In this document: piece by piece, positions 1 through 64,000 of the stretch
Position numbering within the stretch: the stretch's first letter is position 1
How the letters are laid out: each line of letters starts with the position of its first letter
Origin: Synechococcus sp. GreenBA-s
GTDB taxonomy: Bacteria; Cyanobacteriota; Cyanobacteriia; PCC-6307; Cyanobiaceae
Assembly: GCF_024345855.1 (NCBI RefSeq)
Contig: NZ_JAGQBX010000002.1
Location: forward strand, 1-64,000
DNA length: 64,000 nt
Reading direction: 5' to 3'
The notes under the pieces: model-generated
What the model was told of the DNA's origin: nothing
Databases searched by the model: none
What the model saw: only the letters and a program-made list of their open reading frames with translations
Made by a program: the position numbers and the translations under genes

Positions 1-2
1 GG

Positions 3-611
3 GGGGCGAGCTGGGGCACCGGGGCCGCCCCAGTGGGCGGCGGCGGCAGCTACCACTTCAATGGCACCGGCGGTGACGCCTGGCGCGACGGCTACGGCGG
101 CTTCCACCCGATGTATGGGCCGGGCACACGGCAGGGCATCAACGTCGACACGTTCAACCGCAACGTGAACGTCAACACCAACTTCTACAACCGCGATTTC
201 AACGGCTGGAACAGGGACTGGAACAACGGCGGCTACTGGGGCAGCCGGCCCTGGGGCACCGGCTGGTACAGCTGGGCGCCCGCCTCCTGGGGCTGGTGGG
301 GGGCCAGCGCCGCCGCCTGGGGCGTGGCGGGCCTGGCGACCGGTGCGGCGATCACCAGCCTGGTGAATGCGGCGGCCCTGCAGCAGTCCCCGGTGATCGT
401 GGTGCCCCAGACCAGTTATCAGCTCAACTTCGGCTCCGTGGAGTCGGTGGGGAGTGCCGGGGTGAGCTTCAGCTACTACGTGAACGGCACCCAGCTCCTG
501 GGGGCCGCCAACTGCCAGGACGGTCTTCTCAACGGCCAGGTGCCCGGCGATCCCGACCAGGCCCAGCTGCTCAACGCCGTCTGCCAGGTGGCCTACGGGG
601 CTGGGGGCTGA
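3..611 (+). CDS. Gly/Asn/Trp-rich protein, 5' end cut off by the window
   Basis: The reading frame is already open at base 3, so the true start probably lies outside the window; a GTG at 33 is the first visible start codon. The visible part is rich in Gly, Asn, Trp and Tyr (about residues 1-90, with repeated NVN and NRD/NRDW patterns). An Ala-rich hydrophobic stretch follows, then a Val/Ser/Gly-rich C-terminal domain with two Cys. This composition resembles exported or cell-surface proteins. I recognise no named family and assign no function. Its stop overlaps the end of the convergent gene by 19 bases. Confidence 0.6.
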   Translation, partial: GASWGTGAAPVGGGGSYHFNGTGGDAWRDGYGGFHPMYGPGTRQGINVDTFNRNVNVNTNFYNRDFNGWNRDWNNGGYWGSRPWGTGWYSWAPASWGWWGASAAAWGVAGLATGAAITSLVNAAALQQSPVIVVPQTSYQLNFGSVESVGSAGVSFSYYVNGTQLLGAANCQDGLLNGQVPGDPDQAQLLNAVCQVAYGAGG

Positions 612-1054
612 GGCGCGGGGCCCTGGGGACCGGGCAGGGGGATCACCCCCCCGCCGTCGCGGCAGAGGCGGATCGGGCAACCATCCGGCCCGTAGACCGC
701 ATCGCCCGGCGAGAGGCAGCCGGCCCGGTTCTTGGCCGCCACCTGGCTCGGCTGGATCGGCAGGGGCTGGAACACGGCATTCACCGGCTTGACGATCAGC
801 GGGCAGCGACTGCCCCCCGGCCGCCAGCTGCTGGCATCGATGGCCGCGGGGGTGGAGCCGGGGATGATGCGACGGACATCGGGCAGGGCCGGGGCCAGGC
901 CGGATGGTGACGACGGGGGTAAAGCTGGCGTTGGAGCCTGAGCGGGGGCTGGGGCCGCCCCAGCCCCGGGCGTGGCACCGGCGGCCAGCCCAAGGAGAGC
1001 CGCCAGAAGGGCGATGGGCAGGCAGGGTCCCAGGCGGTGGGCTCCGGTGGCCAT
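593..1054 (-). CDS. Small secreted protein with Cys-rich C-terminus
   Basis: The chosen ATG at 1054 is followed by a typical signal peptide: a short basic start, a Leu/Ala hydrophobic core to about residue 25, then an Ala/Pro-rich linker. A start 57 bases upstream is possible but would put extra residues ahead of the signal. The mature part is about 120 residues and carries four Cys (RCPL, GCLS, GCPI, LCRD) that could form two disulfides in the periplasm. It ends in a Pro-rich tail. I recognise no family. Confidence 0.6.
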   Translation of the reverse strand: MATGAHRLGPCLPIALLAALLGLAAGATPGAGAAPAPAQAPTPALPPSSPSGLAPALPDVRRIIPGSTPAAIDASSWRPGGSRCPLIVKPVNAVFQPLPIQPSQVAAKNRAGCLSPGDAVYGPDGCPIRLCRDGGGVIPLPGPQGPAPQPPAP

Positions 1055-1113
1055 GATGGGCGGCGATCGGCTGGCCCCAGTGTGCCCGCCGCTCCCGCCC
1101 CCCACCAGCAACC

Positions 1114-1320
1114 ATGGCCCAGCCCCCCGAGCAGGCGCTGATCGAACGGTTGGCGCAGGCCTCCCGGGAGTTCGATGCCACCAGCCGCGACGCCGAGCGC
1201 AACTGCTGGCTGGCGGTCCACCGCCACGTGCACGGGGTGCTGCCCAGCGAATACGACATCCGCGAGGTGCCCGAGGAGCTCTACCTGGCGGTGTTGGCCG
1301 AGCGCCGCGGCCACGACTGA
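1114..1320 (+). CDS. Small conserved-type hypothetical protein (68 aa)
   Basis: A compact 68-residue acidic protein starting at an ATG, mostly predicted helical (an EQALIERLAQASREF segment, then a WLAVHRHVHGVLP segment and an EVPEELYLAVLAERR helix). It has no signal peptide or membrane segment. Codon use matches its neighbours, so I take it as real. Its 3' end overlaps the convergent Nif11-type gene by 40 bases. Function unknown. Confidence 0.6.
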   Translation: MAQPPEQALIERLAQASREFDATSRDAERNCWLAVHRHVHGVLPSEYDIREVPEELYLAVLAERRGHD

Positions 1321-1556
1321 GCGGCCGGAGCCCCCGGCAGCAGATCCGGAATCGGCCTCAGCCGTGACCGCTCCAGAAAGCGGCTGGCGTGGGCCTCGCG
1401 GCTGGCCTGCTGGAGATCGCTGGGCTCCACGGCATAGCCCCAGCGATGGGCCGCCTGCAGCAGCTCCTGCCAGCAGCCGCACTGGCTGAGATGCTGGCGC
1501 AGCTGGGGCTGGCGCTCGGCGTCCGCCACCAGCCGTTCCAGTTCCGTGCGGGTCAT
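1281..1556 (-). CDS. Nif11-domain peptide
   Basis: The 91-residue product starts MTRTELERLVADAERQP, then has a two-Cys segment (SQCGCWQ) and the stretch AHRWGYAVEPSDLQQA. This is the layout of the Nif11 domain: a short Glu/Leu helix, a turn, then an aromatic-G-[YF]-x-[VI] segment before a second helix. In cyanobacteria this domain is found on stand-alone proteins and on leaders of ribosomal peptides. No Gly-Gly cleavage site, Cys-rich core, lanthipeptide synthetase or exporter is visible nearby, so it is more likely a stand-alone Nif11 protein. The frame is open well upstream, but the ATG at 1556 begins exactly where the domain begins. Confidence 0.7.
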   Translation of the reverse strand: MTRTELERLVADAERQPQLRQHLSQCGCWQELLQAAHRWGYAVEPSDLQQASREAHASRFLERSRLRPIPDLLPGAPAAQSWPRRSANTAR

Positions 1557-1629
1557 GGCAGACCTCCGTGCGGGCTTCAGGACTACCGGCACGATGGCGA
1601 CGCCCAGGGACGGCGACCAGGCTGCACCA

Positions 1630-1657
1630 CAAAAAAACCGCCCCCCTGGGGCGGTTC
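1630..1657 (-). terminator. Intrinsic terminator of petJ
   Basis: Read on the minus strand, an AACCGCCCC arm and a GGGGCGGTT arm form a GC-rich hairpin with a very short loop, followed directly by a run of T. It lies 33 bases after the petJ stop codon. This is one of the clearest rho-independent terminators in the window. Confidence 0.85.
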
Positions 1658-1690
1658 GTGGATCGAGGCAGGGGAGATGTCCCCGCTGGA

Positions 1691-2032
1691 TCAGGCCCAG
1701 CCCTTGGCGGCCTGGGACTCGACGTAGGCCGCCACGTCGGCGATGTCGTCGGCGCTCAGCTTGCCGCCGAAGGCGGGCATGGCGTTCTTGCCGTTGGTCA
1801 CCTGGTAGGTGATGGCGGCCTCGTGGTCGGCGCTGTAGTTGGCCAGGTAGGCCTCGAGGGCATCCTGCTTGAGGGTGCGCTCGGCATTGACGACGTTGCC
1901 GCCGCCGATGTGGCAGGCGGCGCAATTGGCGGAGAAGACCTGGGCACCGTGGGCGGCGTCAGCGGCGTAGCTGGGGGCAGCACCCAGCACCAGCGCCAGG
2001 CAAAGAGCAATGAGGGACAGAAGACGGCGCAT
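1691..2032 (-). CDS. petJ: Cytochrome c6 (soluble electron carrier)
   Basis: Cytochrome c6 carries electrons from the cytochrome b6f complex to photosystem I, and to the terminal oxidase, in the thylakoid lumen. The 113-residue precursor has a signal peptide ending near SYA/AD at residues 22-25, giving a mature protein of about 89 residues, the usual size. The heme attachment site CAACH is near residues 37-41 and the Met axial ligand is in the NAMPAFGG motif. The C-terminus ends in the conserved [12 protein letters not shown] helix. The gene stands alone between a possible -10 element and a strong terminator, so it is probably monocistronic. I saw no plastocyanin gene in the window. Confidence 0.95.
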
Positions 2033-2106
2033 CGGGGCTCGTGCAACCGGACCAGGCTAGGAGTCGCACCCCGGGGGGGCCTGGCCGGCTGCATCGGATC
2101 GAAACA

Positions 2107-2112
2107 ATTATG
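2107..2112 (-). promoter_or_regulatory. Possible -10 element of the petJ promoter
   Basis: The minus-strand hexamer CATAAT lies about 75 bases upstream of the petJ ATG, in the most AT-rich part of this intergenic region. No good -35 hexamer sits at the usual distance, so the call is tentative. Confidence 0.3.
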
Positions 2113-2157
2113 GCCAATCCGATGGGTCCCAACCAGGGATCTGGTGGGGGTAGGCGA

Positions 2158-3201
2158 TCAGACCCGGCCGCGCTCGGGCAGGCCGGCATCCTCGAACACC
2201 GCTTCCAGCGTGGGGGCATGGCTCACCAGCCCAAAGCGCTCCGGGGGACTCACCGGCTCATGCACGAAGTGGCGCTGGCGGATCGAGAAGCGATCCCAGG
2301 CATTCACCTCGATGCGCAGCAACTTGATCAAGCCCTCGATCAGCCAGCCCTGCAGGTCGATCCCAAAGGGGGGAATCCAGCAGTGGCGCCAGCGGCACAG
2401 ACGCGCCACGGTGTCGTTCACCGTGACCAGGGGCTGGCCCAGCACCAGCCGCCGCACGGCCCCCTGGCCCGGCTCGGGGTTGGCCCGGTGCGGCTGGGTG
2501 GCCAGGTGCACGCACACCCGGGCGATGTCGGCGGCGTGGATGTAGTGGAAGGAGGCCTCGGCCCGCAGCCACTTGGCCAGCCACAGCCAGCGGGTGGCAT
2601 CCCGCAGTCCGGCGGTGAGGTAGCTGGTGGGGAAGGGGCCGCCGCCATCGACGCGCCCGCCGAACACCAGGGTGGGGAACACCGCCACGATGCGCTCGGC
2701 CAGGGGGTGCTGCTCCAGCTGGCGCAGGCACTGGGCCTTGGTCTGGATGTATTCGGTGCCGTAGGCGGTGGCCTCCGGCAGCAACTGCAGATCCCGGTCG
2801 AGGATGCTGGCGGTGGAGAAGTAGATCACCTGCTCCAGCACCGCCGGATCGGTGGCGGCCAGCAGCTCCTTCACGGCCACCACGTTCACCTGGCGGGCCC
2901 GCTCGGGGTCGCCCCAGGCGGTGGCGGTGTGGATGAGGCGGCTGGCGCTGGCGATCAGCTCCCGGTGGGGTGCCACGTCGCGCAGGTCACCGACCAGCAG
3001 GGTGATGCGGGGATCGGTGGCCGGCACCGCCGTGAGCTTGGCGGGATCCCGCAGCCACAGCAGCAGCTCGGCGTCGGTCTCGCGGAACAGCTGGGCAGCG
3101 ATGTGCTGGCCCACGCAGCCGCTGGCGCCGGTGATCAGGATCCGCTGGGGACGGCGCACAGCGCCGCCGCCGCTAGGTCCGTTGTTGGGCGCGGCCGTCA
3201 A
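2158..3201 (-). CDS. NAD(P)-dependent epimerase/dehydratase (extended SDR)
   Basis: The N-terminal Rossmann motif is [15 protein letters not shown], matching the TGxxGxxG dinucleotide site of extended SDR proteins. The active-site Ser/Thr segment FSTAS and the YxxxK pair (YIQTK) follow at the expected distances. The substrate cannot be read from sequence; relatives act on sugar nucleotides, steroids or pigment precursors. At 347 residues the length is normal. The TTG start used here overlaps the hemE stop by 4 bases, implying co-transcription and perhaps coupled translation. A GTG at 3159, closer to the Rossmann motif, is an alternative start. Confidence 0.8.
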
Positions 3202-4256
3202 ACGGCGGCCCCCAGCAGCTCGTTCACGGTCTTGCCGGCCTCGAAGAACACGCGGGCGTTCTCCTCGGGGGTGCCGGGCAGGATGCCGTGGCCCAGGTTG
3301 AGGATGTGCTTGCGGCCGCGGGCCTTGCGCACGGTGTCCACGATCCGCTCGCGGATGGCCTCAGGGGTGCCGAACAGCAGGCCGGGATCCACGTTGCCCT
3401 GCACGCCCACGTGCTCCGGCAGGCGGGCGATGCCGTCGGCCATGTCCACGGTCCAGTCCAGCGACACGATGTCGACGCCGGTGCGGCCCATGCGCTCCAG
3501 CACGCCGGCGCTGCCGGAGATGTAGAGGATCAGGGGGGTGTCGGGGTGGGTGGCCTTCACCTGATCGATCACCCGTTTCTGATAGGGCGCGGCGAACACG
3601 TCGTAGTCGATCGGGCTGAGCTGGCCGGCCCAGGAGTCGAACAGCTGCACGACCTGGGCACCGCTGTCGATCTGATAGCGCACGTAGGTGGCGATCGAAT
3701 CGGCCAGGTGGCCCAGCAGCTGATGCAGCAGCGCCGGCTCCCGGAACGCCATCTGCTTGATCACCGCGTAGGTCTTGGAGCTCTTGCCCTCCACCGCGTA
3801 GGCGGCCAGGGTCCAGGGGGCGCCCACGAAACCCAGCACGGCGGCCTCATTGCCCACGTCCTGGCGCAGGCGGCCCAGCACCTCACCCACGAACGGCAGG
3901 GCCTCGGCGGGATCCAGGGGACGCAGGGCATCCACCTGGGCCTGGGAGCGGATCGCGGGCTCGATGATCGGGCCGCGGCTCTCGATGATGTCGAAGTCGA
4001 TGCCCATGCCCGGCAGGGGCGTGAGGATGTCGGAGAACAGGATCACGCCATCGGGCTTGAAGGCGTGGAAGGGCTGCATCGAGATCTCGTAGGAAAGATC
4101 CGGGTTCTCCGAGCGCTCGCGGAAGCCTGGGTGCCGGTCGCGCAGGTCGCGGTAGACCTTCATGTAGCGGCCGGCCTGGCGCATCATCCAAACCGGAGGC
4201 CGCTCCACCTGCTCACCTCGGGCGGCGCGCAGCAGCAGGGGGGCGGTTTCGGTCAT
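3198..4256 (-). CDS. hemE: Uroporphyrinogen decarboxylase
   Basis: HemE converts uroporphyrinogen III to coproporphyrinogen III on the common path to heme and chlorophyll. The signature [13 protein letters not shown] lies at residues 20-32, with the substrate-binding Arg residues. The essential Asp is D76 in ILFSDIL. The 352-residue length matches the family. It lies 93 bases after glgB on the same strand and overlaps the SDR gene by 4 bases. Confidence 0.97.
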
Positions 4257-4349
4257 GGGGGAAAGCGAGGCCAGGGGCGAACTTACCCGAGCAGGCCCCG
4301 GCCGCCCGGCCTGTGCCGGGCCAGGGCAAGCGCTTCGTCACAGACCGGT

Positions 4350-6647
4350 TCAGGCCGCTGAGCCGGCGGCCAGCTCCTGGCTGCGCTTCTCGTCGCGGCT
4401 GAACACCAGCACCGAGAGGGGCGGCAGGCACAGATCCAGGGACTGCTCATAGCCGTGGATTCCCCAGTCGTCGGTGAACTTGCCGCCGAGGTTGCCGAGG
4501 TTGCTGCCGCCGTAGCGCTCGGCATCGGTGTTGAACACCTCGCTGTAGAAACCCTGCAGCGGCACCCCCACCCGGTAGTGGGAGTGGCTCTGGGGGGTGA
4601 AGTTGGCCACCACCACCACCCAGCGACCGGTGGTGCTCTCGCGCCGCATGAAGGTGATCACCGAGTGGCGATTGTCGTTGCAGTCGATCCACTGGAAGCC
4701 GAACTGGTCGTGGTCGTCACCCCAGAGCGCCCGCTCAGACTTGTAGAAGACGTTCAGGTCATCCACCAGGCGCTGCAGGCCCAGGTGCGGCTCGTACTGG
4801 AGCAGATCCCACTGCAGGTCGCCCCAGACATTCCACTCGGCCCGCTGGCCGAATTCCATCCCCATGAAGATTGTCTTCTTGCCGGGGTGGGTCCACATGT
4901 AGGCCAGCAGCGCCCGCACGTTGGCGAACTTCTGCCAGTCGTCGCCCGGCATCTTGTGCAGCAGGTGGCTCTTGCCGTGCACCACCTCGTCGTGGCTGAG
5001 GGCCAGCATGAAATTCTCGGTGTAGGCGTACCAGATCGAGAACGTGACGTTGTTCTGATGGAACTGGCGGAACCACGGATCCAGCTCGAAGTAATCGAGC
5101 ATGTCGTGCATCCAACCCATGTTCCACTTCAGGTTGAAGCCGAGGCCACCGATGCTGGTGGGCTGGGTCACCATCGGCCAGGTGGTGGATTCCTCGGCGA
5201 TCGAGAGGGCGCCGGGGAAGTGCTCGAACAGCACGTGGTTGGCTTGCTGCAGGAAGCGCACGGCCTCGGTGTTCTCGCGGCCGCCGTGCTCGTTGGGCAG
5301 CCACTCGCCGTCGGGGCGCAGGTAGTCGCGGTAGAGCATCGAGGCCACCGCATCGACGCGGATGCCGTCGATGTGGAACTGCTCGAACCAGAACACCAGG
5401 TTCGCCACCAGGAAGTTGCGAACCTCGTTGCGGCTGTAGTTGAAGATCAGCGTGCCCCACTCCTTGTGCTCGCCGATGCGCGGATCGGCGTGCTCATAGA
5501 GGTGGGCCCCATCGAAGAAGGCCAGGCCGTGGGCGTCCTTGGGGAAGTGGCCCGGCACCCAGTCGAGGATCACACCGATGCCCTCGGCGTGGCAGCGGTC
5601 CACGAAGGCGCGGAATTCATCCGGCGTGCCGAAGCGGCTGGTGGGGGCATACCAGCCCGTCACCTGATAGCCCCAGGAGCCATCGAAGGGATGCTCCGAG
5701 ATGGGCATCAGCTCGATGTGGGTGAAGCCGCGGGCCTTCACGTAGGGGATCAGCTTGTCGGCCAGCTCCGGGTAGGTGAGCAGGCGGGCGCCGGGCTTGA
5801 GGTCGGCGGCGGGCACGGGCGGCCGCGGCGTGCCATCGGCCTCGATGTAGGGCTGATCGGCGCTGCCGTGCAGCCAGCTGCCCAGGTGCAGCTCGTACAC
5901 CGCGATCGGCTGATCCAGGGGGTTGCGGCTGTCGCGGGCCGCCAGCCAGTCGGCATCGGTCCAGGGGAAGGCGCCCAGGGACTCGACGACCGAGCCGTTG
6001 GCGGGGCGCACCTCGTGGCGGAAGCCGTAGGGGTCGGCCTTCTGGTAGCAGTGGCCGGCCTGGGTGCGCACCTCGTACTTGTAGATCTCTCCGGCGGCGA
6101 GACCGGGGATGAACAGCTCCCAGAGGCCGCCCACGCGGCTCTGCATCGGGTGATGGCGGCCGTCCCAACCGTTGAAGTTGCCGAGCAGGGCCACGCTGCG
6201 GGCATTGGGGGCCCACAGGCAGAACTGCACGCCGGCCACACCGTGGTGCTGCACCGGGTGGGCGCCCATGCGGCGCCAGATGTGGTGGTGGTTGCCCTCG
6301 GCGAACAGGTGGCGATCCAGCTCGCCCATCCACTCGTCGCGGAAGGCCCAGGGGTCGTGGGCCACGTGCTCGATGCCGCCGCGCCGCACCCGCACCTGGT
6401 AGGTGCTGCCGGGGGCGTCCGCGAGCTCAGCCTCGAACAGCCAGGGGTGGTGCGGGGTCTCCAGGGGGATGGTCTGGCCGGCATGGAGCAGCTCCACCCG
6501 CTCGGCCTCCGGCATCCAGACCCGCACGGCCCAGCCCCCCGACTCCAGGGGCTGGGGACCCAACAGCGCGAAGGGATGGTCGTGCCGGCATTCCGCCAGG
6601 CGCTGGGCGTCGTCCACCAACCAGTCGAGCTGAGCCAGCACAGGCAT
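4350..6647 (-). CDS. glgB: 1,4-alpha-glucan branching enzyme
   Basis: GlgB (GH13) makes the alpha-1,6 branches of glycogen. At 765 residues it is the long bacterial form, with an extra N-terminal domain (about 1-115), a CBM48-type module (about 130-230), the catalytic barrel and a C-terminal beta domain. The family motifs are in order: [10 protein letters not shown] (362-371), [11 protein letters not shown] with nucleophile D432, AEES with acid/base E485, and SHDEV with D553. glgA lies about 37 kb away, so the glycogen genes are scattered. A long open frame on the opposite strand is a GC-driven shadow. Confidence 0.97.
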
Positions 6648-6775
6648 TGAGAGCAGGGCGTGGCTGCGAGCCTAGGCGGCTTTGCGGGGCCGGTCGTTGC
6701 GGATTTGACGGGCCGTCCCGGGGGTGATCGTCGCCTGGACCCCGCGGCCACCGCGGGGGGCGGCGGGGTTGGGCG

Positions 6776-7594
6776 TCAACGCACCGGCCGGGGTTTGGCC
6801 GGTGCCTCGGGGAAGTCGACCCCCACGATCTGGTTGTTGGCGTTGAGGATCACGAAGAGGTTGTCGGTGAGCCGGTTGAACTCCACGTTCACGAGCACCA
6901 GCCGGGCGTCCTGGGTTCTCTCCGCCTCCACGGCCCGGCCCACCCGCAGAAAGTTGCCGGTTTCGCGCTGCAGCTGCAGCCACTTGGCCTGCAGGGCCGC
7001 CGGGGGGATCTCCTTCTGGAAGTCCGGGCTGAGGAAGCTCTCGGCGGTGATGAAATTGCCTGTGCTGAGGGCCCGCACGAAATTCAGCGCCACTTCGCTG
7101 GTGGCGTCATCGGTGCGATCCACGTAGTAGCGGCTGATCTTGCCCTCGTGGTTGAGCACGATGAAGATCACCAACTTGCCGTCCGTGGTGGTGAGCTCGG
7201 CCTCCACGGTGCTGCTGCTGACACCGCTGCGCACGCTCAGCAGCTCATAGCTGAGGATCCTGGGCTGGCTGCGGATCGTGGCGGCCACCATCGAGGGGCT
7301 GCTCATCGCCTTCAGCTCATCGGAGAACTGGGCGTAGCGGGCATTGGCATCGCGGCTCTTCACCGCCTCCAGCACGCGGCGTGCGGCGGCCCGGGCCTGC
7401 TCGACGCTCAGGGCCGGCTGGGCCTCCCTCGCGGTGGCGGCCGGGGCCTTGGCGGCGCCCTGCGCCAGGGCCGCCCCGGGGGCCAGGGTCAGGGCCGCCC
7501 CGCTGAGGCCGGCGGTGGCGACAGCGAGACCAAGCAGGACGGCGCGCAGGGTCACGGGCGGGGGGAGGGTCAGAGTCGGCTCAGTTTGCCCCAA
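6776..7594 (-). CDS. Exported protein resembling DUF3887 family
   Basis: An N-terminal signal peptide (hydrophobic core at about residues 18-40, ending ALAQ) is followed by two similar alpha/beta repeats of about 90 residues. Each resembles the DUF3887 / NTF2-like fold: a helix with an AQFSDELK or LSPDFQKE segment, then strands such as TVEAELTTTDGKLVIFIVL and RLVLVNVEF. Function is unknown; probably periplasmic. The TTG start at 7594 overlaps the preceding hydrolase gene by 14 bases; a GTG at 7555, nearer the signal peptide, is an alternative. Confidence 0.6.
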   Translation of the reverse strand: MGQTEPTLTLPPPVTLRAVLLGLAVATAGLSGAALTLAPGAALAQGAAKAPAATAREAQPALSVEQARAAARRVLEAVKSRDANARYAQFSDELKAMSSPSMVAATIRSQPRILSYELLSVRSGVSSSTVEAELTTTDGKLVIFIVLNHEGKISRYYVDRTDDATSEVALNFVRALSTGNFITAESFLSPDFQKEIPPAALQAKWLQLQRETGNFLRVGRAVEAERTQDARLVLVNVEFNRLTDNLFVILNANNQIVGVDFPEAPAKPRPVR

Positions 7595-9218
7595 GCATCG
7601 GGGTGATGCCGAGCTCCGCCTCGGCCAGCTGCAGCTCCAGCGTGATCACCCGGTGGCCGGGACCGCTGGGGCCGGCGGGCAGGGCGCCGGTGCCGGGGTT
7701 TACGGCGATCTGGGGCCAGGCGGCGGCACCGATCGCGAGCCGCAGCCGCTCGCCGGCCTGGAGGGTGGCCAGCAGGGGCTGCAGGGCCACCCGACGCCGC
7801 AGGGGCCGCTGGGCGTCGGGCCCCAGCCAGCGGGCCACGCCGGTGCTGAGCTGCAGCACCGCGCCCGAGGGCCTGAGCACCGAGAGGGCCACCGCCAGAT
7901 CGAAGCCCGGCTGGTCCGCCGCCACCACCAGCTCCAGCACCGGCCGGCCCAGCAGCTCCAGGGGGGCCGCCAGCGGGGCAGCGGTGAAGCAGGCCACGTC
8001 GCTGCGCTGGTCCAGATCGCCCCGCTCCACCGGGCCGGCATCGAGGCCCAGGTGGCCGCCGCGGCCCGGCAGCGGCCGCCAGGGATCGTGCACCAGCAGC
8101 ACCACGGCGCCCTCGGAGCCGCCGGTCCGGCCACCAGCCCCGGGGCCTGCCTCCAGCAGCTGGCCCTCGCCGGCATCGATCGCCGCCAGGCCGCCGCTGG
8201 CCAGCTGCCAGCGTTGGGCGCTGGTGCTGCGGGGGGAGCGGGCCAGCCAGCGCCCCGTGGTCAGGTCCGCCATCAGGGACGGGGGCTGAGCGGCGGCCGG
8301 CGGCGGCTCCCGGTCGCGCAGGTGGCGATCGAAGAAGGCCAGCTGCAGCCGGTCGATCCCCCCCTGCCAGTTCAGGTGGGTCCAGGGACCGATGCGCAGC
8401 AGCTGGTCACTGCCGCCGGCCTCGGCCCGCTGCCACAGATCCAGCACGCCGTTGAGATAGGGGTCGTGCCAGCCACCGACCTGCAGCATCGGCCGGCTCC
8501 AGACCTCGGCCGGCGGCTGGTGGCAGCGCCAGCCCTGGGGGTCGGCGGGATCCCGCCGCAGCCAGGCCAGCCCCATGCCGCCGGGGTCGTGGCGGGCCAG
8601 CAGCTCCAGGCCCGCCCCCAGGAAGCTGCCGTCCGCCAGGGCCTGGCGAAGTGCCATCCAGCCCGCGTCGTCGCCCTGACGCCGGCAGCCCTCGGCGGCC
8701 AGCTGCAGGGCCCAGGCCAGGCCCAGACCCCACCAGTGGGCGCCACCGTCGCTGGCCCAGTGCAGCCGTTCCTCCAGCCCCGCCATGGCGGGGGCGAGGG
8801 CATCGGGCAGCTGGGCGCCATCGCGCCAGAGCAACTGGCTCAGGCCCTGATACGAGAAGCCATAACAGCCCACGCGGCCGTTGCACCAGGGCTGATCCCG
8901 CAGCCAGGCCAGGGTCCAGCTGCCGTCGTCCGCCTCCTGGGCGAAGCCGGCGAAGCTGCCGCCGGAGTCGCCGCGGCCGCGCACGTCCTGCACCACCACG
9001 GCGTAGCCCTGGCTGGCATACCAGTGGGGATGGGCGTAGGTGACCGTGGAGGCGATCGCCCGGCCATAGGGCTGGCGCATCAGCAGAGCCGGCCAGGGGC
9101 CACGGCCAGCCGGACGCCAGAGGCGGGCCACAAGGGTCACGCCATCCGGAGTCGTGAGGCTGACGTCGCTGACCTGAACCGGCTGGTCAGCTCCGGGGGC
9201 CCCGGCCGCGGCCGCCAC
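7581..9218 (-). CDS. CocE/NonD-family alpha/beta hydrolase
   Basis: The N-terminus opens with the S15-type pattern TTPDGVTLVARLWRPAG and VVQDVRGRGDSGGSF, then the nucleophile elbow GFSYQG, with Ser as the likely catalytic residue. This is the X-Pro dipeptidyl-peptidase / cocaine-esterase / glutaryl acylase group. The C-terminal half is a jelly-roll domain of the PepX_C type, ending in conserved RL-rich strands. Its substrate is probably an ester or amide of unknown kind. It starts with GTG 3 bases after the preceding small exported gene and overlaps the next gene, so the three are probably one transcript. Confidence 0.8.
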   Translation of the reverse strand: MAAAAGAPGADQPVQVSDVSLTTPDGVTLVARLWRPAGRGPWPALLMRQPYGRAIASTVTYAHPHWYASQGYAVVVQDVRGRGDSGGSFAGFAQEADDGSWTLAWLRDQPWCNGRVGCYGFSYQGLSQLLWRDGAQLPDALAPAMAGLEERLHWASDGGAHWWGLGLAWALQLAAEGCRRQGDDAGWMALRQALADGSFLGAGLELLARHDPGGMGLAWLRRDPADPQGWRCHQPPAEVWSRPMLQVGGWHDPYLNGVLDLWQRAEAGGSDQLLRIGPWTHLNWQGGIDRLQLAFFDRHLRDREPPPAAAQPPSLMADLTTGRWLARSPRSTSAQRWQLASGGLAAIDAGEGQLLEAGPGAGGRTGGSEGAVVLLVHDPWRPLPGRGGHLGLDAGPVERGDLDQRSDVACFTAAPLAAPLELLGRPVLELVVAADQPGFDLAVALSVLRPSGAVLQLSTGVARWLGPDAQRPLRRRVALQPLLATLQAGERLRLAIGAAAWPQIAVNPGTGALPAGPSGPGHRVITLELQLAEAELGITPMLGAN

Positions 9219-9221
9219 GGC

Positions 9222-9548
9222 TCAGCGCACCTCGGGGCAGTGCAGGCCCACCACGTAGGTGGTCAGGATCTCGGCGTCGGTCTTGTTGAGGCCCTGGCGG
9301 GAGGCCACCATCGCCACGGCCTTGGGCGAGGTGGCGGAGACGCCCTTGGCGTTGAGGTCCTTGAGGTCGTTGCAGAGGCTGCGGGCCAGCTGGGGGTTCT
9401 GCTTGACCGAATCCAGCAGCGGGGAATTGGCCAGGGCGGGCAGGGCGACCAGGCCGGCGGCGGGGATGGCCAGGGCGGCGGCCAGCAGCGTGAGCGGGTG
9501 CTGAGCTGCTGGGTCGTGGGCTCGGAGCTGGCGGCGGGAGGAACGCAC
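9222..9548 (-). CDS. Small exported hypothetical protein (108 aa)
   Basis: A GTG start leads into a long basic N-region and a hydrophobic segment (about residues 18-40, ending ALPALA/NS) typical of a signal peptide. The mature part, about 68 residues, is helical with two Cys (SLCNDL and GLHCPEVR) that could form a disulfide. It looks like a family of small exported picocyanobacterial proteins, but I cannot name it. It heads a minus-strand run with the CocE hydrolase and the DUF3887-like gene. Confidence 0.6.
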   Translation of the reverse strand: MRSSRRQLRAHDPAAQHPLTLLAAALAIPAAGLVALPALANSPLLDSVKQNPQLARSLCNDLKDLNAKGVSATSPKAVAMVASRQGLNKTDAEILTTYVVGLHCPEVR

Positions 9549-9697
9549 GGCGGGACAGGGAGAGACCCTGGCGTGGGACTGGAGAGCGAGGCTGGGCCGG
9601 AAGGAAGCCGAGGGGAAGGAGATCGGCGGGGCTCAGCATCAGTCTGGGAGTCCTTCCATTCCAGGGGCCTGCACCCGGAGCGACCGGGGCGCGAGGG

Positions 9698-10120
9698 TCA
9701 GTTCGGCGAGCGACTGGGGCCGGGCTGGCCAGGACCCGGCTGGCCAGGACCCCGTTGGGCCTGGCGGATCCAACGGCGCAGCGTGGCCGGATCGACCCGG
9801 GGCGGGGCCATGCCCAGCAGCGAGCGCTCCAGCCGGCCCAGCTGGGTGAGCAGCTGCTGGGGCGAGGCCTCGGCCAGGCCGCGGCGGCTGGCGATGCCGG
9901 CATAGAGGAGCAGGGCGGCCTCCTCGGGCTCCAGCCCCACCTCCACCACCAGCTGGGCCTGACCCCGCAGCTTGATCAGCCGCTGCTCGGAAGCGCGGCC
10001 ACCCCTGGCCAAGCGGCGCAGCTGGGGATCGCTCTGGCCGGCCAGGGCAGACCAGCTGTCGATCCCGGCCTCGGCGAGCACGGCGGCCTCGGCGCGGAAG
10101 TGGCTCGGCAGGCGCAGCAT
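9698..10120 (-). CDS. DUF4332 helix-hairpin-helix protein
   Basis: The 140-residue product contains two helix-hairpin-helix-like units (EAGIDSWSALAGQSDPQLRRL and YAGIASRRGLAEASPQQLLTQL) and a closing RRWIRQA helix, the pattern of DUF4332. Such folds often contact DNA or RNA, but no activity is established here. The C-terminus carries a repeated GPGQP tail encoded by a 15-base tandem repeat. Start is the ATG at 10120; the GTG directly before it is equally near a GGGGAG ribosome site. Confidence 0.65.
   Translation of the reverse strand: MLRLPSHFRAEAAVLAEAGIDSWSALAGQSDPQLRRLARGGRASEQRLIKLRGQAQLVVEVGLEPEEAALLLYAGIASRRGLAEASPQQLLTQLGRLERSLLGMAPPRVDPATLRRWIRQAQRGPGQPGPGQPGPSRSPN
9722..9751. repeat. 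Two tandem 15-base units inside the DUF4332 gene
   Basis: Two almost identical 15-base units (GGGCTGGCCAGGACC and CGGCTGGCCAGGACC) lie head to tail near the 3' end of the DUF4332 gene. They encode the Gly-Pro-Gln repeats of its tail and look like a slippage-prone coding repeat. Confidence 0.8.
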
Positions 10121-10151
10121 CACCGGAAGCTCCCCAACGGGGAACAGCCGC

Positions 10152-10619
10152 TCAGGGCAGCACCGTCACGGCATCGCCGCGCAGGGTGCGGGTGGCCTCC
10201 GCCAGGATCACCGGCCGCGCCAGACCCTCCCCGGCGGCCTCGATGCGGCGCAGCCGCACGTGCACCAGGCCGTCGTCACTGCTGCGGCCGCCCCCACGGA
10301 GGTTGCGGGCGACCTGCTCCACCGTGGGGGCATAGGCCGCGGGAGCAAGGCCCTCAGGGGCGGCGGCGATCACCAGGTCAGTGCCGTTGTCGAACACCAC
10401 CGGCACGGTCACCGCCCCCTCGACCGCCGTGCGGGGCGAGTAGCTGATCGCGAAGGCCAGACAGGAGAGCGCCAGCAGGGCGGTGAAGCTGGTCACCCCC
10501 ACCAGGCGGAAGCGGATCCCCCAGCGGGCCAGGAAGCCGGCCACGGTGAGGACCGCCAACACACCACTCGCGGCGCCCAGCCAGGTGCCAGCCGAAAACA
10601 GCAGGGGATCGGCGGGCAT
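10152..10619 (-). CDS. ycf51: Ycf51-family membrane protein
   Basis: Ycf51 (DUF2518) is conserved in cyanobacteria and some algal plastids; its role is not known. The N-terminus has two membrane segments (about residues 12-30 and 38-58) flanking the family-typical ARWGIRFRLVGVTSF stretch. The C-terminal half (from VTVPVVFDNGTDLV) is a soluble beta-rich domain. At 155 residues the length is normal. It is divergent from the tamB-like gene, with 67 bases between the starts. Confidence 0.8.
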   Translation of the reverse strand: MPADPLLFSAGTWLGAASGVLAVLTVAGFLARWGIRFRLVGVTSFTALLALSCLAFAISYSPRTAVEGAVTVPVVFDNGTDLVIAAAPEGLAPAAYAPTVEQVARNLRGGGRSSDDGLVHVRLRRIEAAGEGLARPVILAEATRTLRGDAVTVLP

Positions 10620-10686
10620 GGGGACTGGGCAGGCGGAGCAACCCCCTTATATTCGGGCCTCCCCAGCCGCTGACAGCCACGGGCCC

Positions 10687-13600
10687 ATGGGGGTGCAGCC
10701 GCAGGACTCCCGCGACCCGACCAGCCCTTCCCCGGCCAGTCCCCCCCCGGCCACGGCCCTTCCCAGCTTGGCCCGTCCCAGCCTGGCGCGACGCCTGGCA
10801 CCCCTGGCCCTGGCCGCCGGGGTTGCGGCCGTGGCCTGGTGGGGTGCCGATGGCGCCGCTGCCGGCCTTTACCGCCAGCTGAAACCCCAGTTGGAGCGAC
10901 AGCTCGGCCGGGTCATGGGGCACCCCCTGGAGCTCGGCCCCTACCGCGGCCTGCGGCCCTGGGGGGTCGCCGCCGGAGCCAGCCGCTTCCGGCCAGGGCC
11001 CGACAACCCCTCCACGGCCGAGGTGGAGGCCGTGACGGTGAGCCTCGACCCCCTGGCGAGCCTGGCCCGCCAGGCCTGGATGCTGCGCCTGGAGCTGCGG
11101 GGGGCCCGCGCCGAGCTGCGCCCCAATCGCCGCGGCGCCTACTGGGAACTGGGCCGTTTCCCCCCCGGGGCCGAGCCACCCCGCCTCGGGCTCGAGATCC
11201 GGCTGCGGGAGGCCGCCCAGGTGCGGCTGCTGCCCCCGGCGCTGGCGGGGCAGCCCAACCGGCCCCTGCAGGCCTCCCTGCAGGGCAGCACACGGCTGGA
11301 ACTGTGGCGGCGCCAGCTGCGGCTCGACGGCAGCCTGCGGCCGGCGGCCGGCGGCGTTCTGCCCTTCCAGGGCGCCCTGAACTGGCGGGATCGGCGCTGG
11401 TCTGCGGCCGTGGCTCCGCGCCAACTGCCCGTGGCACCCCTGGTGCCGCTGCTGCCCGCGGGTGTGCAGCGCCAGCTGGCGGGCCGGCTGGAGGGCCTGG
11501 CCAGCGGCCGGCTGGAGCTGGTGGATCCGGGCCGAAGCCGATCCGCTCAGGCCGGCTGGCGCCCCACCTCCGCTGGGACCCCGGACCGGCGCTGCCAGGG
11601 CCAGCTGCAGGTCCTCGGCGCCCGCTGGCGCTGGCCGGTGCTGCCGGCGCCCCTGGCGGCCGAACGGCTGACCCTGCGCTGCCGCGGCCAGGCCCTGCAG
11701 CTGCTGCCCGGCGAGCTGGCCATGGGGCCCTGGAGCGGGCGGGTCCAGGGCCGCTTCCAGCTGGCGGGGCGCCAGGCCGGCCGGCTGGAGCTGCAGCTGC
11801 AGGCCCGGGAGCGCCAGCGCGGGCACCGCCTTGGTGGCAGCCTGGCCGGCCCCTGGCGCCATCTGGCCGGCCGCCTGCAGGGGCGACTGCAGCTGCCCGC
11901 GATCGGGCAGGGTCCGGCGCGGCCCCTGGACCTCAGCGCCCGCCTGGAGCTGGATGGACGGCCCGACCGCCGCGGCGCTGCACCCCTGCGGCTGCTGCTG
12001 CCCGAGCTGGTGGTGCGGCGCGGCGATGCCCGACTCACGGCGGGCGGCAGCGTGTGGCCGCGGCTGGACCTGCTCTCGCGCGAGCTGCGGCTGGGCCGGG
12101 ACCTCTGGCGCGATCTGCCCGCCCTCACCGGCCCCCTGGGGGCCTCGCCCCAACTGGAGGCGGACCTGCGGGCCAGCGGCAGCCTGGCGGATCCGCGGCT
12201 GGCCCTGGCCCTGCGCCAGCGGCGCAACCTGCTGGTGGGCCCCTGGAACGCCCAGCTGGCCTGGGCCCGCCAGCGGCTGGTGCTGGAGCAGCTGACGGGC
12301 CCCGAACTGCGGGCCAGCGGCCGGATGCCCCTCGCCTGGGGCCGCCAGGGCCTGCGGGCCGGCGAGCTGGACCTGCAGCTGGCCCTGCGCCGCTACCCCC
12401 TGGCGCGGCTGACGCCGCTGCTGGGCTCGCGGGTGCGCGGCGTGTTCGAGGCCTGGGGCACGCTGCGGGGTCCACTGGCGGCCCTGCGGCCCGATCTGGA
12501 GCTGCAGGTGGAATCCCCCGGGGCGGGGCCCCTGGCCCTGGCCGAGACCTGGCGCGGCCGGCTCAGCCCGACCCCGGGCGGCGGCGGCGCCCTGGAGCTG
12601 GCCGCCCTGGCCCCGGCGCCGCCGGGGCGGCTGACGGCCAGCCTGGGCCGGAACTGGCTCCCCAGCCGGGTGCAGCTGGAGCGTCAGGAGGGCCAGCTGG
12701 CCTTCAGCGGCTCGCCGCGCCGCTACCTCTGGCGGGCCCGCGCCTTCCCACTCGCCGGCCTGAGCCTGGCCCTCGGCCCCAGGCAGCGGTTGCAGCCCCT
12801 CTCCGGCCTGCTCAGCGGCCAGGGTGTCCTGGATCTGCAGCCCCTGTGGATGCACGGCAGCGCCCGCATCGAGGCGCCCCAGCTGCTCGGCATCCGCGGC
12901 CGCCGCTTCGACGCCCACGGCGAGTACCGCGGTGATCGCTTCGAGCTCACCGGCCTGCTGCAGCCCCGCGGTGATGGCCGCCGCTCCGGCGGACAGATCG
13001 GCCTGCGCCTGCGCGGCGAGCGCGGCGGTGCCCTCTGGAGCCGGCTCGAGGGCCGCGACCTCAGCGCCGACCTGATCCGGGAACTGCTGGAGGCCTGGCC
13101 CCAGTGGCGGGGCGGACCGCCACCGCCCCGCGGCCGGGCCCGGGATCTGGGCAGCCTGGCGATCGACACGCTGGGCGGCAGCCTGCAGGACCAGCTCCAG
13201 GCCCTGGCGGCGGCGCAGCAGCAGCTGGCGAGCCGGGTCGTCCTGGCCCGGGAGCGCTCGCCACGGCCCCAGCTGCAGGACCTGCAGGCCCTGGTGGATG
13301 CCAACCTCACCCTCACGGGGCCCTCTCCCGATCGCCTCCACCTCGACCTGCGCGCCCGCGGCCACCTCTGGCTGGAGCAGGAGGACCGGGACAAGGTGCT
13401 GGCCAGCGAACCGCTGCGGGTGCGCCTCGAAGGTCCGCTGGGCCAGGGCGGTGGCCGCTTCAGCTTCGACCACCTGCCCCTGGCGCTGCTGGCCCTGCTG
13501 ACGCCGGTGCCGGAGGGGCTGCGCGGCGGCCTCTCGGCCCAGGGGCGCTACCGGCTGGGGGGCGCCAGCCCCGAACTGGAGGCGACCCTGGCTCTGCAGC

Positions 13601-15270
13601 AGGCCAGCCTCAACGGCCAGGCCCTCAGCCTGGAGCGGGGGGCGCTGGCCCTCGACGGCGAGGCCTTGGAGGTGGACTGGTCGCTGCGCAGCGCCGGTGC
13701 CAGCAGCGACGTGGAGTTCAAGGGCCGGGTGCCGCTGCAGCCGGAGGCCGAGGGCCTGGAGCTGCGCCTGGCCAGCCGCGCCGACGGCCTGCGCTTCCTG
13801 GCCAGCCTGGCGGGGCCGTCAGTGCGCTGGCAGCAGGGAACGGCCGACCTGCAGCTGCTGGTGCGCGGCAGCCTGCGCCAGCCGATCGCCAACGGCTTCC
13901 TGCGCTTCCGAAAGGGCGTGCTGGAGGTGGCCGGCCAGACCATGCGCGAGCTGGAGGCCACGGTGCTGTTCGACTTCGCCGAGCTGGAGCTGCAGGAGCT
14001 CAGCGCCAGGGTGGGCGAGCGCGGCCTGCTCTCCGGCAGCGGCCAGCTGGCCCTGGTCACCCCCAGCGAGGACCAGGCTCGGCCCCTGACCCTGCAGCTG
14101 CGCCAGGCCCCCTTCAGCGTGCCGCGGCTGCGGGCGGTGGCCGATGGCGCGGTGCGGGTGGGGGGCAGCCTGCTGCGTCCCCAGCTCGGCGGCGAACTGC
14201 GCCTCTCCAGGGGGGTGCTGAACGTGCAGCCGGGCCAGCTGGCCAAGGAGGAGGCGCCGGAGCAGCCGGTGAGCATGCGCCAGCTGGTGGAGGAGCGCTG
14301 GGACTTCAACCAGCCGATCGTGGTGATGGGGCCCGACATCGAGAGCGGCACCAGCCGCTCCCTGCGCGAGGCCGTGCCGAACCTCCCCTTCATCGGCCTC
14401 GATGGCCTGCGGCTGCGCCTGGGGCCGGACCTGCGGGTGGTGGTGCCGAACGTGGTGAACTTCAGCACCGCCGGCCTGCTCACCCTCAACGGCCCGCTCG
14501 ATCCCTCCCTGCAGGCCCGGGGGGTGGTGCGGCTGCTCAACGGCCGCCTGGGGCTGTTCACCACCAGCTTCAGCCTGGATCCCGACGCGCCGAACGTGGC
14601 GGTGTTCACCCCGTCCCTGGGGCTGATCCCCTACCTGGACATCGCCCTGCGCACCCGCGTGTCGGACAACATCGCCACGGGCCGCACCGACCGCTCCAGC
14701 ATCTACGACTGGAACGTGGCCGCCCCCACCACGGCCCTGGACCAGCTGAACCTGATCCGGGTGGTGCTGACCGTGAGCGGGCCGGCCGACCGGCTGATGG
14801 AGAACATCCGCCTGCGCAGCTCCCCGCCCCTGCCGGAGGACCGGCTAGTGGCCCTGATCGGTGGCAACTCCCTGGTGGGCCTGATCGGCGGCAACGCCAC
14901 GGCCGCCCTGGCCACGGCGCTGGGCCAGTCGCTGCTCTCGCCGGTGGTGGGCAGCCTCAGCGAGGCCTTCGGCCAGCGCTTCAGCTTCGCCCTCTATCCC
15001 ACCTACTTCGCCCCCGCCGACACGGCCAGCAGCAGCGGGCCGGGCCAGACCCGCACGCGCCGCATTCCCTCGCAGCTGGTGCTGGGCAGCGAGATCGGCC
15101 TGGACCTCACGGAGCGCTTCAACTTCTCGGTACTGGCCGCCCCCAACCGCAGCGACATCCCCCCGCAGATGACCCTGCGCTACCAGGCCAGCGACAAGCT
15201 GGGCCTGCAGGGCTCGGTCGATAGCGAGGGCCGCTGGCAGACCCAGCTGCAGCTGTTCTTCCGGTTCTGA
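10687..15270 (+). CDS. tamB: TamB/DUF490-type outer-envelope protein (1527 aa)
   Basis: The protein has a disordered Pro/Ser N-terminus, a single membrane anchor (about residues 35-60, PLALAAGVAAVAWWG) and then more than 1400 residues of amphipathic beta strands with AsmA/TamB-like repeats (many LELQLQARE or LRLSRGVLNV patterns). The C-terminal 350 residues match the TamB (DUF490) domain, including LNGRLGLFTTSFSLDP and the closing beta-strand LQLFFRF. TamB-like proteins bridge the inner and outer membranes and help assemble outer-membrane proteins or move lipids. I chose the ATG at 10687 because the frame further upstream overlaps ycf51 and is unlike the family. Very Arg/Leu/Gly-rich composition reflects GC content. 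Confidence 0.88.
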   Translation: MGVQPQDSRDPTSPSPASPPPATALPSLARPSLARRLAPLALAAGVAAVAWWGADGAAAGLYRQLKPQLERQLGRVMGHPLELGPYRGLRPWGVAAGASRFRPGPDNPSTAEVEAVTVSLDPLASLARQAWMLRLELRGARAELRPNRRGAYWELGRFPPGAEPPRLGLEIRLREAAQVRLLPPALAGQPNRPLQASLQGSTRLELWRRQLRLDGSLRPAAGGVLPFQGALNWRDRRWSAAVAPRQLPVAPLVPLLPAGVQRQLAGRLEGLASGRLELVDPGRSRSAQAGWRPTSAGTPDRRCQGQLQVLGARWRWPVLPAPLAAERLTLRCRGQALQLLPGELAMGPWSGRVQGRFQLAGRQAGRLELQLQARERQRGHRLGGSLAGPWRHLAGRLQGRLQLPAIGQGPARPLDLSARLELDGRPDRRGAAPLRLLLPELVVRRGDARLTAGGSVWPRLDLLSRELRLGRDLWRDLPALTGPLGASPQLEADLRASGSLADPRLALALRQRRNLLVGPWNAQLAWARQRLVLEQLTGPELRASGRMPLAWGRQGLRAGELDLQLALRRYPLARLTPLLGSRVRGVFEAWGTLRGPLAALRPDLELQVESPGAGPLALAETWRGRLSPTPGGGGALELAALAPAPPGRLTASLGRNWLPSRVQLERQEGQLAFSGSPRRYLWRARAFPLAGLSLALGPRQRLQPLSGLLSGQGVLDLQPLWMHGSARIEAPQLLGIRGRRFDAHGEYRGDRFELTGLLQPRGDGRRSGGQIGLRLRGERGGALWSRLEGRDLSADLIRELLEAWPQWRGGPPPPRGRARDLGSLAIDTLGGSLQDQLQALAAAQQQLASRVVLARERSPRPQLQDLQALVDANLTLTGPSPDRLHLDLRARGHLWLEQEDRDKVLASEPLRVRLEGPLGQGGGRFSFDHLPLALLALLTPVPEGLRGGLSAQGRYRLGGASPELEATLALQQASLNGQALSLERGALALDGEALEVDWSLRSAGASSDVEFKGRVPLQPEAEGLELRLASRADGLRFLASLAGPSVRWQQGTADLQLLVRGSLRQPIANGFLRFRKGVLEVAGQTMRELEATVLFDFAELELQELSARVGERGLLSGSGQLALVTPSEDQARPLTLQLRQAPFSVPRLRAVADGAVRVGGSLLRPQLGGELRLSRGVLNVQPGQLAKEEAPEQPVSMRQLVEERWDFNQPIVVMGPDIESGTSRSLREAVPNLPFIGLDGLRLRLGPDLRVVVPNVVNFSTAGLLTLNGPLDPSLQARGVVRLLNGRLGLFTTSFSLDPDAPNVAVFTPSLGLIPYLDIALRTRVSDNIATGRTDRSSIYDWNVAAPTTALDQLNLIRVVLTVSGPADRLMENIRLRSSPPLPEDRLVALIGGNSLVGLIGGNATAALATALGQSLLSPVVGSLSEAFGQRFSFALYPTYFAPADTASSSGPGQTRTRRIPSQLVLGSEIGLDLTERFNFSVLAAPNRSDIPPQMTLRYQASDKLGLQGSVDSEGRWQTQLQLFFRF

Positions 15271-15306
15271 GCCGCCCTACCCTGCCCGCCAGCTCCGGCC
15301 CGCGCG

Positions 15307-16209
15307 ATGACCCAGCTGATCGGTGTCGACCTCGGCGGCACCGCCATCAAGCTCGGGCGCTTCAATCCCCAGGGCGAGCTACTGGCGGAGCTGCAGCTCG
15401 CCACCCCGCGCCCGGCCATGCCCGGCGCCGTGACCCTGGCCATCGCCGAGGCGATCGGCCAGCTCGACCCCGACGGCCTGGCGCCGGTGGTGGGCATCGG
15501 TCTGCCCGGCCCCACCGATCGCCACAACCGCATCGCCCGGCTGGCCATCAACCTGGAGGGCTGGCAGGAGGTGCCCCTGGCCGACTGGCTGGAGCCCCGG
15601 CTCGGCCGCCGCGTGACCCTGGCCAACGACGCCAACGCCGCCCTGGTGGGCGAGGCCTGGCGCGGTGCCGCCCAGGACTGCCGCGACGCCATCCTGCTGA
15701 CCCTCGGCACCGGGGTGGGCGGGGGCATCCTGCTGGGCGGCGAGCTGTTCGTGGGCCATGGTGGCGCCGCCGGCGAGCTGGGCCTGATCGGCGTGGAGCC
15801 CGATGGCGCGCCCTGCAACAGTGGCAACAGCGGCTCGCTGGAGACCCGCTGCTCGATCCGCGGCCTGGCCCGGCTGAGCCCGCTGGATCCGGCCGAGCTC
15901 TGCCGGCTGGCCGAGGCGGGGGATCCCGAGGCCCTGGCGGTGTGGGCGACCTACGGGCGCTGGTTGGGGATCGGCCTGAGTTCGCTGCTCTATGTGCTCA
16001 CCCCGGAGGTGGTGCTGATCGGCGGCGGCCTCAGCGGCGCCAGTGAGCACTTCCTGCCGGCGGTGCGGGCCGAGCTGGAGCGGCGGGTGCTGGCGGTGAG
16101 CCGCGAGGGGCTGGAGCTGCGCCGCTGCGCCCTTGGCAACGGCGCCGGCCGGCTCGGCGCCGCCAAGCTGGCCTTGGACCGGCTGGTGCACGGGCCGGCG
16201 GGCGGCTGA
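15307..16209 (+). CDS. ROK-family sugar kinase (glucokinase-like)
   Basis: The ATP phosphate-binding start DLGGTAIKLGRF and the later LGTGVGGGILLGGEL loop identify a ROK kinase; the catalytic Asp is in LANDANAAL. The usual Zn-binding CxCGxxGCxE cluster is degraded to PCNSGNSGSLE: only the first Cys remains. Loss of Zn ligands is known in some ROK proteins, so activity is not excluded. Likely role is phosphorylation of glucose or a related sugar. A second, non-homologous glucokinase (glk) is at 23.9-24.9 kb. It lies 36 bases after the tamB-like gene. Confidence 0.8.
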   Translation: MTQLIGVDLGGTAIKLGRFNPQGELLAELQLATPRPAMPGAVTLAIAEAIGQLDPDGLAPVVGIGLPGPTDRHNRIARLAINLEGWQEVPLADWLEPRLGRRVTLANDANAALVGEAWRGAAQDCRDAILLTLGTGVGGGILLGGELFVGHGGAAGELGLIGVEPDGAPCNSGNSGSLETRCSIRGLARLSPLDPAELCRLAEAGDPEALAVWATYGRWLGIGLSSLLYVLTPEVVLIGGGLSGASEHFLPAVRAELERRVLAVSREGLELRRCALGNGAGRLGAAKLALDRLVHGPAGG

Positions 16210-16234
16210 ATCCATGCGGCGCTCCGGCCGGGGT

Positions 16235-16260
16235 GGGAGGTCCGGTTGGGAGGTCCGGTT
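16235..16260. repeat. Tandem 13-base repeat before proA
   Basis: GGGAGGTCCGGTT occurs twice head to tail, with GGGA starting a third copy, about 45-70 bases upstream of the proA start. It is probably a slippage repeat; a binding site cannot be excluded. Confidence 0.75.
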
Positions 16261-16303
16261 GGGATGATGCTCTGCAGCCCCACCTGAGAGCCAGCCCCCG
16301 GCC

Positions 16304-17626
16304 GTGAGCGTGATCGACCAAGCCAGCGTTCCCGATCCCTCCCCCGAGCTGCTGCAGCGGGCCGCCGGCGTGCGCCGGGCCGCCATGGCCCTCGGCCAGT
16401 GCAGCGACCAGCAGCGGCGCGAGGCCCTGCTGGCGATGGCCGCGGCCCTGGAGGCCCAGGCCGAGGCGATCGTGGCGGCCAACCGCGCCGACCTGGAGGC
16501 TGCGGCGGCCGACGGCCTGGCCCCGGCGCTCGTGGCTCGGCTCAAGCTGGATGCCGCCAAGCTGGCTGGTGCGATCGAGGGCGTGCGCCAGCTGGCCGCC
16601 CTGGCCGATCCCCTGGGTCAGCGCCAGCTGCACACCGAACTGGATGCCGGCCTGGTGCTGGAGCGGGTCAGCGTGCCCCTGGGCGTGGTGGGGGTGATCT
16701 TCGAGGCGCGGCCCGATGCGGTGGTGCAGATCGCCTCGCTGGCGATCCGCTCCGGCAACGGCGCCATCCTCAAGGGCGGTCGGGAGGCCGCCCGCAGCTG
16801 CGCGGCGATTCTGGCGGCGCTGCAGCAGGGCCTGGCCGCTTCGGCGGTCAGCCCCGAGGCCCTGACCCTGCTCACCTCCCGCGAGGAGAGCCTGGCCCTG
16901 CTCAAGCTCGACGGCCTGGTGGATCTCATCATTCCCCGCGGCTCCAACGCCCTGGTGCGCTTCATCCAGGACCACACCCGCATCCCGGTGCTGGGCCACG
17001 CCGATGGCCTCTGCCATCTCTATGTGGACCGGGACGTGGACATCCCCCAGGCGGTGCACATCGCCGTGGACGCCAAGACCCAGTACCCGGCCGCCTGCAA
17101 CGCGATCGAGACCCTGCTGGTGCACCGCGCCGTGGCGCCGGCCTTCCTGGCCGCGGCGATCCCGGCCCTCAGCGCCGCCGGCGTGGAGCTGCGCGGCGAC
17201 GCGGCCGCCCGGGAGCTCGGGGTGGCCGGTGTGGCGACGGAGGACGACTGGAGCACGGAGTATTCCGACCTGATCCTGGCGGTGAAGGTGGTGGACGACC
17301 TGGAGGAGGCCCTGGCCCACATCGCCCGCTACGGCTCCCGCCACACCGATGCCATCGCCACCCGCGACGACGCCACCGCCGAGCGCTTCCTGCGGGCCGT
17401 GGACAGCGCCGGGGTGTACCGCAACTGCTCCACCCGCTTCGCCGACGGCTTCCGCTACGGCTTCGGCGCCGAGGTGGGCATCAGCACCCAGACCCTGCCC
17501 CCCCGCGGCCCCGTGGGCCTCGAAGGCCTGGTCACCTACCGCTACCGGCTGCGGGGAGAAGGCCACATCGCCGCCGACTACGCCAGCGGCCAGCGCCAGT
17601 TCAGCCACCGCGCCCTGCCCCTGTGA
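16304..17626 (+). CDS. proA: Glutamate-5-semialdehyde dehydrogenase
   Basis: ProA (gamma-glutamyl phosphate reductase) carries out the second step of proline synthesis from glutamate, using NADPH. The aldehyde-dehydrogenase-fold catalytic Cys is C265 in [13 protein letters not shown]. Other family blocks include [17 protein letters not shown] and the [17 protein letters not shown]-terminus. Length (440 residues) is normal. A GTG start is used. Its stop overlaps the folB start by 4 bases (GTGA). Confidence 0.96.
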
Positions 17627-18036
17627 GCCCTGCCGCCGCGCCCGGTTCCGCTCCCCAGCCCCCGGGCGATCGCATCCTGGTGCGCGACCTGCGGCTCTGG
17701 GCCCACGTGGGCGTGCTGGAGCCGGAGCGCCGGCTGGGCCAGTGGTTCGAGCTCGACGTGGAGCTAGCGGTGGATCTGGCCGCCGCCGGCGCCGCCGATG
17801 CGCTGGAGCTCAGCCTGGACTACAGCCGCGCCATCACGGCCCTGCAGCAGCAGGCCCAGACGGTGCGCTGCCTGACCCTGGAGCACTACGTCGAGCGCAT
17901 CCTGACGCTGCTGGAGGAGCTCTACGGCCCGGTTCCAATGCGGCTGGAGCTGCGCAAGTGCCAGGCGCCGGTGCCGGGCTTCACGGGCACCGTGGCGGTG
18001 CGGCGCAGCCGGCATGGCCAGGGCGTGGCCTGGTGA
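17623..18036 (+). CDS. folB: Dihydroneopterin aldolase
   Basis: FolB cleaves 7,8-dihydroneopterin to 6-hydroxymethyl-dihydropterin in folate synthesis. After an Ala/Pro leader, the family core starts at [19 protein letters not shown] and includes the substrate-binding LSLDYSRAI and the catalytic/aldolase segment [11 protein letters not shown]. It ends [20 protein letters not shown], where the Lys is expected at the active site. The GTG start at 17623 overlaps the proA stop, so the genes are translationally coupled. Confidence 0.93.
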
Positions 18037-18055
18037 GGCCGCAGGGCGACGGGCC

Positions 18056-18661
18056 ATGAGCCACACAGCTCCCCACCGCCCGCTGGTGCTGGTGCACGGC
18101 CTCTGGGACACGCCGCGGCTGTTCCGGCGGCTGGAGGAGTGGCTGGGGGGGCGCCGGGATCCGCTGCTGATTCCGAACCTGCCCCACGGCCTGGGAAGCA
18201 CCCCCCTGGAGGAACTGGCGGAGAGGCTGGGAGAGCAGATCGAGGCGGCCTTCGGCCCTGAGCAGGAGCTGGATCTGCTGGGCTTCTCCATGGGCGGCGT
18301 GATCGGCCGCATCTGGATCCAGCTGCTGGGCGGCCACCGCCGCACCCGCCGCTTCATCAGCGTCGGCAGCCCCCAGAACGGCACCTTCGCGGCCCAGCCC
18401 TGGCCCCGCTGGCTGCTGCCCGGCATCGCCGACATGAAGGTGGGCAGCCCGCTGATCCAACGTCTCAACGCCGATCTCACGCCCCTGAAGGGCCTGGACT
18501 GCCGCAGCTTCTGGTGCCCGATCGACACGATGATCGTGCCCCCCTGGAAGGGGGTGCTGCCGGTGGGCACGGTGCAGGTGCTGCCGGTGGCTAACCACAG
18601 GCACCTGATCACCCGCCCCGAGGCCCTGGGGCCGATCGGCGCCGCCCTGCTGGAGCCCTGA
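18056..18661 (+). CDS. Alpha/beta hydrolase, lipase-like (copy 1)
   Basis: The fold starts at PLVLVHGLWDTPRLF (oxyanion HG motif). The nucleophile elbow is GFSMGG within DLLGFSMGGVIGR, and a His in VANHRHL near the end may complete the triad. At 201 residues it is a minimal hydrolase without a lid domain. It follows folB by 19 bases and is probably in the same transcript. It is clearly a paralogue of the gene at 55481-56101: blocks such as QIEAAFGP, DLLGFSMGGVIGR and RRTRRFIS are identical. Natural substrate unknown. Confidence 0.8.
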   Translation: MSHTAPHRPLVLVHGLWDTPRLFRRLEEWLGGRRDPLLIPNLPHGLGSTPLEELAERLGEQIEAAFGPEQELDLLGFSMGGVIGRIWIQLLGGHRRTRRFISVGSPQNGTFAAQPWPRWLLPGIADMKVGSPLIQRLNADLTPLKGLDCRSFWCPIDTMIVPPWKGVLPVGTVQVLPVANHRHLITRPEALGPIGAALLEP

Positions 18662-18703
18662 GCCCGAGGGGGCGGCCGCGCCCCCGTTCAGGCGCCCGTC
18701 AGC

Positions 18704-20962
18704 TCACACCGGCACCAGACCGGAGTGGCGGATCAGGGCCTCACTGCTGGGCTGACGCCCCCGGAAGGCCTCGAACACCGCCTTGGGATCCAGGCTGCCG
18801 CCCAGGCTGAGCACGGTGTCGCGGAAGCGCCGGCCGGTTTCGCGGATGCGCGGCTCGTTCTCCAGACCCACCTCCTCGAAGGCGCTGAAGGCATCGGCGC
18901 TGAGCACCTCCGCCCACTTGTAGGAGTAGTAGCCCGCCGCGTAGCCGCCGGCGAAGATGTGGCCGAAGGAGCAGAGGAAGGCGTCCTCGTCGATCGGGGA
19001 CAGCACCGTGGTGGAGGCTGCGATCGCGCGGCGCAGCTGCTCGGGGCTCTGGCCGCAGCCGGGATGCCACTGGCTGTGCAGCCGCAGGTCGGTGAGGGCG
19101 AAGTGCACCTGGCGCAGGGTGGCGGCGCCCCCCAGGAAGGTGCGGGCAGCCAGCAGCTTGGCGAACTCCTCTGCGGGCAAGGGCTCGCCGCTCTGCCAGT
19201 GGTGGGCCATGCCCAGCAGGGTGGCGCGGTCGTAGCACCAGTTCTCCATGAACTGGCTGGGCAGCTCCACCGCATCCCACTCCACGTTGTTGATGCCCGC
19301 GGCCTGGGGCCGCTCCACGGTGGTGAGCATGTGCTGCAGGCCGTGGCCGAACTCGTGGAAGAGGGTCTCCACCTCCTCGAAGGTCATCAGGCTGGGGGTG
19401 TCGCCCACCGGCGGGCTCTGGTTGCAGATCAGGTAGGCCACCGGCAGCACCGGCGCGCCATCCGCTGCCCGCGACCGCCCCAGACACTCATCCATCCAGG
19501 CACCGCCGCGCTTCGTGCCGGGGCGGCTGTAGGGATCCAGGTAGAAGGCGGCGATCGGCTGACCCGCCCGCTCGCCAGCCCCGGGGCCCTCCAGCACCCG
19601 GAAGAAGCGCACGTCGGGGTTCCACACCGGCGCCTCGCCGTCAGCGGCGCTGATCGTGATGTCGAACAGGCGGCCGCAGAGGGCGAACAGGCCGTCCAGC
19701 ACCCGCGGCAGCGGGAAGTAGGGGCGCAGGGCCTCGCTGTCGAGCTCGAAGCTCTCCTGGCGCAGCACCTCCGCCCAGAAGCTCACGTCCCAGGGCTGCA
19801 GATCCGCCGCCTCGGGGGCGCCGTGGCGGGCGGCGCAGGCGCGCAGCTGCTCCAGTTCCCGCTCGGCCACCGGCAGGGCGGCGGCCCGCAGCTCCTCCAG
19901 CAGCGCCTCCACGGCGGCCTCGGAGTCCGCCATCTTGGCGGCCAGGCTCACCTCGGCCCAGTTGGCATAGCCAAGGCGCCGGGCCTGCTCACCGCGCAGG
20001 CTGAGGATCCGCTCGATCAGGGGCCAGTTGTTGAGCTCGGCGCTGGGCCCCTCGCCCTGGCCGGAGGCGCGGCCCACATGGGCCTTGTAGAGCCGCTCGC
20101 GCAGGTCACGGCGGCGGCTGTATTTGAGGAAGGGGATGTAGCGGGGCATGTCGAGCCCCAGCAGCCAGGGGCCGGCCTCGGCCGTGGCCTCGCCGCCATC
20201 GGCGGCCGTGAGTCCGGCGCCGCGGGCCGCCTGGGCCAGCTGCTCCAGCAGGCTCGCCGGCAGCCCCTCAATCTCCTCGGCACTGATGAGGCTGAGGGTC
20301 CAGCCGTTGGTGGCATCGAGCACCTGGTTGCCGAAGCGGGTGGAGAGCTCGGCCAGCTCCTGGCTGGCGGCGTTGAAGGCGGCCTGGACCTCGCCCTCCA
20401 GGCCCACGCCCCGCAACTGCATCGCCCGCAGCTCGGCGGCCAGGATCCGCTGCTGGGCGCCATCGAGCTGGCCGGCGGCGCCGGGGGCGCCATGGCGATG
20501 CTGGTGGTCCAGGGTCTCCAGGGCGCGGTAGAGCACCCGGCTCTGGCCCAGGCGGTTGCCGAAGGCCACCACCGCCGCCTGCTGGCCGGCGTGGGCCTCC
20601 CGCAGCTCAGGGCTGTTGCACACCCCCGTGAGGTGACTCACCACGCCCCAGCTCCAGCGCAGGCGCTCCTCCAGCCGCTGCAACGGATCCAGCACGACCT
20701 GCCAGCTGAGCAGGCCAGCGGCGGCGAGGACCACCTCCAGCCGCTGCTCCAGGGCGGTGAGCTCCTGCTCCAGCTCCACCAGCAGGCTGGGGATGTGGGC
20801 ACCCACCTGCACCGGCGTGATCGCCTCGAACGGGGGCAGGCCAGCGCCGATCAGCAGCGGCGGTACGCCGGACACGGCGGCAGCTGGGGCAGCGGCGGCT
20901 GGGACAGCGGCGCCTGGGACAGCGGAGTCCGGGGCGCTGGAGCTGGCGGAAGCGGCGGTCAT
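18704..20962 (-). CDS. prlC: M3-family oligopeptidase (oligopeptidase A type)
   Basis: The zinc site HEFGH lies at residues 536-540 in LFHEFGHGLQHM, with the third ligand expected in the INNVEWDAVELPSQF segment. C-terminal blocks such as FGHIFAGGYAAGYYSYKWAEV are typical of oligopeptidase A / PrlC, which degrades short peptides, including cleaved signal peptides, in the cytoplasm. The chosen ATG at 20962 gives 752 residues; the first 35 or so are a low-complexity Ala/Pro/Ser leader not found in the enzyme core. Confidence 0.9.
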   Translation of the reverse strand: MTAASASSSAPDSAVPGAAVPAAAAPAAAVSGVPPLLIGAGLPPFEAITPVQVGAHIPSLLVELEQELTALEQRLEVVLAAAGLLSWQVVLDPLQRLEERLRWSWGVVSHLTGVCNSPELREAHAGQQAAVVAFGNRLGQSRVLYRALETLDHQHRHGAPGAAGQLDGAQQRILAAELRAMQLRGVGLEGEVQAAFNAASQELAELSTRFGNQVLDATNGWTLSLISAEEIEGLPASLLEQLAQAARGAGLTAADGGEATAEAGPWLLGLDMPRYIPFLKYSRRRDLRERLYKAHVGRASGQGEGPSAELNNWPLIERILSLRGEQARRLGYANWAEVSLAAKMADSEAAVEALLEELRAAALPVAERELEQLRACAARHGAPEAADLQPWDVSFWAEVLRQESFELDSEALRPYFPLPRVLDGLFALCGRLFDITISAADGEAPVWNPDVRFFRVLEGPGAGERAGQPIAAFYLDPYSRPGTKRGGAWMDECLGRSRAADGAPVLPVAYLICNQSPPVGDTPSLMTFEEVETLFHEFGHGLQHMLTTVERPQAAGINNVEWDAVELPSQFMENWCYDRATLLGMAHHWQSGEPLPAEEFAKLLAARTFLGGAATLRQVHFALTDLRLHSQWHPGCGQSPEQLRRAIAASTTVLSPIDEDAFLCSFGHIFAGGYAAGYYSYKWAEVLSADAFSAFEEVGLENEPRIRETGRRFRDTVLSLGGSLDPKAVFEAFRGRQPSSEALIRHSGLVPV

Positions 20963-21023
20963 CGGCGCGGGGGGCTGGCGGTCGCAGCGACCATTCCAGC
21001 CCAAACGGGCCAACCGGCGCGGT

Positions 21024-22652
21024 TCAGCCGAGGGCGGGAAGCCGGCCCAGCGCCACCAGGGCCACGGCGGCCGCATCGGCGACCAGCTGGCCGGCGGGGT
21101 GGGCGGCGATCTGGATGGCGCTGTGGGCCGCCAGATCCGTGGCCAGGGCGGTGGTGCTGGCCTCGTAGAGGTCGATCGCCACCCGCGGCCAGAAGCCGAT
21201 CACCAGGGTGGGCACCAGCAGGCAGAGGCCGATCACCAGCTCGCGCGGCTTCATGTCGCCCACCACGGCCAGGGCCGGGATGCGCGGGCCGAAGAAGACG
21301 CGGCGGCAGAGGCTGAGCAGGTACACCGGCGTGAGCACCAGGCCGATGGCCGCCAGGATCACGGTGATCACCCGGAAGCCGGTGGTGAAGTCGGCGTTGC
21401 TGGTGACCCCCAGGAACACCGTGATCTCGCTCACGAAGCCGCTCATGCCCGGCAGGGCCAGGGAGGCCAGGGAGCTGGCCAGGAAGAAGGCGAAGGTGAT
21501 CGGCAGCACCTTGGCCAGGCCGCCCATGTTGGGGATCGAGAGGGTCTTGGTGCGCTCGTAGAACACGCCCGTCACGAAGAACATGGCGGCGGCGATCAGG
21601 CCGTGGCTGATCATCTGCAGCATCGCCCCGCTCATGCCCAGGCTGTTGACGGCGCCGATGCCCAGCAGCACGAAGCCCATATGGCTCACGGAGCTGCAGG
21701 CGATGCGCCGTTTCACGTTGTCCTGGGCGAAGGCGTTAAGCGCCCCGTAGACGATGTTGACGATGCCGAGCACGATCAGGGCCGGCGCCAGCTGCAGATG
21801 GGCCTCGGGCAGCATCTGCACGTTGAAGCGCAGCAGGGCGTAGCCGCCCATCTTCAGCAGCACGCCCGCCAGCAGCATCGATACCGGCGCGTTGGCCTCG
21901 CCGTGGGCATCGGGCAGCCAGGTGTGCAGGGGGAACATCGGCAGCTTCACCCCGAAGCCGATCAGGAAGCCGAGGTAACAGAGCAGGCCGAAGCTGCCGC
22001 CGGGGCTGCGGGCGGCCAGCTCACTGAGGTTGAGGGTGAAGGGACCGTTGAGGGCCAGGGCCAGGCCGCTGAGCAGGATCAGCAGCGAGGCGGTGGCCGT
22101 ATAGAGGATGAACTTGGTGGCGGCGTACTGGCGCTGCTGGCCGCCCCAGATGGCGATCAACAGGTACACCGGCACCAGCTCCAGTTCCCAGGCCAGGAAG
22201 AACAGCAGGAAGTCCTGGGAGAGGAACACCAGGGCCTGGGCCGAGGCCTGCACCAGCAGCAGGGCGAAGTAGAGGCGCGTCTTCTTCTGGATGTTCCAGC
22301 TGGCCGCCACCGACAGCAGGGTCACCAGGCCGGAGAGCACCACCAGCGGAGCCGAGAGGCCGTCGGCCGCCAGGGACCACTCCAGGCCCAGGGAGGGGAC
22401 CCAGGCAAAGCGCTCCACCAGCTGGAGATCGGCCAGGGAGCCGTCGAAGCGCTGGCTGAACACCCACAGCATCAGGCCGAGGTCGGCCGCGAGGGTCGCC
22501 AGGGCGACGGTGCGGGGCAGCTTGGGATCGGTGCCGTCCCCGGGGAGCAGCATCAGCAGCGGCGCCACGGCCACCGGCAGCAGCGTGATCAGGCTCAGCC
22601 AGGGGAAACCGCCGAGGTTGGACGCGGCCGTGAGGGGCAGATTGGCGTCCAT
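21024..22652 (-). CDS. ndhD: NAD(P)H-quinone oxidoreductase subunit 4 (NdhD)
   Basis: NdhD is a proton-pumping antiporter-like subunit of cyanobacterial NDH-1, used in respiration and cyclic electron flow around photosystem I. The 542-residue protein has about 14 membrane segments and the conserved blocks [19 protein letters not shown] and [14 protein letters not shown]. The Glu in WELEL and the Lys in [19 protein letters not shown] match the proton-path residues of the family. It looks like the NdhD1 type of the NDH-1L complex rather than the CO2-uptake NdhD3/D4 types, but this needs a tree. No ndhF lies beside it. Confidence 0.92.
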
Positions 22653-22791
22653 CTCAGCTTGATCGGGGGGAGATCGGTCGGACGACAGCCCAGGAGAAGC
22701 CAGCCGCTGGCCGCGCTGACGGCCCTGCAGTGACGACGCCGAGACGGCAAGAGTGCTGCCGCAACGCGCCCCGTGGGATGCAACCCAACCC

Positions 22792-22797
22792 TGTCAA
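22792..22797 (-). promoter_or_regulatory. Possible -35 element upstream of ndhD
   Basis: The minus strand carries an exact TTGACA hexamer about 140 bases upstream of the ndhD ATG, inside an AT-rich island (22780-22830) that stands out from its GC-rich surroundings. No matching -10 hexamer sits 16-18 bases downstream, so this is tentative. Confidence 0.3.
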
Positions 22798-22831
22798 TGT
22801 ATCAGTTTAGGTATTTTTACTCAGCCTTGGT

Positions 22832-22856
22832 CTCCCGCCATGGTGGTGTGCGGGAG
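22832..22856 (-). other. Hairpin after thrB
   Basis: CTCCCGC and GCGGGAG form a 7-base-pair stem with an 11-base loop just beyond the thrB stop. There is no T-run after it on either strand, so it could stabilise the transcript end but is not a clear intrinsic terminator. Confidence 0.4.
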
Positions 22857-22863
22857 GGCCGGT

Positions 22864-23802
22864 TCAGAGGGGTTGCCAGCGGCTGCCGGCCTGCTGCAGC
22901 GGCAGCACCTCGGACCGTGACGCTACGCCTTCGCCCTCCCAGGCACGCACCATCGCCCGGCTGACGGCCGCCGCCGTGCCGCGGCTGCAGAGGGCCAGCA
23001 GGCTGGGGCCTGCGCCGCTGATCACACAGCCCCAGGCCCCCGCCTCCAGGGCCGCCTCCCGCACCCGTCGACCGCCCTGGATCAGGCCCCAGCGGTAGGG
23101 CTCGTGGATGCGGTCGTGCATGCCATCGGCGATCAGATCGCCGTTGCCGGTGCGCAGCCCCTGCAGCAGCAGGGTGAGGGAGCCGAGGTTGGTCACGGCA
23201 TCGGGGATCGCGATCACCTTGGGCATCACCCGCCGGGCTTCGCTGGTAGAGAGGCGGATCGCCGGGATCGCCACCACCGCCAGCACCTCCGGCGACCACT
23301 CGCAGCGGATCACGCGCCAGCGGTGCGAGGCGGCCTTGGCGGTCATGCACAGGCCCCCCAGCAGCGAGGGCACCACGTTGTCGGGGTGGCCCTCGATGTC
23401 GATCGCCAGCTCCAGCAGCTTCTCGCGGCTGAGCGGTTCGCCGATCAGGGCGTTGGCGCCCATCAGGCCGGCCACGATGGCGGTGGCGCTGCTGCCCAGA
23501 CCCCGGGCCGGCGGTACCGCCAGGCGCACCCGGGCCTCGATCGCCATCGGCTGCTCACCGGCCTCCTTCCACACCCGCTGGGCCGCCCGGTAGACGAGGT
23601 TGTCGGGCCCACCGCGCAGGTGGGAGCCCTCGCTGCCCTCGATGATCAGGTCGAAGCGCTCGTCATCGCCCTCGATGCGGCGCAGTTCAAAGCGGTTGTT
23701 GAGATCGAGGGCGGCGCCGAGGCAATCAAACCCGGGGCCCAGGTTCGCCGTGGTCGCCGGCACATCCACCACGACGCCCTGTCCAATGCGCGGGCGCACC
23801 AT
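22864..23802 (-). CDS. thrB: Homoserine kinase
   Basis: ThrB phosphorylates homoserine in threonine synthesis. The GHMP-kinase fold is shown by VPATTANLGPGFDCLGAAL near the start and the ATP loop PPARGLGSSATAIVAGL. The C-terminal GAWGCVISGAGPSLLAL motif is also present. At 312 residues the length is normal. I chose the ATG at 23802 over an 83-residue low-complexity extension. It lies on the same strand downstream of thrS and glk, 62 bases after glk. Confidence 0.94.
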   Translation of the reverse strand: MVRPRIGQGVVVDVPATTANLGPGFDCLGAALDLNNRFELRRIEGDDERFDLIIEGSEGSHLRGGPDNLVYRAAQRVWKEAGEQPMAIEARVRLAVPPARGLGSSATAIVAGLMGANALIGEPLSREKLLELAIDIEGHPDNVVPSLLGGLCMTAKAASHRWRVIRCEWSPEVLAVVAIPAIRLSTSEARRVMPKVIAIPDAVTNLGSLTLLLQGLRTGNGDLIADGMHDRIHEPYRWGLIQGGRRVREAALEAGAWGCVISGAGPSLLALCSRGTAAAVSRAMVRAWEGEGVASRSEVLPLQQAGSRWQPL

Positions 23803-23864
23803 GCCTGTCCTTCTGCTCGGGCCAGTGTCCCACCCGCCGGTGACGCCCCCCCCCGTCGCCCCGA

Positions 23865-24914
23865 TCAGGAGCCCAGCAGCATGCGGGCGCGGCAGGCGGC
23901 GCTGAACAGGCCCGCCTGCGGGTCGGTGAGGGCCGTGACCGGCACCTGGGCCAGCACCGGGCTGAGGCGCCCCTTGGCCCGCAGGGGCGCCAGGAAGGCG
24001 GGCGAGCGCAGCGCCTCCAGGAGCTTGGCCGCCGTGCCGCCTCCCACCCACAGCCCACCCAGGCAGAGGCTCTGCAGGGCCAGGTCACCGGCCACGGCCC
24101 CGTAGGCCCCCAGCCAGAGCTCCAGGGCCCGGGCCGCCAGGGGATCACCGGCCGCGGCCGCCTGGGCGGTGAGGGCCGGCAGGTCCGGCGGGGCGACGGC
24201 CGCGCCTGCGGCAGTGGTCTCGGGCTGACGCCAGGCCCGGGCCGCGGCCGCCAGCGGATGCCGACCCTCGGGATCGGCGCCGGCCAGCAGCCAGCGCATC
24301 ACCTCGCCCAGGCCGGTGCCGCTCACGATCCGCTCGATCGAGACCCGCTCCAGCCCCCGGTCGGCCTGCAGCCACTGCAGGAGATCCCATTCCTCGGCCG
24401 TGCGGGGGGCAAAGGCCGCATGGGCCGCCTCGCTGGCCACCGCCACCAGACCGGCGGCCGTCGGCACGCCGATCGCCACCCCCAGACCGGTGCCGGCCCC
24501 GAGGATCGCCAGGGGCGCCCCGGGATCCGGCGCCGGATTCGAGGGATCGAGCGGCACCTGCTGCTCGGAGCTGAGGTGGGGCAGGCCGTAGATCAGCACG
24601 GCGAAGTCGTTCACCAGCTCCAGCCGCCCGAGGCCGCAGGCGGCCGCCAGGGCGGACTCCTCCAGCTCCCAGGGCAGGTTGGTGAGCTTGACGCGGCCAT
24701 GGCGCACGGGGCCGGCCACGGCGAAGCAGGCCGCGGCCGGGGGCTCCCCCACCGCGCCGCCAGCCAGGAAATGGGTCACCAGGGCGGCGAAGTCGTCCCA
24801 GTCGGCGGAGGGGAAGCGCTCAGCCCGCTGCTGGATGAGTGCGCCTCCCTCCAGCCGGTAGGTGGCCAGCAGCGTCTTGGTGCCGCCGATGTCGCCGGCC
24901 AACAGGGTCGTCAT
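23865..24914 (-). CDS. glk: Glucokinase (Glk type)
   Basis: Glk phosphorylates glucose to glucose-6-phosphate. The start LLAGDIGGTKTLLATYRL and the LTNLPWELEE and LVNDFAVLIYGLP blocks identify the Glk (non-ROK) family; the catalytic Asp is in NDF. The glycine-rich ILGAGTGLGVAIGVP loop follows. Length is 349 residues. It starts 10 bases after thrS, suggesting one transcript thrS-glk-thrB. Confidence 0.92.
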   Translation of the reverse strand: MTTLLAGDIGGTKTLLATYRLEGGALIQQRAERFPSADWDDFAALVTHFLAGGAVGEPPAAACFAVAGPVRHGRVKLTNLPWELEESALAAACGLGRLELVNDFAVLIYGLPHLSSEQQVPLDPSNPAPDPGAPLAILGAGTGLGVAIGVPTAAGLVAVASEAAHAAFAPRTAEEWDLLQWLQADRGLERVSIERIVSGTGLGEVMRWLLAGADPEGRHPLAAAARAWRQPETTAAGAAVAPPDLPALTAQAAAAGDPLAARALELWLGAYGAVAGDLALQSLCLGGLWVGGGTAAKLLEALRSPAFLAPLRAKGRLSPVLAQVPVTALTDPQAGLFSAACRARMLLGS

Positions 24915-24924
24915 CGGGCTGGCC

Positions 24925-26808
24925 TCAGGCGGCGGCGGCGGCCGGCAGCCCCAGGCCGGCGGCCCGGCCGGCATTGGCGCCGCTGGCAGCCGCGAGCAGA
25001 TCCGCCACCGCCACGCTGCCCAGATCCCCGTCGCGACGGCTGCGCAGACTCACCCGGCCGCTCTCGGCCTCCTTGGCGCCGATCACCGCCAGCACAGGGA
25101 TCTTCATCTGCTCGCCGTTGCGGATCAGCTTGCCGAGGCGGTCGCCGGAGTGGTCGATGGCGGCACGCACACCCGCGGCCTTGAGCTGGCCCAGCAGCTC
25201 CTCGGCGTAGGGCATCACCTCATCGGTGACCGGCAGCAGCCGGATCTGCTCGGGTGCCAGCCAGAAGGGGAAATCGCCGGCGTAGTTCTCGGTCATGATC
25301 CCGAAGAACCGCTCCAGCGAGCCGAAGATGGCCCGGTGGATCATGATCGGCCGCTGGCGGGTGCCATCGGCGGCCACGTACTCCAGGGCGAAGCGTTCCG
25401 GCAGGTTGAAGTCGAGCTGGATCGTGGAGCACTGCCACATCCGGCCGATGGCATCCTCAATCTTGAGGTCGATCTTGGGGCCGTAGAAGGCGCCGCCGCC
25501 CTCGTCGATCTTGTAGGCCCAGCCCTTGCGATCGAGGGCCTCGATCAAGCCCTGGGTGGCCAGCTCCCACACGGCGTCCTCGCCGATCGACTTCTCCGGG
25601 CGGGTGGAGAGGTTGATCTCGTAATTCCGGAAATCGAAGGTGGAGAGGATCTGCTCGGTGAGATCGAGAATGCGCAGGATCTCATCACTGATCTGCTCCG
25701 GCAGGCAGAACACGTGGGCATCGTCCTGGGTGAAGCCCCGCACCCGCATCAGCCCATGCATCACGCCGGGGCGCTCGTAGCGGTACACGGTGCCCAGCTC
25801 GGCCCAGCGGATCGGCAGCTCCCGGTAGCTGCGCAGGGTGCTGGCATAGGTGAGCACGTGGAACGGGCAGTTCATCGGCTTGAGCTGGTATTCCCGCTCA
25901 TCCACCTGCATCGGGCCGAACATGCTCTCGGCGTAGAAGTCGAGGTGGCCGGAGGTCTTCCACAGGCTGATGTCGGCCACGTGGGGCGTGTAGAGCAGCT
26001 CGTAGCCCGCGGCGAAGTGGAGCTCGCGCCAGAGGTTCTCGATCAGCAGGCGCATGCGGGCACCGCGCGGATGCCAGAACACCAGGCCGGCGCCGGCCTC
26101 ATCCTCGATCGAGAACAGATCCAGATCGGTGCCCAGGCGGCGGTGATCGCGGCGCAGGGCCTCCTCCTTGCGGCGCTTGTGTTCCGCCAGCTGCTCAGGG
26201 GTTTCCCAGGCGGTGCCGTAGATCCGCTGCAGCTGGGCCTTGGTCTCGTCGCCGCGCCAGTAGGCGCCGGCCACGCTCTCCAGCTCGAAGGCCTTGGCGT
26301 TGAGCTCGCCGGTGTTGGACACGTGGGGACCGGCGCAGAGGTCCCACCACGCCTCGCCCAGGGTGTAGAGGCTGATGGGCTCCTGGATGCCCGCCAGGAT
26401 CTCCAGTTTGTAGGGCTCGTTCTGGGCCTGGATCTTCGCTTCGGCCTCGGCGCGGCTCACCTCGATCCGCTCGAGTGGCAACTTCCTGTTGATGATCTTG
26501 ATCATCTCCTTCTTGATGGCCTTGAGATCGGCCTCGGTGAAGGGATCAGGGCTGTCGAAGTCGTAGTAGAAGCCGCTCTCGGTCCAGGGGCCGATCGTCA
26601 CCTGGGCCTTGGGGAACAGCGTCTGCACCGCCATGGCCAGCACGTGGCTCATCGAGTGGCGGATGCGCAGCAGCTGGGGGCTCTCGCTGGTCTTGGGCAG
26701 GGGAATCGGGCTGGGAGCCCCGCCAGGGGCCCCGGCGGCGGCGGGAGCGGTGGTCGTGGTGGCCGCGCTGCTGCTGAGGGCTTGGTCGGCAGAGCGGGTC
26801 GCGGTCAC
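24925..26808 (-). CDS. thrS: Threonine-tRNA ligase, form without a TGS domain
   Basis: This class II synthetase charges tRNA-Thr. After a low-complexity Ala/Thr/Pro leader (about residues 1-45) it enters directly the editing domain, with HSMSH (HxxxH) and DLCAGPHV. The catalytic core follows (KPMNCPFHV, MRVRGFTQDDAHVF, then GSLERFFGIMTENY) and the anticodon-binding domain after about residue 515. The usual N-terminal TGS domain is absent; I believe this is common in cyanobacterial ThrRS. The editing residues are intact. It diverges from the DUF2605 gene with 61 bases between starts. Confidence 0.95.
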   Translation of the reverse strand: MTATRSADQALSSSAATTTTAPAAAGAPGGAPSPIPLPKTSESPQLLRIRHSMSHVLAMAVQTLFPKAQVTIGPWTESGFYYDFDSPDPFTEADLKAIKKEMIKIINRKLPLERIEVSRAEAEAKIQAQNEPYKLEILAGIQEPISLYTLGEAWWDLCAGPHVSNTGELNAKAFELESVAGAYWRGDETKAQLQRIYGTAWETPEQLAEHKRRKEEALRRDHRRLGTDLDLFSIEDEAGAGLVFWHPRGARMRLLIENLWRELHFAAGYELLYTPHVADISLWKTSGHLDFYAESMFGPMQVDEREYQLKPMNCPFHVLTYASTLRSYRELPIRWAELGTVYRYERPGVMHGLMRVRGFTQDDAHVFCLPEQISDEILRILDLTEQILSTFDFRNYEINLSTRPEKSIGEDAVWELATQGLIEALDRKGWAYKIDEGGGAFYGPKIDLKIEDAIGRMWQCSTIQLDFNLPERFALEYVAADGTRQRPIMIHRAIFGSLERFFGIMTENYAGDFPFWLAPEQIRLLPVTDEVMPYAEELLGQLKAAGVRAAIDHSGDRLGKLIRNGEQMKIPVLAVIGAKEAESGRVSLRSRRDGDLGSVAVADLLAAASGANAGRAAGLGLPAAAAA

Positions 26809-26869
26809 GGCAGACAGGCAGGCAAACCCGATCCTACGCAGCCCAAATCGGTCTCCTTAGGCTGGGAGG

Positions 26870-27214
26870 GTGAGCGTTCCACCTCCCCCACCGGAATCGG
26901 TCGCGCTGCTCGATCAGCTGCTGGCCTCCCTGTTCGACGACTTCGAGACCTGGTTCCGCCGCGGCCTGGTGCTGCTCGACTGCGCCCCCGAGAGCCTGCT
27001 GCCGGCAGCGGAGCGGGAGCAGCTGCGCTCCGAACTGAGCGAGGGCCTGGCCAGCCTGGCGGCCACCCGGGCCCTGCGCCGCGCCTCCCCCACCCCCATG
27101 GCCGTGGACATGGACGCCATGACCCCCTGGCACCGTCTGATGATGCGGGTCTGGAGCCTCTCCTCGCAGCTGCGGGGGGCGGGGGTGCCCCTACCGGACC
27201 AGGACTCCCCATGA
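26870..27214 (+). CDS. DUF2605-family protein
   Basis: The 114-residue protein has the family pattern: LLDQLLASLFDDFETWFRRGLVLLD, an acidic helix and a MTPWHRLMMRVW block near the C-terminus. DUF2605 is found almost only in cyanobacteria and has no established function. A GTG start is used. Its stop overlaps the ATG of the next, TM2-type gene by 4 bases, a pairing that suggests linked roles. Confidence 0.8.
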   Translation: MSVPPPPPESVALLDQLLASLFDDFETWFRRGLVLLDCAPESLLPAAEREQLRSELSEGLASLAATRALRRASPTPMAVDMDAMTPWHRLMMRVWSLSSQLRGAGVPLPDQDSP

Positions 27215-27663
27215 CCCAGGCCCGCCCGCTGGCTGCCCGCCCACGGCAGCGCCGCAGCCTGGCCGCGGGCTACCTGCTCTGGGCCCTGGCGCTGGTGGGC
27301 CTCTGCGGCCTGCAGCGCTTCTATGCCCGCAAGCCCGTGAGCGGCACCCTCTGGCTGTGCACCCTGGGGCTCTGCGGCTTGGGCCAGCTGCTGGATCTGG
27401 TCCTGATGCCGGGCCTGATCGAGCAGGCCAACCGGCAGGGCGACGGCCTCGCCCTGGGGGAGCCGGTGGATCGCCAGCTGCTGGCCCTGGCCCGCCGCAG
27501 CGGTGCCGCCGGCTTCACCCTCAACGACGCCCTGCTGGAACTGCAGCTGCCCGCCGATCTGCCGCGGGAACGGGTGCGGGAGGAGGTGGAGCGGCTGCTG
27601 TTCGACCACCTGCTCGATGTCGGCAACGACGAGCGGGGCCGGGTGGTCTACCGGGAACCCTGA
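27211..27663 (+). CDS. TM2-domain membrane protein
   Basis: Two membrane segments (about residues 17-33 and 43-62) flank the turn GLQRFYARKPVSGTLWL, which is the TM2 domain pattern (a G-x-x-R-F-Y motif between helices). The C-terminal 85 residues are a soluble helical domain (LNDALLELQLPADLPRERV), resembling a small winged-helix-like or regulatory region. It overlaps the DUF2605 gene by 4 bases. Function unknown. Confidence 0.75.
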   Translation: MTQARPLAARPRQRRSLAAGYLLWALALVGLCGLQRFYARKPVSGTLWLCTLGLCGLGQLLDLVLMPGLIEQANRQGDGLALGEPVDRQLLALARRSGAAGFTLNDALLELQLPADLPRERVREEVERLLFDHLLDVGNDERGRVVYREP

Positions 27664-27666
27664 GGC

Positions 27667-28350
27667 TCAGGCCTGCTCAGCGCTGCGGGCCCGGCGCAGG
27701 CTGGCGCTGTAGAAGCGCTCCAGCTCCTCGGCCCGCTTGACGGGCTGTCCGTAGGCGCTGGCGCCCGCCAGGGTGGGGAAGGAGGCCCACTCACCGGCCA
27801 GGCGGGCCATGGCCTGGCGATCCAGGCCGCCGCGGTCGATGGCCCCAAGGGCACCGCGGCGCTCCACCAGGTAGAGGGCCGCCTGGTCCTGGCTGGCGGG
27901 ATCGAAGCGGGCCAGCCGCAGCTTGCGGGAGGCCTCACCCCAGGTGCCCGGCAGGAACTGGTAGGCCCCGGCGGCGGCGCTGGCGTAGCGCTTGACCACC
28001 ACGATCTCGGGATGGCGCTCCAGGCTGGCGAAGCGGCCACCGCCGTAGAGGGTCCGGTAGCCCTCCTGGCAGCCGCCGAGCCAGGTGCCCTCGGCGTAGC
28101 GGATCGTGTTGAGCAGGGCACGGCGCTCGGGGGTGATGGCGTAGTGCCCGGCGGGGCGGCTCGGGGCGGCCTCGCGAGCGGCTGGGGCATCCAGCGCCGC
28201 TGGGGACCTGGTGGCCATGGACTCGCCCTGGGCCTGGGCCACCGCCGACTCCGGCCGGGACCCCACCAGCAACGGCAGCGCCAGCACGGAGGCGAGGGCG
28301 CAGCCCAGGAGCAGGGGGGGCGTGGAACCGGGCAGCGGGCGACGAACCAT
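27667..28350 (-). CDS. Exported GH104-type muramidase / lysozyme-like protein
   Basis: From the ATG at 28350 there is a signal peptide (hydrophobic residues 11-30), a Pro/Ala linker, then a lysozyme-like domain starting at LLNTIRYAEGTW. The Glu at position 87 is the expected acid. The YASAAAGAYQFLPGTWGEA segment matches GH104 (phage lambda R-type) enzymes, which cut the glycan strands of peptidoglycan. No phage genes are nearby, so a cell-wall remodelling role is more likely. A longer frame open upstream is low-complexity and was not used. Its stop is 3 bases from the convergent TM2 gene. Confidence 0.8.
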   Translation of the reverse strand: MVRRPLPGSTPPLLLGCALASVLALPLLVGSRPESAVAQAQGESMATRSPAALDAPAAREAAPSRPAGHYAITPERRALLNTIRYAEGTWLGGCQEGYRTLYGGGRFASLERHPEIVVVKRYASAAAGAYQFLPGTWGEASRKLRLARFDPASQDQAALYLVERRGALGAIDRGGLDRQAMARLAGEWASFPTLAGASAYGQPVKRAEELERFYSASLRRARSAEQA

Positions 28351-28620
28351 GGGCAAGCGGGCAGGGCGAAGTCGGTTGAGCCTGCTGGCCCGAGCATTCC
28401 CAGGGGGAGACCCCCTCGAACCGCCCTGGACAAACGGCACGGACCATGCCTTGGACCCATGCCACTGCGCATGGGACCCAGCTGCGACGCGCCTGGGAGC
28501 CGTGAGACGCAGCGATCTGCACCCGCGACGGGCCAAGGCCCTTCGCCGTCGCCGGCACCTGACGCTCAGCACCCGAGGCCCCGCTTTGATCAGCCAAGCT
28601 GATGGTTCGAGTCCGACAGA

Positions 28621-29649
28621 TCAGCCCCGCGCCAGGAATCCCAGGGCCTCGCGGGTGCGCTCCAGGGTGGCCTGGGCCACCGCCTGGGCCCGCTCACGAC
28701 CGGCCGCCAGCACCCGATCCAGTTCCGCCGGATCGGCGCTCAGCTCGGCGTAGCGCTGCTGCACCGGCCGCAGCGCCTCCACGGTGGCCTCCGCCAGCAG
28801 CGGCTTGAAGGTGCCCCAGCCCATGGCCGCGCACTCCGCAGCGGCCAGCTCGCGGCCCTTGCCGCTGAGGATCGCGTAGAGCCCCAGCAGGTTGTCGGTC
28901 TCGGGGCGCTCGGGGTTGCCGAACTCCAGGCCCATCACCGGATCGGTCTTGGCGCGCTTGATCTTCTTGGTGATCAGCTCCGGCGGATCCAGCAGCGTGA
29001 TGCGTGAGCCCTCGTTGGGGTCGCTCTTGCTCATCTTGCTGCGGCCATCGGTGAGGCTCATCACGCGGGCCCCCTCCTTCAGGATCAGGGGCTCGGGCAC
29101 CTTCAGCACCGGGATCCGCTCGCCCTCGGCGTCCAGCTCGCCGAAGCGGGCATTGATGCGCTGCTGGGCGATGTCGCGGGCCAGCTCCAGGTGCTGCTTC
29201 TGGTCTTCGCCCACCGGCACAAGGTCAGCGTCGTAGAGCAGGATGTCGGCCGCCATCAGCACCGGGTAATCCAGCAGGCCCACCGACACCTGGTCGCCCT
29301 GCTTGATCGCCTTCTCCTTGAACTGGATCATGCGCTCCAGCCAGTTGAGCGGCGTGACGCAGTTGAGCAGCCAGGCCAGCTCGCTGTGGGCCGGCACGTG
29401 GCTCTGCACGAACACCGTGCTCCTGGCCGGATCAATGCCGCAGGCCAGGTAGAGCGCGGCGGTCTTGCGGGTGTCGGCCGCCAGCTGGCCCGGCTCGTGG
29501 GGCACGGTGATGGCGTGCAGGTCCACCACGCAGAAGAAGGTGTCGTGGCTGTCCTGCAGGTCCACCCAGTTGCGGATGGCGCCCAGCCAGTTGCCCAGAT
29601 GCAGCGCCCCGGTGGGCTGAACCCCGGAGAGAACCCTTGCGCGCTGCAT
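28621..29649 (-). CDS. trpS: Tryptophan-tRNA ligase
   Basis: This class I synthetase charges tRNA-Trp. It starts VLSGVQPTGALHLGNWLGA, carrying the HIGH-type motif as HLGN. The KMSKS loop is present exactly in SKMSKSDPN. At 342 residues it has the usual length. The 270 bases between it and the muramidase gene hold no recognisable gene or RNA. Confidence 0.97.
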   Translation of the reverse strand: MQRARVLSGVQPTGALHLGNWLGAIRNWVDLQDSHDTFFCVVDLHAITVPHEPGQLAADTRKTAALYLACGIDPARSTVFVQSHVPAHSELAWLLNCVTPLNWLERMIQFKEKAIKQGDQVSVGLLDYPVLMAADILLYDADLVPVGEDQKQHLELARDIAQQRINARFGELDAEGERIPVLKVPEPLILKEGARVMSLTDGRSKMSKSDPNEGSRITLLDPPELITKKIKRAKTDPVMGLEFGNPERPETDNLLGLYAILSGKGRELAAAECAAMGWGTFKPLLAEATVEALRPVQQRYAELSADPAELDRVLAAGRERAQAVAQATLERTREALGFLARG

Positions 29650-29691
29650 CCCAAAGCCAGACGGTTGGGCGGATTCTGCCCTGGGGGCGGA

Positions 29692-29721
29692 CCCCCGCCG
29701 GCGTCAGACGGCCGGCGGGGG
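29692..29721. other. Strong 11-base-pair hairpin between the RGG gene and trpS
   Basis: CCCCCGCCGGC pairs perfectly with GCCGGCGGGGG across an 8-base loop, just after the stop of the RGG-rich gene. It lacks a T-run on either side. It may end or protect the RGG-gene transcript, or attenuate read-through into trpS. Confidence 0.6.
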
Positions 29722-29732
29722 CAGGAGCGCGA

Positions 29733-30350
29733 TCAGGCCTCGGCGGCGCTGGTCTCAGGGGTGGCTTCAGCGTCGGCTGCCGGCCCATCGGCGGCGGTGA
29801 CGTCAGCCGTCACGCCGTCCACAGTCTCGGCGCTCTCGCTGGCCTCAGTGGCCTCAGCTGCGGCGGGCTCAGCCTCGGCGGCCACGGGAGCCGGGGGCTT
29901 GCTGGGCCTGGCGAAGGGGTTGGCCCGCTGGCCACCCCGCTCACCCCGGGCCTCACCCCGGGCCTCGCCACGGCCCTCCGGCCGGCCCTCGCCGCGACGG
30001 CCCCGGCTCTCACCCTGGGGGCGGCTGCCGGCCTGGGCGCGGTGCTGGGCCAGCACCTCGTCGAGCTTGCCCTCCTCCAGCAGCTGGGCGACGGTGCGGA
30101 TCGAGAGGCCCAGGGCGGCCACGGTGGAGCGCAGGCCGAAGGCCTCCTGCACGGCCCGGGCGGCCCGCAGCTCGTTGTCGCTCAGGCGGATGCGGAAGCC
30201 GCCCTGGTCGCGGCCACCACCATCCCGCTGGCCGCCCTCACGGGGGCCACCCTCGCGGGGGCCGCGGCCGCCGGGGAAACGGCCCTCTCCACCCCGTCCG
30301 CCGTCCTGGCGCTCCTGGGACCGGCCCGCGTCGTTCAACCCGTCGGCCAT
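29733..30350 (-). CDS. RGG-rich protein with a short conserved-looking core
   Basis: The 205-residue product has three zones. Residues 1-50 and 107-145 are low-complexity Arg/Gly repeats (GGR, REGG, GRGEARGE). Residues 51-106 form a compact helical core beginning GFRIRLSDNELRAARAVQ and including VAALGLSIRTVAQLLEEGKL. Residues 150-205 are an acidic Ala/Glu/Thr tail. RGG tracts often bind RNA and can drive condensates, so an RNA-linked role is a reasonable guess but not shown. I recognise no named domain. It starts at the ATG at 30350, 17 bases after the preceding gene. Confidence 0.65.
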   Translation of the reverse strand: MADGLNDAGRSQERQDGGRGGEGRFPGGRGPREGGPREGGQRDGGGRDQGGFRIRLSDNELRAARAVQEAFGLRSTVAALGLSIRTVAQLLEEGKLDEVLAQHRAQAGSRPQGESRGRRGEGRPEGRGEARGEARGERGGQRANPFARPSKPPAPVAAEAEPAAAEATEASESAETVDGVTADVTAADGPAADAEATPETSAAEA

Positions 30351-30367
30351 GGCCGCAAACCTTGAAA

Positions 30368-30892
30368 TCAGGGGCAAGTGTGACGCATGGCGGTGGCCGC
30401 GGGCCAGCACCACTCCAGTCGGTGCGGCTCGGCGCTGCCGGCGCGGGCCAGCACCAGCAGGGGCAGCGGCCGGGGGCCCGGCGTCTCCAGATGGCGGCGG
30501 TAGAGATCGAGCAGCAGCAGGTAGCGCTCCAGGGTCCATCCGGGCCCCGGCTGCTCCTGGCAGCGCCAGAAGCGGCGCAGGGCGCGGCTGCAGGCCTTAC
30601 GGCCGAACTCCTCCCAGCAGCGTTCCTGGGCCAGCTCGGCCGTGAGCCCCTGGCGGCGCAGCTCGCGGTAGCGCACCAGCTCCGGGGCCTCGGCGCTGGC
30701 ATCCGGCGGCAGCACCTGGGCCAGCCGCCGCACCGGCACCACCTCCAGCCGCAGCCAGCAGCGCTCCAGCAGCAGCACCGGCAGCTCCCCATGCCAGCGC
30801 TGCTCGCGCTGCTGCTGCGCCAGCAGCCGCTCCAGCCGCAGGCGCAGCCGCGGCGTCTGCAGGGCACCGCTCAGCAGGGCGTTGTCGGCCAT
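30368..30892 (-). CDS. Hypothetical protein, helical, Leu/Arg-rich
   Basis: A 174-residue protein rich in Leu and Arg helices (RLRLRLERLLAQQQREQ, then RYRELRRQGLTAELAQERCWEEF, then LERYLLLLDLYRRHLE), with no signal peptide or membrane segment. The start is uncertain: ATG 30892 has a close GAGG, and GTG 30901 would overlap the CDF stop as GTGA with a better-spaced AGGGGG. I recognise no family. It lies between a CDF exporter and the RGG-rich gene, all on one strand. Confidence 0.6.
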   Translation of the reverse strand: MADNALLSGALQTPRLRLRLERLLAQQQREQRWHGELPVLLLERCWLRLEVVPVRRLAQVLPPDASAEAPELVRYRELRRQGLTAELAQERCWEEFGRKACSRALRRFWRCQEQPGPGWTLERYLLLLDLYRRHLETPGPRPLPLLVLARAGSAEPHRLEWCWPAATAMRHTCP

Positions 30893-30897
30893 GGACC

Positions 30898-31905
30898 TCA
30901 CCCGTGGGCCCCCTGGAAGGTGATCGCGGCCATGGCGTAGTCGCGCGGCTCGAGGTGGATCGTGCAGCGCACCGGCCCGAAGCGCTCGGCCAGGTGCTCC
31001 TCCACCGCCTCGGTGATGGCGTGGGCGCTGGTCAGATCGTCGGCGTCCACCACCATGTGCAGCTCGATGAACACCCGCTGGCCCAGCACGCCGCGGCTGG
31101 CGATGTCGTGCACGTTGAGCACGCCGGGCACCCCCATCGCCACGGCGTGGATGGCCTCCGGCGCGATCGCGATCTGGTCCACCAGCCAGGGCAGGTTGGC
31201 CCGCACCACCTGCCAGCAGGCCCGCAGCAGCAGCAGACAGAGGGGGATGGCCACCGCCACGTCGAACCAGGTCTGGCCCAGCAGCAGCACCCCCGCCAGG
31301 CCCAGCAGCACCATCACGGTGGTCCAGATGTCGCTGGTGGTGTGGCGGGCGTCGGCCAGCAGCAGCTGGCTGTTGAGCCGGCGGCCGGCTCTGCGCTCGT
31401 AGGCCGCCAGCACCAGGTTGCAGCCGAGCACGAGCACCAGCAGCACCAGCTCCTGGCTGTCGAGCCGCAGCGGCCTGAGGCCGGTGGCCAGGCGGGTCAC
31501 GGCCGTGCGCAGGATCTCAAAGGCGGTCAGCAGGATGAAGCCGGCGATGGCCAGGGCCCCCACCGCTTCGTATTTGTCGTGGCCGTAGGGGTGGTCGCGG
31601 TCGGGCTCCGGATCGGAGAGGCCGTTGGTGATCAGCCCCAGCAGGCTGGAGAGGCCGTCGGTGGCGCTGTGCATGGCGTCGGCCAGCACCGCCAGCGAGC
31701 CGCTGGCCAGGCCCACCACCAGCTTCAGCAGGCTCATGGCCACGTTCACCGCCAGGGCCACCAGCAGCACCCGCTTGACCTCCCGACGGGTGTCGGGGGC
31801 CTGGGGGTCTCCGGCCCTCGCGGCCCGGGCCCAGGGCACGGCGCCGCCGCCCGCGCTGGCCTGGCTGAAGACGGATCCCATGCAGCAGCCTCGCCCGATG
31901 CCCAT
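30898..31905 (-). CDS. Cation diffusion facilitator (divalent metal exporter)
   Basis: CDF proteins export Zn, Fe, Co, Mn or similar ions in exchange for protons. The protein has about six membrane segments, with the metal site in DAMHSATDGLSS (segment 2) and the matching DARHTTSDIW (segment 5). The HPYGHDKYE loop and the cytoplasmic C-terminal domain with HDIASRGVLGQRVFIELHM are typical. The HxxxD site in segment 5 would fit several metals, so the substrate is open. Starts at 31905 or at 31881 are both possible. Confidence 0.9.
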   Translation of the reverse strand: MGIGRGCCMGSVFSQASAGGGAVPWARAARAGDPQAPDTRREVKRVLLVALAVNVAMSLLKLVVGLASGSLAVLADAMHSATDGLSSLLGLITNGLSDPEPDRDHPYGHDKYEAVGALAIAGFILLTAFEILRTAVTRLATGLRPLRLDSQELVLLVLVLGCNLVLAAYERRAGRRLNSQLLLADARHTTSDIWTTVMVLLGLAGVLLLGQTWFDVAVAIPLCLLLLRACWQVVRANLPWLVDQIAIAPEAIHAVAMGVPGVLNVHDIASRGVLGQRVFIELHMVVDADDLTSAHAITEAVEEHLAERFGPVRCTIHLEPRDYAMAAITFQGAHG

Positions 31906-32054
31906 CCGAGCTCCAAGCTATGGGCTCCAGGCTGCTGCGGCTGGTGTCGCTCGACGCCATCCGCCTGGGCAGGCCGCGGGGCCTGAGCTAGAGAGGCTCG
32001 GACCCGACCGCCAGCCCCCGCCCTCCCGGCGACCGGGCCCGTGCTCCTCCGGCC

Positions 32055-33482
32055 TTGACCCCACCCGACACCAGTCCCCCCCTCCCGACCGCCCCCGGGG
32101 CAGCCCCCTCGGGCGCTGTGCCCCTTGGCTCCGGTGCCCTGGAGGCCGTCCTCAGGCCTGCGCTGCGGCGCTGGTGGCCCGTGGGGGCCGCGGTGCTGGG
32201 CGGGGGCTGGCTGCTGGGCGACAGCCTGCACCTCTCGCTCTCGTCGGTCGTGGCCCTCTCGGCCGCCGCCGGGGGCCTGTGGCTGCTGAACGGCCGCAGC
32301 CGGCCCGTGGCACCCCGCCTGCCGGCCTCCTCCCAGGGCTGGCTGAGCCGCTGTGGGGCCGTGCTGACGCAGTTCGAGCGCCTGGAGGGGGCCGACGCGC
32401 CGGCCCTGCCGGGACGCCGCGCGGCCCTGGCGGCCCTGCAGGCGCACCAGGAGCGCCGTCATCTGGATCTGGCCCTGGTGGGCTGTGACCTGCCCGATCC
32501 CCAGCTGCAACCCCTGCTGGCCCAGGCCTGTCGCGCCCCGCTGCCCGTGCGGCTGCACTGGGGCCTGCCGCTGCCGGCCAGCAGCCCCGGCTGGCGGTGG
32601 CCGGAGCTGTTCCACCGCTGCGACCACCTGCTCTATTGCCTGCCGCTGCCGCTGCGGGCCTCGGATCTGCGCTGGCTGGAGGCCCTGCCGGCGGGGCAGT
32701 CGGTGTGGCTGCTGGTGGAGCGCGGCGAGACGGCGGGCTGGCCCCGGCGCCAGCAGGAGCTGGAGGGGCAGCTGCCGGAGCGACTGCGACAGCGCTGGCT
32801 GGCCTGGGATCCCGCCAGCCGCGACGGCGAGGCCCTGGCCCTGGCCCTGGCTCCCCTGGCGGCGGAACTGGGCCGCAGCGCCCCGCTACAGCTGGAGCGC
32901 ACCCAGTGCCGCTGCCTGGAGCAGCTGCACGGGCGCTGGCAGGTGGAGCTGGAGGCCCTGCGCCGCAGCCGCTGGCAGGTCCTCGTGGCGCGCACCCAGT
33001 GGACGGTGGCGGCTGGGGTGGTGGTGGCGCCCCTGCCCAGCCTCGACCTGCTGGTGCTGGCGGCCGCCAACGGCCTGATGCTGCAGGAGATGGCCAGGCT
33101 GTGGGACTGCAGCTGGTCGTCGGAACAGCTGCAGGCGGCGGCCCGCGAACTGGCCAAGGCCGCCCTCACCCTTGGGGTGGTGGAGTGGAGCTCCCAGGCC
33201 CTGGCCTCGCTGATCAAGCTGCACGGCGCCACCTGGCTGGTGGGTGGAACCCTGCAGGCCCTGAGCGCGGCCTACCTGACCCGGGTGGTGGGCCGGGCCA
33301 TGGCCGACTACCTGGCGCTGGCCTCGGGCGTGCCGGAGGACCAGCTGGGGGCGCTGCTGCAGCGGCAGGCCCCGCTGCTGGTGGCCCGGGCGGCCGAGGA
33401 GGAGCGGCACGACTGGGCCGGCTTCCTGGAGCAGGGCCGCCACTGGTGGCGCCAGCAGGCCCTGGCGGCTGGCCCGACCTGA
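32055..33482 (+). CDS. DUF697-type membrane-associated protein with a degenerate GTPase-like region
   Basis: An N-terminal membrane pair (about residues 40-85) is followed by a region without recognisable G1 (P-loop) residues, where related cyanobacterial proteins carry a GTPase domain. The C-terminal 170 residues match the DUF697 / YcjF pattern, with hydrophobic helices such as TVAAGVVVAPLPSLDLLVLAA and LMLQEMARLWDCSWS. It may be a non-hydrolysing member of this group. The annotated start is a TTG; a GTG at 32116 is an alternative. Function unknown. Confidence 0.7.
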   Translation: MTPPDTSPPLPTAPGAAPSGAVPLGSGALEAVLRPALRRWWPVGAAVLGGGWLLGDSLHLSLSSVVALSAAAGGLWLLNGRSRPVAPRLPASSQGWLSRCGAVLTQFERLEGADAPALPGRRAALAALQAHQERRHLDLALVGCDLPDPQLQPLLAQACRAPLPVRLHWGLPLPASSPGWRWPELFHRCDHLLYCLPLPLRASDLRWLEALPAGQSVWLLVERGETAGWPRRQQELEGQLPERLRQRWLAWDPASRDGEALALALAPLAAELGRSAPLQLERTQCRCLEQLHGRWQVELEALRRSRWQVLVARTQWTVAAGVVVAPLPSLDLLVLAAANGLMLQEMARLWDCSWSSEQLQAAARELAKAALTLGVVEWSSQALASLIKLHGATWLVGGTLQALSAAYLTRVVGRAMADYLALASGVPEDQLGALLQRQAPLLVARAAEEERHDWAGFLEQGRHWWRQQALAAGPT

Positions 33483-33517
33483 CCTGACAGACCGGCACTT
33501 CGCAACTCTTCGCAAAG

Positions 33518-33551
33518 CCTTCGTGAAGTGCTTCATGAAGCAACACGAAGG
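33518..33551. repeat. Nested inverted repeats upstream of psbA
   Basis: CCTTCGTG (33518-33525) and CACGAAGG (33544-33551) form a perfect 8-base inverted repeat. It encloses the perfect 12-base palindrome GCTTCATGAAGC (33530-33541). Further CTTCG copies lie just upstream (33498 and 33508) and downstream (33582). The block is about 95-130 bases before the psbA ATG, where a regulator could bind. No such symmetry is seen at the other promoters in this window. Confidence 0.7.
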
Positions 33552-33645
33552 TGGCTCACGTTCGTTGTCGTTCACCGGTCACTTCGAACGCGCTGCCTAG
33601 CGTGGCCATGCCACATCCCGTGGTATTCCCGTACTCATTCGGTCC

Positions 33646-34722
33646 ATGACCACTGCCCTTCGCAGCGGCCGCGCTGGAAGCTGGGAACGCTTCTGCAAGT
33701 GGGTCACCTCCACCGACAACCGCATCTATGTGGGTTGGTTCGGTGTGCTGATGATCCCTTGCCTGCTGTCGGCCACCATCTGCTACATCATCGCCTTCAT
33801 CGCGGCTCCGCCCGTTGACATCGATGGCATCCGAGAGCCCGTGGCTGGTTCGTTCCTCTACGGCAACAACATCATCTCTGGCGCTGTCATCCCCAGCAGC
33901 AACGCCATCGGCCTGCACTTCTATCCCATCTGGGAAGCCGCCAGCCTCGACGAGTGGCTCTACAACGGCGGTCCCTATCAGCTGGTGGTGTTCCACTTCC
34001 TGATCGGCATCTCGGCCTACATGGGCCGCCAGTGGGAGCTCTCCTACCGCCTGGGCATGCGCCCCTGGATCTGCGTGGCCTACAGCGCTCCGCTGTCCGC
34101 CGCCTATGCCGTGTTCCTGATCTACCCCTTCGGTCAGGGCTCCTTCTCCGACGGCATGCCCCTCGGCATCTCGGGCACCTTCAACTTCATGCTGGTGTTC
34201 CAGGCTGAGCACAACATCCTGATGCACCCCTTCCACATGCTGGGGGTGGCCGGTGTGTTCGGCGGCAGCCTGTTCTCCGCCATGCACGGCTCGCTGGTGA
34301 CCTCCTCCCTGGTGCGTGAAACCACCGAGACCGAGAGCCAGAACTACGGCTACAAGTTCGGCCAGGAAGAGGAGACCTACAACATCGTGGCTGCCCACGG
34401 TTACTTCGGTCGCCTGATCTTCCAGTACGCCTCCTTCAACAACAGCCGCAGCCTGCACTTCTTCCTGGGTGCCTGGCCGGTGGTGGGCATCTGGTTCACC
34501 TCCATGGGCATCAGCACCATGGCGTTCAACCTGAACGGCTTCAACTTCAACCAGTCGATCCTGGATGCCCAGGGCAAGGTGCTGCCCACCTGGGCGGACG
34601 TGCTCAACCGCGCCAACCTCGGCATGGAAGTGATGCACGAGCGCAACGCCCACAACTTCCCCCTCGATCTGGCCGCGTCCCAGGTGACCCCCGTCGCCCT
34701 GACCGCCCCCGCGATCGGCTGA
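33646..34722 (+). CDS. psbA: Photosystem II D1 protein, D1:1 type (Gln130)
   Basis: D1 is the core photosystem II subunit that carries the Mn4CaO5 cluster, TyrZ, and the QB site. It has 358 residues; numbering here is one less than standard. TyrZ is Y160, P680 ligand H197, Mn ligands D169, E188, H331, E332 and D341, and the mature C-terminal Ala is A343, followed by a 15-residue tail that CtpA removes. Standard position 130 (here 129, in YMGRQW) is Gln, the D1:1 low-light-type residue; D1:2-type forms carry Glu. The coding sequence uses more C- and T-ending codons than its neighbours, as expected for a highly expressed gene. It has its own terminator. Confidence 0.99.
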
Positions 34723-34758
34723 GGGCCTGCCGCCCCTGCCGCCCTGCGGCGACCCCAG

Positions 34759-34784
34759 AGCCCCCGCTGCGGCGGGGGCTTTTT
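34759..34784 (+). terminator. Intrinsic terminator of psbA
   Basis: AGCCCCCGC (34759-34767) pairs with GCGGGGGCT (34772-34780) over a 4-base loop, followed at once by a run of T. It sits 37 bases after the psbA stop and separates psbA from mntC. Confidence 0.92.
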
Positions 34785-34813
34785 CGTAGGCTCCACCCGT
34801 CGGGCGCGCGCCC

Positions 34814-35797
34814 ATGGTCCTCTCACCGATCGGCGGCGGCTGCGGGCCCCAGCGGTTCCGCCGGCACCTGGCCTGGGCCCTGGTCGCCCTGGGCCTCGCG
34901 AGCCTGACGCTCGCCGGCTGCAAGCCCGGACGGCAACCGCAGCCGACGAGCCCAGGGACTGCGGAGAGCGGCAAGCCCCGGGTGCTGACCACCTTCACCG
35001 TGATCGCCGACATGGCCCGCCAGGTGGCGGGGGATCGGCTGCAGGTGGAGTCGATCACCAAGCTGGGGGCCGAGATCCACGGCTACGAGCCCACCCCGAG
35101 CGACCTGCAGCGGGCCAGCGGCGCCAGGCTGATCCTGGAGAACGGCCTCAACCTCGAGCGCTGGGCCGAACGCTTCCACGCCAGCCTGCCGGACGTGCCG
35201 CGGGTGACCCTGAGCGCCGGCATCACGCCGCTGCCGATCAGCGAAGACGCCGGCCGCGGCCAGCCCAATCCCCACGCCTGGATGTCGCCGCGGCTGGCCG
35301 AGATCTACGTGGAGAACCTGCGCGCCGCCTTCACCAAGCTCGATCCGGCCGGCGCCGCCACCTACCGGCGCAACGCCGAGGCCTACCGCCGCCAGCTGCG
35401 CCAGCTCGACCGCGAGTTGCGCCAGGGCCTGGCCGCCCTGCCGGCCGCGCAGCGGGTGCTGGCCACCTGCGAGGGGGCCTTCTCCTACCTCGCCCGCGAC
35501 TACGGCCTGCAGGAGGCCTACCTCTGGCCCGTCAACGGCGAGAGCCAGGTGACCCCCCAGCGGCTGGCCCGCCTGATCGATCTGGTGCGCCGCCGCCGCG
35601 TGCCGGCGGTGTTCTGCGAGAGCACCGTGAGCGACGAGGCCCAGCGCGAGGTCGCCCGCGAGGCCGGCAGCCGCTTCGGCGGGGTGTTCTACGTCGACTC
35701 CCTCTCGCTGCCTGACGGGCCCGCCCCCAGCCTGCTGGCGCTGCAGCGCCACAACCTGCGCACGCTGGTGCAGGGGCTGCGCGGTGCGGGAGGCTGA
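34814..35797 (+). CDS. mntC: Manganese ABC transporter, binding lipoprotein MntC
   Basis: MntC captures Mn2+ in the periplasm for the MntCAB importer. A lipobox ends at C36 (LAGC). The four Mn ligands known from Synechocystis MntC fall at identical positions: H89 (in EIHGYEPTPSD), H154 (in NPHAWMSP), E220 and D295 (in FYVDSLS). The known regulatory disulfide pair is also matched as C219 and C268. This supports Mn rather than Zn. The gene leads the operon mntC-mntA-mntB and lies 91 bases after psbA, separated by a terminator. Confidence 0.95.
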   Translation: MVLSPIGGGCGPQRFRRHLAWALVALGLASLTLAGCKPGRQPQPTSPGTAESGKPRVLTTFTVIADMARQVAGDRLQVESITKLGAEIHGYEPTPSDLQRASGARLILENGLNLERWAERFHASLPDVPRVTLSAGITPLPISEDAGRGQPNPHAWMSPRLAEIYVENLRAAFTKLDPAGAATYRRNAEAYRRQLRQLDRELRQGLAALPAAQRVLATCEGAFSYLARDYGLQEAYLWPVNGESQVTPQRLARLIDLVRRRRVPAVFCESTVSDEAQREVAREAGSRFGGVFYVDSLSLPDGPAPSLLALQRHNLRTLVQGLRGAGG

Positions 35798-35801
35798 AGC
35801 G

Positions 35802-36611
35802 ATGGTTGATCCGCCCCGCGAGACCCTGCCCTCCGGCTCCGATGCTTCCGCTCCCCTGCCGCCCGAACGGATCGCCGTGGAGGGGCTCTGCGTGGATTAC
35901 CACGGGGTGGTGGCCCTGCACGAGGCCTCGCTGCGGGTGGCCCCCGGCAGCATCTGCGGCCTGGTGGGCATGAACGGCGCCGGCAAATCCACCCTGTTCA
36001 AGGCGCTGATGGGCTTCGTGCGGCCGTCGCGCGGCACGATCCGCATCAACGGCGCCCCCCTGGCCCAGGCCCGCCGCGAGCAGGCCGTGGCCTACGTGCC
36101 CCAGACCGAGAGCGTCGACTGGAACTTCCCGGTGAGCGTGGCCGACGTGGTGATGATGGGCCGCTACGGCCGCATGAACCTGCTGCGCCAGCCCCGGCCC
36201 CAGGACCGCCAGGCCGTGCGCGACAGCCTGGAGCGGGTGGCCCTGTGGGACCTGCGGGACCGCCAGATCGGCGAGCTCTCCGGCGGCCAGCGCAAGCGGG
36301 CCTTCCTGGCCCGGGCCCTGGCCCAGGGGGCCACGGTGCTGCTGCTCGATGAGCCCTTCAACGGCGTGGACATCCGCACCGAGGGCCTGATGGTGGAGCT
36401 GTTCGAGCAGTTCCGGCGCGAGGGGCGCAGCGTGCTGATCTCCACCCACGACCTGGCCCACGTGAGAGGCTTCTGCGACCAGGTGGTGCTGATCAACCGA
36501 ACCGTGCTGGCCTACGGGGCGATCGACGAGGTGTTCACCGAGGAGAACCTGGCGCGCACCTTCAGTGCCGTGGTGGCCGGCCTGGGTACCAGCCCCGGGG
36601 GAAGCCGCTGA
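35802..36611 (+). CDS. mntA: Manganese ABC transporter ATPase MntA
   Basis: This subunit hydrolyses ATP for Mn import. Walker A is GMNGAGKST, the signature LSGGQRKR, Walker B TVLLLDEPFNGVD and the switch His in STHDLAH. The YVPQTESVDWNFPVSVADVV stretch is typical of Mn/Zn-family ATPases. I chose the ATG at 35802, preceded by GGGAGG at a good distance; a GTG at 35784 would overlap mntC. Its stop and the mntB ATG share one base (TGATG). Confidence 0.95.
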   Translation: MVDPPRETLPSGSDASAPLPPERIAVEGLCVDYHGVVALHEASLRVAPGSICGLVGMNGAGKSTLFKALMGFVRPSRGTIRINGAPLAQARREQAVAYVPQTESVDWNFPVSVADVVMMGRYGRMNLLRQPRPQDRQAVRDSLERVALWDLRDRQIGELSGGQRKRAFLARALAQGATVLLLDEPFNGVDIRTEGLMVELFEQFRREGRSVLISTHDLAHVRGFCDQVVLINRTVLAYGAIDEVFTEENLARTFSAVVAGLGTSPGGSR

Positions 36612-37450
36612 TGGAGGCCCTGCTCTGGCTCACGGAGCCCCTCAGCCACGCCTTCATGGTGCGGGCCCTGCTGGTCAGCCTGCTGGTGGCCACGGTCTGC
36701 GGCCTGCTCTCCTGCTTCCTCACCCTCAAGGGCTGGGCCCTGATGGGGGATGCGGTGTCCCACGCCGTGATGCCCGGGGTGGTGATCGCCTACGCCCTGG
36801 GGCTGCCCTTCGCCGTGGGCGCCTTCGTCTTCGGCGTGGGCTCGGTGGCCCTGATCGGCTACATCAAGCAGATGACGCGGATCAAGGAGGACACGGTGAT
36901 CGGCCTGGTGTTCACCGGCTTCTTCGCCCTGGGCCTGACGCTGATCTCGAAGCTGCGCAGCTCGATCGACCTCACCCACATCCTCTTCGGCAACGTGCTC
37001 GGCATCAGCGCCGCCGACATCCAGCAGACGCTGCTGATCAGCGGCCTGGTGCTGGCGGTGCTGCTGGTGTTCCGGCGCGACCTGATCCTGTTCTGCTTCG
37101 ATCCCACCCACGCCCGCTCGATCGGCCTCAATACCGGAGTCCTGCACTACCTGCTGCTGGCGGTGCTCTCCCTGGCGGCGGTGGCGGGCCTGCAGACGGT
37201 GGGCATCATCCTGGTGGTGGCGATGCTGGTGACCCCCGGGGCGACCGCTTACCTGCTGACGGACCGCTTCGATCGGATGAGCTGGATCGCCATCGCCTCG
37301 GCGATGCTCTCCAGCGTGGTGGGCATCTACCTGAGCTACTGGCTCGATGCCTCCACCGCCGGCTGCATCGTGCTGGTGCAGACCGGGCTGTTCCTGCTGG
37401 CGTTCCTGTTCGCCCCCCGCCATGGCCTGCTGGCCCAGCGGGCCCGCTGA
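36611..37450 (+). CDS. mntB: Manganese ABC transporter permease MntB
   Basis: A 279-residue ABC-3 family membrane protein with about eight to nine hydrophobic segments. The block LSCFLTLKGWALMGDAVSHAVMPG is typical of Mn/Zn permeases, and VGIILVVAMLVTPGATAYLLTDRF is the conserved late segment. It forms the channel for MntCA. It overlaps mntA by one base. Confidence 0.95.
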   Translation: MEALLWLTEPLSHAFMVRALLVSLLVATVCGLLSCFLTLKGWALMGDAVSHAVMPGVVIAYALGLPFAVGAFVFGVGSVALIGYIKQMTRIKEDTVIGLVFTGFFALGLTLISKLRSSIDLTHILFGNVLGISAADIQQTLLISGLVLAVLLVFRRDLILFCFDPTHARSIGLNTGVLHYLLLAVLSLAAVAGLQTVGIILVVAMLVTPGATAYLLTDRFDRMSWIAIASAMLSSVVGIYLSYWLDASTAGCIVLVQTGLFLLAFLFAPRHGLLAQRAR

Positions 37451-37467
37451 GGTGGGTGATCGAGCCC

Positions 37468-38634
37468 ATGGGTGACCCACGCCGCGAGCAGTCCTGGCCC
37501 TGGTGGCCGCTGCTGCCCCTCTACCCCTACGGCCGGCGCCGCACCCTGGTGCGGGAGCTGATCCCCGAGCAGCTGTGGAGCTTCGAGCAGCTGCAGGGGG
37601 TGTTCTACGTGGCGGTGCCGATCCGGATGACGGTGGTGCGACTGCGGACCGGGCTGCTGCTCTACGCGCCGGTGGCCCCCACCGGCGAGGTGCGCTCAGC
37701 CCTGCGGGAGCTGGAGCAGCGCTTCGGCCCCGTGACCACGATCGTGCTGCCCACGGCCTCAGGGCTGGAGCACAAGCTGCCGGTGCCCGCCATGGCCCGG
37801 GCCTTCCCCGCGGCCCAGGTGTGGGTGACACCGGGCCAGTGGAGCTTCCCGCTGCGGCTGCCCCTGGCCTGGCTGGGCTTCCCAGCCGGCCGCACCCGGG
37901 TGCTGGGCGAGGACGGCTGGCCCCACCCCGACGAACTGGTTTGGGAGTCGCTCGGCCCCCTGGACCTGGGGGTGGGGCGCTTCCAGGAGCTGGCCTGCCT
38001 GCACCGGGCCAGCGGCGCCCTGCTGGTGACCGATGCCCTGGTGGCGATCGGCGCCGAGCCCCCCGAACTCTTCGCGGCGGACCCCACACCGCTGCTGTTC
38101 CATGCCCGCGAGCGGGGCGATGAGCCCCTGCAGGATGGCCCCGAGCAGCGGCGGCGCGGCTGGCGGCGGCTGGTGCTGTTTGCCTCCTACCTGCGGCCCG
38201 AGCCCCTGGCGGTGCCGCCCCTGGGGGAAGTGCTGGGCCAGGCCCTGCGGCCGGGGCTGCGCAGCCCGCGCAGCTACTTCGGCCTCTATCCGTTCCGCTG
38301 GCGCTCCGGCTGGCAGGCGGCCTTTGAGGCCCTGCTGGAGGACGGGCGGCCGCGGCTGCAGATCGCGCCGGTGCTGGAGCGGCTGGTGTTTCCCCGGGCC
38401 CGCCAGCCCCTGGTGGCCTGGCTGCGGCGGCTTGCCACCCTGGAGGGGGTGCGCTGGCTGGTGCCCGCCCACTACGAGGCGCCGATCGCCTGCTCGCCCG
38501 GGCAGCTGGCGGCCCTCGCCGATCAGATCGAGGCGCGCCCCTGGGCCCCCCGGGAGGGTAACTGGGCCTATCTGGCCGGCATCGACGACCGCCTGCTGCA
38601 GCTGGGGGTGGTCCCCGACCAGCCGCTCGCCTGA
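37468..38634 (+). CDS. DUF4336 metallo-beta-lactamase-like protein
   Basis: The 388-residue protein matches DUF4336, a cyanobacterial/plant family with a metallo-beta-lactamase-like fold: an N-terminal WWPLLPLYPYGRRRTLVREL block, IVLPTASGLEHKLPVPAMARAFPAA in the middle, and the VRWLVPAHYEAPI block near the end. The classic HxHxDH zinc motif is absent, as in this family, so hydrolase activity is doubtful. It follows mntB by 17 bases on the same strand. Confidence 0.85.
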   Translation: MGDPRREQSWPWWPLLPLYPYGRRRTLVRELIPEQLWSFEQLQGVFYVAVPIRMTVVRLRTGLLLYAPVAPTGEVRSALRELEQRFGPVTTIVLPTASGLEHKLPVPAMARAFPAAQVWVTPGQWSFPLRLPLAWLGFPAGRTRVLGEDGWPHPDELVWESLGPLDLGVGRFQELACLHRASGALLVTDALVAIGAEPPELFAADPTPLLFHARERGDEPLQDGPEQRRRGWRRLVLFASYLRPEPLAVPPLGEVLGQALRPGLRSPRSYFGLYPFRWRSGWQAAFEALLEDGRPRLQIAPVLERLVFPRARQPLVAWLRRLATLEGVRWLVPAHYEAPIACSPGQLAALADQIEARPWAPREGNWAYLAGIDDRLLQLGVVPDQPLA

Positions 38635-38656
38635 GGCTCTGACAAGGCTGGGGGCC

Positions 38657-39025
38657 TCAGAGCTTCAGCTCACCCGGATCGACGTCCTGATCGGCATCGA
38701 TGAACAGGGAGGCCTCCAGCTCCATGCGCTGTTCCATCTGGCGCAGGAAGTAGCCGGTCATCATCGCCGAGGCCAGCAGGCCGGCGAGGTTGTCGCGGCT
38801 GGCCTGGATCTTCACCTCGAACTGTTCGCCGGGGAGCATGCCGAGCAGGCCCTGCACGTTGTGGCGAATGATGTCCTGGATGTCGCCGCTGGCCGAGCGG
38901 GCCACCCGCTGCAGCACGTCGGGAGACTGCTCCTGGAGGTACTGGATCAGCGAATTGGTGCCGATCGCCTCGTTCTCGCTCGTCAGGAACTCCGGGTTGA
39001 ACATCTCCGGTGTGCTCCGCGTCAC
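38657..39025 (-). CDS. DUF760-family protein
   Basis: The 122-residue protein has the DUF760 pattern: NSLIQYLQEQSPDVLQRVARS, an IIRHNVQGLLGMLP segment and NLAGLLASAMMTGYFLRQME. The family occurs in cyanobacteria and plastids and its role is unresolved. A GTG start at 39025 with an AGGG site is preferred; ATG 39004 is an alternative. It is 9 bases downstream of lepB on the same strand. Confidence 0.8.
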   Translation of the reverse strand: MTRSTPEMFNPEFLTSENEAIGTNSLIQYLQEQSPDVLQRVARSASGDIQDIIRHNVQGLLGMLPGEQFEVKIQASRDNLAGLLASAMMTGYFLRQMEQRMELEASLFIDADQDVDPGELKL

Positions 39026-39034
39026 GCGGCAACC

Positions 39035-39658
39035 CTACCCCAACTGGTTGAGGCCACCCGTGCGGCCCTGGGGGGAGAACCGAATCGGGCCGAGCCGGTC
39101 CAGGGGCCAGTAGCGGAACACGGCGGTGCCGATCACGTCGCGGCTGGGCAGCGGGCCCCAGAGATGGGAATCCAGGCTGGCGTTGCGGTTGTCCCCGAGC
39201 ACCAGGAGCGCGTCCGCGGGCACGGTGAGTGGCGGCAGGCTGTAGTCCATCGCCTCGCTCAGCCAGGGCTCTGCCACCGGGCTGCCATTGCGGATCAGCC
39301 GACCGTCCCGCACCTCCACCACATCGCCCGGCTCCGCCACCACCCGCTTGATCAGGGCCGCCCCGGGGTCGTAGCCGGCGGCCACCAGGGCCGGCGGGGC
39401 ATGGAACACCACGATCGTGCCGGGGGGGAGAGGGCGGTGCAGCCGGGGCCGCAGCTTCTCCACCAGCACCCGGTCCTGCAGCTGCAGGGTGGGCAGCATC
39501 GAGCCGGAGGGGATCCAGCGGGGTTCAACCACCGCCCAACGCAGCAGCAGGGCCACGGCGACCCAGGCCAGCAGGGGCAGCCAGCGCCCCAGCCACCCCC
39601 GCAGGCCCTGGTGCTCGGCGCCGGCAGCTCTGGCGGGGGGGGAGGGGAGATCGGCCAT
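39035..39658 (-). CDS. lepB: Signal peptidase I
   Basis: LepB removes signal peptides from exported proteins at the membrane. One N-terminal membrane segment (about residues 25-43) is followed by the catalytic Ser motif PSGSMLPTL and the Lys motif ALIKRVVAEPGD. Later motifs VLGDNRNASLDSHLWG and the GTAVFRYWPLDRLG end are typical. At 207 residues it is a normal bacterial form. Confidence 0.95.
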   Translation of the reverse strand: MADLPSPPARAAGAEHQGLRGWLGRWLPLLAWVAVALLLRWAVVEPRWIPSGSMLPTLQLQDRVLVEKLRPRLHRPLPPGTIVVFHAPPALVAAGYDPGAALIKRVVAEPGDVVEVRDGRLIRNGSPVAEPWLSEAMDYSLPPLTVPADALLVLGDNRNASLDSHLWGPLPSRDVIGTAVFRYWPLDRLGPIRFSPQGRTGGLNQLG

Positions 39659-39712
39659 GGGCGGACGGTCCGGTCAGCATGATCAATCCATCCTCACCAG
39701 CCGCCGGCGCCG

Positions 39713-41668
39713 GTGCCCGCTCCCGCCTTCCCCACCCGGGCCGCCGCCAACCTGCGGGCCGCCCTCCGCCTGCTGCTGGCGCTGCGGCGCCAGGGCCTGC
39801 GGCGCCTGGTGCTCTGCCCCGGCAGCCGCTCGGCCCCGCTGGCGGTGGCCGCGGGCCTGCTGGAGCGCCACGGCCTGCAGCTGCTCACGGGCGTGGATGA
39901 GCGCTCCGCCGCCTTCCTGGCCCTGGGGCTGGGGCGGGTCGACGGGGTGCCGGCCGCCGTCGTGACGACCTCCGGCACGGCGGTGGCCAACCTGCTGCCG
40001 GCGTCGGTGGAGGCCGACAGCGGCAGCGTGCCGCTGCTGCTGCTCACGGCGGACAGGCCCAGCCGGCTCAAGGGCTGCGGCGCCAACCAGACCGTGAACC
40101 AGGAGCAGTTCCTGGTGGCCAGCTGCCGGGCCTGCCTGGCGGGCGACGGGCGGGGCCTGGCGGCCATGGATCAGCCCGCGATCCAAGCCCTGGCGAACCA
40201 GGCCTGGGAGGCCGCCCTGGGGGCCCCGGTGGGGCCGGTGCATCTCAACCTGCCCTTTGAGGAGCCGCTGCACGCCGGGGCGGAGGAGCTGGCCGAACTG
40301 GCCGCTGAGCTCGCGGTCCTGGTCGAGGACTGGATCGAGCCCAGGGCCCACGACCCGGCCCACGACCTGGCGGCGGAGCCCGCTAGGCGCGCCCCAGGGC
40401 CTGGTGGCCAGGCCCTGGACCAGGCCGAGGCCCCGACCGATCCCCTCGGCGGCCTGGATCCCGATCGACCGGGGGTCGTGGTGGCCGGCCCCTGGCGGGG
40501 CACCGCCGCCGGGCTGGAGCGCTTTGCCGCCGCCCTGCTGCGCTGGCAGCGGCGCACGGGCTGGCCGGTGCTGGCCGATGGGCTCTCGGGCCTGCGGGGC
40601 TGGCCCGGTCTGGAGCTGGTGGCCGCCTACGACCTGGCACTGGCCGAGCCCCCCGCGGCGCTGGCGCCCCCCCAGCTGCTGCGCCTGGGCCCCATGCCCG
40701 CCAGCCGCCGCCTGCAGCAGTGGATCGCCGCGGGCGGCGGCCCCCAGCTCCTGATCAGCGAAGCCGAGCCGCGCAACCTGGATGCCAGCGGCAGCGCCAC
40801 GGCCCGCCGCGGCGAGGGCCTGGCCGCCTGGCTGGAGCGGGCCTGGCCGCAGCGAGAGGGCGAGGGGAGAGCCACCGTCCCAGCGCCAGGGGTCGAGGCC
40901 CAGGAGCTCGCCGGGCGCTGGCGATGGGCCGAGGCCCAGGCCCAGGCGGAGCTGGATCGGAGCCTCAGCCAGCCTGGGGATCACCACCCGGGCAGCGTTG
41001 ACGCCGGTGGGGGATCCGCAGGCGCCGCCAGCGAACCCGCCCTGGCGCGGGCCCTCAGCCGCCTGCTGCCCGCCGGGCTGCCGCTGATGCTCGCCAGCAG
41101 CAGTCCGGTGCGGGACTGGGAGAGCTTTGCGGATCCGGCCGCGCCCCAGCGGCGGGTGCATGGCTTCCGCGGCGCCTCCGGCATCGACGGCACCCTCTCG
41201 ATCGCCGCCGGTCTGGCCCTGGCCGAAGGCGAGCTGGTGCTGCTCACGGGCGATCTGGCCCTGCTGCACGACGCCAATGGCTGGCTGTGGCGCCAGCATC
41301 TGGCCGCGGCCGGCGCCCGGCTGACGGTGGTGCTGGTGGACAACGGCGGCGGCGGCATCTTCGAGCAGCTGCCGATCCGCCCGCAGGGAGCCCCTGGCCT
41401 TGGGGATGCGCCCTTGGATTTCGAGCGCCTGTTCGCCATGCCCCAGGCCGTGGACCACGGCGCCCTGGCGGCCGCCCATGGGGTCCCGGTGCGGCCGCTG
41501 GCGAGCCTGGCGCAGCTGGGAGCGGCCCTGGGCTGGGCGGCGGAGCAGCCGATGGCCCTGATCGTGCTGCACACCGAACGCCGGAGCGATGCCCGGCTGC
41601 GCCAGCAGCTACGGGCGACGGTGGCCCAGCAGCTGGCCAGCGCACCGGCGGCCGCGGAGCCGCGCTGA
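39713..41668 (+). CDS. menD: 2-succinyl-5-enolpyruvyl-6-hydroxy-3-cyclohexene-1-carboxylate synthase
   Basis: MenD is the thiamine-diphosphate enzyme that adds 2-oxoglutarate to isochorismate in phylloquinone synthesis. The N-terminal block [15 protein letters not shown] and [13 protein letters not shown] are typical, as is [12 protein letters not shown]. The C-terminal ThDP-binding segment [15 protein letters not shown] and [16 protein letters not shown] are intact. At 651 residues it is slightly long, with Ala-rich inserts around residues 210-245 and 400-450. The start is a GTG. menB follows 85 bases downstream. In cyanobacteria phylloquinone is the A1 acceptor of photosystem I. Confidence 0.95.
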
Positions 41669-41753
41669 CCCGGACGGCGATCCTGGCGGGCCGGACGGCC
41701 CATGGAGCACCCCAGGCCACGCCGCAGAATGGCCGGCACCACCAGCCTGGCCG

Positions 41754-42608
41754 ATGCTCACCCCGCAGCCATCTCCCGTGCGCTGGATCCCCCAGGGGAG
41801 CTACTCCGACATCCTCTTCGACCTGAGCGAGGAGGGCATCGCCCGCATCACGATCAACCGCCCCCACAAGCGCAACGCCTTCCGGCCACGCACCGTGAGC
41901 GAGCTGTTCGACGCCTTCTCGCGGGTGCGCGACAACCCCAGCATCGGCGTGGTGCTGTTCACGGGGGCCGGTCCGGCCGCCGACGGGGGCTGGGCCTTCT
42001 GCGCCGGCGGCGACCAGAGCGTGCGCGGCGACGGCGGCTACGTGGACGACGAGGGCCTGCCGCGGCTGAACGTGCTCGATCTGCAGCGCCTGATCCGCAG
42101 CCTGCCCAAGGTGGTGATCGCCCTGGTGGCCGGCTACGCCATCGGCGGCGGCCAGGTGCTGCACCTGCTCTGCGACCTCTCGATCGCGGCCGACAACGCC
42201 GTGTTCGGCCAGACGGGCCCGCGGGTGGGCAGCTTCGATGGCGGCTTCGGCGCCAGCTACCTGGCCCGGCTGGTGGGCCAGCGCAAGGCGCGCGAGATCT
42301 GGTTCCTCTGCCGCCAGTACGACGCCGAGCAGGCCCTGGCGATGGGCCTGGTGAACACGGTGGTGCCCCTGCAGCAACTGGAGGCCGAGGGGGTGGCCTG
42401 GGCCCGGGAGGTGCTGGGCCACAGCCCCACAGCAATCCGCTGCCTGAAGGCGGCCTTCAACGCCGAAACCGACGGCATGGCGGGGCTGCAGGAGCTGGCT
42501 GGCCAGGCCACCCACCTCTTCTACCGGACCGAGGAGGGCCGCGAAGGCCGCAATGCCTTCCTGGAGAAACGCCCGCCGGACTTCTCCGGCTCGCCCTGGC
42601 TGCCCTAG
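41754..42608 (+). CDS. menB: 1,4-dihydroxy-2-naphthoyl-CoA synthase
   Basis: MenB closes the second ring of the naphthoquinone in phylloquinone synthesis, one step after the MenD branch. It is a crotonase-fold enzyme: the oxyanion segment [13 protein letters not shown] and the [17 protein letters not shown] block carry the active-site Gly and Asp residues. The Tyr of the C-terminal [15 protein letters not shown] is the expected partner. Starting at the ATG 41754 gives 284 residues, the normal size. Confidence 0.96.
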
Positions 42609-42656
42609 GGCCTGCCCTCGCTAGGGTCCAGGCAGCGACCTGAACTCTGCGCCGCC

Positions 42657-43295
42657 GTGCCGCGGTTTCCCATCGCGCTCCCCCTGCCGCCTGCCCCCGC
42701 TCGGCTGGCCCCCCTGCTGCTGGCGACCGCCACCGGCCTTGGGGTCCTGGCGCCCGCCGCCGGCCACGCTCGGCAGGCCGACCCGATCCCGCCCGCGGCA
42801 CCGCCGATCAGCGATGCGGTGGCCCTGACTGCGGTGCCGGAGGAGCTGCGCCTGCAGACCGGGCTGCAACTGGTGCTGGATCGCAGCAGGCGCCAGCTGA
42901 TGCTGCTGGAGAACGGCGAGCTGCGCCGCCGCTTCCCCGCCGCCGTGGGCATGGTGGGCTGGGAGACACCGGCGGGTCGCTTCCAGGTGATGGAGAAGCA
43001 GGTTGATCCGGTCTGGGAGCATCCGCAGAACGGCAAACGGGTGGGGCCCGGCCCCGCCAACCCCCTGGGCAGCCGCTGGATCGGCTTCCACCGCGACTGC
43101 TCGGGCCGCAAGGGCTGGGACGGCGAGCGCTACCTGGATGTGCAGGGCTGCGTGGTAGCGGGCTTCCACGGCACCCCCCACCGCTGGACCGTGGGCCGCG
43201 CCATCTCCCACGGCTGCGTGCGCCTCTACGACGAGCACGTGCGCGACCTGTTCGAGCTGGTGCAGGTGGGGACCCCGGTGACGGTGCTGCCCTGA
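42657..43295 (+). CDS. Exported L,D-transpeptidase (YkuD type), copy 1
   Basis: A signal peptide (hydrophobic core about residues 15-38) is followed by a YkuD domain beginning LQLVLDRSRRQLMLLENGEL. The active-site motif is SHGCVRLYDEH with catalytic C187. These enzymes make 3,3 cross-links in peptidoglycan or tether proteins to it. The catalytic His upstream is in FHGTPHRW. A GTG start is used. The second such gene in the window is at 48083-48805. Confidence 0.9.
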   Translation: MPRFPIALPLPPAPARLAPLLLATATGLGVLAPAAGHARQADPIPPAAPPISDAVALTAVPEELRLQTGLQLVLDRSRRQLMLLENGELRRRFPAAVGMVGWETPAGRFQVMEKQVDPVWEHPQNGKRVGPGPANPLGSRWIGFHRDCSGRKGWDGERYLDVQGCVVAGFHGTPHRWTVGRAISHGCVRLYDEHVRDLFELVQVGTPVTVLP

Positions 43296-43376
43296 GGCCA
43301 CGGCGCCCCTGTTCGCCGCGAACGGGAGCTCCGGACACCCCCCGTAGAGTTGCGCCCACCTGTGGTGATTGAACCC

Positions 43377-45008
43377 ATGCGCGTGCTGTTTGCGGCAGCC
43401 GAATGCGCCCCGATGGTGAAGGTGGGCGGCATGGGGGACGTGGTGGGCTCGCTGCCGCCGGCCCTGGCGGCCCTCGGCCACGACGTGCGCGTGATCATGC
43501 CGGGCTACGGCCGGCTGTGGAGCAAGCTCACGATCTCCAGCGAGCCGGTGTGGCGTGGCCACACGATGGGCACCGACTTCGCCATCTACGAGAGCCGCCA
43601 TCCCACCACGGGCCTGCCGCTCTATTTGGTGGGCCATCCGGTGTTCGACCCGGAGCGCATCTACGGCGGCGAGGACGAGGACTGGCGCTTCACCTTCTTC
43701 GCCAGCGCCACCGCCGAATTCGCCTGGAACCACTGGAAGCCCCAGGTGCTGCACTGCCACGACTGGCACACCGGCATGATCCCGGTGTGGATGCATCAAG
43801 ACCCGGAGATCAGCACGGTCTTCACGATTCACAACCTCAAATATCAGGGGCCCTGGCGCTGGAAACTGGACCGCATCACCTGGTGTCCCTGGTACATGCA
43901 GGGGGACCACACCATGGCGGCCGCCCTGCTCTATGCCGATCGGGTCAACGCGGTGTCGCCCACCTATGCCCAGGAGATCCGGACCGCTGAATACGGCGAG
44001 AAGCTCGATGGGCTGCTGAATTACGTCAGCGGCAAGCTGCGCGGCATCCTCAACGGCATCGATCAGGACGACTGGAACCCCGCCACCGACCCGAGCCTGC
44101 CGGCCACCTTCAGCCCCGACGACCTGGGGGGCAAGGCCCTCTGCAAGGCGGCCCTGCAGGAGCGCATGGGCCTGAGCGTCAGCCCCGACAGCTATCTGAT
44201 GGGGGTGGTGAGCCGACTGGTGGACCAGAAGGGCATCGATCTGCTGCTTCAGGTGGCCGATCGGGTGCTCGCCTACTCCGACAGCCAGATCGTGGTGCTG
44301 GGCACCGGCGATCGCAGCCTGGAATCGGGGCTGTGGCAGATGGCGGCGCGCCACCCGGGCCGCTTCTCGGTGTTCCTCACCTACGACGACGCCCTGAGCC
44401 GCCTCATCTATGCCGGCAGCGACGCCTTCCTGATGCCCAGCCGCTTCGAGCCCTGCGGCATCAGCCAGCTGCTGGCGATGCGCTATGGCTCGATTCCGGT
44501 GGTGCGCCGTGTCGGCGGCCTGGTGGACACGGTGCCGCCCCACGACCCCGCCCACCACAGCGGCACGGGCTTCTGTTTCGACCGCTACGACCCGCTGGAC
44601 TTCTATACCTCGATCGTGCGCTCATGGGAGGCCTTCCGCCACGTCGACAGCTGGCGGGAGCTGCAGCGCCGCGCCATGACGGCGGACCACAGCTGGGAGC
44701 GTTCTGCCCTGGAGTACGACCGCATGTACAAGGAGGTGCGTGGCCTCAAGGAACCCTCGCCCGATGCCCTGGCGGTGGAGCAGTTCTCCCTCGGCCAGGA
44801 CGCGGATCCCAGCCGCCGGGGCGGTGAGCTGCAGGGGGAGCCAGTGAACGCGGAGGCCTCCCAGGGCTGGAGCCAGGGCCAGGCCTCCGCGGCCGGTCAG
44901 ACCCCGGCTGGCACCAGCAACGGCGAGGCCCCAGCCGACCCGTCCGACGCCTCGCTGGCAGCCCGGTTCAACCCCCTGGCGCTGCTGAGACGCCGCTCGG
45001 GAGGCTGA
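43377..45008 (+). CDS. glgA: Glycogen synthase (ADP-glucose type)
   Basis: GlgA extends alpha-1,4-glucan chains from ADP-glucose (GT5). The N-terminal [13 protein letters not shown] is the GlgA KxGGL-type donor site, with Met replacing the usual Leu. The C-terminal [20 protein letters not shown] motif is intact. About 60 C-terminal residues beyond the enzyme core are a low-complexity Gly/Ser/Ala/Gln tail. Starting at ATG 43377 gives 543 residues. glgB lies about 37 kb upstream. Confidence 0.95.
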
Positions 45009-45051
45009 CTCCTGGCCGCAGCCGGACAGCACCGCCCCAGCGAACGCCCCC

Positions 45052-45900
45052 ATGAGCCGGCCGGAGCCGAGCACCAACCTGCCGGCGCCCTACCGCAGCC
45101 CCTGGCGCGCCCTGGCCGAGGACCTGCGGGCGGTGGCCGCCAGCCTGCGGCTGGGCCTGCAGGAACTGTGGCGCCGCAACGGCCAGGGGGACCTGCCCCG
45201 CCCAGCCCCCTGGCCCCGGGACCTGGCGCCCCTGTTCTGGCCCCTGCTGCTGGCCCTGGCGCTGGCGGCGCTGGTCCTGATGGGCCTGGGGCTGGGACGC
45301 ATGCTGGGCGGCACAGCCGTCGGAGCACGGGAGCCGGCATCGCCAGCGCCGCCGGCCGACATCGCCCTGGAGAACCCGCAGGAGAGGCCAGGCACCAGCC
45401 CCGCTGCGGGCCCTGCAGGCACCCCGACGGCCCCCCGCCCCGGGACGGCCGCGATGGAGAGCCCGGCCACCAGCGCTGCCGACGCCACCGCGGCCCCGGT
45501 CGGCACCAGCCGATCCGCGGCCAGGACAACCCCAGAGCCAGACCCCAGCGTCGCGGAGGCGGCCCCCACGGCCGGGGCGACGCCTGAAGCCGCGGCCGCC
45601 CCGGGACCCAGGGTCCCGCCCGATCCGCTGGCCGAACTCCTCGCCAGCCCGGCGGCGGCGGGGCTGCTGCGCTCCGCCAGCGCCGAGCCCGCCAGCGCCA
45701 GCCTGCAGCTGGTGCTGGCCGAAGGCTTCCACGGCCTGCCCCTGGCCGAGCAGCAGCGCCGCGCCGACGCCTGGCAGCAGCTGGCCCTGGGCCTGGGCTA
45801 CGAGCACCTGCAGCTGCGGGACGCCCAAGGGGCGCTGCTGGGCCGGGAGGCGGTGGTGGGCGGCGGCATGATTCTGCTCAGTCCTCCCGAGCGGGATTGA
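45052..45900 (+). CDS. Single-pass membrane protein with a Pro/Ala-rich linker
   Basis: The N-terminal 60 residues are probably cytoplasmic (AEDLRAVAASLRLGLQELW helix). One membrane segment follows at residues 61-83. Residues about 90-185 are a low-complexity Ala/Pro/Thr linker, and the last 95 form a compact Leu/Ala-rich domain ending GGMILLSPPERD. It lies 4 bases before murF on the same strand, which may hint at an envelope role, but I recognise no family. Confidence 0.65.
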   Translation: MSRPEPSTNLPAPYRSPWRALAEDLRAVAASLRLGLQELWRRNGQGDLPRPAPWPRDLAPLFWPLLLALALAALVLMGLGLGRMLGGTAVGAREPASPAPPADIALENPQERPGTSPAAGPAGTPTAPRPGTAAMESPATSAADATAAPVGTSRSAARTTPEPDPSVAEAAPTAGATPEAAAAPGPRVPPDPLAELLASPAAAGLLRSASAEPASASLQLVLAEGFHGLPLAEQQRRADAWQQLALGLGYEHLQLRDAQGALLGREAVVGGGMILLSPPERD

Positions 45901-45904
45901 GCCC

Positions 45905-47302
45905 ATGCTGCTGAGCCGGTTGATCGAACGCTGGGGAGCCCCGATCGGCGCCGCCGTCGACCCCGATCAGCCCCTGGGCCCCGTCTGCACCGACAGCCGC
46001 CAGCTGGCGGCCGGGGCCCTGTTCGTTCCCCTGGTGGGGGAGCGCTTCGACGGTCACGCCTTCCTACCGGAGGCGGCACGCCTGGGGGCCCAGGCCGCCC
46101 TGGTGCAGCGGGGCCGGGAGGCGGGGCTTCCCTCGAACCTGGCGGCCTGGCTCGTGGACGACAGCCTGGCGGCCTACCAGGAGCTGGGCCGGCTGTGGCG
46201 GCAGGAGCTGCGGACGCCGGTGGTGGCGGTCACCGGCTCGGCCGGCAAGACCACCACCCGCGAGCTGATCCGCGCCGTGCTCGCCCCCCTGGGGCCGGTG
46301 CTGGCCAGCAGCGGCAACGAGAACAACGACGTGGGCGTGCCGCTCACCCTGCTCAAGGCCGGGCCTGAACACCGCGCCGTGGTGGTGGAGATGGGCATGC
46401 GCGGCCTCGGGGAGATCGATCGGCTCTCCCGCTGCGCCGAACCCGATATCGCCGTGATCACCAACATCGGCACGGCCCATATCGGCCGCCTGGGCAGCCG
46501 CGCCGCCATCGCCACCGCCAAGTGCGAGATCACCGCGGGCCTGCGCCCCGATAGGCTCGTGGTGATCCCTGCCGGCGATCCCCTGCTGGAGCAGGCCCTG
46601 GCGCGGGTGTGGTCGGGTCGCGTGGTGCGAGTGGCGTTGGCGGGGAGTGGGAGCGGCAGTGCCGAGGCGGCCAGCCCTGCGCCCGCGGCAGACCCATGGC
46701 CACCCGCCGATAGCGTTGGCCAGCTGGAAGCGGACGGCACGGTGCTGCGCCTGGGAGAGGCGCGGATCCCGCTGCCCCTGGAGGGGGAGCACAACGCCCG
46801 CAACCTGTTGCTGGCCCTGGCCGTGGCCCAGGAACTGGGGCTACCCGCCAGCCGGCTGGGAGCCCTGGAGGTGGCATTGCCGGGGGGGCGGAGCCGTCGC
46901 CAGAGCATCGGCGGCATCACCGTGCTGGATGAGACCTACAACGCCTCCCCCGAGGCGGTGCTCGCGGCCCTGGCCCTGCTACAGCGCCAGCCCGGCCGCC
47001 GCTTCGCGGTGCTTGGAACCATGCTCGAACTGGGGGATCAGAGCCTGGCGCTGCACCGCCAGGTGGCCGAGCGGGCCCGGGAGCTGGAGCTCGATGGCCT
47101 GGTGATCGTCGATGGCGGCCCCGAGGGCGAGGCGATGCTGGCGGCGGCGGCGGGCCTGCCGCGGCTGCGGCGGGTGTCGAGCCCGGCCGAGGCGGCGCCG
47201 GTGCTGCGGCAGTGGCTGGCCCCCGGCGATCAGCTGCTGCTCAAGGCCAGCCGTGGCGTAGCTCTGGAGCAGCTGATTCCACTGCTGGAGCTGGCCGCCT
47301 GA
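45905..47302 (+). CDS. murF: UDP-N-acetylmuramoyl-tripeptide--D-alanyl-D-alanine ligase
   Basis: MurF attaches D-Ala-D-Ala to the peptidoglycan precursor in the cytoplasm. The P-loop GSAGKTT is at residues 111-117, and the Mur-ligase blocks NENNDVGVPLTLL, EMGMRGLGEIDRL and ITNIGTAHIGRLG follow. The C-terminal LDETYNASPEAVLAAL matches the DxxYNANP motif. At 465 residues it is normal. The 201 bases after it hold no recognisable gene. Confidence 0.95.
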   Translation: MLLSRLIERWGAPIGAAVDPDQPLGPVCTDSRQLAAGALFVPLVGERFDGHAFLPEAARLGAQAALVQRGREAGLPSNLAAWLVDDSLAAYQELGRLWRQELRTPVVAVTGSAGKTTTRELIRAVLAPLGPVLASSGNENNDVGVPLTLLKAGPEHRAVVVEMGMRGLGEIDRLSRCAEPDIAVITNIGTAHIGRLGSRAAIATAKCEITAGLRPDRLVVIPAGDPLLEQALARVWSGRVVRVALAGSGSGSAEAASPAPAADPWPPADSVGQLEADGTVLRLGEARIPLPLEGEHNARNLLLALAVAQELGLPASRLGALEVALPGGRSRRQSIGGITVLDETYNASPEAVLAALALLQRQPGRRFAVLGTMLELGDQSLALHRQVAERARELELDGLVIVDGGPEGEAMLAAAAGLPRLRRVSSPAEAAPVLRQWLAPGDQLLLKASRGVALEQLIPLLELAA

Positions 47303-47503
47303 GCTCACCGGCCCCAGGACGCTCCGCCATGCTGGCCCCGGAGCGGCATTTCACGATGGCGTAGCCCTCGGGCTGGGGCCAAGGGTGGTGGTTCACCCGA
47401 GGCCCTTCCAGATCTTGTCCAGAACCCCGCCCTCCTGAGGGAGTTGACCGCGTCGGGCCGTGGCGGCCGACCTGCGCGGCCCAAGGGATCAGGGGCCCAG
47501 GGA

Positions 47504-47833
47504 TCAGGCGTCCTCGGCCTCGTCCCCGGAGTCCATGTCATCGTCGTCCTCCTCCTCGTCATCCCCGAGCACCTCCTCCAGCACCTCGCGGGCTGTCTTG
47601 AGGCGGGCGCTGTCGGCGGCCCAGACGGCCACGCTGATGGCGTCGGCCTCGTCATCCCCCAGGAGCTCCTCCAGGGTCTCCAAGTGGTATTCCTCCACGA
47701 AGCCCAGCAGCTCCAAGCTGATCCGCAGCGCGTCCTCGGGGGTGACCGCAGCGGCCTCCACGGCATCCAGCACCTGCTGAACACGGGGGTTCGGCTCGTC
47801 GGCGGCCGGGGTGGACTCGGGGGCGCTGCTCAT
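47504..47833 (-). CDS. Small strongly acidic protein (109 aa)
   Basis: Beginning at the ATG 47833, the protein has a disordered start, a helical core (RVQQVLDAVEAAAVTPEDALRI then LETLEELLGDDEADAISVAV), and a C-terminus of nearly pure Asp/Glu. The frame stays open far upstream, but that part is Arg/Pro-rich and unlikely to be coding. I recognise no family; acidic tails of this type occur on chaperone-like or nucleic-acid-mimic proteins, but nothing here proves such a role. Confidence 0.6.
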   Translation of the reverse strand: MSSAPESTPAADEPNPRVQQVLDAVEAAAVTPEDALRISLELLGFVEEYHLETLEELLGDDEADAISVAVWAADSARLKTAREVLEEVLGDDEEEDDDDMDSGDEAEDA

Positions 47834-48035
47834 GGACTTGACGGTGGCTTCGATCCCACGATGGACCAGCGGGGCCGCGGGCGCCGCCGCAGCTGATGCG
47901 GCGACCTGTGTTCCCCGCATCACGACGGCGCCGGTGGTCGGGCTTGACCGATGACGGCGATCGCCTCCGGTGGCTAAGGCGTGGGGGGAGGCCGCAGCGC
48001 AGGCGTGGCGCGGTCGACGCGATGGCGTCGACGCA

Positions 48036-48063
48036 ACGGCATCGACAAGACGGCATCGACAAG
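48036..48063. repeat. Tandem 14-base repeat before the second L,D-transpeptidase
   Basis: ACGGCATCGACAAG occurs twice head to tail with a further ACGG after it, 20-47 bases before the ATG of the L,D-transpeptidase gene. Just upstream (48014-48034) two GTCGACGC copies lie 13 bases apart around self-complementary GTCGAC cores. Confidence 0.7.
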
Positions 48064-48082
48064 ACGGGATGGATGGGAGGGC

Positions 48083-48805
48083 ATGGACGTGAGGCGAATC
48101 ACCGGAATGGCGCTGCTGGGCTGCCTCCTGGTGGGCCACGGTCTGCCGCCAGCCCTGCCAGGGCCCAGCCGCGCCGAGGAGCTGCCACCGGCAGCAGCCC
48201 CGGCCCAACCCGAGCCGGTGTCGCCCCAGCCCGGGCTGCCGCCATCGCCTCAGCCCGACATCCCTCAGCAGGCTCCACCACCCCTTCCGCCCCTGCCCAC
48301 GCAGCCGGCCCAGCAGGCACCCGCCCTCGCCAAGCCGAAACCCCAGGCCCCGACCACCCCACCCCGATCCGCTCCAGCGGCGCCGGCCCCAGGGGGGGCC
48401 ACCCCGGCGGCGGCAGGCCCGGTCGCCCTGCTGCTGATCGATCTCTCCGCGCAGCGCCTCACCGCCTTCGACGGCGAGGGGCGGCGGCTCTATCGCGCCC
48501 TCGTCTCCACCGGCCTGGCCTCGATGCCCACGCCCGCGGGACAGTTCCGGGTGGCCGGCAAGTACGCCAGTACACCGATCGTGGGCGAGGGCTACCGCAT
48601 CCCCGCCGTGGCCCACGTGATGTGCCTGGGGGGCGGCGGTCTGCGGCCCGATCGGATCTGCATCCATCCCGCCCCCTGGCAGGAGGCGGCCCGCCAGGCC
48701 TTCGGCGTGCGGCGCAGCCACGGCTGCATCCGCGTCTCCAGCACCACGGCGCGCTGGCTGTTCCAGCGGACACCGACGGGCACCGAGGTGCGGATCGAGC
48801 GGTGA
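48083..48805 (+). CDS. Exported L,D-transpeptidase (YkuD type), copy 2
   Basis: The ATG at 48083 is preceded by GGGAGG and followed by a signal peptide ending near SRAEE. A Pro/Gln-rich linker (about residues 35-110) spans the space to the YkuD domain, which begins VALLLIDLSAQRLTAF. The active-site motif is SHGCIRVSST with catalytic C215, and the His is in ICIHPAPW. The long linker differs from copy 1 and may reach into the wall. Codon use is ordinary. Confidence 0.88.
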   Translation: MDVRRITGMALLGCLLVGHGLPPALPGPSRAEELPPAAAPAQPEPVSPQPGLPPSPQPDIPQQAPPPLPPLPTQPAQQAPALAKPKPQAPTTPPRSAPAAPAPGGATPAAAGPVALLLIDLSAQRLTAFDGEGRRLYRALVSTGLASMPTPAGQFRVAGKYASTPIVGEGYRIPAVAHVMCLGGGGLRPDRICIHPAPWQEAARQAFGVRRSHGCIRVSSTTARWLFQRTPTGTEVRIER

Positions 48806-48810
48806 TCGGC

Positions 48811-49041
48811 TCAGGCCGCCGGCGTGGCCTTGTCGATGCGATGCACGGTCATCTCCAGCTGCTGACGCAGGGAGCGGGCGTGGTGCTCGGCGGCCGCCAG
48901 CTCATGGCGCAGGCTCTCCACCTGCTTTTCGGCGGCGAGCAGGTCCCTGGCGGTCTGGATGGCGGCGCGGTGGATCAGATCCAGCGGGCCGTGGCCTGCC
49001 GCTGCATCGCTGGCCTGGGCGGGGCTCTGAGGATCGGCCAT
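48811..49041 (-). CDS. Small coiled-coil protein (76 aa)
   Basis: From the ATG 49041 the product is almost entirely helical, with a heptad-like stretch from LDLIHRAAIQTARDLLAAEK through VESLRHELAAAEHH and LRQQLEMTVHRID. No signal or membrane segment. Function unknown. It is convergent with the L,D-transpeptidase gene, 5 bases away. Confidence 0.6.
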   Translation of the reverse strand: MADPQSPAQASDAAAGHGPLDLIHRAAIQTARDLLAAEKQVESLRHELAAAEHHARSLRQQLEMTVHRIDKATPAA

Positions 49042-49229
49042 GGGGCAGACAGGGCGGGATTGTCTCCATGCTGGGCCATGGCAAAGGCCACGCCAGCACG
49101 GCGCACCTGGCCCGGGCGCTGCCGACCACGGTTCCGCCGGCTCTGGGGGCGGGGATCTGCAGGAAAACCGTGGAGCAGACCCCGTCCCAGCCAAGGCTGG
49201 CTACGCCGGGTTCAGAAGCGAGCTGCGCC

Positions 49230-49466
49230 ATGGCCCTGCCGGTGACCCCAGAGCTGATCGACCTGCTCAGCCGCCAGCTCAATGCGCCGATCGAGTGGGT
49301 GAGCGTGGTGGGCCAGTGCAGCCTGGCCCAGGTGCGCGGCATCGCCGTCAGCGCCGGACGGGTGCTCGATTTCGTGTTCGATGCGGAGCGCCAGCAGCTG
49401 CACACCTGGCTGCGCTTCGAGCTCACCACGCTCCAGCTCACCGGGCCGGGTCCCCAGCACGCCTGA
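49230..49466 (+). CDS. Small conserved-type hypothetical protein (78 aa)
   Basis: The 78-residue protein starts MALPVTPELIDLLSRQLNAP and alternates strands (WVSVVGQCSLAQVRGIAV, then RVLDFVFDAERQQLHTWLRF). The pattern suggests a small alpha/beta domain. No family is recognised. The longer frame open upstream is low-complexity. The 188 bases before it, shared with the divergent coiled-coil gene, show no other feature. Confidence 0.55.
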   Translation: MALPVTPELIDLLSRQLNAPIEWVSVVGQCSLAQVRGIAVSAGRVLDFVFDAERQQLHTWLRFELTTLQLTGPGPQHA

Positions 49467-49473
49467 GCCCCTG

Positions 49474-50424
49474 GTGCGCCTCCAGCCCGTGCACCGCCGC
49501 GCTGTGCGCCCTCTCTGCGCGGGCCCTCTCGGCGCGAGCCGTCTCTGCGCAAACCGTCTGCCCGGCCCCCTGGCGGCCCTGGGGCTGCTGCTGGCACTGG
49601 CCGGCTGCGGCGAGGCTCCCATCCCGAAGGAGCTGGCGGAGGTTCAGGCCGTGGCGGACCCGTTGCTGCGCGCCAATCGCATCCAGACCACCCCGCTCCG
49701 CTTCGGGCTGGAGCTCGGGGATGCGGCCCCCTACTGGGCCGAGAAGGCCGGCCTCTGCAAGGCCAGCCAGCAGGACAGGGAGGCCGGGGATGCCTGCGCC
49801 AACTGGGCCCACCAATCGCCGGCGGAGGCCACCAGCCCCGCCCAGCGCCAGATCCGCCGGCTCTCCTATCTGTTCGGCTCCGCCCAGGCCCGCAGCTATC
49901 CCCATGGGCTGATCACCTTCGATCGTTCCTTCTTCCTCGTGCACGACGGCGACCGCCCGGCCCTGCGCTGCGTGATCGCCCATGAGCTGAGCCACGTGCT
50001 GCGCCGCCATTCCTATCTGGCCTCCCTGGCAGCGAACAGCACCTTCAGGGACCTGCCCGAGCAGCCCCGCCAGCGGGCCCTGGCCCGGCTGTCGCAGCAG
50101 CAGGAGCTGGCGGCCGACCGGGGCGCCATGCTGATGACCGCCATCGCCGGCCACGACCCGAAGGCCTGCGTGCAGCAGCAGCTCAGCAGCGCCCAGCTCG
50201 ATGCCGACTACGCCCCGGAGGATCCCCTGGGCTCCCATCCCGGCCAGGCCCGGCGGCTCCAGGCGGCGCAGCAGTACCTGGGCGCGCCGCTGCAGCGGGA
50301 TCTGGCGGCCTGGCGCCAACGGCAGGGCCGGCGCCAGGCCGCCCCGGAAGCCAAGCCCCAGTGGAGCTGGGACCCGGAGCACCAGGTGCTGCGGGTCCAG
50401 ACCAGCCCGGTGGCGGCGCGGTAG
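49474..50424 (+). CDS. M48-type metallopeptidase lipoprotein
   Basis: From a GTG at 49474 an N-terminal signal peptide ends in a lipobox with C45 (LALAGC). The zinc motif is HELSH at residues 170-174 (RCVIAHELSHVLRRH), with the third ligand expected in QQELAADRGAML. This pattern fits periplasmic M48 peptidases that degrade damaged envelope proteins. The N-region before the hydrophobic core is unusually long and Arg/Cys-rich, encoded by a run of short GC repeats, so the exact start is uncertain. Confidence 0.8.
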   Translation: MRLQPVHRRAVRPLCAGPLGASRLCANRLPGPLAALGLLLALAGCGEAPIPKELAEVQAVADPLLRANRIQTTPLRFGLELGDAAPYWAEKAGLCKASQQDREAGDACANWAHQSPAEATSPAQRQIRRLSYLFGSAQARSYPHGLITFDRSFFLVHDGDRPALRCVIAHELSHVLRRHSYLASLAANSTFRDLPEQPRQRALARLSQQQELAADRGAMLMTAIAGHDPKACVQQQLSSAQLDADYAPEDPLGSHPGQARRLQAAQQYLGAPLQRDLAAWRQRQGRRQAAPEAKPQWSWDPEHQVLRVQTSPVAAR

Positions 50425-50428
50425 GGCC

Positions 50429-51076
50429 TCAGCGGCGCTCGATCAGTGCCTGGCGCGGGTAGCGGACCTTGGCCAGGCCGGCGTACTTGTCGTCGGCGCT
50501 GCGGTAGCCCAGGGCCACCACTACCGCCGTGCGGTAGGGGCTGTCCTCCAGGCCGAGGATGCGGTCGTAGTCCGGGGGCGAGAAGCCCTCGATCGGGCAG
50601 GTGTCCACCTGCAGCAGGGCCGCTGAGGTGAGCAGGTTGCCCAGGGCGATGTACACCTGATTGACGGCCCACTGGTCGGCGCGCTCGGGGCTGAAACCCT
50701 GCAGCACGGTCGTCTCCAGGAGCTGACGGTAGCCATCGAGGCTGGCCGGATCGAGGCCCCGGGTCTGGGCCGTGGTGGTGATCAGGCGATCCACGTCGGC
50801 GGCGTCGATGCGGCGCTTGGCCAGCAGCACCACCAGATGGGAGCTGTCGGTGATCTGGCCCTGGTTCCAGGAGTGGCCGCGCAGCTGGGCGCGCAGGGCC
50901 GGATCGGCGATCACCAGGAACTTCCAGGGCTGCAGCCCGAAGGAGGAGGCGCTCAGCACCAGCGACTCCTCCAGGGAATCCCAGGTTTCCGGCGGAATGG
51001 TGCGGCTGGGATCGAAGGCCTTGGTGGCGTAGCGCCAACGCTGGGCCTCGAGCAGCTCGGCGGGGGAGAGGGGCAT
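50429..51076 (-). CDS. Nitroreductase-family flavoprotein
   Basis: The 215-residue protein begins PAELLEAQRWRYATKAFDPSR, the FMN-binding start of NfsB-type enzymes. ASSFGLQPWKFLVIAD and the C-terminal VALGYRSADDKYAGLAKVR are also typical. Such enzymes use NAD(P)H to reduce quinones, nitro compounds or flavin-like substrates; the natural one is unknown. I chose the ATG at 51076. It is convergent with the M48 gene, 4 bases apart. Confidence 0.87.
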   Translation of the reverse strand: MPLSPAELLEAQRWRYATKAFDPSRTIPPETWDSLEESLVLSASSFGLQPWKFLVIADPALRAQLRGHSWNQGQITDSSHLVVLLAKRRIDAADVDRLITTTAQTRGLDPASLDGYRQLLETTVLQGFSPERADQWAVNQVYIALGNLLTSAALLQVDTCPIEGFSPPDYDRILGLEDSPYRTAVVVALGYRSADDKYAGLAKVRYPRQALIERR

Positions 51077-51247
51077 CGCGGCGACATCCGGCAGGACCAG
51101 GACTGTCCCATGGGGGCCTCGACCCTGCCGGTTCCCACGCACACCGCATCAACACCGCCGGCGAAGGTCAAGATCTGCGGCGCCGGGCGTGACCTCTGGT
51201 GCCCTTTCCTTTAATGGGATTGAGGTTCGGGCACAACGGGTGATCCG

Positions 51248-51637
51248 ATGACGAGTTCCGCGCCGCAGCAGCCCGGGCAGAGTGGCCGCGCCGAGCGGGA
51301 GGTGATGCCCTCCGCGACACCGATCAAGCTGCGTCTGCCCAAGTCCGGCAGTGGCATGGCCAACCTCTACGACATCAACGACGGTGGCGCCTGTGCCATC
51401 CGCCGGGGACGGATGGAGGTGAGCATCGGCGATGTCGTGGAGATTGAGGTGGCCGAATATGACAACCGCCTGATGGAACAGGCGATGGAAGAGGGCCAAA
51501 AGATTCAAGGGGTGGTGCGCTGGTGCCGTCTCGGCCAGAGCAACTCCAGGATCGGCATCTCCTTCATGGGCACCGAAACGGAACGCCGCAACTTCGTGGC
51601 CTTCACCAAGATGGCCAGGGGTGGGCTCTCAGACTGA
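51248..51637 (+). CDS. PilZ-like protein with altered c-di-GMP motif
   Basis: The 129-residue protein has a PilZ-like strand pattern: ANLYDINDGGACA where c-di-GMP binders have (D/N)xSxxG, then GDVVEIEVAEY, and GVVRWCRLGQSNSRIGISFMG. At the switch site N44 replaces the usual Ser, and an RxxR (R14, R17) stands where RxxxR is usual. It may bind the nucleotide weakly or not at all. A GGDEF protein in the same window (60231-62156) could make c-di-GMP. Confidence 0.65.
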   Translation: MTSSAPQQPGQSGRAEREVMPSATPIKLRLPKSGSGMANLYDINDGGACAIRRGRMEVSIGDVVEIEVAEYDNRLMEQAMEEGQKIQGVVRWCRLGQSNSRIGISFMGTETERRNFVAFTKMARGGLSD

Positions 51638-51693
51638 TCCTGATAGCCCAACGCTGGCCAGCCAGGCGCGCTGGCTGAGCCTGACGCTCTGAC

Positions 51694-51840
51694 TCAGACC
51701 CGCCGGCCACCGATCACGCGGAAGAGAATGGCGATGATCGCCATCACCAGCAGCAGGTGGATCAGTCCCCCCAGGGTGGTGGAGGTGACCAGGCCCAGCA
51801 ACCAGAGAATGACCAGAAGACTGGCGAGCATTTCCAGCAT
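51694..51840 (-). CDS. DUF5670 (lmo0937-type) small membrane protein (48 aa)
   Basis: A 48-residue protein that is almost entirely two hydrophobic segments (MLEMLASLLVILWLLGL and HLLLVMAIIAILFRVIGG), the pattern of the lmo0937/DUF5670 family. These occur widely in stress-related contexts, with no known activity. It lies 118 bases downstream of the CsbD-like gene on the same strand. Confidence 0.8.
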   Translation of the reverse strand: MLEMLASLLVILWLLGLVTSTTLGGLIHLLLVMAIIAILFRVIGGRRV

Positions 51841-51875
51841 GGCGGTTCCTGCAGGGGTGGGGACAGGACGGGGAG

Positions 51876-51908
51876 GAAAAACCCCAGACCCCACCCTGAA
51901 GCGGGGCC
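51876..51908 (-). terminator. Possible terminator after the CsbD-like gene
   Basis: On the minus strand GGCCCCGC and GTGGGGTC can pair with G-T pairs around a TTCAGG loop, followed by CTGGGG and then five T. The T-run is separated from the stem, so termination may be partial and some transcripts may continue into the DUF5670 gene. Confidence 0.4.
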
Positions 51909-51958
51909 TGCACTGGACGGAATCGAAGAGACTCTGAACCGAACCAATCGGCGGAGCC

Positions 51959-52177
51959 CTAGGTGACCTTGTCGGCCAGCCGGCCAGCGGCATCGCTGAT
52001 GGTTTCAGCCGCGTCCTTGGCGCTCTGCTTCACATCTTCCAGGGCGTGCATGCCCGAAGCCTGCACCTGCTTGGCCTTGCCCTTGATCTGGTGACCGGTG
52101 TCACCCGTGAGCTCGCCGTAGGCAGCTTCCAGCTTGCCCTCGGCATCCTTGGCCGTGGCATCGAGGTGGTTGGACAT
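51959..52177 (-). CDS. CsbD-like stress protein (72 aa)
   Basis: The 72-residue protein has the CsbD family pattern, KDAEGKLEAAYGELTGD followed by HQIKGKAKQVQAS, and an amphipathic C-terminal helix KQSAKDAAETISDAAGRLADK. CsbD is a small, often abundant, general stress protein of unknown mechanism in many bacteria. It starts at the ATG 52177. Confidence 0.85.
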   Translation of the reverse strand: MSNHLDATAKDAEGKLEAAYGELTGDTGHQIKGKAKQVQASGMHALEDVKQSAKDAAETISDAAGRLADKVT

Positions 52178-52291
52178 GGGGTTCTGATCCCGGAGGCCAT
52201 CTCCGCTGTAGGCGCGGTGTGGGGCCAACCTCCACATCAGACGCCAACCCTCAGGCTCACAGCACCGGGCTGGATGGACCGCAGGCTGAAC

Positions 52292-52525
52292 TCAGCCCAG
52301 CGGCAAGGTCCGGGGGCAGGGGCGAGCCACCACCGGCGCCTGACTGCGCTTGAGCCGCACGCGATAGGCCACGTGGGATGGCCCCAGCCGTTCGATCAGG
52401 GCCTCGCGGGCCTCATGCTGCAGTTCCTCGAGGGAGTCGGCCTCAATGTGGATCGTCTCGTTCTCGGCGGTGGCCTGGAGGCGCCCTGGCCGATCGGGGA
52501 GCACCCGGAACACGATTTCACGCAT
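52292..52525 (-). CDS. HicB-like small protein (77 aa)
   Basis: The 77-residue product starts MREIVFRVLPDRPGRLQATAEN, with an EADSLEELQHEAREALIERLG helix, as in HicB-fold proteins (strand, strand, helix). Such small proteins are often misnamed 2-oxoisovalerate dehydrogenase in cyanobacterial annotation. Classical HicB antitoxins pair with a HicA toxin, but no HicA is visible. It lies 77 bases downstream of the RNA ligase gene on the same strand and could belong to that cassette. No DNA-binding C-terminal domain is seen. Confidence 0.65.
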   Translation of the reverse strand: MREIVFRVLPDRPGRLQATAENETIHIEADSLEELQHEAREALIERLGPSHVAYRVRLKRSQAPVVARPCPRTLPLG

Positions 52526-52602
52526 GGAGCTGGGGCCCGGATATGGCTTGCTTCTCTTCGACAAGTCTCGCGGGGCAGGGCGCCCGCTGGAGGTGAGCTG
52601 GG

Positions 52603-53382
52603 CTACGGAGACCCGTATCCGGTTGGTTCGGGCGCGGCGCCGTAATCCACCCGGTTCCACACCAGGGGCTGGGAGCGCCAGTGCTCGGCGATCGCCTGGG
52701 TGAATTCCGGCCGCACCAGCTTGCTGCGCGACAGGCACCAGTCCGCGTCGTCGTGGCGCAGCACGAAGCCCTCGGGGGCGCCGCTGCGGTAGCGGCTGGG
52801 GGCGCTGTCCAGCAGGTCGATCACCCCGGGCAGATCCAGCCGCCCACGGTGCAGGGTGGGCACGGCCGCCAGGCCCAGCTCCGCGGCCAGGGCGTTGCGC
52901 CGCGCCGCGCTCCAGAAGCGCGGGTCCCGGGGGTTCACGACGTCGAAGAGCAGGAACAGATCCGGCAGGGCCCCGTAGTTGAGCGAGTGGCGGGCGGCGC
53001 ACCACTCGCCGAACAGCACCAGGCCCCGGTGCTTTGGCTCCGAGAGGAAGGCCGTCAGCGCCGGCCCATGCACCGCCAGCCAGGAGCCCAGGCGCGTGAA
53101 CTGGCCCTGGAACGGCGCCTGCAGATACTCCCCCCGCTGCTGCAGCCGCAGGCGGCCATCGGGGCCGAGGGAGAGGCCCAGGTTGGCCCCATCCACCTTC
53201 TCCTCCAGCGACAGGTCGGCCTGCAGAAAGTGCTCGGCCTCGGGCGGGGTGAGCACCTTGTCGCCGCGCACATCGCCGCTGCCGAGCCAGGCGAGGTGGG
53301 GGGTGTGGGGGAAGCGAAAGAACTCCGAGTCCACGGCGCTGCCGGCACCGCTGGTCATGGCAGGCTCGACGTCAGGGGTCAT
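52603..53382 (-). CDS. Rnl2-type RNA ligase
   Basis: This covalent nucleotidyltransferase seals RNA (or RNA-like) nicks using ATP. The nucleotide-accepting Lys is K62 in EEKVDGANL (KxDG motif I). Motif III is GEW with E126, motif IIIa LLFDVVN at 145-151, motif IV EGFVLR with E204, and motif V KLVR with K221. All are intact. At 259 residues it is short and has no recognisable extra C-terminal domain, as in compact Rnl2/DRB0094-like ligases. It starts 42 bases after the PIN-like gene on the same strand, so they are probably co-transcribed. Confidence 0.85.
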   Translation of the reverse strand: MTPDVEPAMTSGAGSAVDSEFFRFPHTPHLAWLGSGDVRGDKVLTPPEAEHFLQADLSLEEKVDGANLGLSLGPDGRLRLQQRGEYLQAPFQGQFTRLGSWLAVHGPALTAFLSEPKHRGLVLFGEWCAARHSLNYGALPDLFLLFDVVNPRDPRFWSAARRNALAAELGLAAVPTLHRGRLDLPGVIDLLDSAPSRYRSGAPEGFVLRHDDADWCLSRSKLVRPEFTQAIAEHWRSQPLVWNRVDYGAAPEPTGYGSP

Positions 53383-53424
53383 GGCGCGGTAGGCCCCGGC
53401 GTCGCGGCGCTGGCAGAGGCCCTG

Positions 53425-54012
53425 TCAGTGGCGCTGATCGTGGGCCTCGCCATGGCGATGGTGGTGCGGGGGTTGATCCCGTGGGCCGTGATCCTCTTTT
53501 TCAGCGTACTTCTGGCGTGACCAGGCCTCGATCACCGGTTCCAGCGGAATCCCGTGGGCACTGAGGGCCTGCTCCCAGCCGTGCCAGTCGGTATCGCCGG
53601 CGAAGGCGATCCAGCAGGCGCCGTGCACCCGGATCGCCTCGGCGCAGGCGGCCACCATCTTGCGGTCGGCCCGATCGTGCACCACGGGCTGCAGATCCGC
53701 CGGCAGCACGGCGTTGCCGTCGGCGTCGTAGGCGATCTCCACCACATCGCTGGCACAGGTGCTCCACTTGTGCAGGACCACCTGGTGGCCGTAGTCGCCG
53801 AAGCCCAGCTGGTGGCGGTATTCCTCGAAGATGCGGCCCGCCCCGTCAAGCACCAGCCGGCTCTCCGACTCCTTGAACGCCTTCAGCCACTGCCACACCG
53901 CCAGGCGCAGGGCGGGATCCTCCGGGGTGGCCGCGATCGGGCGGTGCTGCTGCGGCTCGCCGGCGCTGGCGGCAATCAGCACGTTGGTGTCGACCACGTA
54001 GCGGGGTCTCAT
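53425..54012 (-). CDS. PIN-like RNase domain protein
   Basis: The 195-residue protein begins RPRYVVDTNVLIAASAG, the PIN start with D8. E63/E64 (IFEEYRHQLG), D116 (DRADRKMVAACAEA) and D140/D142 (AGDTDWHGW) complete the acidic cluster for metal-dependent RNA cleavage, so it should be active. A His-rich tail (residues 183-195) follows the domain. Its ATG overlaps the stop of the ATPase gene by 4 bases (ATGA), implying translational coupling. The target RNA is unknown. Confidence 0.82.
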   Translation of the reverse strand: MRPRYVVDTNVLIAASAGEPQQHRPIAATPEDPALRLAVWQWLKAFKESESRLVLDGAGRIFEEYRHQLGFGDYGHQVVLHKWSTCASDVVEIAYDADGNAVLPADLQPVVHDRADRKMVAACAEAIRVHGACWIAFAGDTDWHGWEQALSAHGIPLEPVIEAWSRQKYAEKEDHGPRDQPPHHHRHGEAHDQRH

Positions 54013-55340
54013 GGCCGGGTCGCGGGGCGCTCCGGCTGCTGCCTCCCAGCCCGCTGGCGCTCGATCATCTGCCGCTCGAACATCAGCCGCGCCTGCTCCT
54101 CCGCCTCGCCCATGGCATTGCCGAAGAAGTGCTCGGGCCAATCCAGAAGACGGCCGTAGTCGTCGAGGCTGAGACGGCGCAGCTGGGAGCTGCCCGCGCG
54201 CTTGTCGACGAAGTAAAGGGCACAGTCGCCGGGGGCGATGGCCTGGCGGGCCACCAGGGTCTGCATGCGGCGGAACAGGTGCTCGGAGTGGGTCTCCACG
54301 ATGAACTGCACCCGGCGGCTCAGGCTCACCTCCACCAGCAGTTCGGCCAGCACCGACTGGGCCAGCGGGTGCAGGTGGATCTCCGGCTCCTCCAGGATCA
54401 CGGTGCTGCCGGGCGGCGCGAAGAAGGCCACGGTGAGCACCGGCAGCACCTGGGAGAGGCCGATGCCCACGTCGTGCAGGTTGGCGGCCACCGCCTCCTG
54501 GTCGATCACCAGCTCGTAGCGGCCGGAGCGCCCCAGCGGGCGCACCAGCAACTGCTGGGCGATCCCCATGCGCTGCAGCCAGTGCGACACGCCGTTGACG
54601 ATGCCGTGGCGCTCCGGCCCCGGCAGCAGCGCATCGGCCAGCAGGATGTCGATGCAGCGACCGCCGTCGCTGCCGATCTCGCCGGGTCGGGCCCGGTCCC
54701 ACGGGTAGTCGCGCTCGGGCTTGCGGCGCAGCGGGCCGAGGTAGAGGATCTCCTCCAGCTCACGGCGGATCGCCAGGCTGAGGTCCTCGGCGCGGGCACC
54801 GGCGGCGCCCAGCTGGGCGATGGCCCGGGCCGGCAGGGCGATCGAGCGCTCGGGGCAGTAGGCGGGACTTTTGCCCTGGGACTGGTTCGCGGCCCCCAGC
54901 AGCAGCCCGTAGCTCCCCTTCTCGCGCCGTACGGCCCGGAAGCGCTGGCCGTCCCCGTCCTCCAGGGTGAGCTCCTGCACCACCACGGCACCGCTGGCGC
55001 TCTGGCCGTAGCTGGCCTGGAAGTGGCCGCTGGCCACCCGCTCGGCGCTGCCGCTGCGGGCAAAGCTGAAGCCGATGCCGACGCGGCGCGGGCTGGCCCC
55101 CTGCTTGAGCAGGCTGGCGAAGTCGCCGAAGTGGAAGCTGGCGGTGCTCTCCTCGCCGCCGAGGTCGAGGTGCACGGTGCGATCGGGCGACTGGGCCGTC
55201 TGCTTGAGCAGCAGCAGGCTCTGGATCAGCGACGACTTGCCCGAGGAATTGGTGCCCAGCAGCATCGTCACCGGCGCCAGGGCCACAGCCCCCGTGTCCT
55301 GCCACGACTTGAACTGGCGGAGCCGGAGCGCGGTGAGCAT
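54009..55340 (-). CDS. SMC-like AAA ATPase with a DUF3696 C-terminus
   Basis: This 443-residue ABC/SMC-type ATPase has Walker A GTNSSGKSS (29-37), a signature-like VGIGLSQVLP (291-300), Walker B VILEEPEIHLHP with E317/E318, and a switch His in VETHSEHL (H351). The end (LLDWPEHFFGNAMGE) matches the small DUF3696 domain. Such ATPases often control a partner nuclease. The next gene, overlapping by 4 bases, encodes a PIN-like nuclease. I chose the ATG at 55340, where the fold starts; an upstream Pro/Arg-rich extension is probably not translated. It diverges from a hydrolase gene across 140 bases. Confidence 0.85.
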   Translation of the reverse strand: MLTALRLRQFKSWQDTGAVALAPVTMLLGTNSSGKSSLIQSLLLLKQTAQSPDRTVHLDLGGEESTASFHFGDFASLLKQGASPRRVGIGFSFARSGSAERVASGHFQASYGQSASGAVVVQELTLEDGDGQRFRAVRREKGSYGLLLGAANQSQGKSPAYCPERSIALPARAIAQLGAAGARAEDLSLAIRRELEEILYLGPLRRKPERDYPWDRARPGEIGSDGGRCIDILLADALLPGPERHGIVNGVSHWLQRMGIAQQLLVRPLGRSGRYELVIDQEAVAANLHDVGIGLSQVLPVLTVAFFAPPGSTVILEEPEIHLHPLAQSVLAELLVEVSLSRRVQFIVETHSEHLFRRMQTLVARQAIAPGDCALYFVDKRAGSSQLRRLSLDDYGRLLDWPEHFFGNAMGEAEEQARLMFERQMIERQRAGRQQPERPATRP

Positions 55341-55480
55341 GGCGGTGCCGCGGCGGCGGCAGGGCGGGCGAGGGGGCCTGAACTGCATTCTGCGACCTGT
55401 GGTCCTGGCGCTCCGCCCGGGCGGTATTCCCCTCCGCCGGGCTGGCGGCGGCCCCACGCGATCTGGCCTTGAATGCAGTG

Positions 55481-56101
55481 ATGCGCAACTCGAAGGGTTC
55501 CCCCCAGACGGCCACACCGCCGCTGGTGCTGCTGCACGGCCTGATGGACAGCCCCCGGGTGTTCGATCGGCTGCGGCGCCACCTGGGGGAGCATCGCCAG
55601 GAGCTGCTCGTGCCCGCCCTGCCGGTGCGCTTCGGCACCACCCCCGTGCAGGAGCTGGCCGAGTGGCTGGGCCGCCAGATCGAGGCGGCATTCGGCCCCT
55701 CCCGGCCGGTGGACCTGCTGGGCTTTTCGATGGGTGGGGTGATCGGCCGCACCTGGATCCAGCTGCAGGGGGGGTATCGCCGCACCCGCCGCTTCATCAG
55801 CCTGGGCAGCCCCCAGCAGGGCACGCTCACGGCCCAGCCCTGGCCGCGGCAGCTGCTGGCCGGCATCGCCGACCTCAAGCCGGGCAGCCCGCTGCTGCAG
55901 CGCCTCGATGCCGACCTCGACAGCCTGCGGCAGGTCGACTGCTGCAGCTTCTATTCGGGCCTGGATCTGATGGTGCTGCCCGGCTGGAGCGCCGTGCTGC
56001 CGCTGGGGCCGCGGCACCAGCTGCCGGTGCTTACCCACCCCCAGCTGGTGCGCGATCCCCAGGCCCTGGCGCCCCTGGCCCAGGAACTGCTGCGCGCCTG
56101 A
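55481..56101 (+). CDS. Alpha/beta hydrolase, lipase-like (copy 2)
   Basis: A close paralogue of the gene at 18056-18661: it has PLVLLHGLMDSPRVF, the same elbow DLLGFSMGGVIGR and the same RRTRRFIS segment. The nucleophile Ser is in GFSMGG and a His in VLTHPQL is a candidate for the triad. The ATG at 55481 gives 206 residues; a TTG 12 bases earlier is also in frame. It is followed 15 bases later by the CrtO-type acyltransferase gene, which may suggest a lipid or carotenoid substrate. Confidence 0.8.
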   Translation: MRNSKGSPQTATPPLVLLHGLMDSPRVFDRLRRHLGEHRQELLVPALPVRFGTTPVQELAEWLGRQIEAAFGPSRPVDLLGFSMGGVIGRTWIQLQGGYRRTRRFISLGSPQQGTLTAQPWPRQLLAGIADLKPGSPLLQRLDADLDSLRQVDCCSFYSGLDLMVLPGWSAVLPLGPRHQLPVLTHPQLVRDPQALAPLAQELLRA

Positions 56102-56116
56102 GGCCGGAGATCCCCC

Positions 56117-56608
56117 ATGCCGGCGGATGCCTGGAGGATCCTGGCCTGCGCCGGCGGCTGGCTGGGCTGGTCGCTGCTGATCGGCTGGCTGGCCCAGCGG
56201 CTGCCCCCGGCGGTCCTGGAACGCGACAGCTGGCTCACCGCCCCCAGGGCCTGGGGAGAGCGGCCCGCGGACTATGAGCGCTGGCTGCGGATCCGCCGCT
56301 GGAAGGACCGGCTGCCCGATGCCGGCACCACCTTTGCCGGCGGCGTCCGCAAGGCCAGCCTGGTGGGGCGGGATGGGCAGGCGCTGCAGCGGCTGGTGGC
56401 CGAAACCCGCCGGGCCGAGCTGGTGCACCTGGCCCTGTGGCCGTTCTGGATCGCCACGGCCCTGTGGCTGCCGCCTGCGGGGGTGCTGCTCAACCTGCTG
56501 TTCGCCACGGCGTTCAACCTGCCCTGCCTGCTGCTGCAGCGCTTCAACCGGCTGCGGATCACGGCCCTGCTGCAGCGGATGGGGCGCGGGCGCCCGGGAG
56601 GCGGCTGA
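56117..56608 (+). CDS. CrtO-type acyltransferase-like membrane protein
   Basis: The 163-residue protein has two hydrophobic regions (about residues 8-30 and 105-140) and the motif RRWKDRLPDAGTTFAGGVRKA followed by ETRRAELVHLAL and NLPCLLLQRFNRLRI. This matches the family of glycosyl-4,4'-diaponeurosporenoate acyltransferase (CrtO of Staphylococcus staphyloxanthin synthesis). In a cyanobacterium the acceptor is probably another glycolipid or carotenoid glycoside; I infer this. Confidence 0.75.
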   Translation: MPADAWRILACAGGWLGWSLLIGWLAQRLPPAVLERDSWLTAPRAWGERPADYERWLRIRRWKDRLPDAGTTFAGGVRKASLVGRDGQALQRLVAETRRAELVHLALWPFWIATALWLPPAGVLLNLLFATAFNLPCLLLQRFNRLRITALLQRMGRGRPGGG

Positions 56609-56616
56609 AGGCCCCC

Positions 56617-58899
56617 TCAGGGCCCCAGCAGCAGCGGCTCCAGCTCCAGATCCACCGCCACACCTGGATCCTCCACGTGGCGGGCCACCACCAGCCGGTG
56701 CCGGCCGGCCTCGAGGACGAAGCCGTCGCGGGCCTCATCGAAATAGGCCAGGCGACGCAGGGGGATCGCCAGCCGCAGCCGCTCGCTCTGCTCCGGCTCC
56801 AGGGTGAGCCGCTGGAAGCCGATCAGGCTGCGGGCCGGCCGCTCCAGGGCTCGCCCCGGCGGCTCCAGATACACCTGCACCACCTCGTCGGCCACCATCG
56901 CGCCGGCGTTGTGCACCGTCAGCTCCAGCTGCAGTTGCAGTTGCAGAGCGGCCTGGGGATCCGCCGCCCCCGCGGGGGCCTCCACCAGCGCGGCGGCCAG
57001 CGCGCTGTGCTCGAAGGCCGCATAGGAGAGGCCGAAGCCGAAGGGGAAGGCGGCCGGGTGGCCGTCCCGCTGGAAGCGGCGGTAGCCGTGCCAGAGGTCG
57101 TAGGTGATCCGGCGGGTGCGCGGGTGGAAGGGGGGCAGCTGGGCGTGGTCGGTGGGCAGGGCGAAGGGCATCCGCCCCGAGGGCGACACGCGGCCCAGCA
57201 GCACATCCGCCAGGGCCTCACCCCCCTGCTGCCCCGGATACCAGAACAGCAGGATGGCCGGCACCAGGCGCCGCCAGGCCTCGCACAGGATGCCGCCGCC
57301 GCCCATCAGCACCACGACGGTGCGCGGGTTGGCGGCGGCCACGGCGCGGATCAGGGCCTCCTGGCGCGGCTCGAGGCTGAGCTCGGTGCGGTCGCCGGAG
57401 GCGAAATCCCCCCCCGGCCGGGCCGAGCCGAGGCTGGCCACCGCCGCGAAGCCGGCCGCCAGCTTCGACCACAGCGGCTGCAGGCGTGCCCGGCCGATGC
57501 GGCGCAGCAGGGGATCGGGCGGGGGCGTGTGGCGCAGGATCGGGGCGATGTCCCCGGCGTGGATGTGCTCGCCCTCATGGCGCCAGTCCAGCCCCACCAC
57601 CAGCACCGCCACCTCGGCCTCGGTGGCCAGGGCGGTGGCCTCGGCCAGGTTGTGGCCGTCGCTGTGGCGGATCTGCAGCTGGGGCGCCGCAGCCCGCAGC
57701 CCCTCCAGGGGCGTCACCACCGAACCGGGGGCGGGGCGGGTGTCGGAGGAGCCGCGATCGCCGAGGTTGGCCGTGGCGGCCAGCGGGCCGATCACGGCGA
57801 TCGAGCCGACGCCCGCCAGCGGCAGCAGCGGCCGGCCCTCCAGCAGCGGATCGTTCTGGAGCAGCACGATCGCCTTGGTGGCGGCCTCCCGCGCCAGGGC
57901 CCGGTGCTCCGCACAGGCCCGCAGCGACGTTGGGTAGTCGCCAGGCGGCACCGAGAGCTGGGCCCGCAGCAGCCGCAGCACGGCATCGTCGATGCGACTG
58001 AGGGGCAGCGCACCGTTCGCCACCGCCTCCGGCAGACAGGCCTCGAACACCATCCGGAAGGGCATCTCCAGGTCCTGGCCCGCCAGCACGGCCGCCACGC
58101 CGTCCCGGACGCCGAAGATGAAGTCGGTGAGCACGAAGCCGCGGAAGCCCCAGCGCCGCTTGAGGATGTCGTGCAGCAGAACGGGGTGCTGGCCGCACCA
58201 GTCGCCGTTGACGCTGTTGTAGGCGCTCATCACCGCCAGGGCGCCGGCCTCGATGCAGTCGCGGAACTGGGGCAGGTAGAGCTCGTGCAACACCCGCGGT
58301 GTCGCCTGCACATCCACCCGGAAGCGGGCGCTGTCGATCGAGTTGAGGGCGAAGTGCTTGACGCAGGCGATGGCATGGCGGGCCACCCCGCGGCCCATGG
58401 CGGCACCCAGGACACCCACGTGCACGGGGTCTTCGCCATAGGTCTCCTGGGCGCGGCCCCAGCCGGGGTGGCGCAGCAGGTTCACGCACACCCCACCCAG
58501 CAGATTGGCGCCGAAGGAGCGGGTCTCGCGGGCCATGGCCGCGCCGATCCGCTCCTCCAGGTCGGGATCCCAGCTGGCACCGCGGGCGATCGGCGGCGGG
58601 AAGGTGGTGGCGCCGCCCTCCAGCACCACGCCGCGGGGGCCATCCACGAAGTGCAGGCCGCCGATGCCCAGCCGCGGCACCACGCCGGCCGGCCAGGGGT
58701 GCTGGTGGGAGGCGTTGTGGAGCGCGATGTCCGCCATTCCCGACCAGAACGGCGTGTCGCCATCGAGCATCGCCAGCTTCTCGGCCAGCGTCAGCTGCTC
58801 CAGCAGGGCCCGGGCCCGCGGCTCATCGGCCGGGGCTCCGCACGCCTGGGGCTCGCGGCGGCGACCATCGGCGGCGCTGGTCACGGCAGGACGGCACAC
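56617..58899 (-). CDS. GH3 beta-glucosidase-like glycosidase
   Basis: The 760-residue protein has the two-domain GH3 layout plus a C-terminal fibronectin-III-like domain. In the barrel, the nucleophile is D259 in RGFVLTDFIFG, with CVKHFALNSIDSARF upstream. The second domain starts near AVIGPLAATANLGDRGSSDTRP. There is no signal peptide, so it probably acts inside the cell on imported glucosides or storage compounds. The GTG at 58899 is used; a GTG at 58884 is an alternative. It is convergent with the CrtO-like gene. Confidence 0.9.
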   Translation of the reverse strand: MCRPAVTSAADGRRREPQACGAPADEPRARALLEQLTLAEKLAMLDGDTPFWSGMADIALHNASHQHPWPAGVVPRLGIGGLHFVDGPRGVVLEGGATTFPPPIARGASWDPDLEERIGAAMARETRSFGANLLGGVCVNLLRHPGWGRAQETYGEDPVHVGVLGAAMGRGVARHAIACVKHFALNSIDSARFRVDVQATPRVLHELYLPQFRDCIEAGALAVMSAYNSVNGDWCGQHPVLLHDILKRRWGFRGFVLTDFIFGVRDGVAAVLAGQDLEMPFRMVFEACLPEAVANGALPLSRIDDAVLRLLRAQLSVPPGDYPTSLRACAEHRALAREAATKAIVLLQNDPLLEGRPLLPLAGVGSIAVIGPLAATANLGDRGSSDTRPAPGSVVTPLEGLRAAAPQLQIRHSDGHNLAEATALATEAEVAVLVVGLDWRHEGEHIHAGDIAPILRHTPPPDPLLRRIGRARLQPLWSKLAAGFAAVASLGSARPGGDFASGDRTELSLEPRQEALIRAVAAANPRTVVVLMGGGGILCEAWRRLVPAILLFWYPGQQGGEALADVLLGRVSPSGRMPFALPTDHAQLPPFHPRTRRITYDLWHGYRRFQRDGHPAAFPFGFGLSYAAFEHSALAAALVEAPAGAADPQAALQLQLQLELTVHNAGAMVADEVVQVYLEPPGRALERPARSLIGFQRLTLEPEQSERLRLAIPLRRLAYFDEARDGFVLEAGRHRLVVARHVEDPGVAVDLELEPLLLGP

Positions 58900-59144
58900 A
58901 CCGGAACCGTAGGCACGGCCTCCGGCGGCAGACCACGGGCCGGGCCCCTCAGCCGCAGAGCCGTGGCCCTCGGCTCAGGAGCGGCGCGCCTCGGTCACAT
59001 CCAGTCGCAACCGCAACCGCCGCAGTCAGCGGCGAGACACAGCTGCCGCCCAGGCTCGGCCCAGCCCAGCGCTGGAGGCAGCGGCATGACGGAGTTCAAG
59101 ACGAGGGAGTGCGCAGCAGCGATGACAGTCGCAGCGAGGCAGCG

Positions 59145-59348
59145 GTGAGGGGGAGCCAGTGGAGGGGCGAGCACCTGCTGACCCTGAACGCCGAGGAGGC
59201 CGCGGCCCTCGCCGATGCCTGTGCCCTGTTGCTGGTGGCCTCCGAGGCCGTTCCCGGCTGCCGCCTGCAGGCGGGGATGCAGAGGGTGCTGGCCGACGTG
59301 TTCGAGGCCCTGGCCCAGCCGGCCGAGTTTCCGGGCGAGGGCGGCTGA
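59145..59348 (+). CDS. Small helical protein (67 aa)
   Basis: The core EHLLTLNAEEAAALADACALLLVASEAVPG is strongly helical, followed by a second helix GMQRVLADVFEALAQPAEF. No family recognised. The GTG at 59145 has a well-placed GAGG upstream; an in-frame GTG at 59109 has a poorly spaced one. The 245 bases before it, up to the GH3 gene start, hold nothing else I can support. Confidence 0.5.
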   Translation: MRGSQWRGEHLLTLNAEEAAALADACALLLVASEAVPGCRLQAGMQRVLADVFEALAQPAEFPGEGG

Positions 59349-59395
59349 GGACGGGGAAAGACCCGCCTTCACACCCGCCGGCCGGGACGTGACTC

Positions 59396-59989
59396 TCAGG
59401 CCAGCACCGGGAAGCAGCCCTTGAGGCCGTTCACCAGCATCTGCACGGCGATGGCGCTGAGCAGCAGCCCCATCAGGCGGCTGATCACCTTCTCCTGCAG
59501 TTCCCCCAGGGCGCGCCGCAGCGGCATCGACACCAGCAGCACCAGATAGATGCCGAGGGCCAGCAGGGCAATGATCCCGCTCAGGGCCAGCCGGCCGATC
59601 CACGCCTGCGGCGCCTCGGCCACCACCAGGGAGATGGCGCCGGGCCCCGCCAGCAGCGGCATCCCGATCGGCACCACCCCCACCGTGCCGGCGTCGTTGT
59701 CGACCTCCGGGTGCCCCACCTCCAGGCCTTCGATCAGCCGCAGGCCGATGGGCAGCAGGATCAGGCCGCCGGCCACACGGAAGGAATCGAGGCTGATCGC
59801 GAACAGATCCAGCAGCGCCTGACCCCACCAGCAGGCCGCCAGCAAGGTGAACAGAAAAGTGAGCACCGCCAGCCGGCTGATCCGCCGCACCCGGCCGGGC
59901 TCGCCCCCGGCCGCCTTGGCCACCACCGGCAGCGCCCCGATCGGCGAGCTGATCGCCAGCAGGCCCACGGCGGTATTGATCAGGGCCAT
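59396..59989 (-). CDS. MarC-family membrane protein
   Basis: The 197-residue protein has about six membrane segments and the MarC pattern: INTAVGLLAISSPIGALPV at the start and GIPIGMPLLAGPGAIS-like VPIGMPLLAGPGAISLVVAE in the middle. MarC proteins are widespread, and earlier links to antibiotic resistance are not firmly established; transport substrates are unknown. I chose the ATG at 59989; the frame upstream is Arg/Gly-rich. Confidence 0.85.
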   Translation of the reverse strand: MALINTAVGLLAISSPIGALPVVAKAAGGEPGRVRRISRLAVLTFLFTLLAACWWGQALLDLFAISLDSFRVAGGLILLPIGLRLIEGLEVGHPEVDNDAGTVGVVPIGMPLLAGPGAISLVVAEAPQAWIGRLALSGIIALLALGIYLVLLVSMPLRRALGELQEKVISRLMGLLLSAIAVQMLVNGLKGCFPVLA

Positions 59990-60230
59990 GGCCGTGCCTG
60001 CGACGCCGCCATCCGCACCGTATCCCCGGAGGGCAGCCGGGCGGAGCGCCTGCCGAGGCGGCCCACCGGTCGGTGAACACCCCGGCGCCCGTAGCAGCCA
60101 TCGCCGCCGATCCGCACCAGACTGACTGAGAGAGCGGCTGGAGGGGGAGGCACTGCGCGGAGCCAGCAGCAGCGAGCCCGATCGCCCCGTCCCACGGCGC
60201 CCAACCCGGCTGGACCGGCAGAGCGGCTGG

Positions 60231-62156
60231 GTGCTGCTGGCTCTGCTGCTGATCGGCCTGTTCCTGGCGGATCTGGTGCTCCCCCGCGACATCGTCGTTC
60301 TGCCCTACTACTGGCTGCCGGTCGTGCTGGCGGCGGCCTTCGCCTCCCCCGCCCGGGTGCTGCTGCTGGCGGGGCTGGCCCTGGCCCTGTCGCTGGCCTC
60401 AGGGATCCACTGGGCCTTTTTCCCCTCGCTCGACTTCCTCTCCCGGCTGGTGGGCCTCACGGGCGTGGGGCTGACGGCGATCGTCGTGGCCGCGCGGCGC
60501 GGGCAGGGCGAGCGGGAGCTCAGGGCCACCCGGGACCAGTACCAGCTGCTGCTGGACCACTCCGCGGACATGATCTTCCGCTCCACACCGGAGGCGGTGT
60601 TTCAGTGGGTGTCGCCCTCGGCCCGCAGCCTGCTGGGCTACGCGCCGGAGCAGCTGGTGGGCCACTCCGCCGCCGAGATCATCGAGCCTGAGGACCTGCC
60701 ACGGCTGCAGCGGGCCACCGAGCAGATCCTGGCCGGCCGGACGATCACCTACGAGCTGCGTCTGCGCAAGGCCAGCGGCGAACCGCTCTGGGTCTCCGTG
60801 GCCATCAAGCCCGTGCTCGATGGCGAGGGCCGCGTGATCGCCCGCGTCGGCAGCTGCCGCGACGTGCACGCGGCGGTGGAGGCCCGCCTGGCCCAGGTCC
60901 AGGCCGAGCAGCTGTTCCGGATGGCGATGGACAACGCCGCCGTGGGTCAGGGCCTGCTCGATCCCGGCGGGGGGATCCTGCGGGTGAATCAGGCCCTCTG
61001 CCAGTTCCTGGGCCGCGAGCCCGAGCAGCTGCTGCAGACCAGCTGGAGCGCCCTGATCGATCCCCAGGATCTGGCGGAGGAGCAGCGACTGTGGCGCGAC
61101 CTGGAGACCAACCGGCGCAACAGCTACCGGCTGGTGGCCCGCTTCCACCGCCCGGATGGCTCGCCGGTGTGGGGGGATGTCTCGGTGAGCGGCATCCGCG
61201 ACGCGGACGGTGCGCTGAGCACCACGATCGTGCAGATCACCGACATCAGCGCCCTCAAGCGGGTGGAGGCGGAGCGGGAGCGGGCCGCCACGTTCTACCT
61301 GCAGCTGCTCAACGACGCCCCGGCCCTGATCTGGCGCGCCGGCCAGGATGGTCTATGCGACTGGTTCAACGCCACCTGGCTGGCCTTCACCGGCCGCACG
61401 ATGGAGCAGGAAAAGGGCAACGGCTGGTGTGAAGGGGTGCATCCGGACGATCTGGCGGGCTGCCTGCAGATCTATCTGGAGGCCTTTGCGGAGCGGCGCA
61501 CCTTCGTGATGGAGTACCGCCTGCGCCGCCACGACGGCGAGTTCCGCTGGATCGCCGACAACGGCATTCCCTTCACGGGCCTCGATGGCCGCTTCGGTGG
61601 CTACATCGGCTACTGCTTCGATGTGACCGAGCGCCGGCGTCAGGAGGAGGAGCTGGCCCGCCGCGCCGCCAGCGATCCCCTCACCGGCCTGCTCAACCGT
61701 CAGGAGATGCACAACCGGATCCAGGCGCTCCTGCGGCAGTTGCCCCGCACCGGCTCGCGGACGGCCGCGCTGTTCTGCGATCTGGATCACTTCAAGACCA
61801 TCAACGACCGGTACGGCCACGCCGCCGGCGACGACCTGCTGCGTGACGTGGCCCGGCGGATCAGCGGCTGCCTGCGCGCCGGCGATCTGGCGGCCCGCGT
61901 CGGTGGCGATGAACTGCTGGTGGTGCTCGAAGGCGTGCAGGACCTGGACAACGCCGTGCAGATCGCCGAGAAGATCCGCAGGGCCATCGCCGAGCCGATC
62001 CCCACCGTCGCCGGCCCCCTGGCCATCACCGCCACGATCGGAGTGGCGGTGGCCCAGAACGGCGAGTCGGTGGAGGCGCTGATCGCCCGCGCCGACGGCG
62101 CCATGTATGCCGGCAAGGACCGCGGCCGCGACCGGGTGATCCCGATTCAGGCCTGA
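60231..62156 (+). CDS. Membrane sensor with three PAS domains and a GGDEF domain
   Basis: The N-terminus has about three membrane segments (residues 1-90). Three PAS domains follow (about 100-215, 220-345 and 350-465), the first around SADMIFRSTPEAVFQWVSPSA. The C-terminal diguanylate cyclase domain begins DPLTGLLNRQEMHNR. Its active motif is GGDEL (558-562), with Leu in place of Phe, and an inhibitory I-site RAGD (549-552) sits exactly five residues before it. It likely makes c-di-GMP in response to an unknown signal. No EAL domain is present. The GTG at 60231 is the first usual start, but the frame stays open to 60126. Confidence 0.9.
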   Translation: MLLALLLIGLFLADLVLPRDIVVLPYYWLPVVLAAAFASPARVLLLAGLALALSLASGIHWAFFPSLDFLSRLVGLTGVGLTAIVVAARRGQGERELRATRDQYQLLLDHSADMIFRSTPEAVFQWVSPSARSLLGYAPEQLVGHSAAEIIEPEDLPRLQRATEQILAGRTITYELRLRKASGEPLWVSVAIKPVLDGEGRVIARVGSCRDVHAAVEARLAQVQAEQLFRMAMDNAAVGQGLLDPGGGILRVNQALCQFLGREPEQLLQTSWSALIDPQDLAEEQRLWRDLETNRRNSYRLVARFHRPDGSPVWGDVSVSGIRDADGALSTTIVQITDISALKRVEAERERAATFYLQLLNDAPALIWRAGQDGLCDWFNATWLAFTGRTMEQEKGNGWCEGVHPDDLAGCLQIYLEAFAERRTFVMEYRLRRHDGEFRWIADNGIPFTGLDGRFGGYIGYCFDVTERRRQEEELARRAASDPLTGLLNRQEMHNRIQALLRQLPRTGSRTAALFCDLDHFKTINDRYGHAAGDDLLRDVARRISGCLRAGDLAARVGGDELLVVLEGVQDLDNAVQIAEKIRRAIAEPIPTVAGPLAITATIGVAVAQNGESVEALIARADGAMYAGKDRGRDRVIPIQA

Positions 62157-62893
62157 GGCTCCGGCGCCGAGCCGCCCTCGTCCGCGGTCCAGGCCAGGCC
62201 GGTGAGCGGCACCAGCACCTCCATCAGCTCGATCGGCCGCTCGGGGTCCGGTGGCACCAAGGCCAGCATCGTGGTGGCGTTGGGCCGGCTCTCGGGCCGC
62301 TCCGCGAAGATCTCCAGCGCCGCCATCGTCTGCTGCCAGAGACGGCTCTTGGCCTCCAGCAGCACGACGAAGTCCTCCGGGCCCCAGCGGGCCCCAGCGC
62401 CGCGGCAGGGGTACTCATCGAGCAGATCGAGGATCTCCAGCTCCTGCAGGGGCGGGCTCAGCTGCTCGTCCCACACCAGCAGGCAGTTGCCATCGAGGGC
62501 ATTGGCCTCCAGCGCGGCCGCCTGGCCGGCCAGGGCCCGCTGCAGCGCCGACTCACCGACATCGGGGCCGTAGTGGGGGGTGGGCTCGGCCTCGGGCTCG
62601 GCCTCGGCCTCCAGGTCGCTGTCGTCGCGCTCGATCGCACCGAGCAGGGCCTCCAGCACCAGCTGGATCTCATCGTCCAGTTCCGCGCCATGGCTGGCCA
62701 GCAGGCTGGTGATCGCCTGCTCGATCGCCTCCGGCGGCAGCACCGCCGTCAGGGCCAGGGCGATGGCCTCCAGCACATCGCCGTCAGCGCCACCATCGGC
62801 GCCGTCCTCCTGCTCCGCCACCAGGTCGGGGTCCGCCAGGAAGCGCTCGATGGCGGTGAGCACCAGGGCCTGTTCCGGGGAGAGGCTGGACAT
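62147..62893 (-). CDS. Acidic helical protein of unknown family (248 aa)
   Basis: An Asp/Glu-rich protein with helical segments (SPEQALVLTAIERFLADPDLV, then LEAIALALTAVLPPEAIEQ, then DEIQLVLEALLGAIERDDSD) and a low-complexity Glu/Ala/Pro linker. A better-ordered C-terminal region carries strands such as ANALDGNCLLVWDEQLSPP and DFVVLLEAKSRLWQQTM. No signal or membrane segment and no family recognised. It is convergent with the GGDEF gene, overlapping it by 10 bases. Confidence 0.6.
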   Translation of the reverse strand: MSSLSPEQALVLTAIERFLADPDLVAEQEDGADGGADGDVLEAIALALTAVLPPEAIEQAITSLLASHGAELDDEIQLVLEALLGAIERDDSDLEAEAEPEAEPTPHYGPDVGESALQRALAGQAAALEANALDGNCLLVWDEQLSPPLQELEILDLLDEYPCRGAGARWGPEDFVVLLEAKSRLWQQTMAALEIFAERPESRPNATTMLALVPPDPERPIELMEVLVPLTGLAWTADEGGSAPEPQA

Positions 62894-62948
62894 GGCTGGA
62901 GCGGCGCACTGCCTGCAGCATGGCCAGCCCGGGCCCGGCGCGCCGCGC

Positions 62949-64000
62949 TCAGATCAGGGCCTGCACGTGATCGGCGAGGCGCAGGGCCTGGGCGATCACG
63001 GTGAGGCCGATCCCCACCGCCGGACAGCTGGGGAACGTGCTGGCGTCTGCGATGTAGAGGTTGGCCAGCTCGTGGCATTGCCCCTGCAGATTCACCACGG
63101 AGCTGGTGGGGTCCGAGCCCATGCGGCAGGTGCCGCACACCTGGCCGATCGCCGAGAGCGGCGCCTCGCCGCGGGGATGGATCGGGAAGGGCTGCACCAC
63201 CGTGTTGAGCGGATCGGCCTCCACCGCCTCCAGGGTGTCGAGCCAGCGGTAGACGAGCCGGTCGTGGGCCTCGCGGTTGTTGGCCGTGTAGTCGATCTGC
63301 AGGCTCTCACCCCGCAGCGTCACCCGGTTGGCGGGATCGGGCCGCACGGGGCTGCTCGCCCACCAGCAGATCGAGCGCCCCGCCAGCCGCTCCAGCACCG
63401 CGCTGGGCAGCAGCCGCGTCACCAGCGAGAGCACCGGCGGCGACTCGGCGAACAGCGGATCCTGCAGCACCCCGCCGCCACTCTGGATCGTGCCCAGCGG
63501 AAACGACACGTTGCTGTCGCCCCAGTAGAAGTCGTGCACGCCGAGGCAGCGGGCCTCACGGCCGCTGCTGGGGGCGGCCGCCCGCTGCAGGATCGCCGTG
63601 AGCTGGGGCTTCATCAGGTTGCGGCCCACCTGGCCCGAGCCGTTGGCCAGGCCCTGGGGATGGAGGTCGTTGGCGGAGCGCAACAGGATCTCGGCGCTGT
63701 TGATCGCCCCCGCCGCCAGCACCACCAGCTGGGCGCTGAACAGCCAGCGCTGGCCGTCGATCTCGGCCTCCACCCCCCGCACCTCCCGGCCGCTGGGGCT
63801 CACGTGCAGGCGGCGCACCCGGGCCCGCTCCCGCACCGTGACTGCCGCACTGGCACTGGCGTCGGCAGTGGCGTCGGGCCTGGGGTCGGCAGTGGCGCGG
63901 GCCAGGTCCACGCCGAACAGCTCGGCATCGCCCGTGGGATCCAGCGGCGACGTGCTCCAGCTCAGGGGCAACGGATGGGGGTGGGTTCCGGCCCGCTCCA
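62949..64000 (-). CDS. GMC oxidoreductase, N-terminal part beyond the window
   Basis: The frame is open across the right edge, so only the C-terminal portion is seen. It shows GMC-family blocks: VVLAAGAINSAEILLRSAND, QVGRNLMKPQ, and the C-terminal GQVCGTCRMGSDPTSSVVN and NLYIADASTFPS. GMC enzymes are FAD-dependent oxidases/dehydrogenases of alcohols and sugars. The conserved region carries VCGTCRMG, where many members have an H-x-x-G-T-x-R-M-G arrangement. The usual H-or-N pair near the end appears altered (CPAVGIGLTVIAQALR). Substrate unknown. Confidence 0.8.
   Translation of the reverse strand, partial: ERAGTHPHPLPLSWSTSPLDPTGDAELFGVDLARATADPRPDATADASASAAVTVRERARVRRLHVSPSGREVRGVEAEIDGQRWLFSAQLVVLAAGAINSAEILLRSANDLHPQGLANGSGQVGRNLMKPQLTAILQRAAAPSSGREARCLGVHDFYWGDSNVSFPLGTIQSGGGVLQDPLFAESPPVLSLVTRLLPSAVLERLAGRSICWWASSPVRPDPANRVTLRGESLQIDYTANNREAHDRLVYRWLDTLEAVEADPLNTVVQPFPIHPRGEAPLSAIGQVCGTCRMGSDPTSSVVNLQGQCHELANLYIADASTFPSCPAVGIGLTVIAQALRLADHVQALI

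Follow-up and report, generated by a model that had tools for sequence, protein, structure and literature searches.

A putative three-unit operator upstream of the low-light psbA gene (D1:1) of Synechococcus and related picocyanobacteria

Why should a set of nested inverted repeats lie in the short spacer that precedes a psbA gene, and on which molecule, DNA or RNA, would they act? The window, i.e., the whole stretch of 64,000 nucleotides analyzed here, contains on its forward strand a psbA gene at 33646..34722 (ATG at 33646; PF00124, E 3.2e-88) whose product is a D1 protein of the D1:1 type, with glutamine at residue 130. This residue is a marker of the D1 isoforms, Gln130 denoting D1:1, according to PMC3441193. 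The upstream neighbor on the same strand (32055..33482, start codon uncertain) encodes a DUF697 protein (PF05128, E 1.5e-32) and ends 26 bp before the first of the sequence units described below. Over positions 30898-37450, psbA stands between this gene and a ZnuA-type metal-uptake gene, ABC-transporter-like genes come after the latter, and a cation-efflux (CDF) gene lies nearby. The same genome carries, on contig C1, a gene for a divergent full-length D1 (L002; 80% identity, Glu130), which lacks the array described here and is perhaps a special-purpose D1, as well as a truncated extra psbA on contig C45 (L003; 6199-6546), a psbA-like fragment in which D1 residues 2-117, at 69% identity, are followed by unrelated sequence.

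The original prediction placed at 33518-33551 an 8-base inverted repeat enclosing a perfect 12-base palindrome, and proposed that it might serve as a transcription factor site or, if psbA has a long leader, as an RNA hairpin. As a description of the sequence this is accurate: the block reads CCTTCGTG-AAGT-GCTTCATGAAGC-AA-CACGAAGG, the arms of the outer repeat being located at 33518..33525 (CCTTCGTG) and 33544..33551 (CACGAAGG), and two more CTTCG copies are found 5′ of it within GCACTTCGCAACTCTTCGCAAAG. Perfect 12-bp palindromes nevertheless occur 48 times in the window vs. 44.8 on average in 200 simulations with a first-order Markov model, and the nested layout, present once in the window, appeared 48 times in the 200 simulated windows (0.24 per window), so that by itself it is only mildly unusual, about one being expected by chance in every four such windows. 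Since both the palindromes and their nesting are near chance expectation, the item as first described is weakly significant. Moreover, the nested inverted repeat was rejected as a functional unit because the nearest relative (locus L009, from the closest genome, G177; 89% identity over 280 bases) has lost both the outer repeat, whose 8-bp stem shows two mismatches there, and the exact 12-bp palindrome. Part of the right arm, CGAAGG, is kept in L009 and missing from most other loci; this arm is perhaps a degenerate fourth unit of the array. No Rfam family matched in the window, and a generic promoter and terminator scan returned nothing in 33300-33750.

The nested appearance is a by-product of palindromic units standing side by side. 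Hidden in the region is an array of three TTCATGAAG-like units, each of them a 9-bp near-palindrome of the form TTC(A/G)(T/C)GAAG, separated by steps of 11 and then 12 bp. Unit 1 (33509..33517) is the degenerate TTCGCAAAG; unit 2 (33520..33528), overlapped by the left arm of the outer repeat, is TTCGTGAAG and has an aligned counterpart in 43 other loci; unit 3 (33532..33540) is TTCATGAAG itself and forms the core of the palindrome GCTTCATGAAGC (33530-33541). The whole thus reads TTCGCAAAG-CC-TTCGTGAAG-TGC-TTCATGAAG. At the corresponding place L009 has TTCATGAAG-CT-TTCGCGAAG-TAC-TTCACGAAG, i.e., TTCATGAAG where the window has its degenerate unit, and three TTC-xx-(G/A)AAG units that keep their register, with steps of 11 and 12 bp. 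Conservation in relatives, the check that accompanied the original prediction, therefore gives a divided answer, the exact repeat being lost in L009 and the three-unit array being kept. The unit centers have drifted in the window and its nearest relative (GC, GT, AC), and are usually AT in the arrays before psbA of other genera.

Scoring all three units at fixed spacing (maximum 27), the window reaches 23, whereas none of 100 shuffles of its upstream region exceeded 15. With a threshold of 20, the array was detected in 43 of 73 upstream regions of Q130-type or untyped psbA genes, in none of 19 regions chosen as belonging to E130-type or divergent copies, and in one of 9,200 shuffled regions. 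It is present in all nine loci of genus g1 (window included), in 9/9 of g5, 8/8 of g35, 16/17 of g34 and 1/3 of g48, and in none of the 27 psbA upstream regions from ten other genera. All of the g5 loci and most of those of g34 had been fetched by the motif itself; leaving out motif-fetched loci and the window, the figures are 8/8 for g1, 7/7 for g35, 2/3 for g34 and 1/3 for g48. The array almost always accompanies the D1:1 (Q130) copy, Gln130 being encoded in 38 of the 43 loci and Glu130 in two (L052, L068), with three untypable. The array cannot be taken as general for D1:1 genes, since 30 of the 73 loci that are of Q130 type or untyped score less than 20: the 27 of the ten other genera, two in g48 and, narrowly, L209 in g34. 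With its score of 18, the latter was included manually to give the set of 44 loci used for column information, geometry and motif comparison. In this set, the columns of the units carry much information and those of the spacers mostly little, the G-A-A side tending to be the least variable part of a unit. The third base of unit 2 (C) is replaced by G in g35 and, by eye, part of g34 has steps of 11 and 11 bp, with unit 3 one base nearer to unit 2. In genera devoid of the array, the psbA genes (L010, L012, L019, L030, L033, L035-L037; Q130 in those typed) are preceded, 5′ of the -10, by direct repeats of the TGAAG type spaced by about 10 bp.

A whole-genome search for a tight two-unit pattern gave matches in 47 of 400 family genomes, distributed in 4 of 59 genera, and none with the reversed control. 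Thirty places were fetched from these 47 genomes, and all 30 lie directly 5′ of psbA; the analysis also covered those of G134, G115, G200, G064, G150, G165 (L213-L218) and, through L144, G244. When up to two mismatches were allowed in the genome of the window, the perfect match occurred only at this psbA locus. In a wider contig scan, seven of the 119 loci listed had the two-unit pattern 5′ of psbA by a motif test, all of them from picocyanobacteria; the matches listed there were mostly scattered, in other phyla. Viral carriage was considered and discarded: the pattern is found on 49 viral contigs, and a psbA-like motif in none of the stretches fetched. No description of the element, including the string TTCATGAA, was found in the open-access literature searched by title and abstract start, a scope too narrow to establish its novelty.

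The position of the array relative to the promoter is what best defines its probable mode of action. A predicted -10 hexamer, TAGCGT, is located at 33598..33603 on the forward strand, so that units 1, 2, and 3 start 89, 78, and 66 bp 5′ of it, respectively. Among the 44 loci, the interval between the start of unit 3 and a -10-like TAnnnT measures 66 bp in 30, 65 bp in ten (all from g34) and 67 bp in one, i.e., 65-67 bp in 41; in the other three, TAnnnT is absent at 64-67 bp. In turn, the distance from unit 3 to the ATG extends from 62 to 170 bp, the minimum corresponding to L228, whose ATG call is doubtful; the ATG was probably called too far upstream in L228, L021, L024, L034, and L222 (longer N-termini), which affects the ATG distances alone. 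That the distance to the -10 is fixed, independently of leader length, constitutes the main argument that the array acts as DNA on the start of transcription. As in operators generally, the unit sequence is conserved with unconserved spacers, and the phase to the predicted -10 is fixed (41/44 loci). Altogether, we regard the 33518-33551 block as probably the right-hand part of a putative three-unit operator, through which a DNA-binding regulator would act on the low-light psbA (D1:1) gene. The transcription factor site of the original prediction is thus supported in an amended form, as a three-unit array that starts 9 bp further upstream, while the hairpin and long leader are not supported.

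How such an operator could work is suggested by the light responses of these genes. The exchange of D1:1 for D1:2 is a response of marine Synechococcus and their relatives to high light and UV. In strain WH7803, as reported in PMC3441193, D1:1 is encoded by a single gene, which is down-regulated around midday, and about five times more so under UV, while the D1:2 genes rise. If transcription started about 7 bp after the predicted -10, a start that is itself a prediction, the array would span approximately -101 to -70, and a protein bound to units roughly one helical turn apart would largely occupy a single face of the DNA. The simplest interpretation of an array lying upstream in fixed phase is an activator site used in low light; the bound factor would then be an activator under these conditions, released or changed in high light or UV, although repression from these positions would be just as possible. 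A small dimeric protein with cooperative binding would be well suited to such a row of three palindromes, each about one turn from the next. MetJ and Arc, ribbon-helix-helix repressors, bind their tandem operators in this way, with one dimer per unit and cooperativity; they share with our array the short palindromes in tandem but differ in operator sequence.

Similar units exist at other photosystem II promoters. The genome of the window has a single second copy of GCTTCATGAAGC, located 7 bases before the ATG of a psbD gene (contig C84). TGTAA(C/A)(C)GCTTCATGAAGC or a close form occupies this position in 16 of the 20 psbD loci fetched from the genus (L282-L301), the remaining four, which belong to the other psbD copy (L296-L299), being without it; in the 16 (L282-L295, L300, L301) it corresponds to a nearly invariant element, TGTAACGCTTCATGAAGC, which precedes the monocistronic psbD just after a -10-like hexamer. 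By eye, further genera present the form GTAA-CGCTTC(A/G)T(G/T)AAG, slightly modified; in most cases a -10-like hexamer begins 19 bases before it. A psbC-like motif follows the other psbD of G134 and G064 but not their element-bearing psbD (the G134 stretch being short). According to PMC7393227, the monocistronic psbD of WH7803 responds to high light and UV with strong induction. A unit placed just after the -10 is in a repressor position, and would repress this gene in low light.

As for the D1:2-type promoters, a single unit with up to two mismatches lies exactly 36 bp before TACAnT in 8 of the 19 E130 or divergent copies, all of them in g5 and g34, where they represent 8 of 11 E130 loci. These units take the form TTC(A/G)T(G/A)AA(C/G) before the -10-like TACAnT (L195, L197-L201, L207, L208). 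The case for a sharing of the factor of the array by the psbD and D1:2 promoters consists, for each of them, of a single 9-mer. If one factor were bound in low light and released in high light, D1:1 would be on and psbD low, and then the reverse. Known RpaB targets, psaA and hli, were inspected for signs of a changed RpaB specificity; TTCATGAAG units were found in none of the six psaA upstream regions. Upstream of psaA, in several genomes (L369-L374), TTGAACCTTTGTAACTC or close variants lie some 300-350 bases 5′ of the match to the PsaA domain and look like a reversed HLR1-type pair.

RpaB, a member of the OmpR family, is the best-known protein with a position-dependent logic of this kind, and is the main rival to a new factor. 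The array could be a lineage variant of its box, HLR1, bound as direct repeats, with low-light psbA activated from upstream and psbD repressed from its start site, a reading that we consider rather unlikely. The likeness is one of layout and logic: repeated half-sites about one helical turn apart stand 5′ of a low-light psbA and, as set out in PMC13421787, low-light psbA1 is activated from upstream boxes and high-light genes are repressed from boxes over the start. Furthermore, the TGTAAC of the psbD element is the reverse complement of an HLR1 half-site, the array is slightly nearer to HLR1 than random 42-mers, and the TGAAG repeats seen by eye about 10 bp apart in some array-less relatives could possibly be an RpaB-type alternative. 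As to position, the activating boxes of RpaB are located between approximately -45 and -66, and the array would cover about -101 to -70 with a start 7 bp after the predicted -10. The sequence itself, however, does not fit. The consensus KTTACAWW-N2-KTTACAWW is not matched by the near-palindromic units, the best match over the array leaving 5-8 mismatches of 16 in the 44 loci, and the spacing is 11/12 bp vs. 10 bp. In addition, near-canonical HLR1 boxes were found before hli genes in three of six genomes (G061, G141, G102), with one or two mismatches and 28-51 bases before the start codons (L345, L349, L350), TTCATGAAG units being found in none of the hli upstream regions inspected. RpaB there thus probably keeps its usual specificity and, together with the failure of HLR1 sequence and spacing at the array, this favors a factor other than RpaB. 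Among other cyanobacterial regulators with known boxes, several of them linked to redox or stress, the reported consensus of PedR (RWWTRGGYNNYY), Rre1 (GTNCGGK), SufR (CAAC-N6-GTTG), and LexA (AGTACWNWTGTACT) are, by eye, unlike TTCATGAAG.

An action in RNA, with the inverted repeats forming a hairpin in a long psbA leader that controls stability or translation, we judge very improbable. The segment of the window does fold well as RNA (-18.7 kcal/mol, z -3.3), but palindromic units are expected to do so by construction; the array lies 5′ of the conserved -10-like hexamer and keeps a constant distance to it and not to the ATG, and the outer stem is broken in L009. That the units came together by chance in a short spacer, or were kept passively since a recent common ancestor, agrees with the chance level of 12-bp palindromes in the window but is scarcely credible given the shuffle controls and an array kept in four genera and one locus of a fifth while flanks and spacers diverged.

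We therefore return to the three-unit operator and a protein different from RpaB. Our tentative proposal, possible but still far from secure, is that of an undescribed regulator dedicated to the photosystem II reaction-centre genes of picocyanobacteria, for which three units would switch on D1:1, and single units would tune D1:2 (from a position 36 bp 5′ of the -10) and, just after the -10, keep the stress-induced psbD low. From this it would follow that one psbD copy answers to the factor of the array with the opposite sign. The cis site offers a concrete bait for the factor controlling the D1:1 side of the D1:1/D1:2 switch and, if the proposal were true, one and the same factor would set both the exchange of D1 isoforms and the supply of D2.
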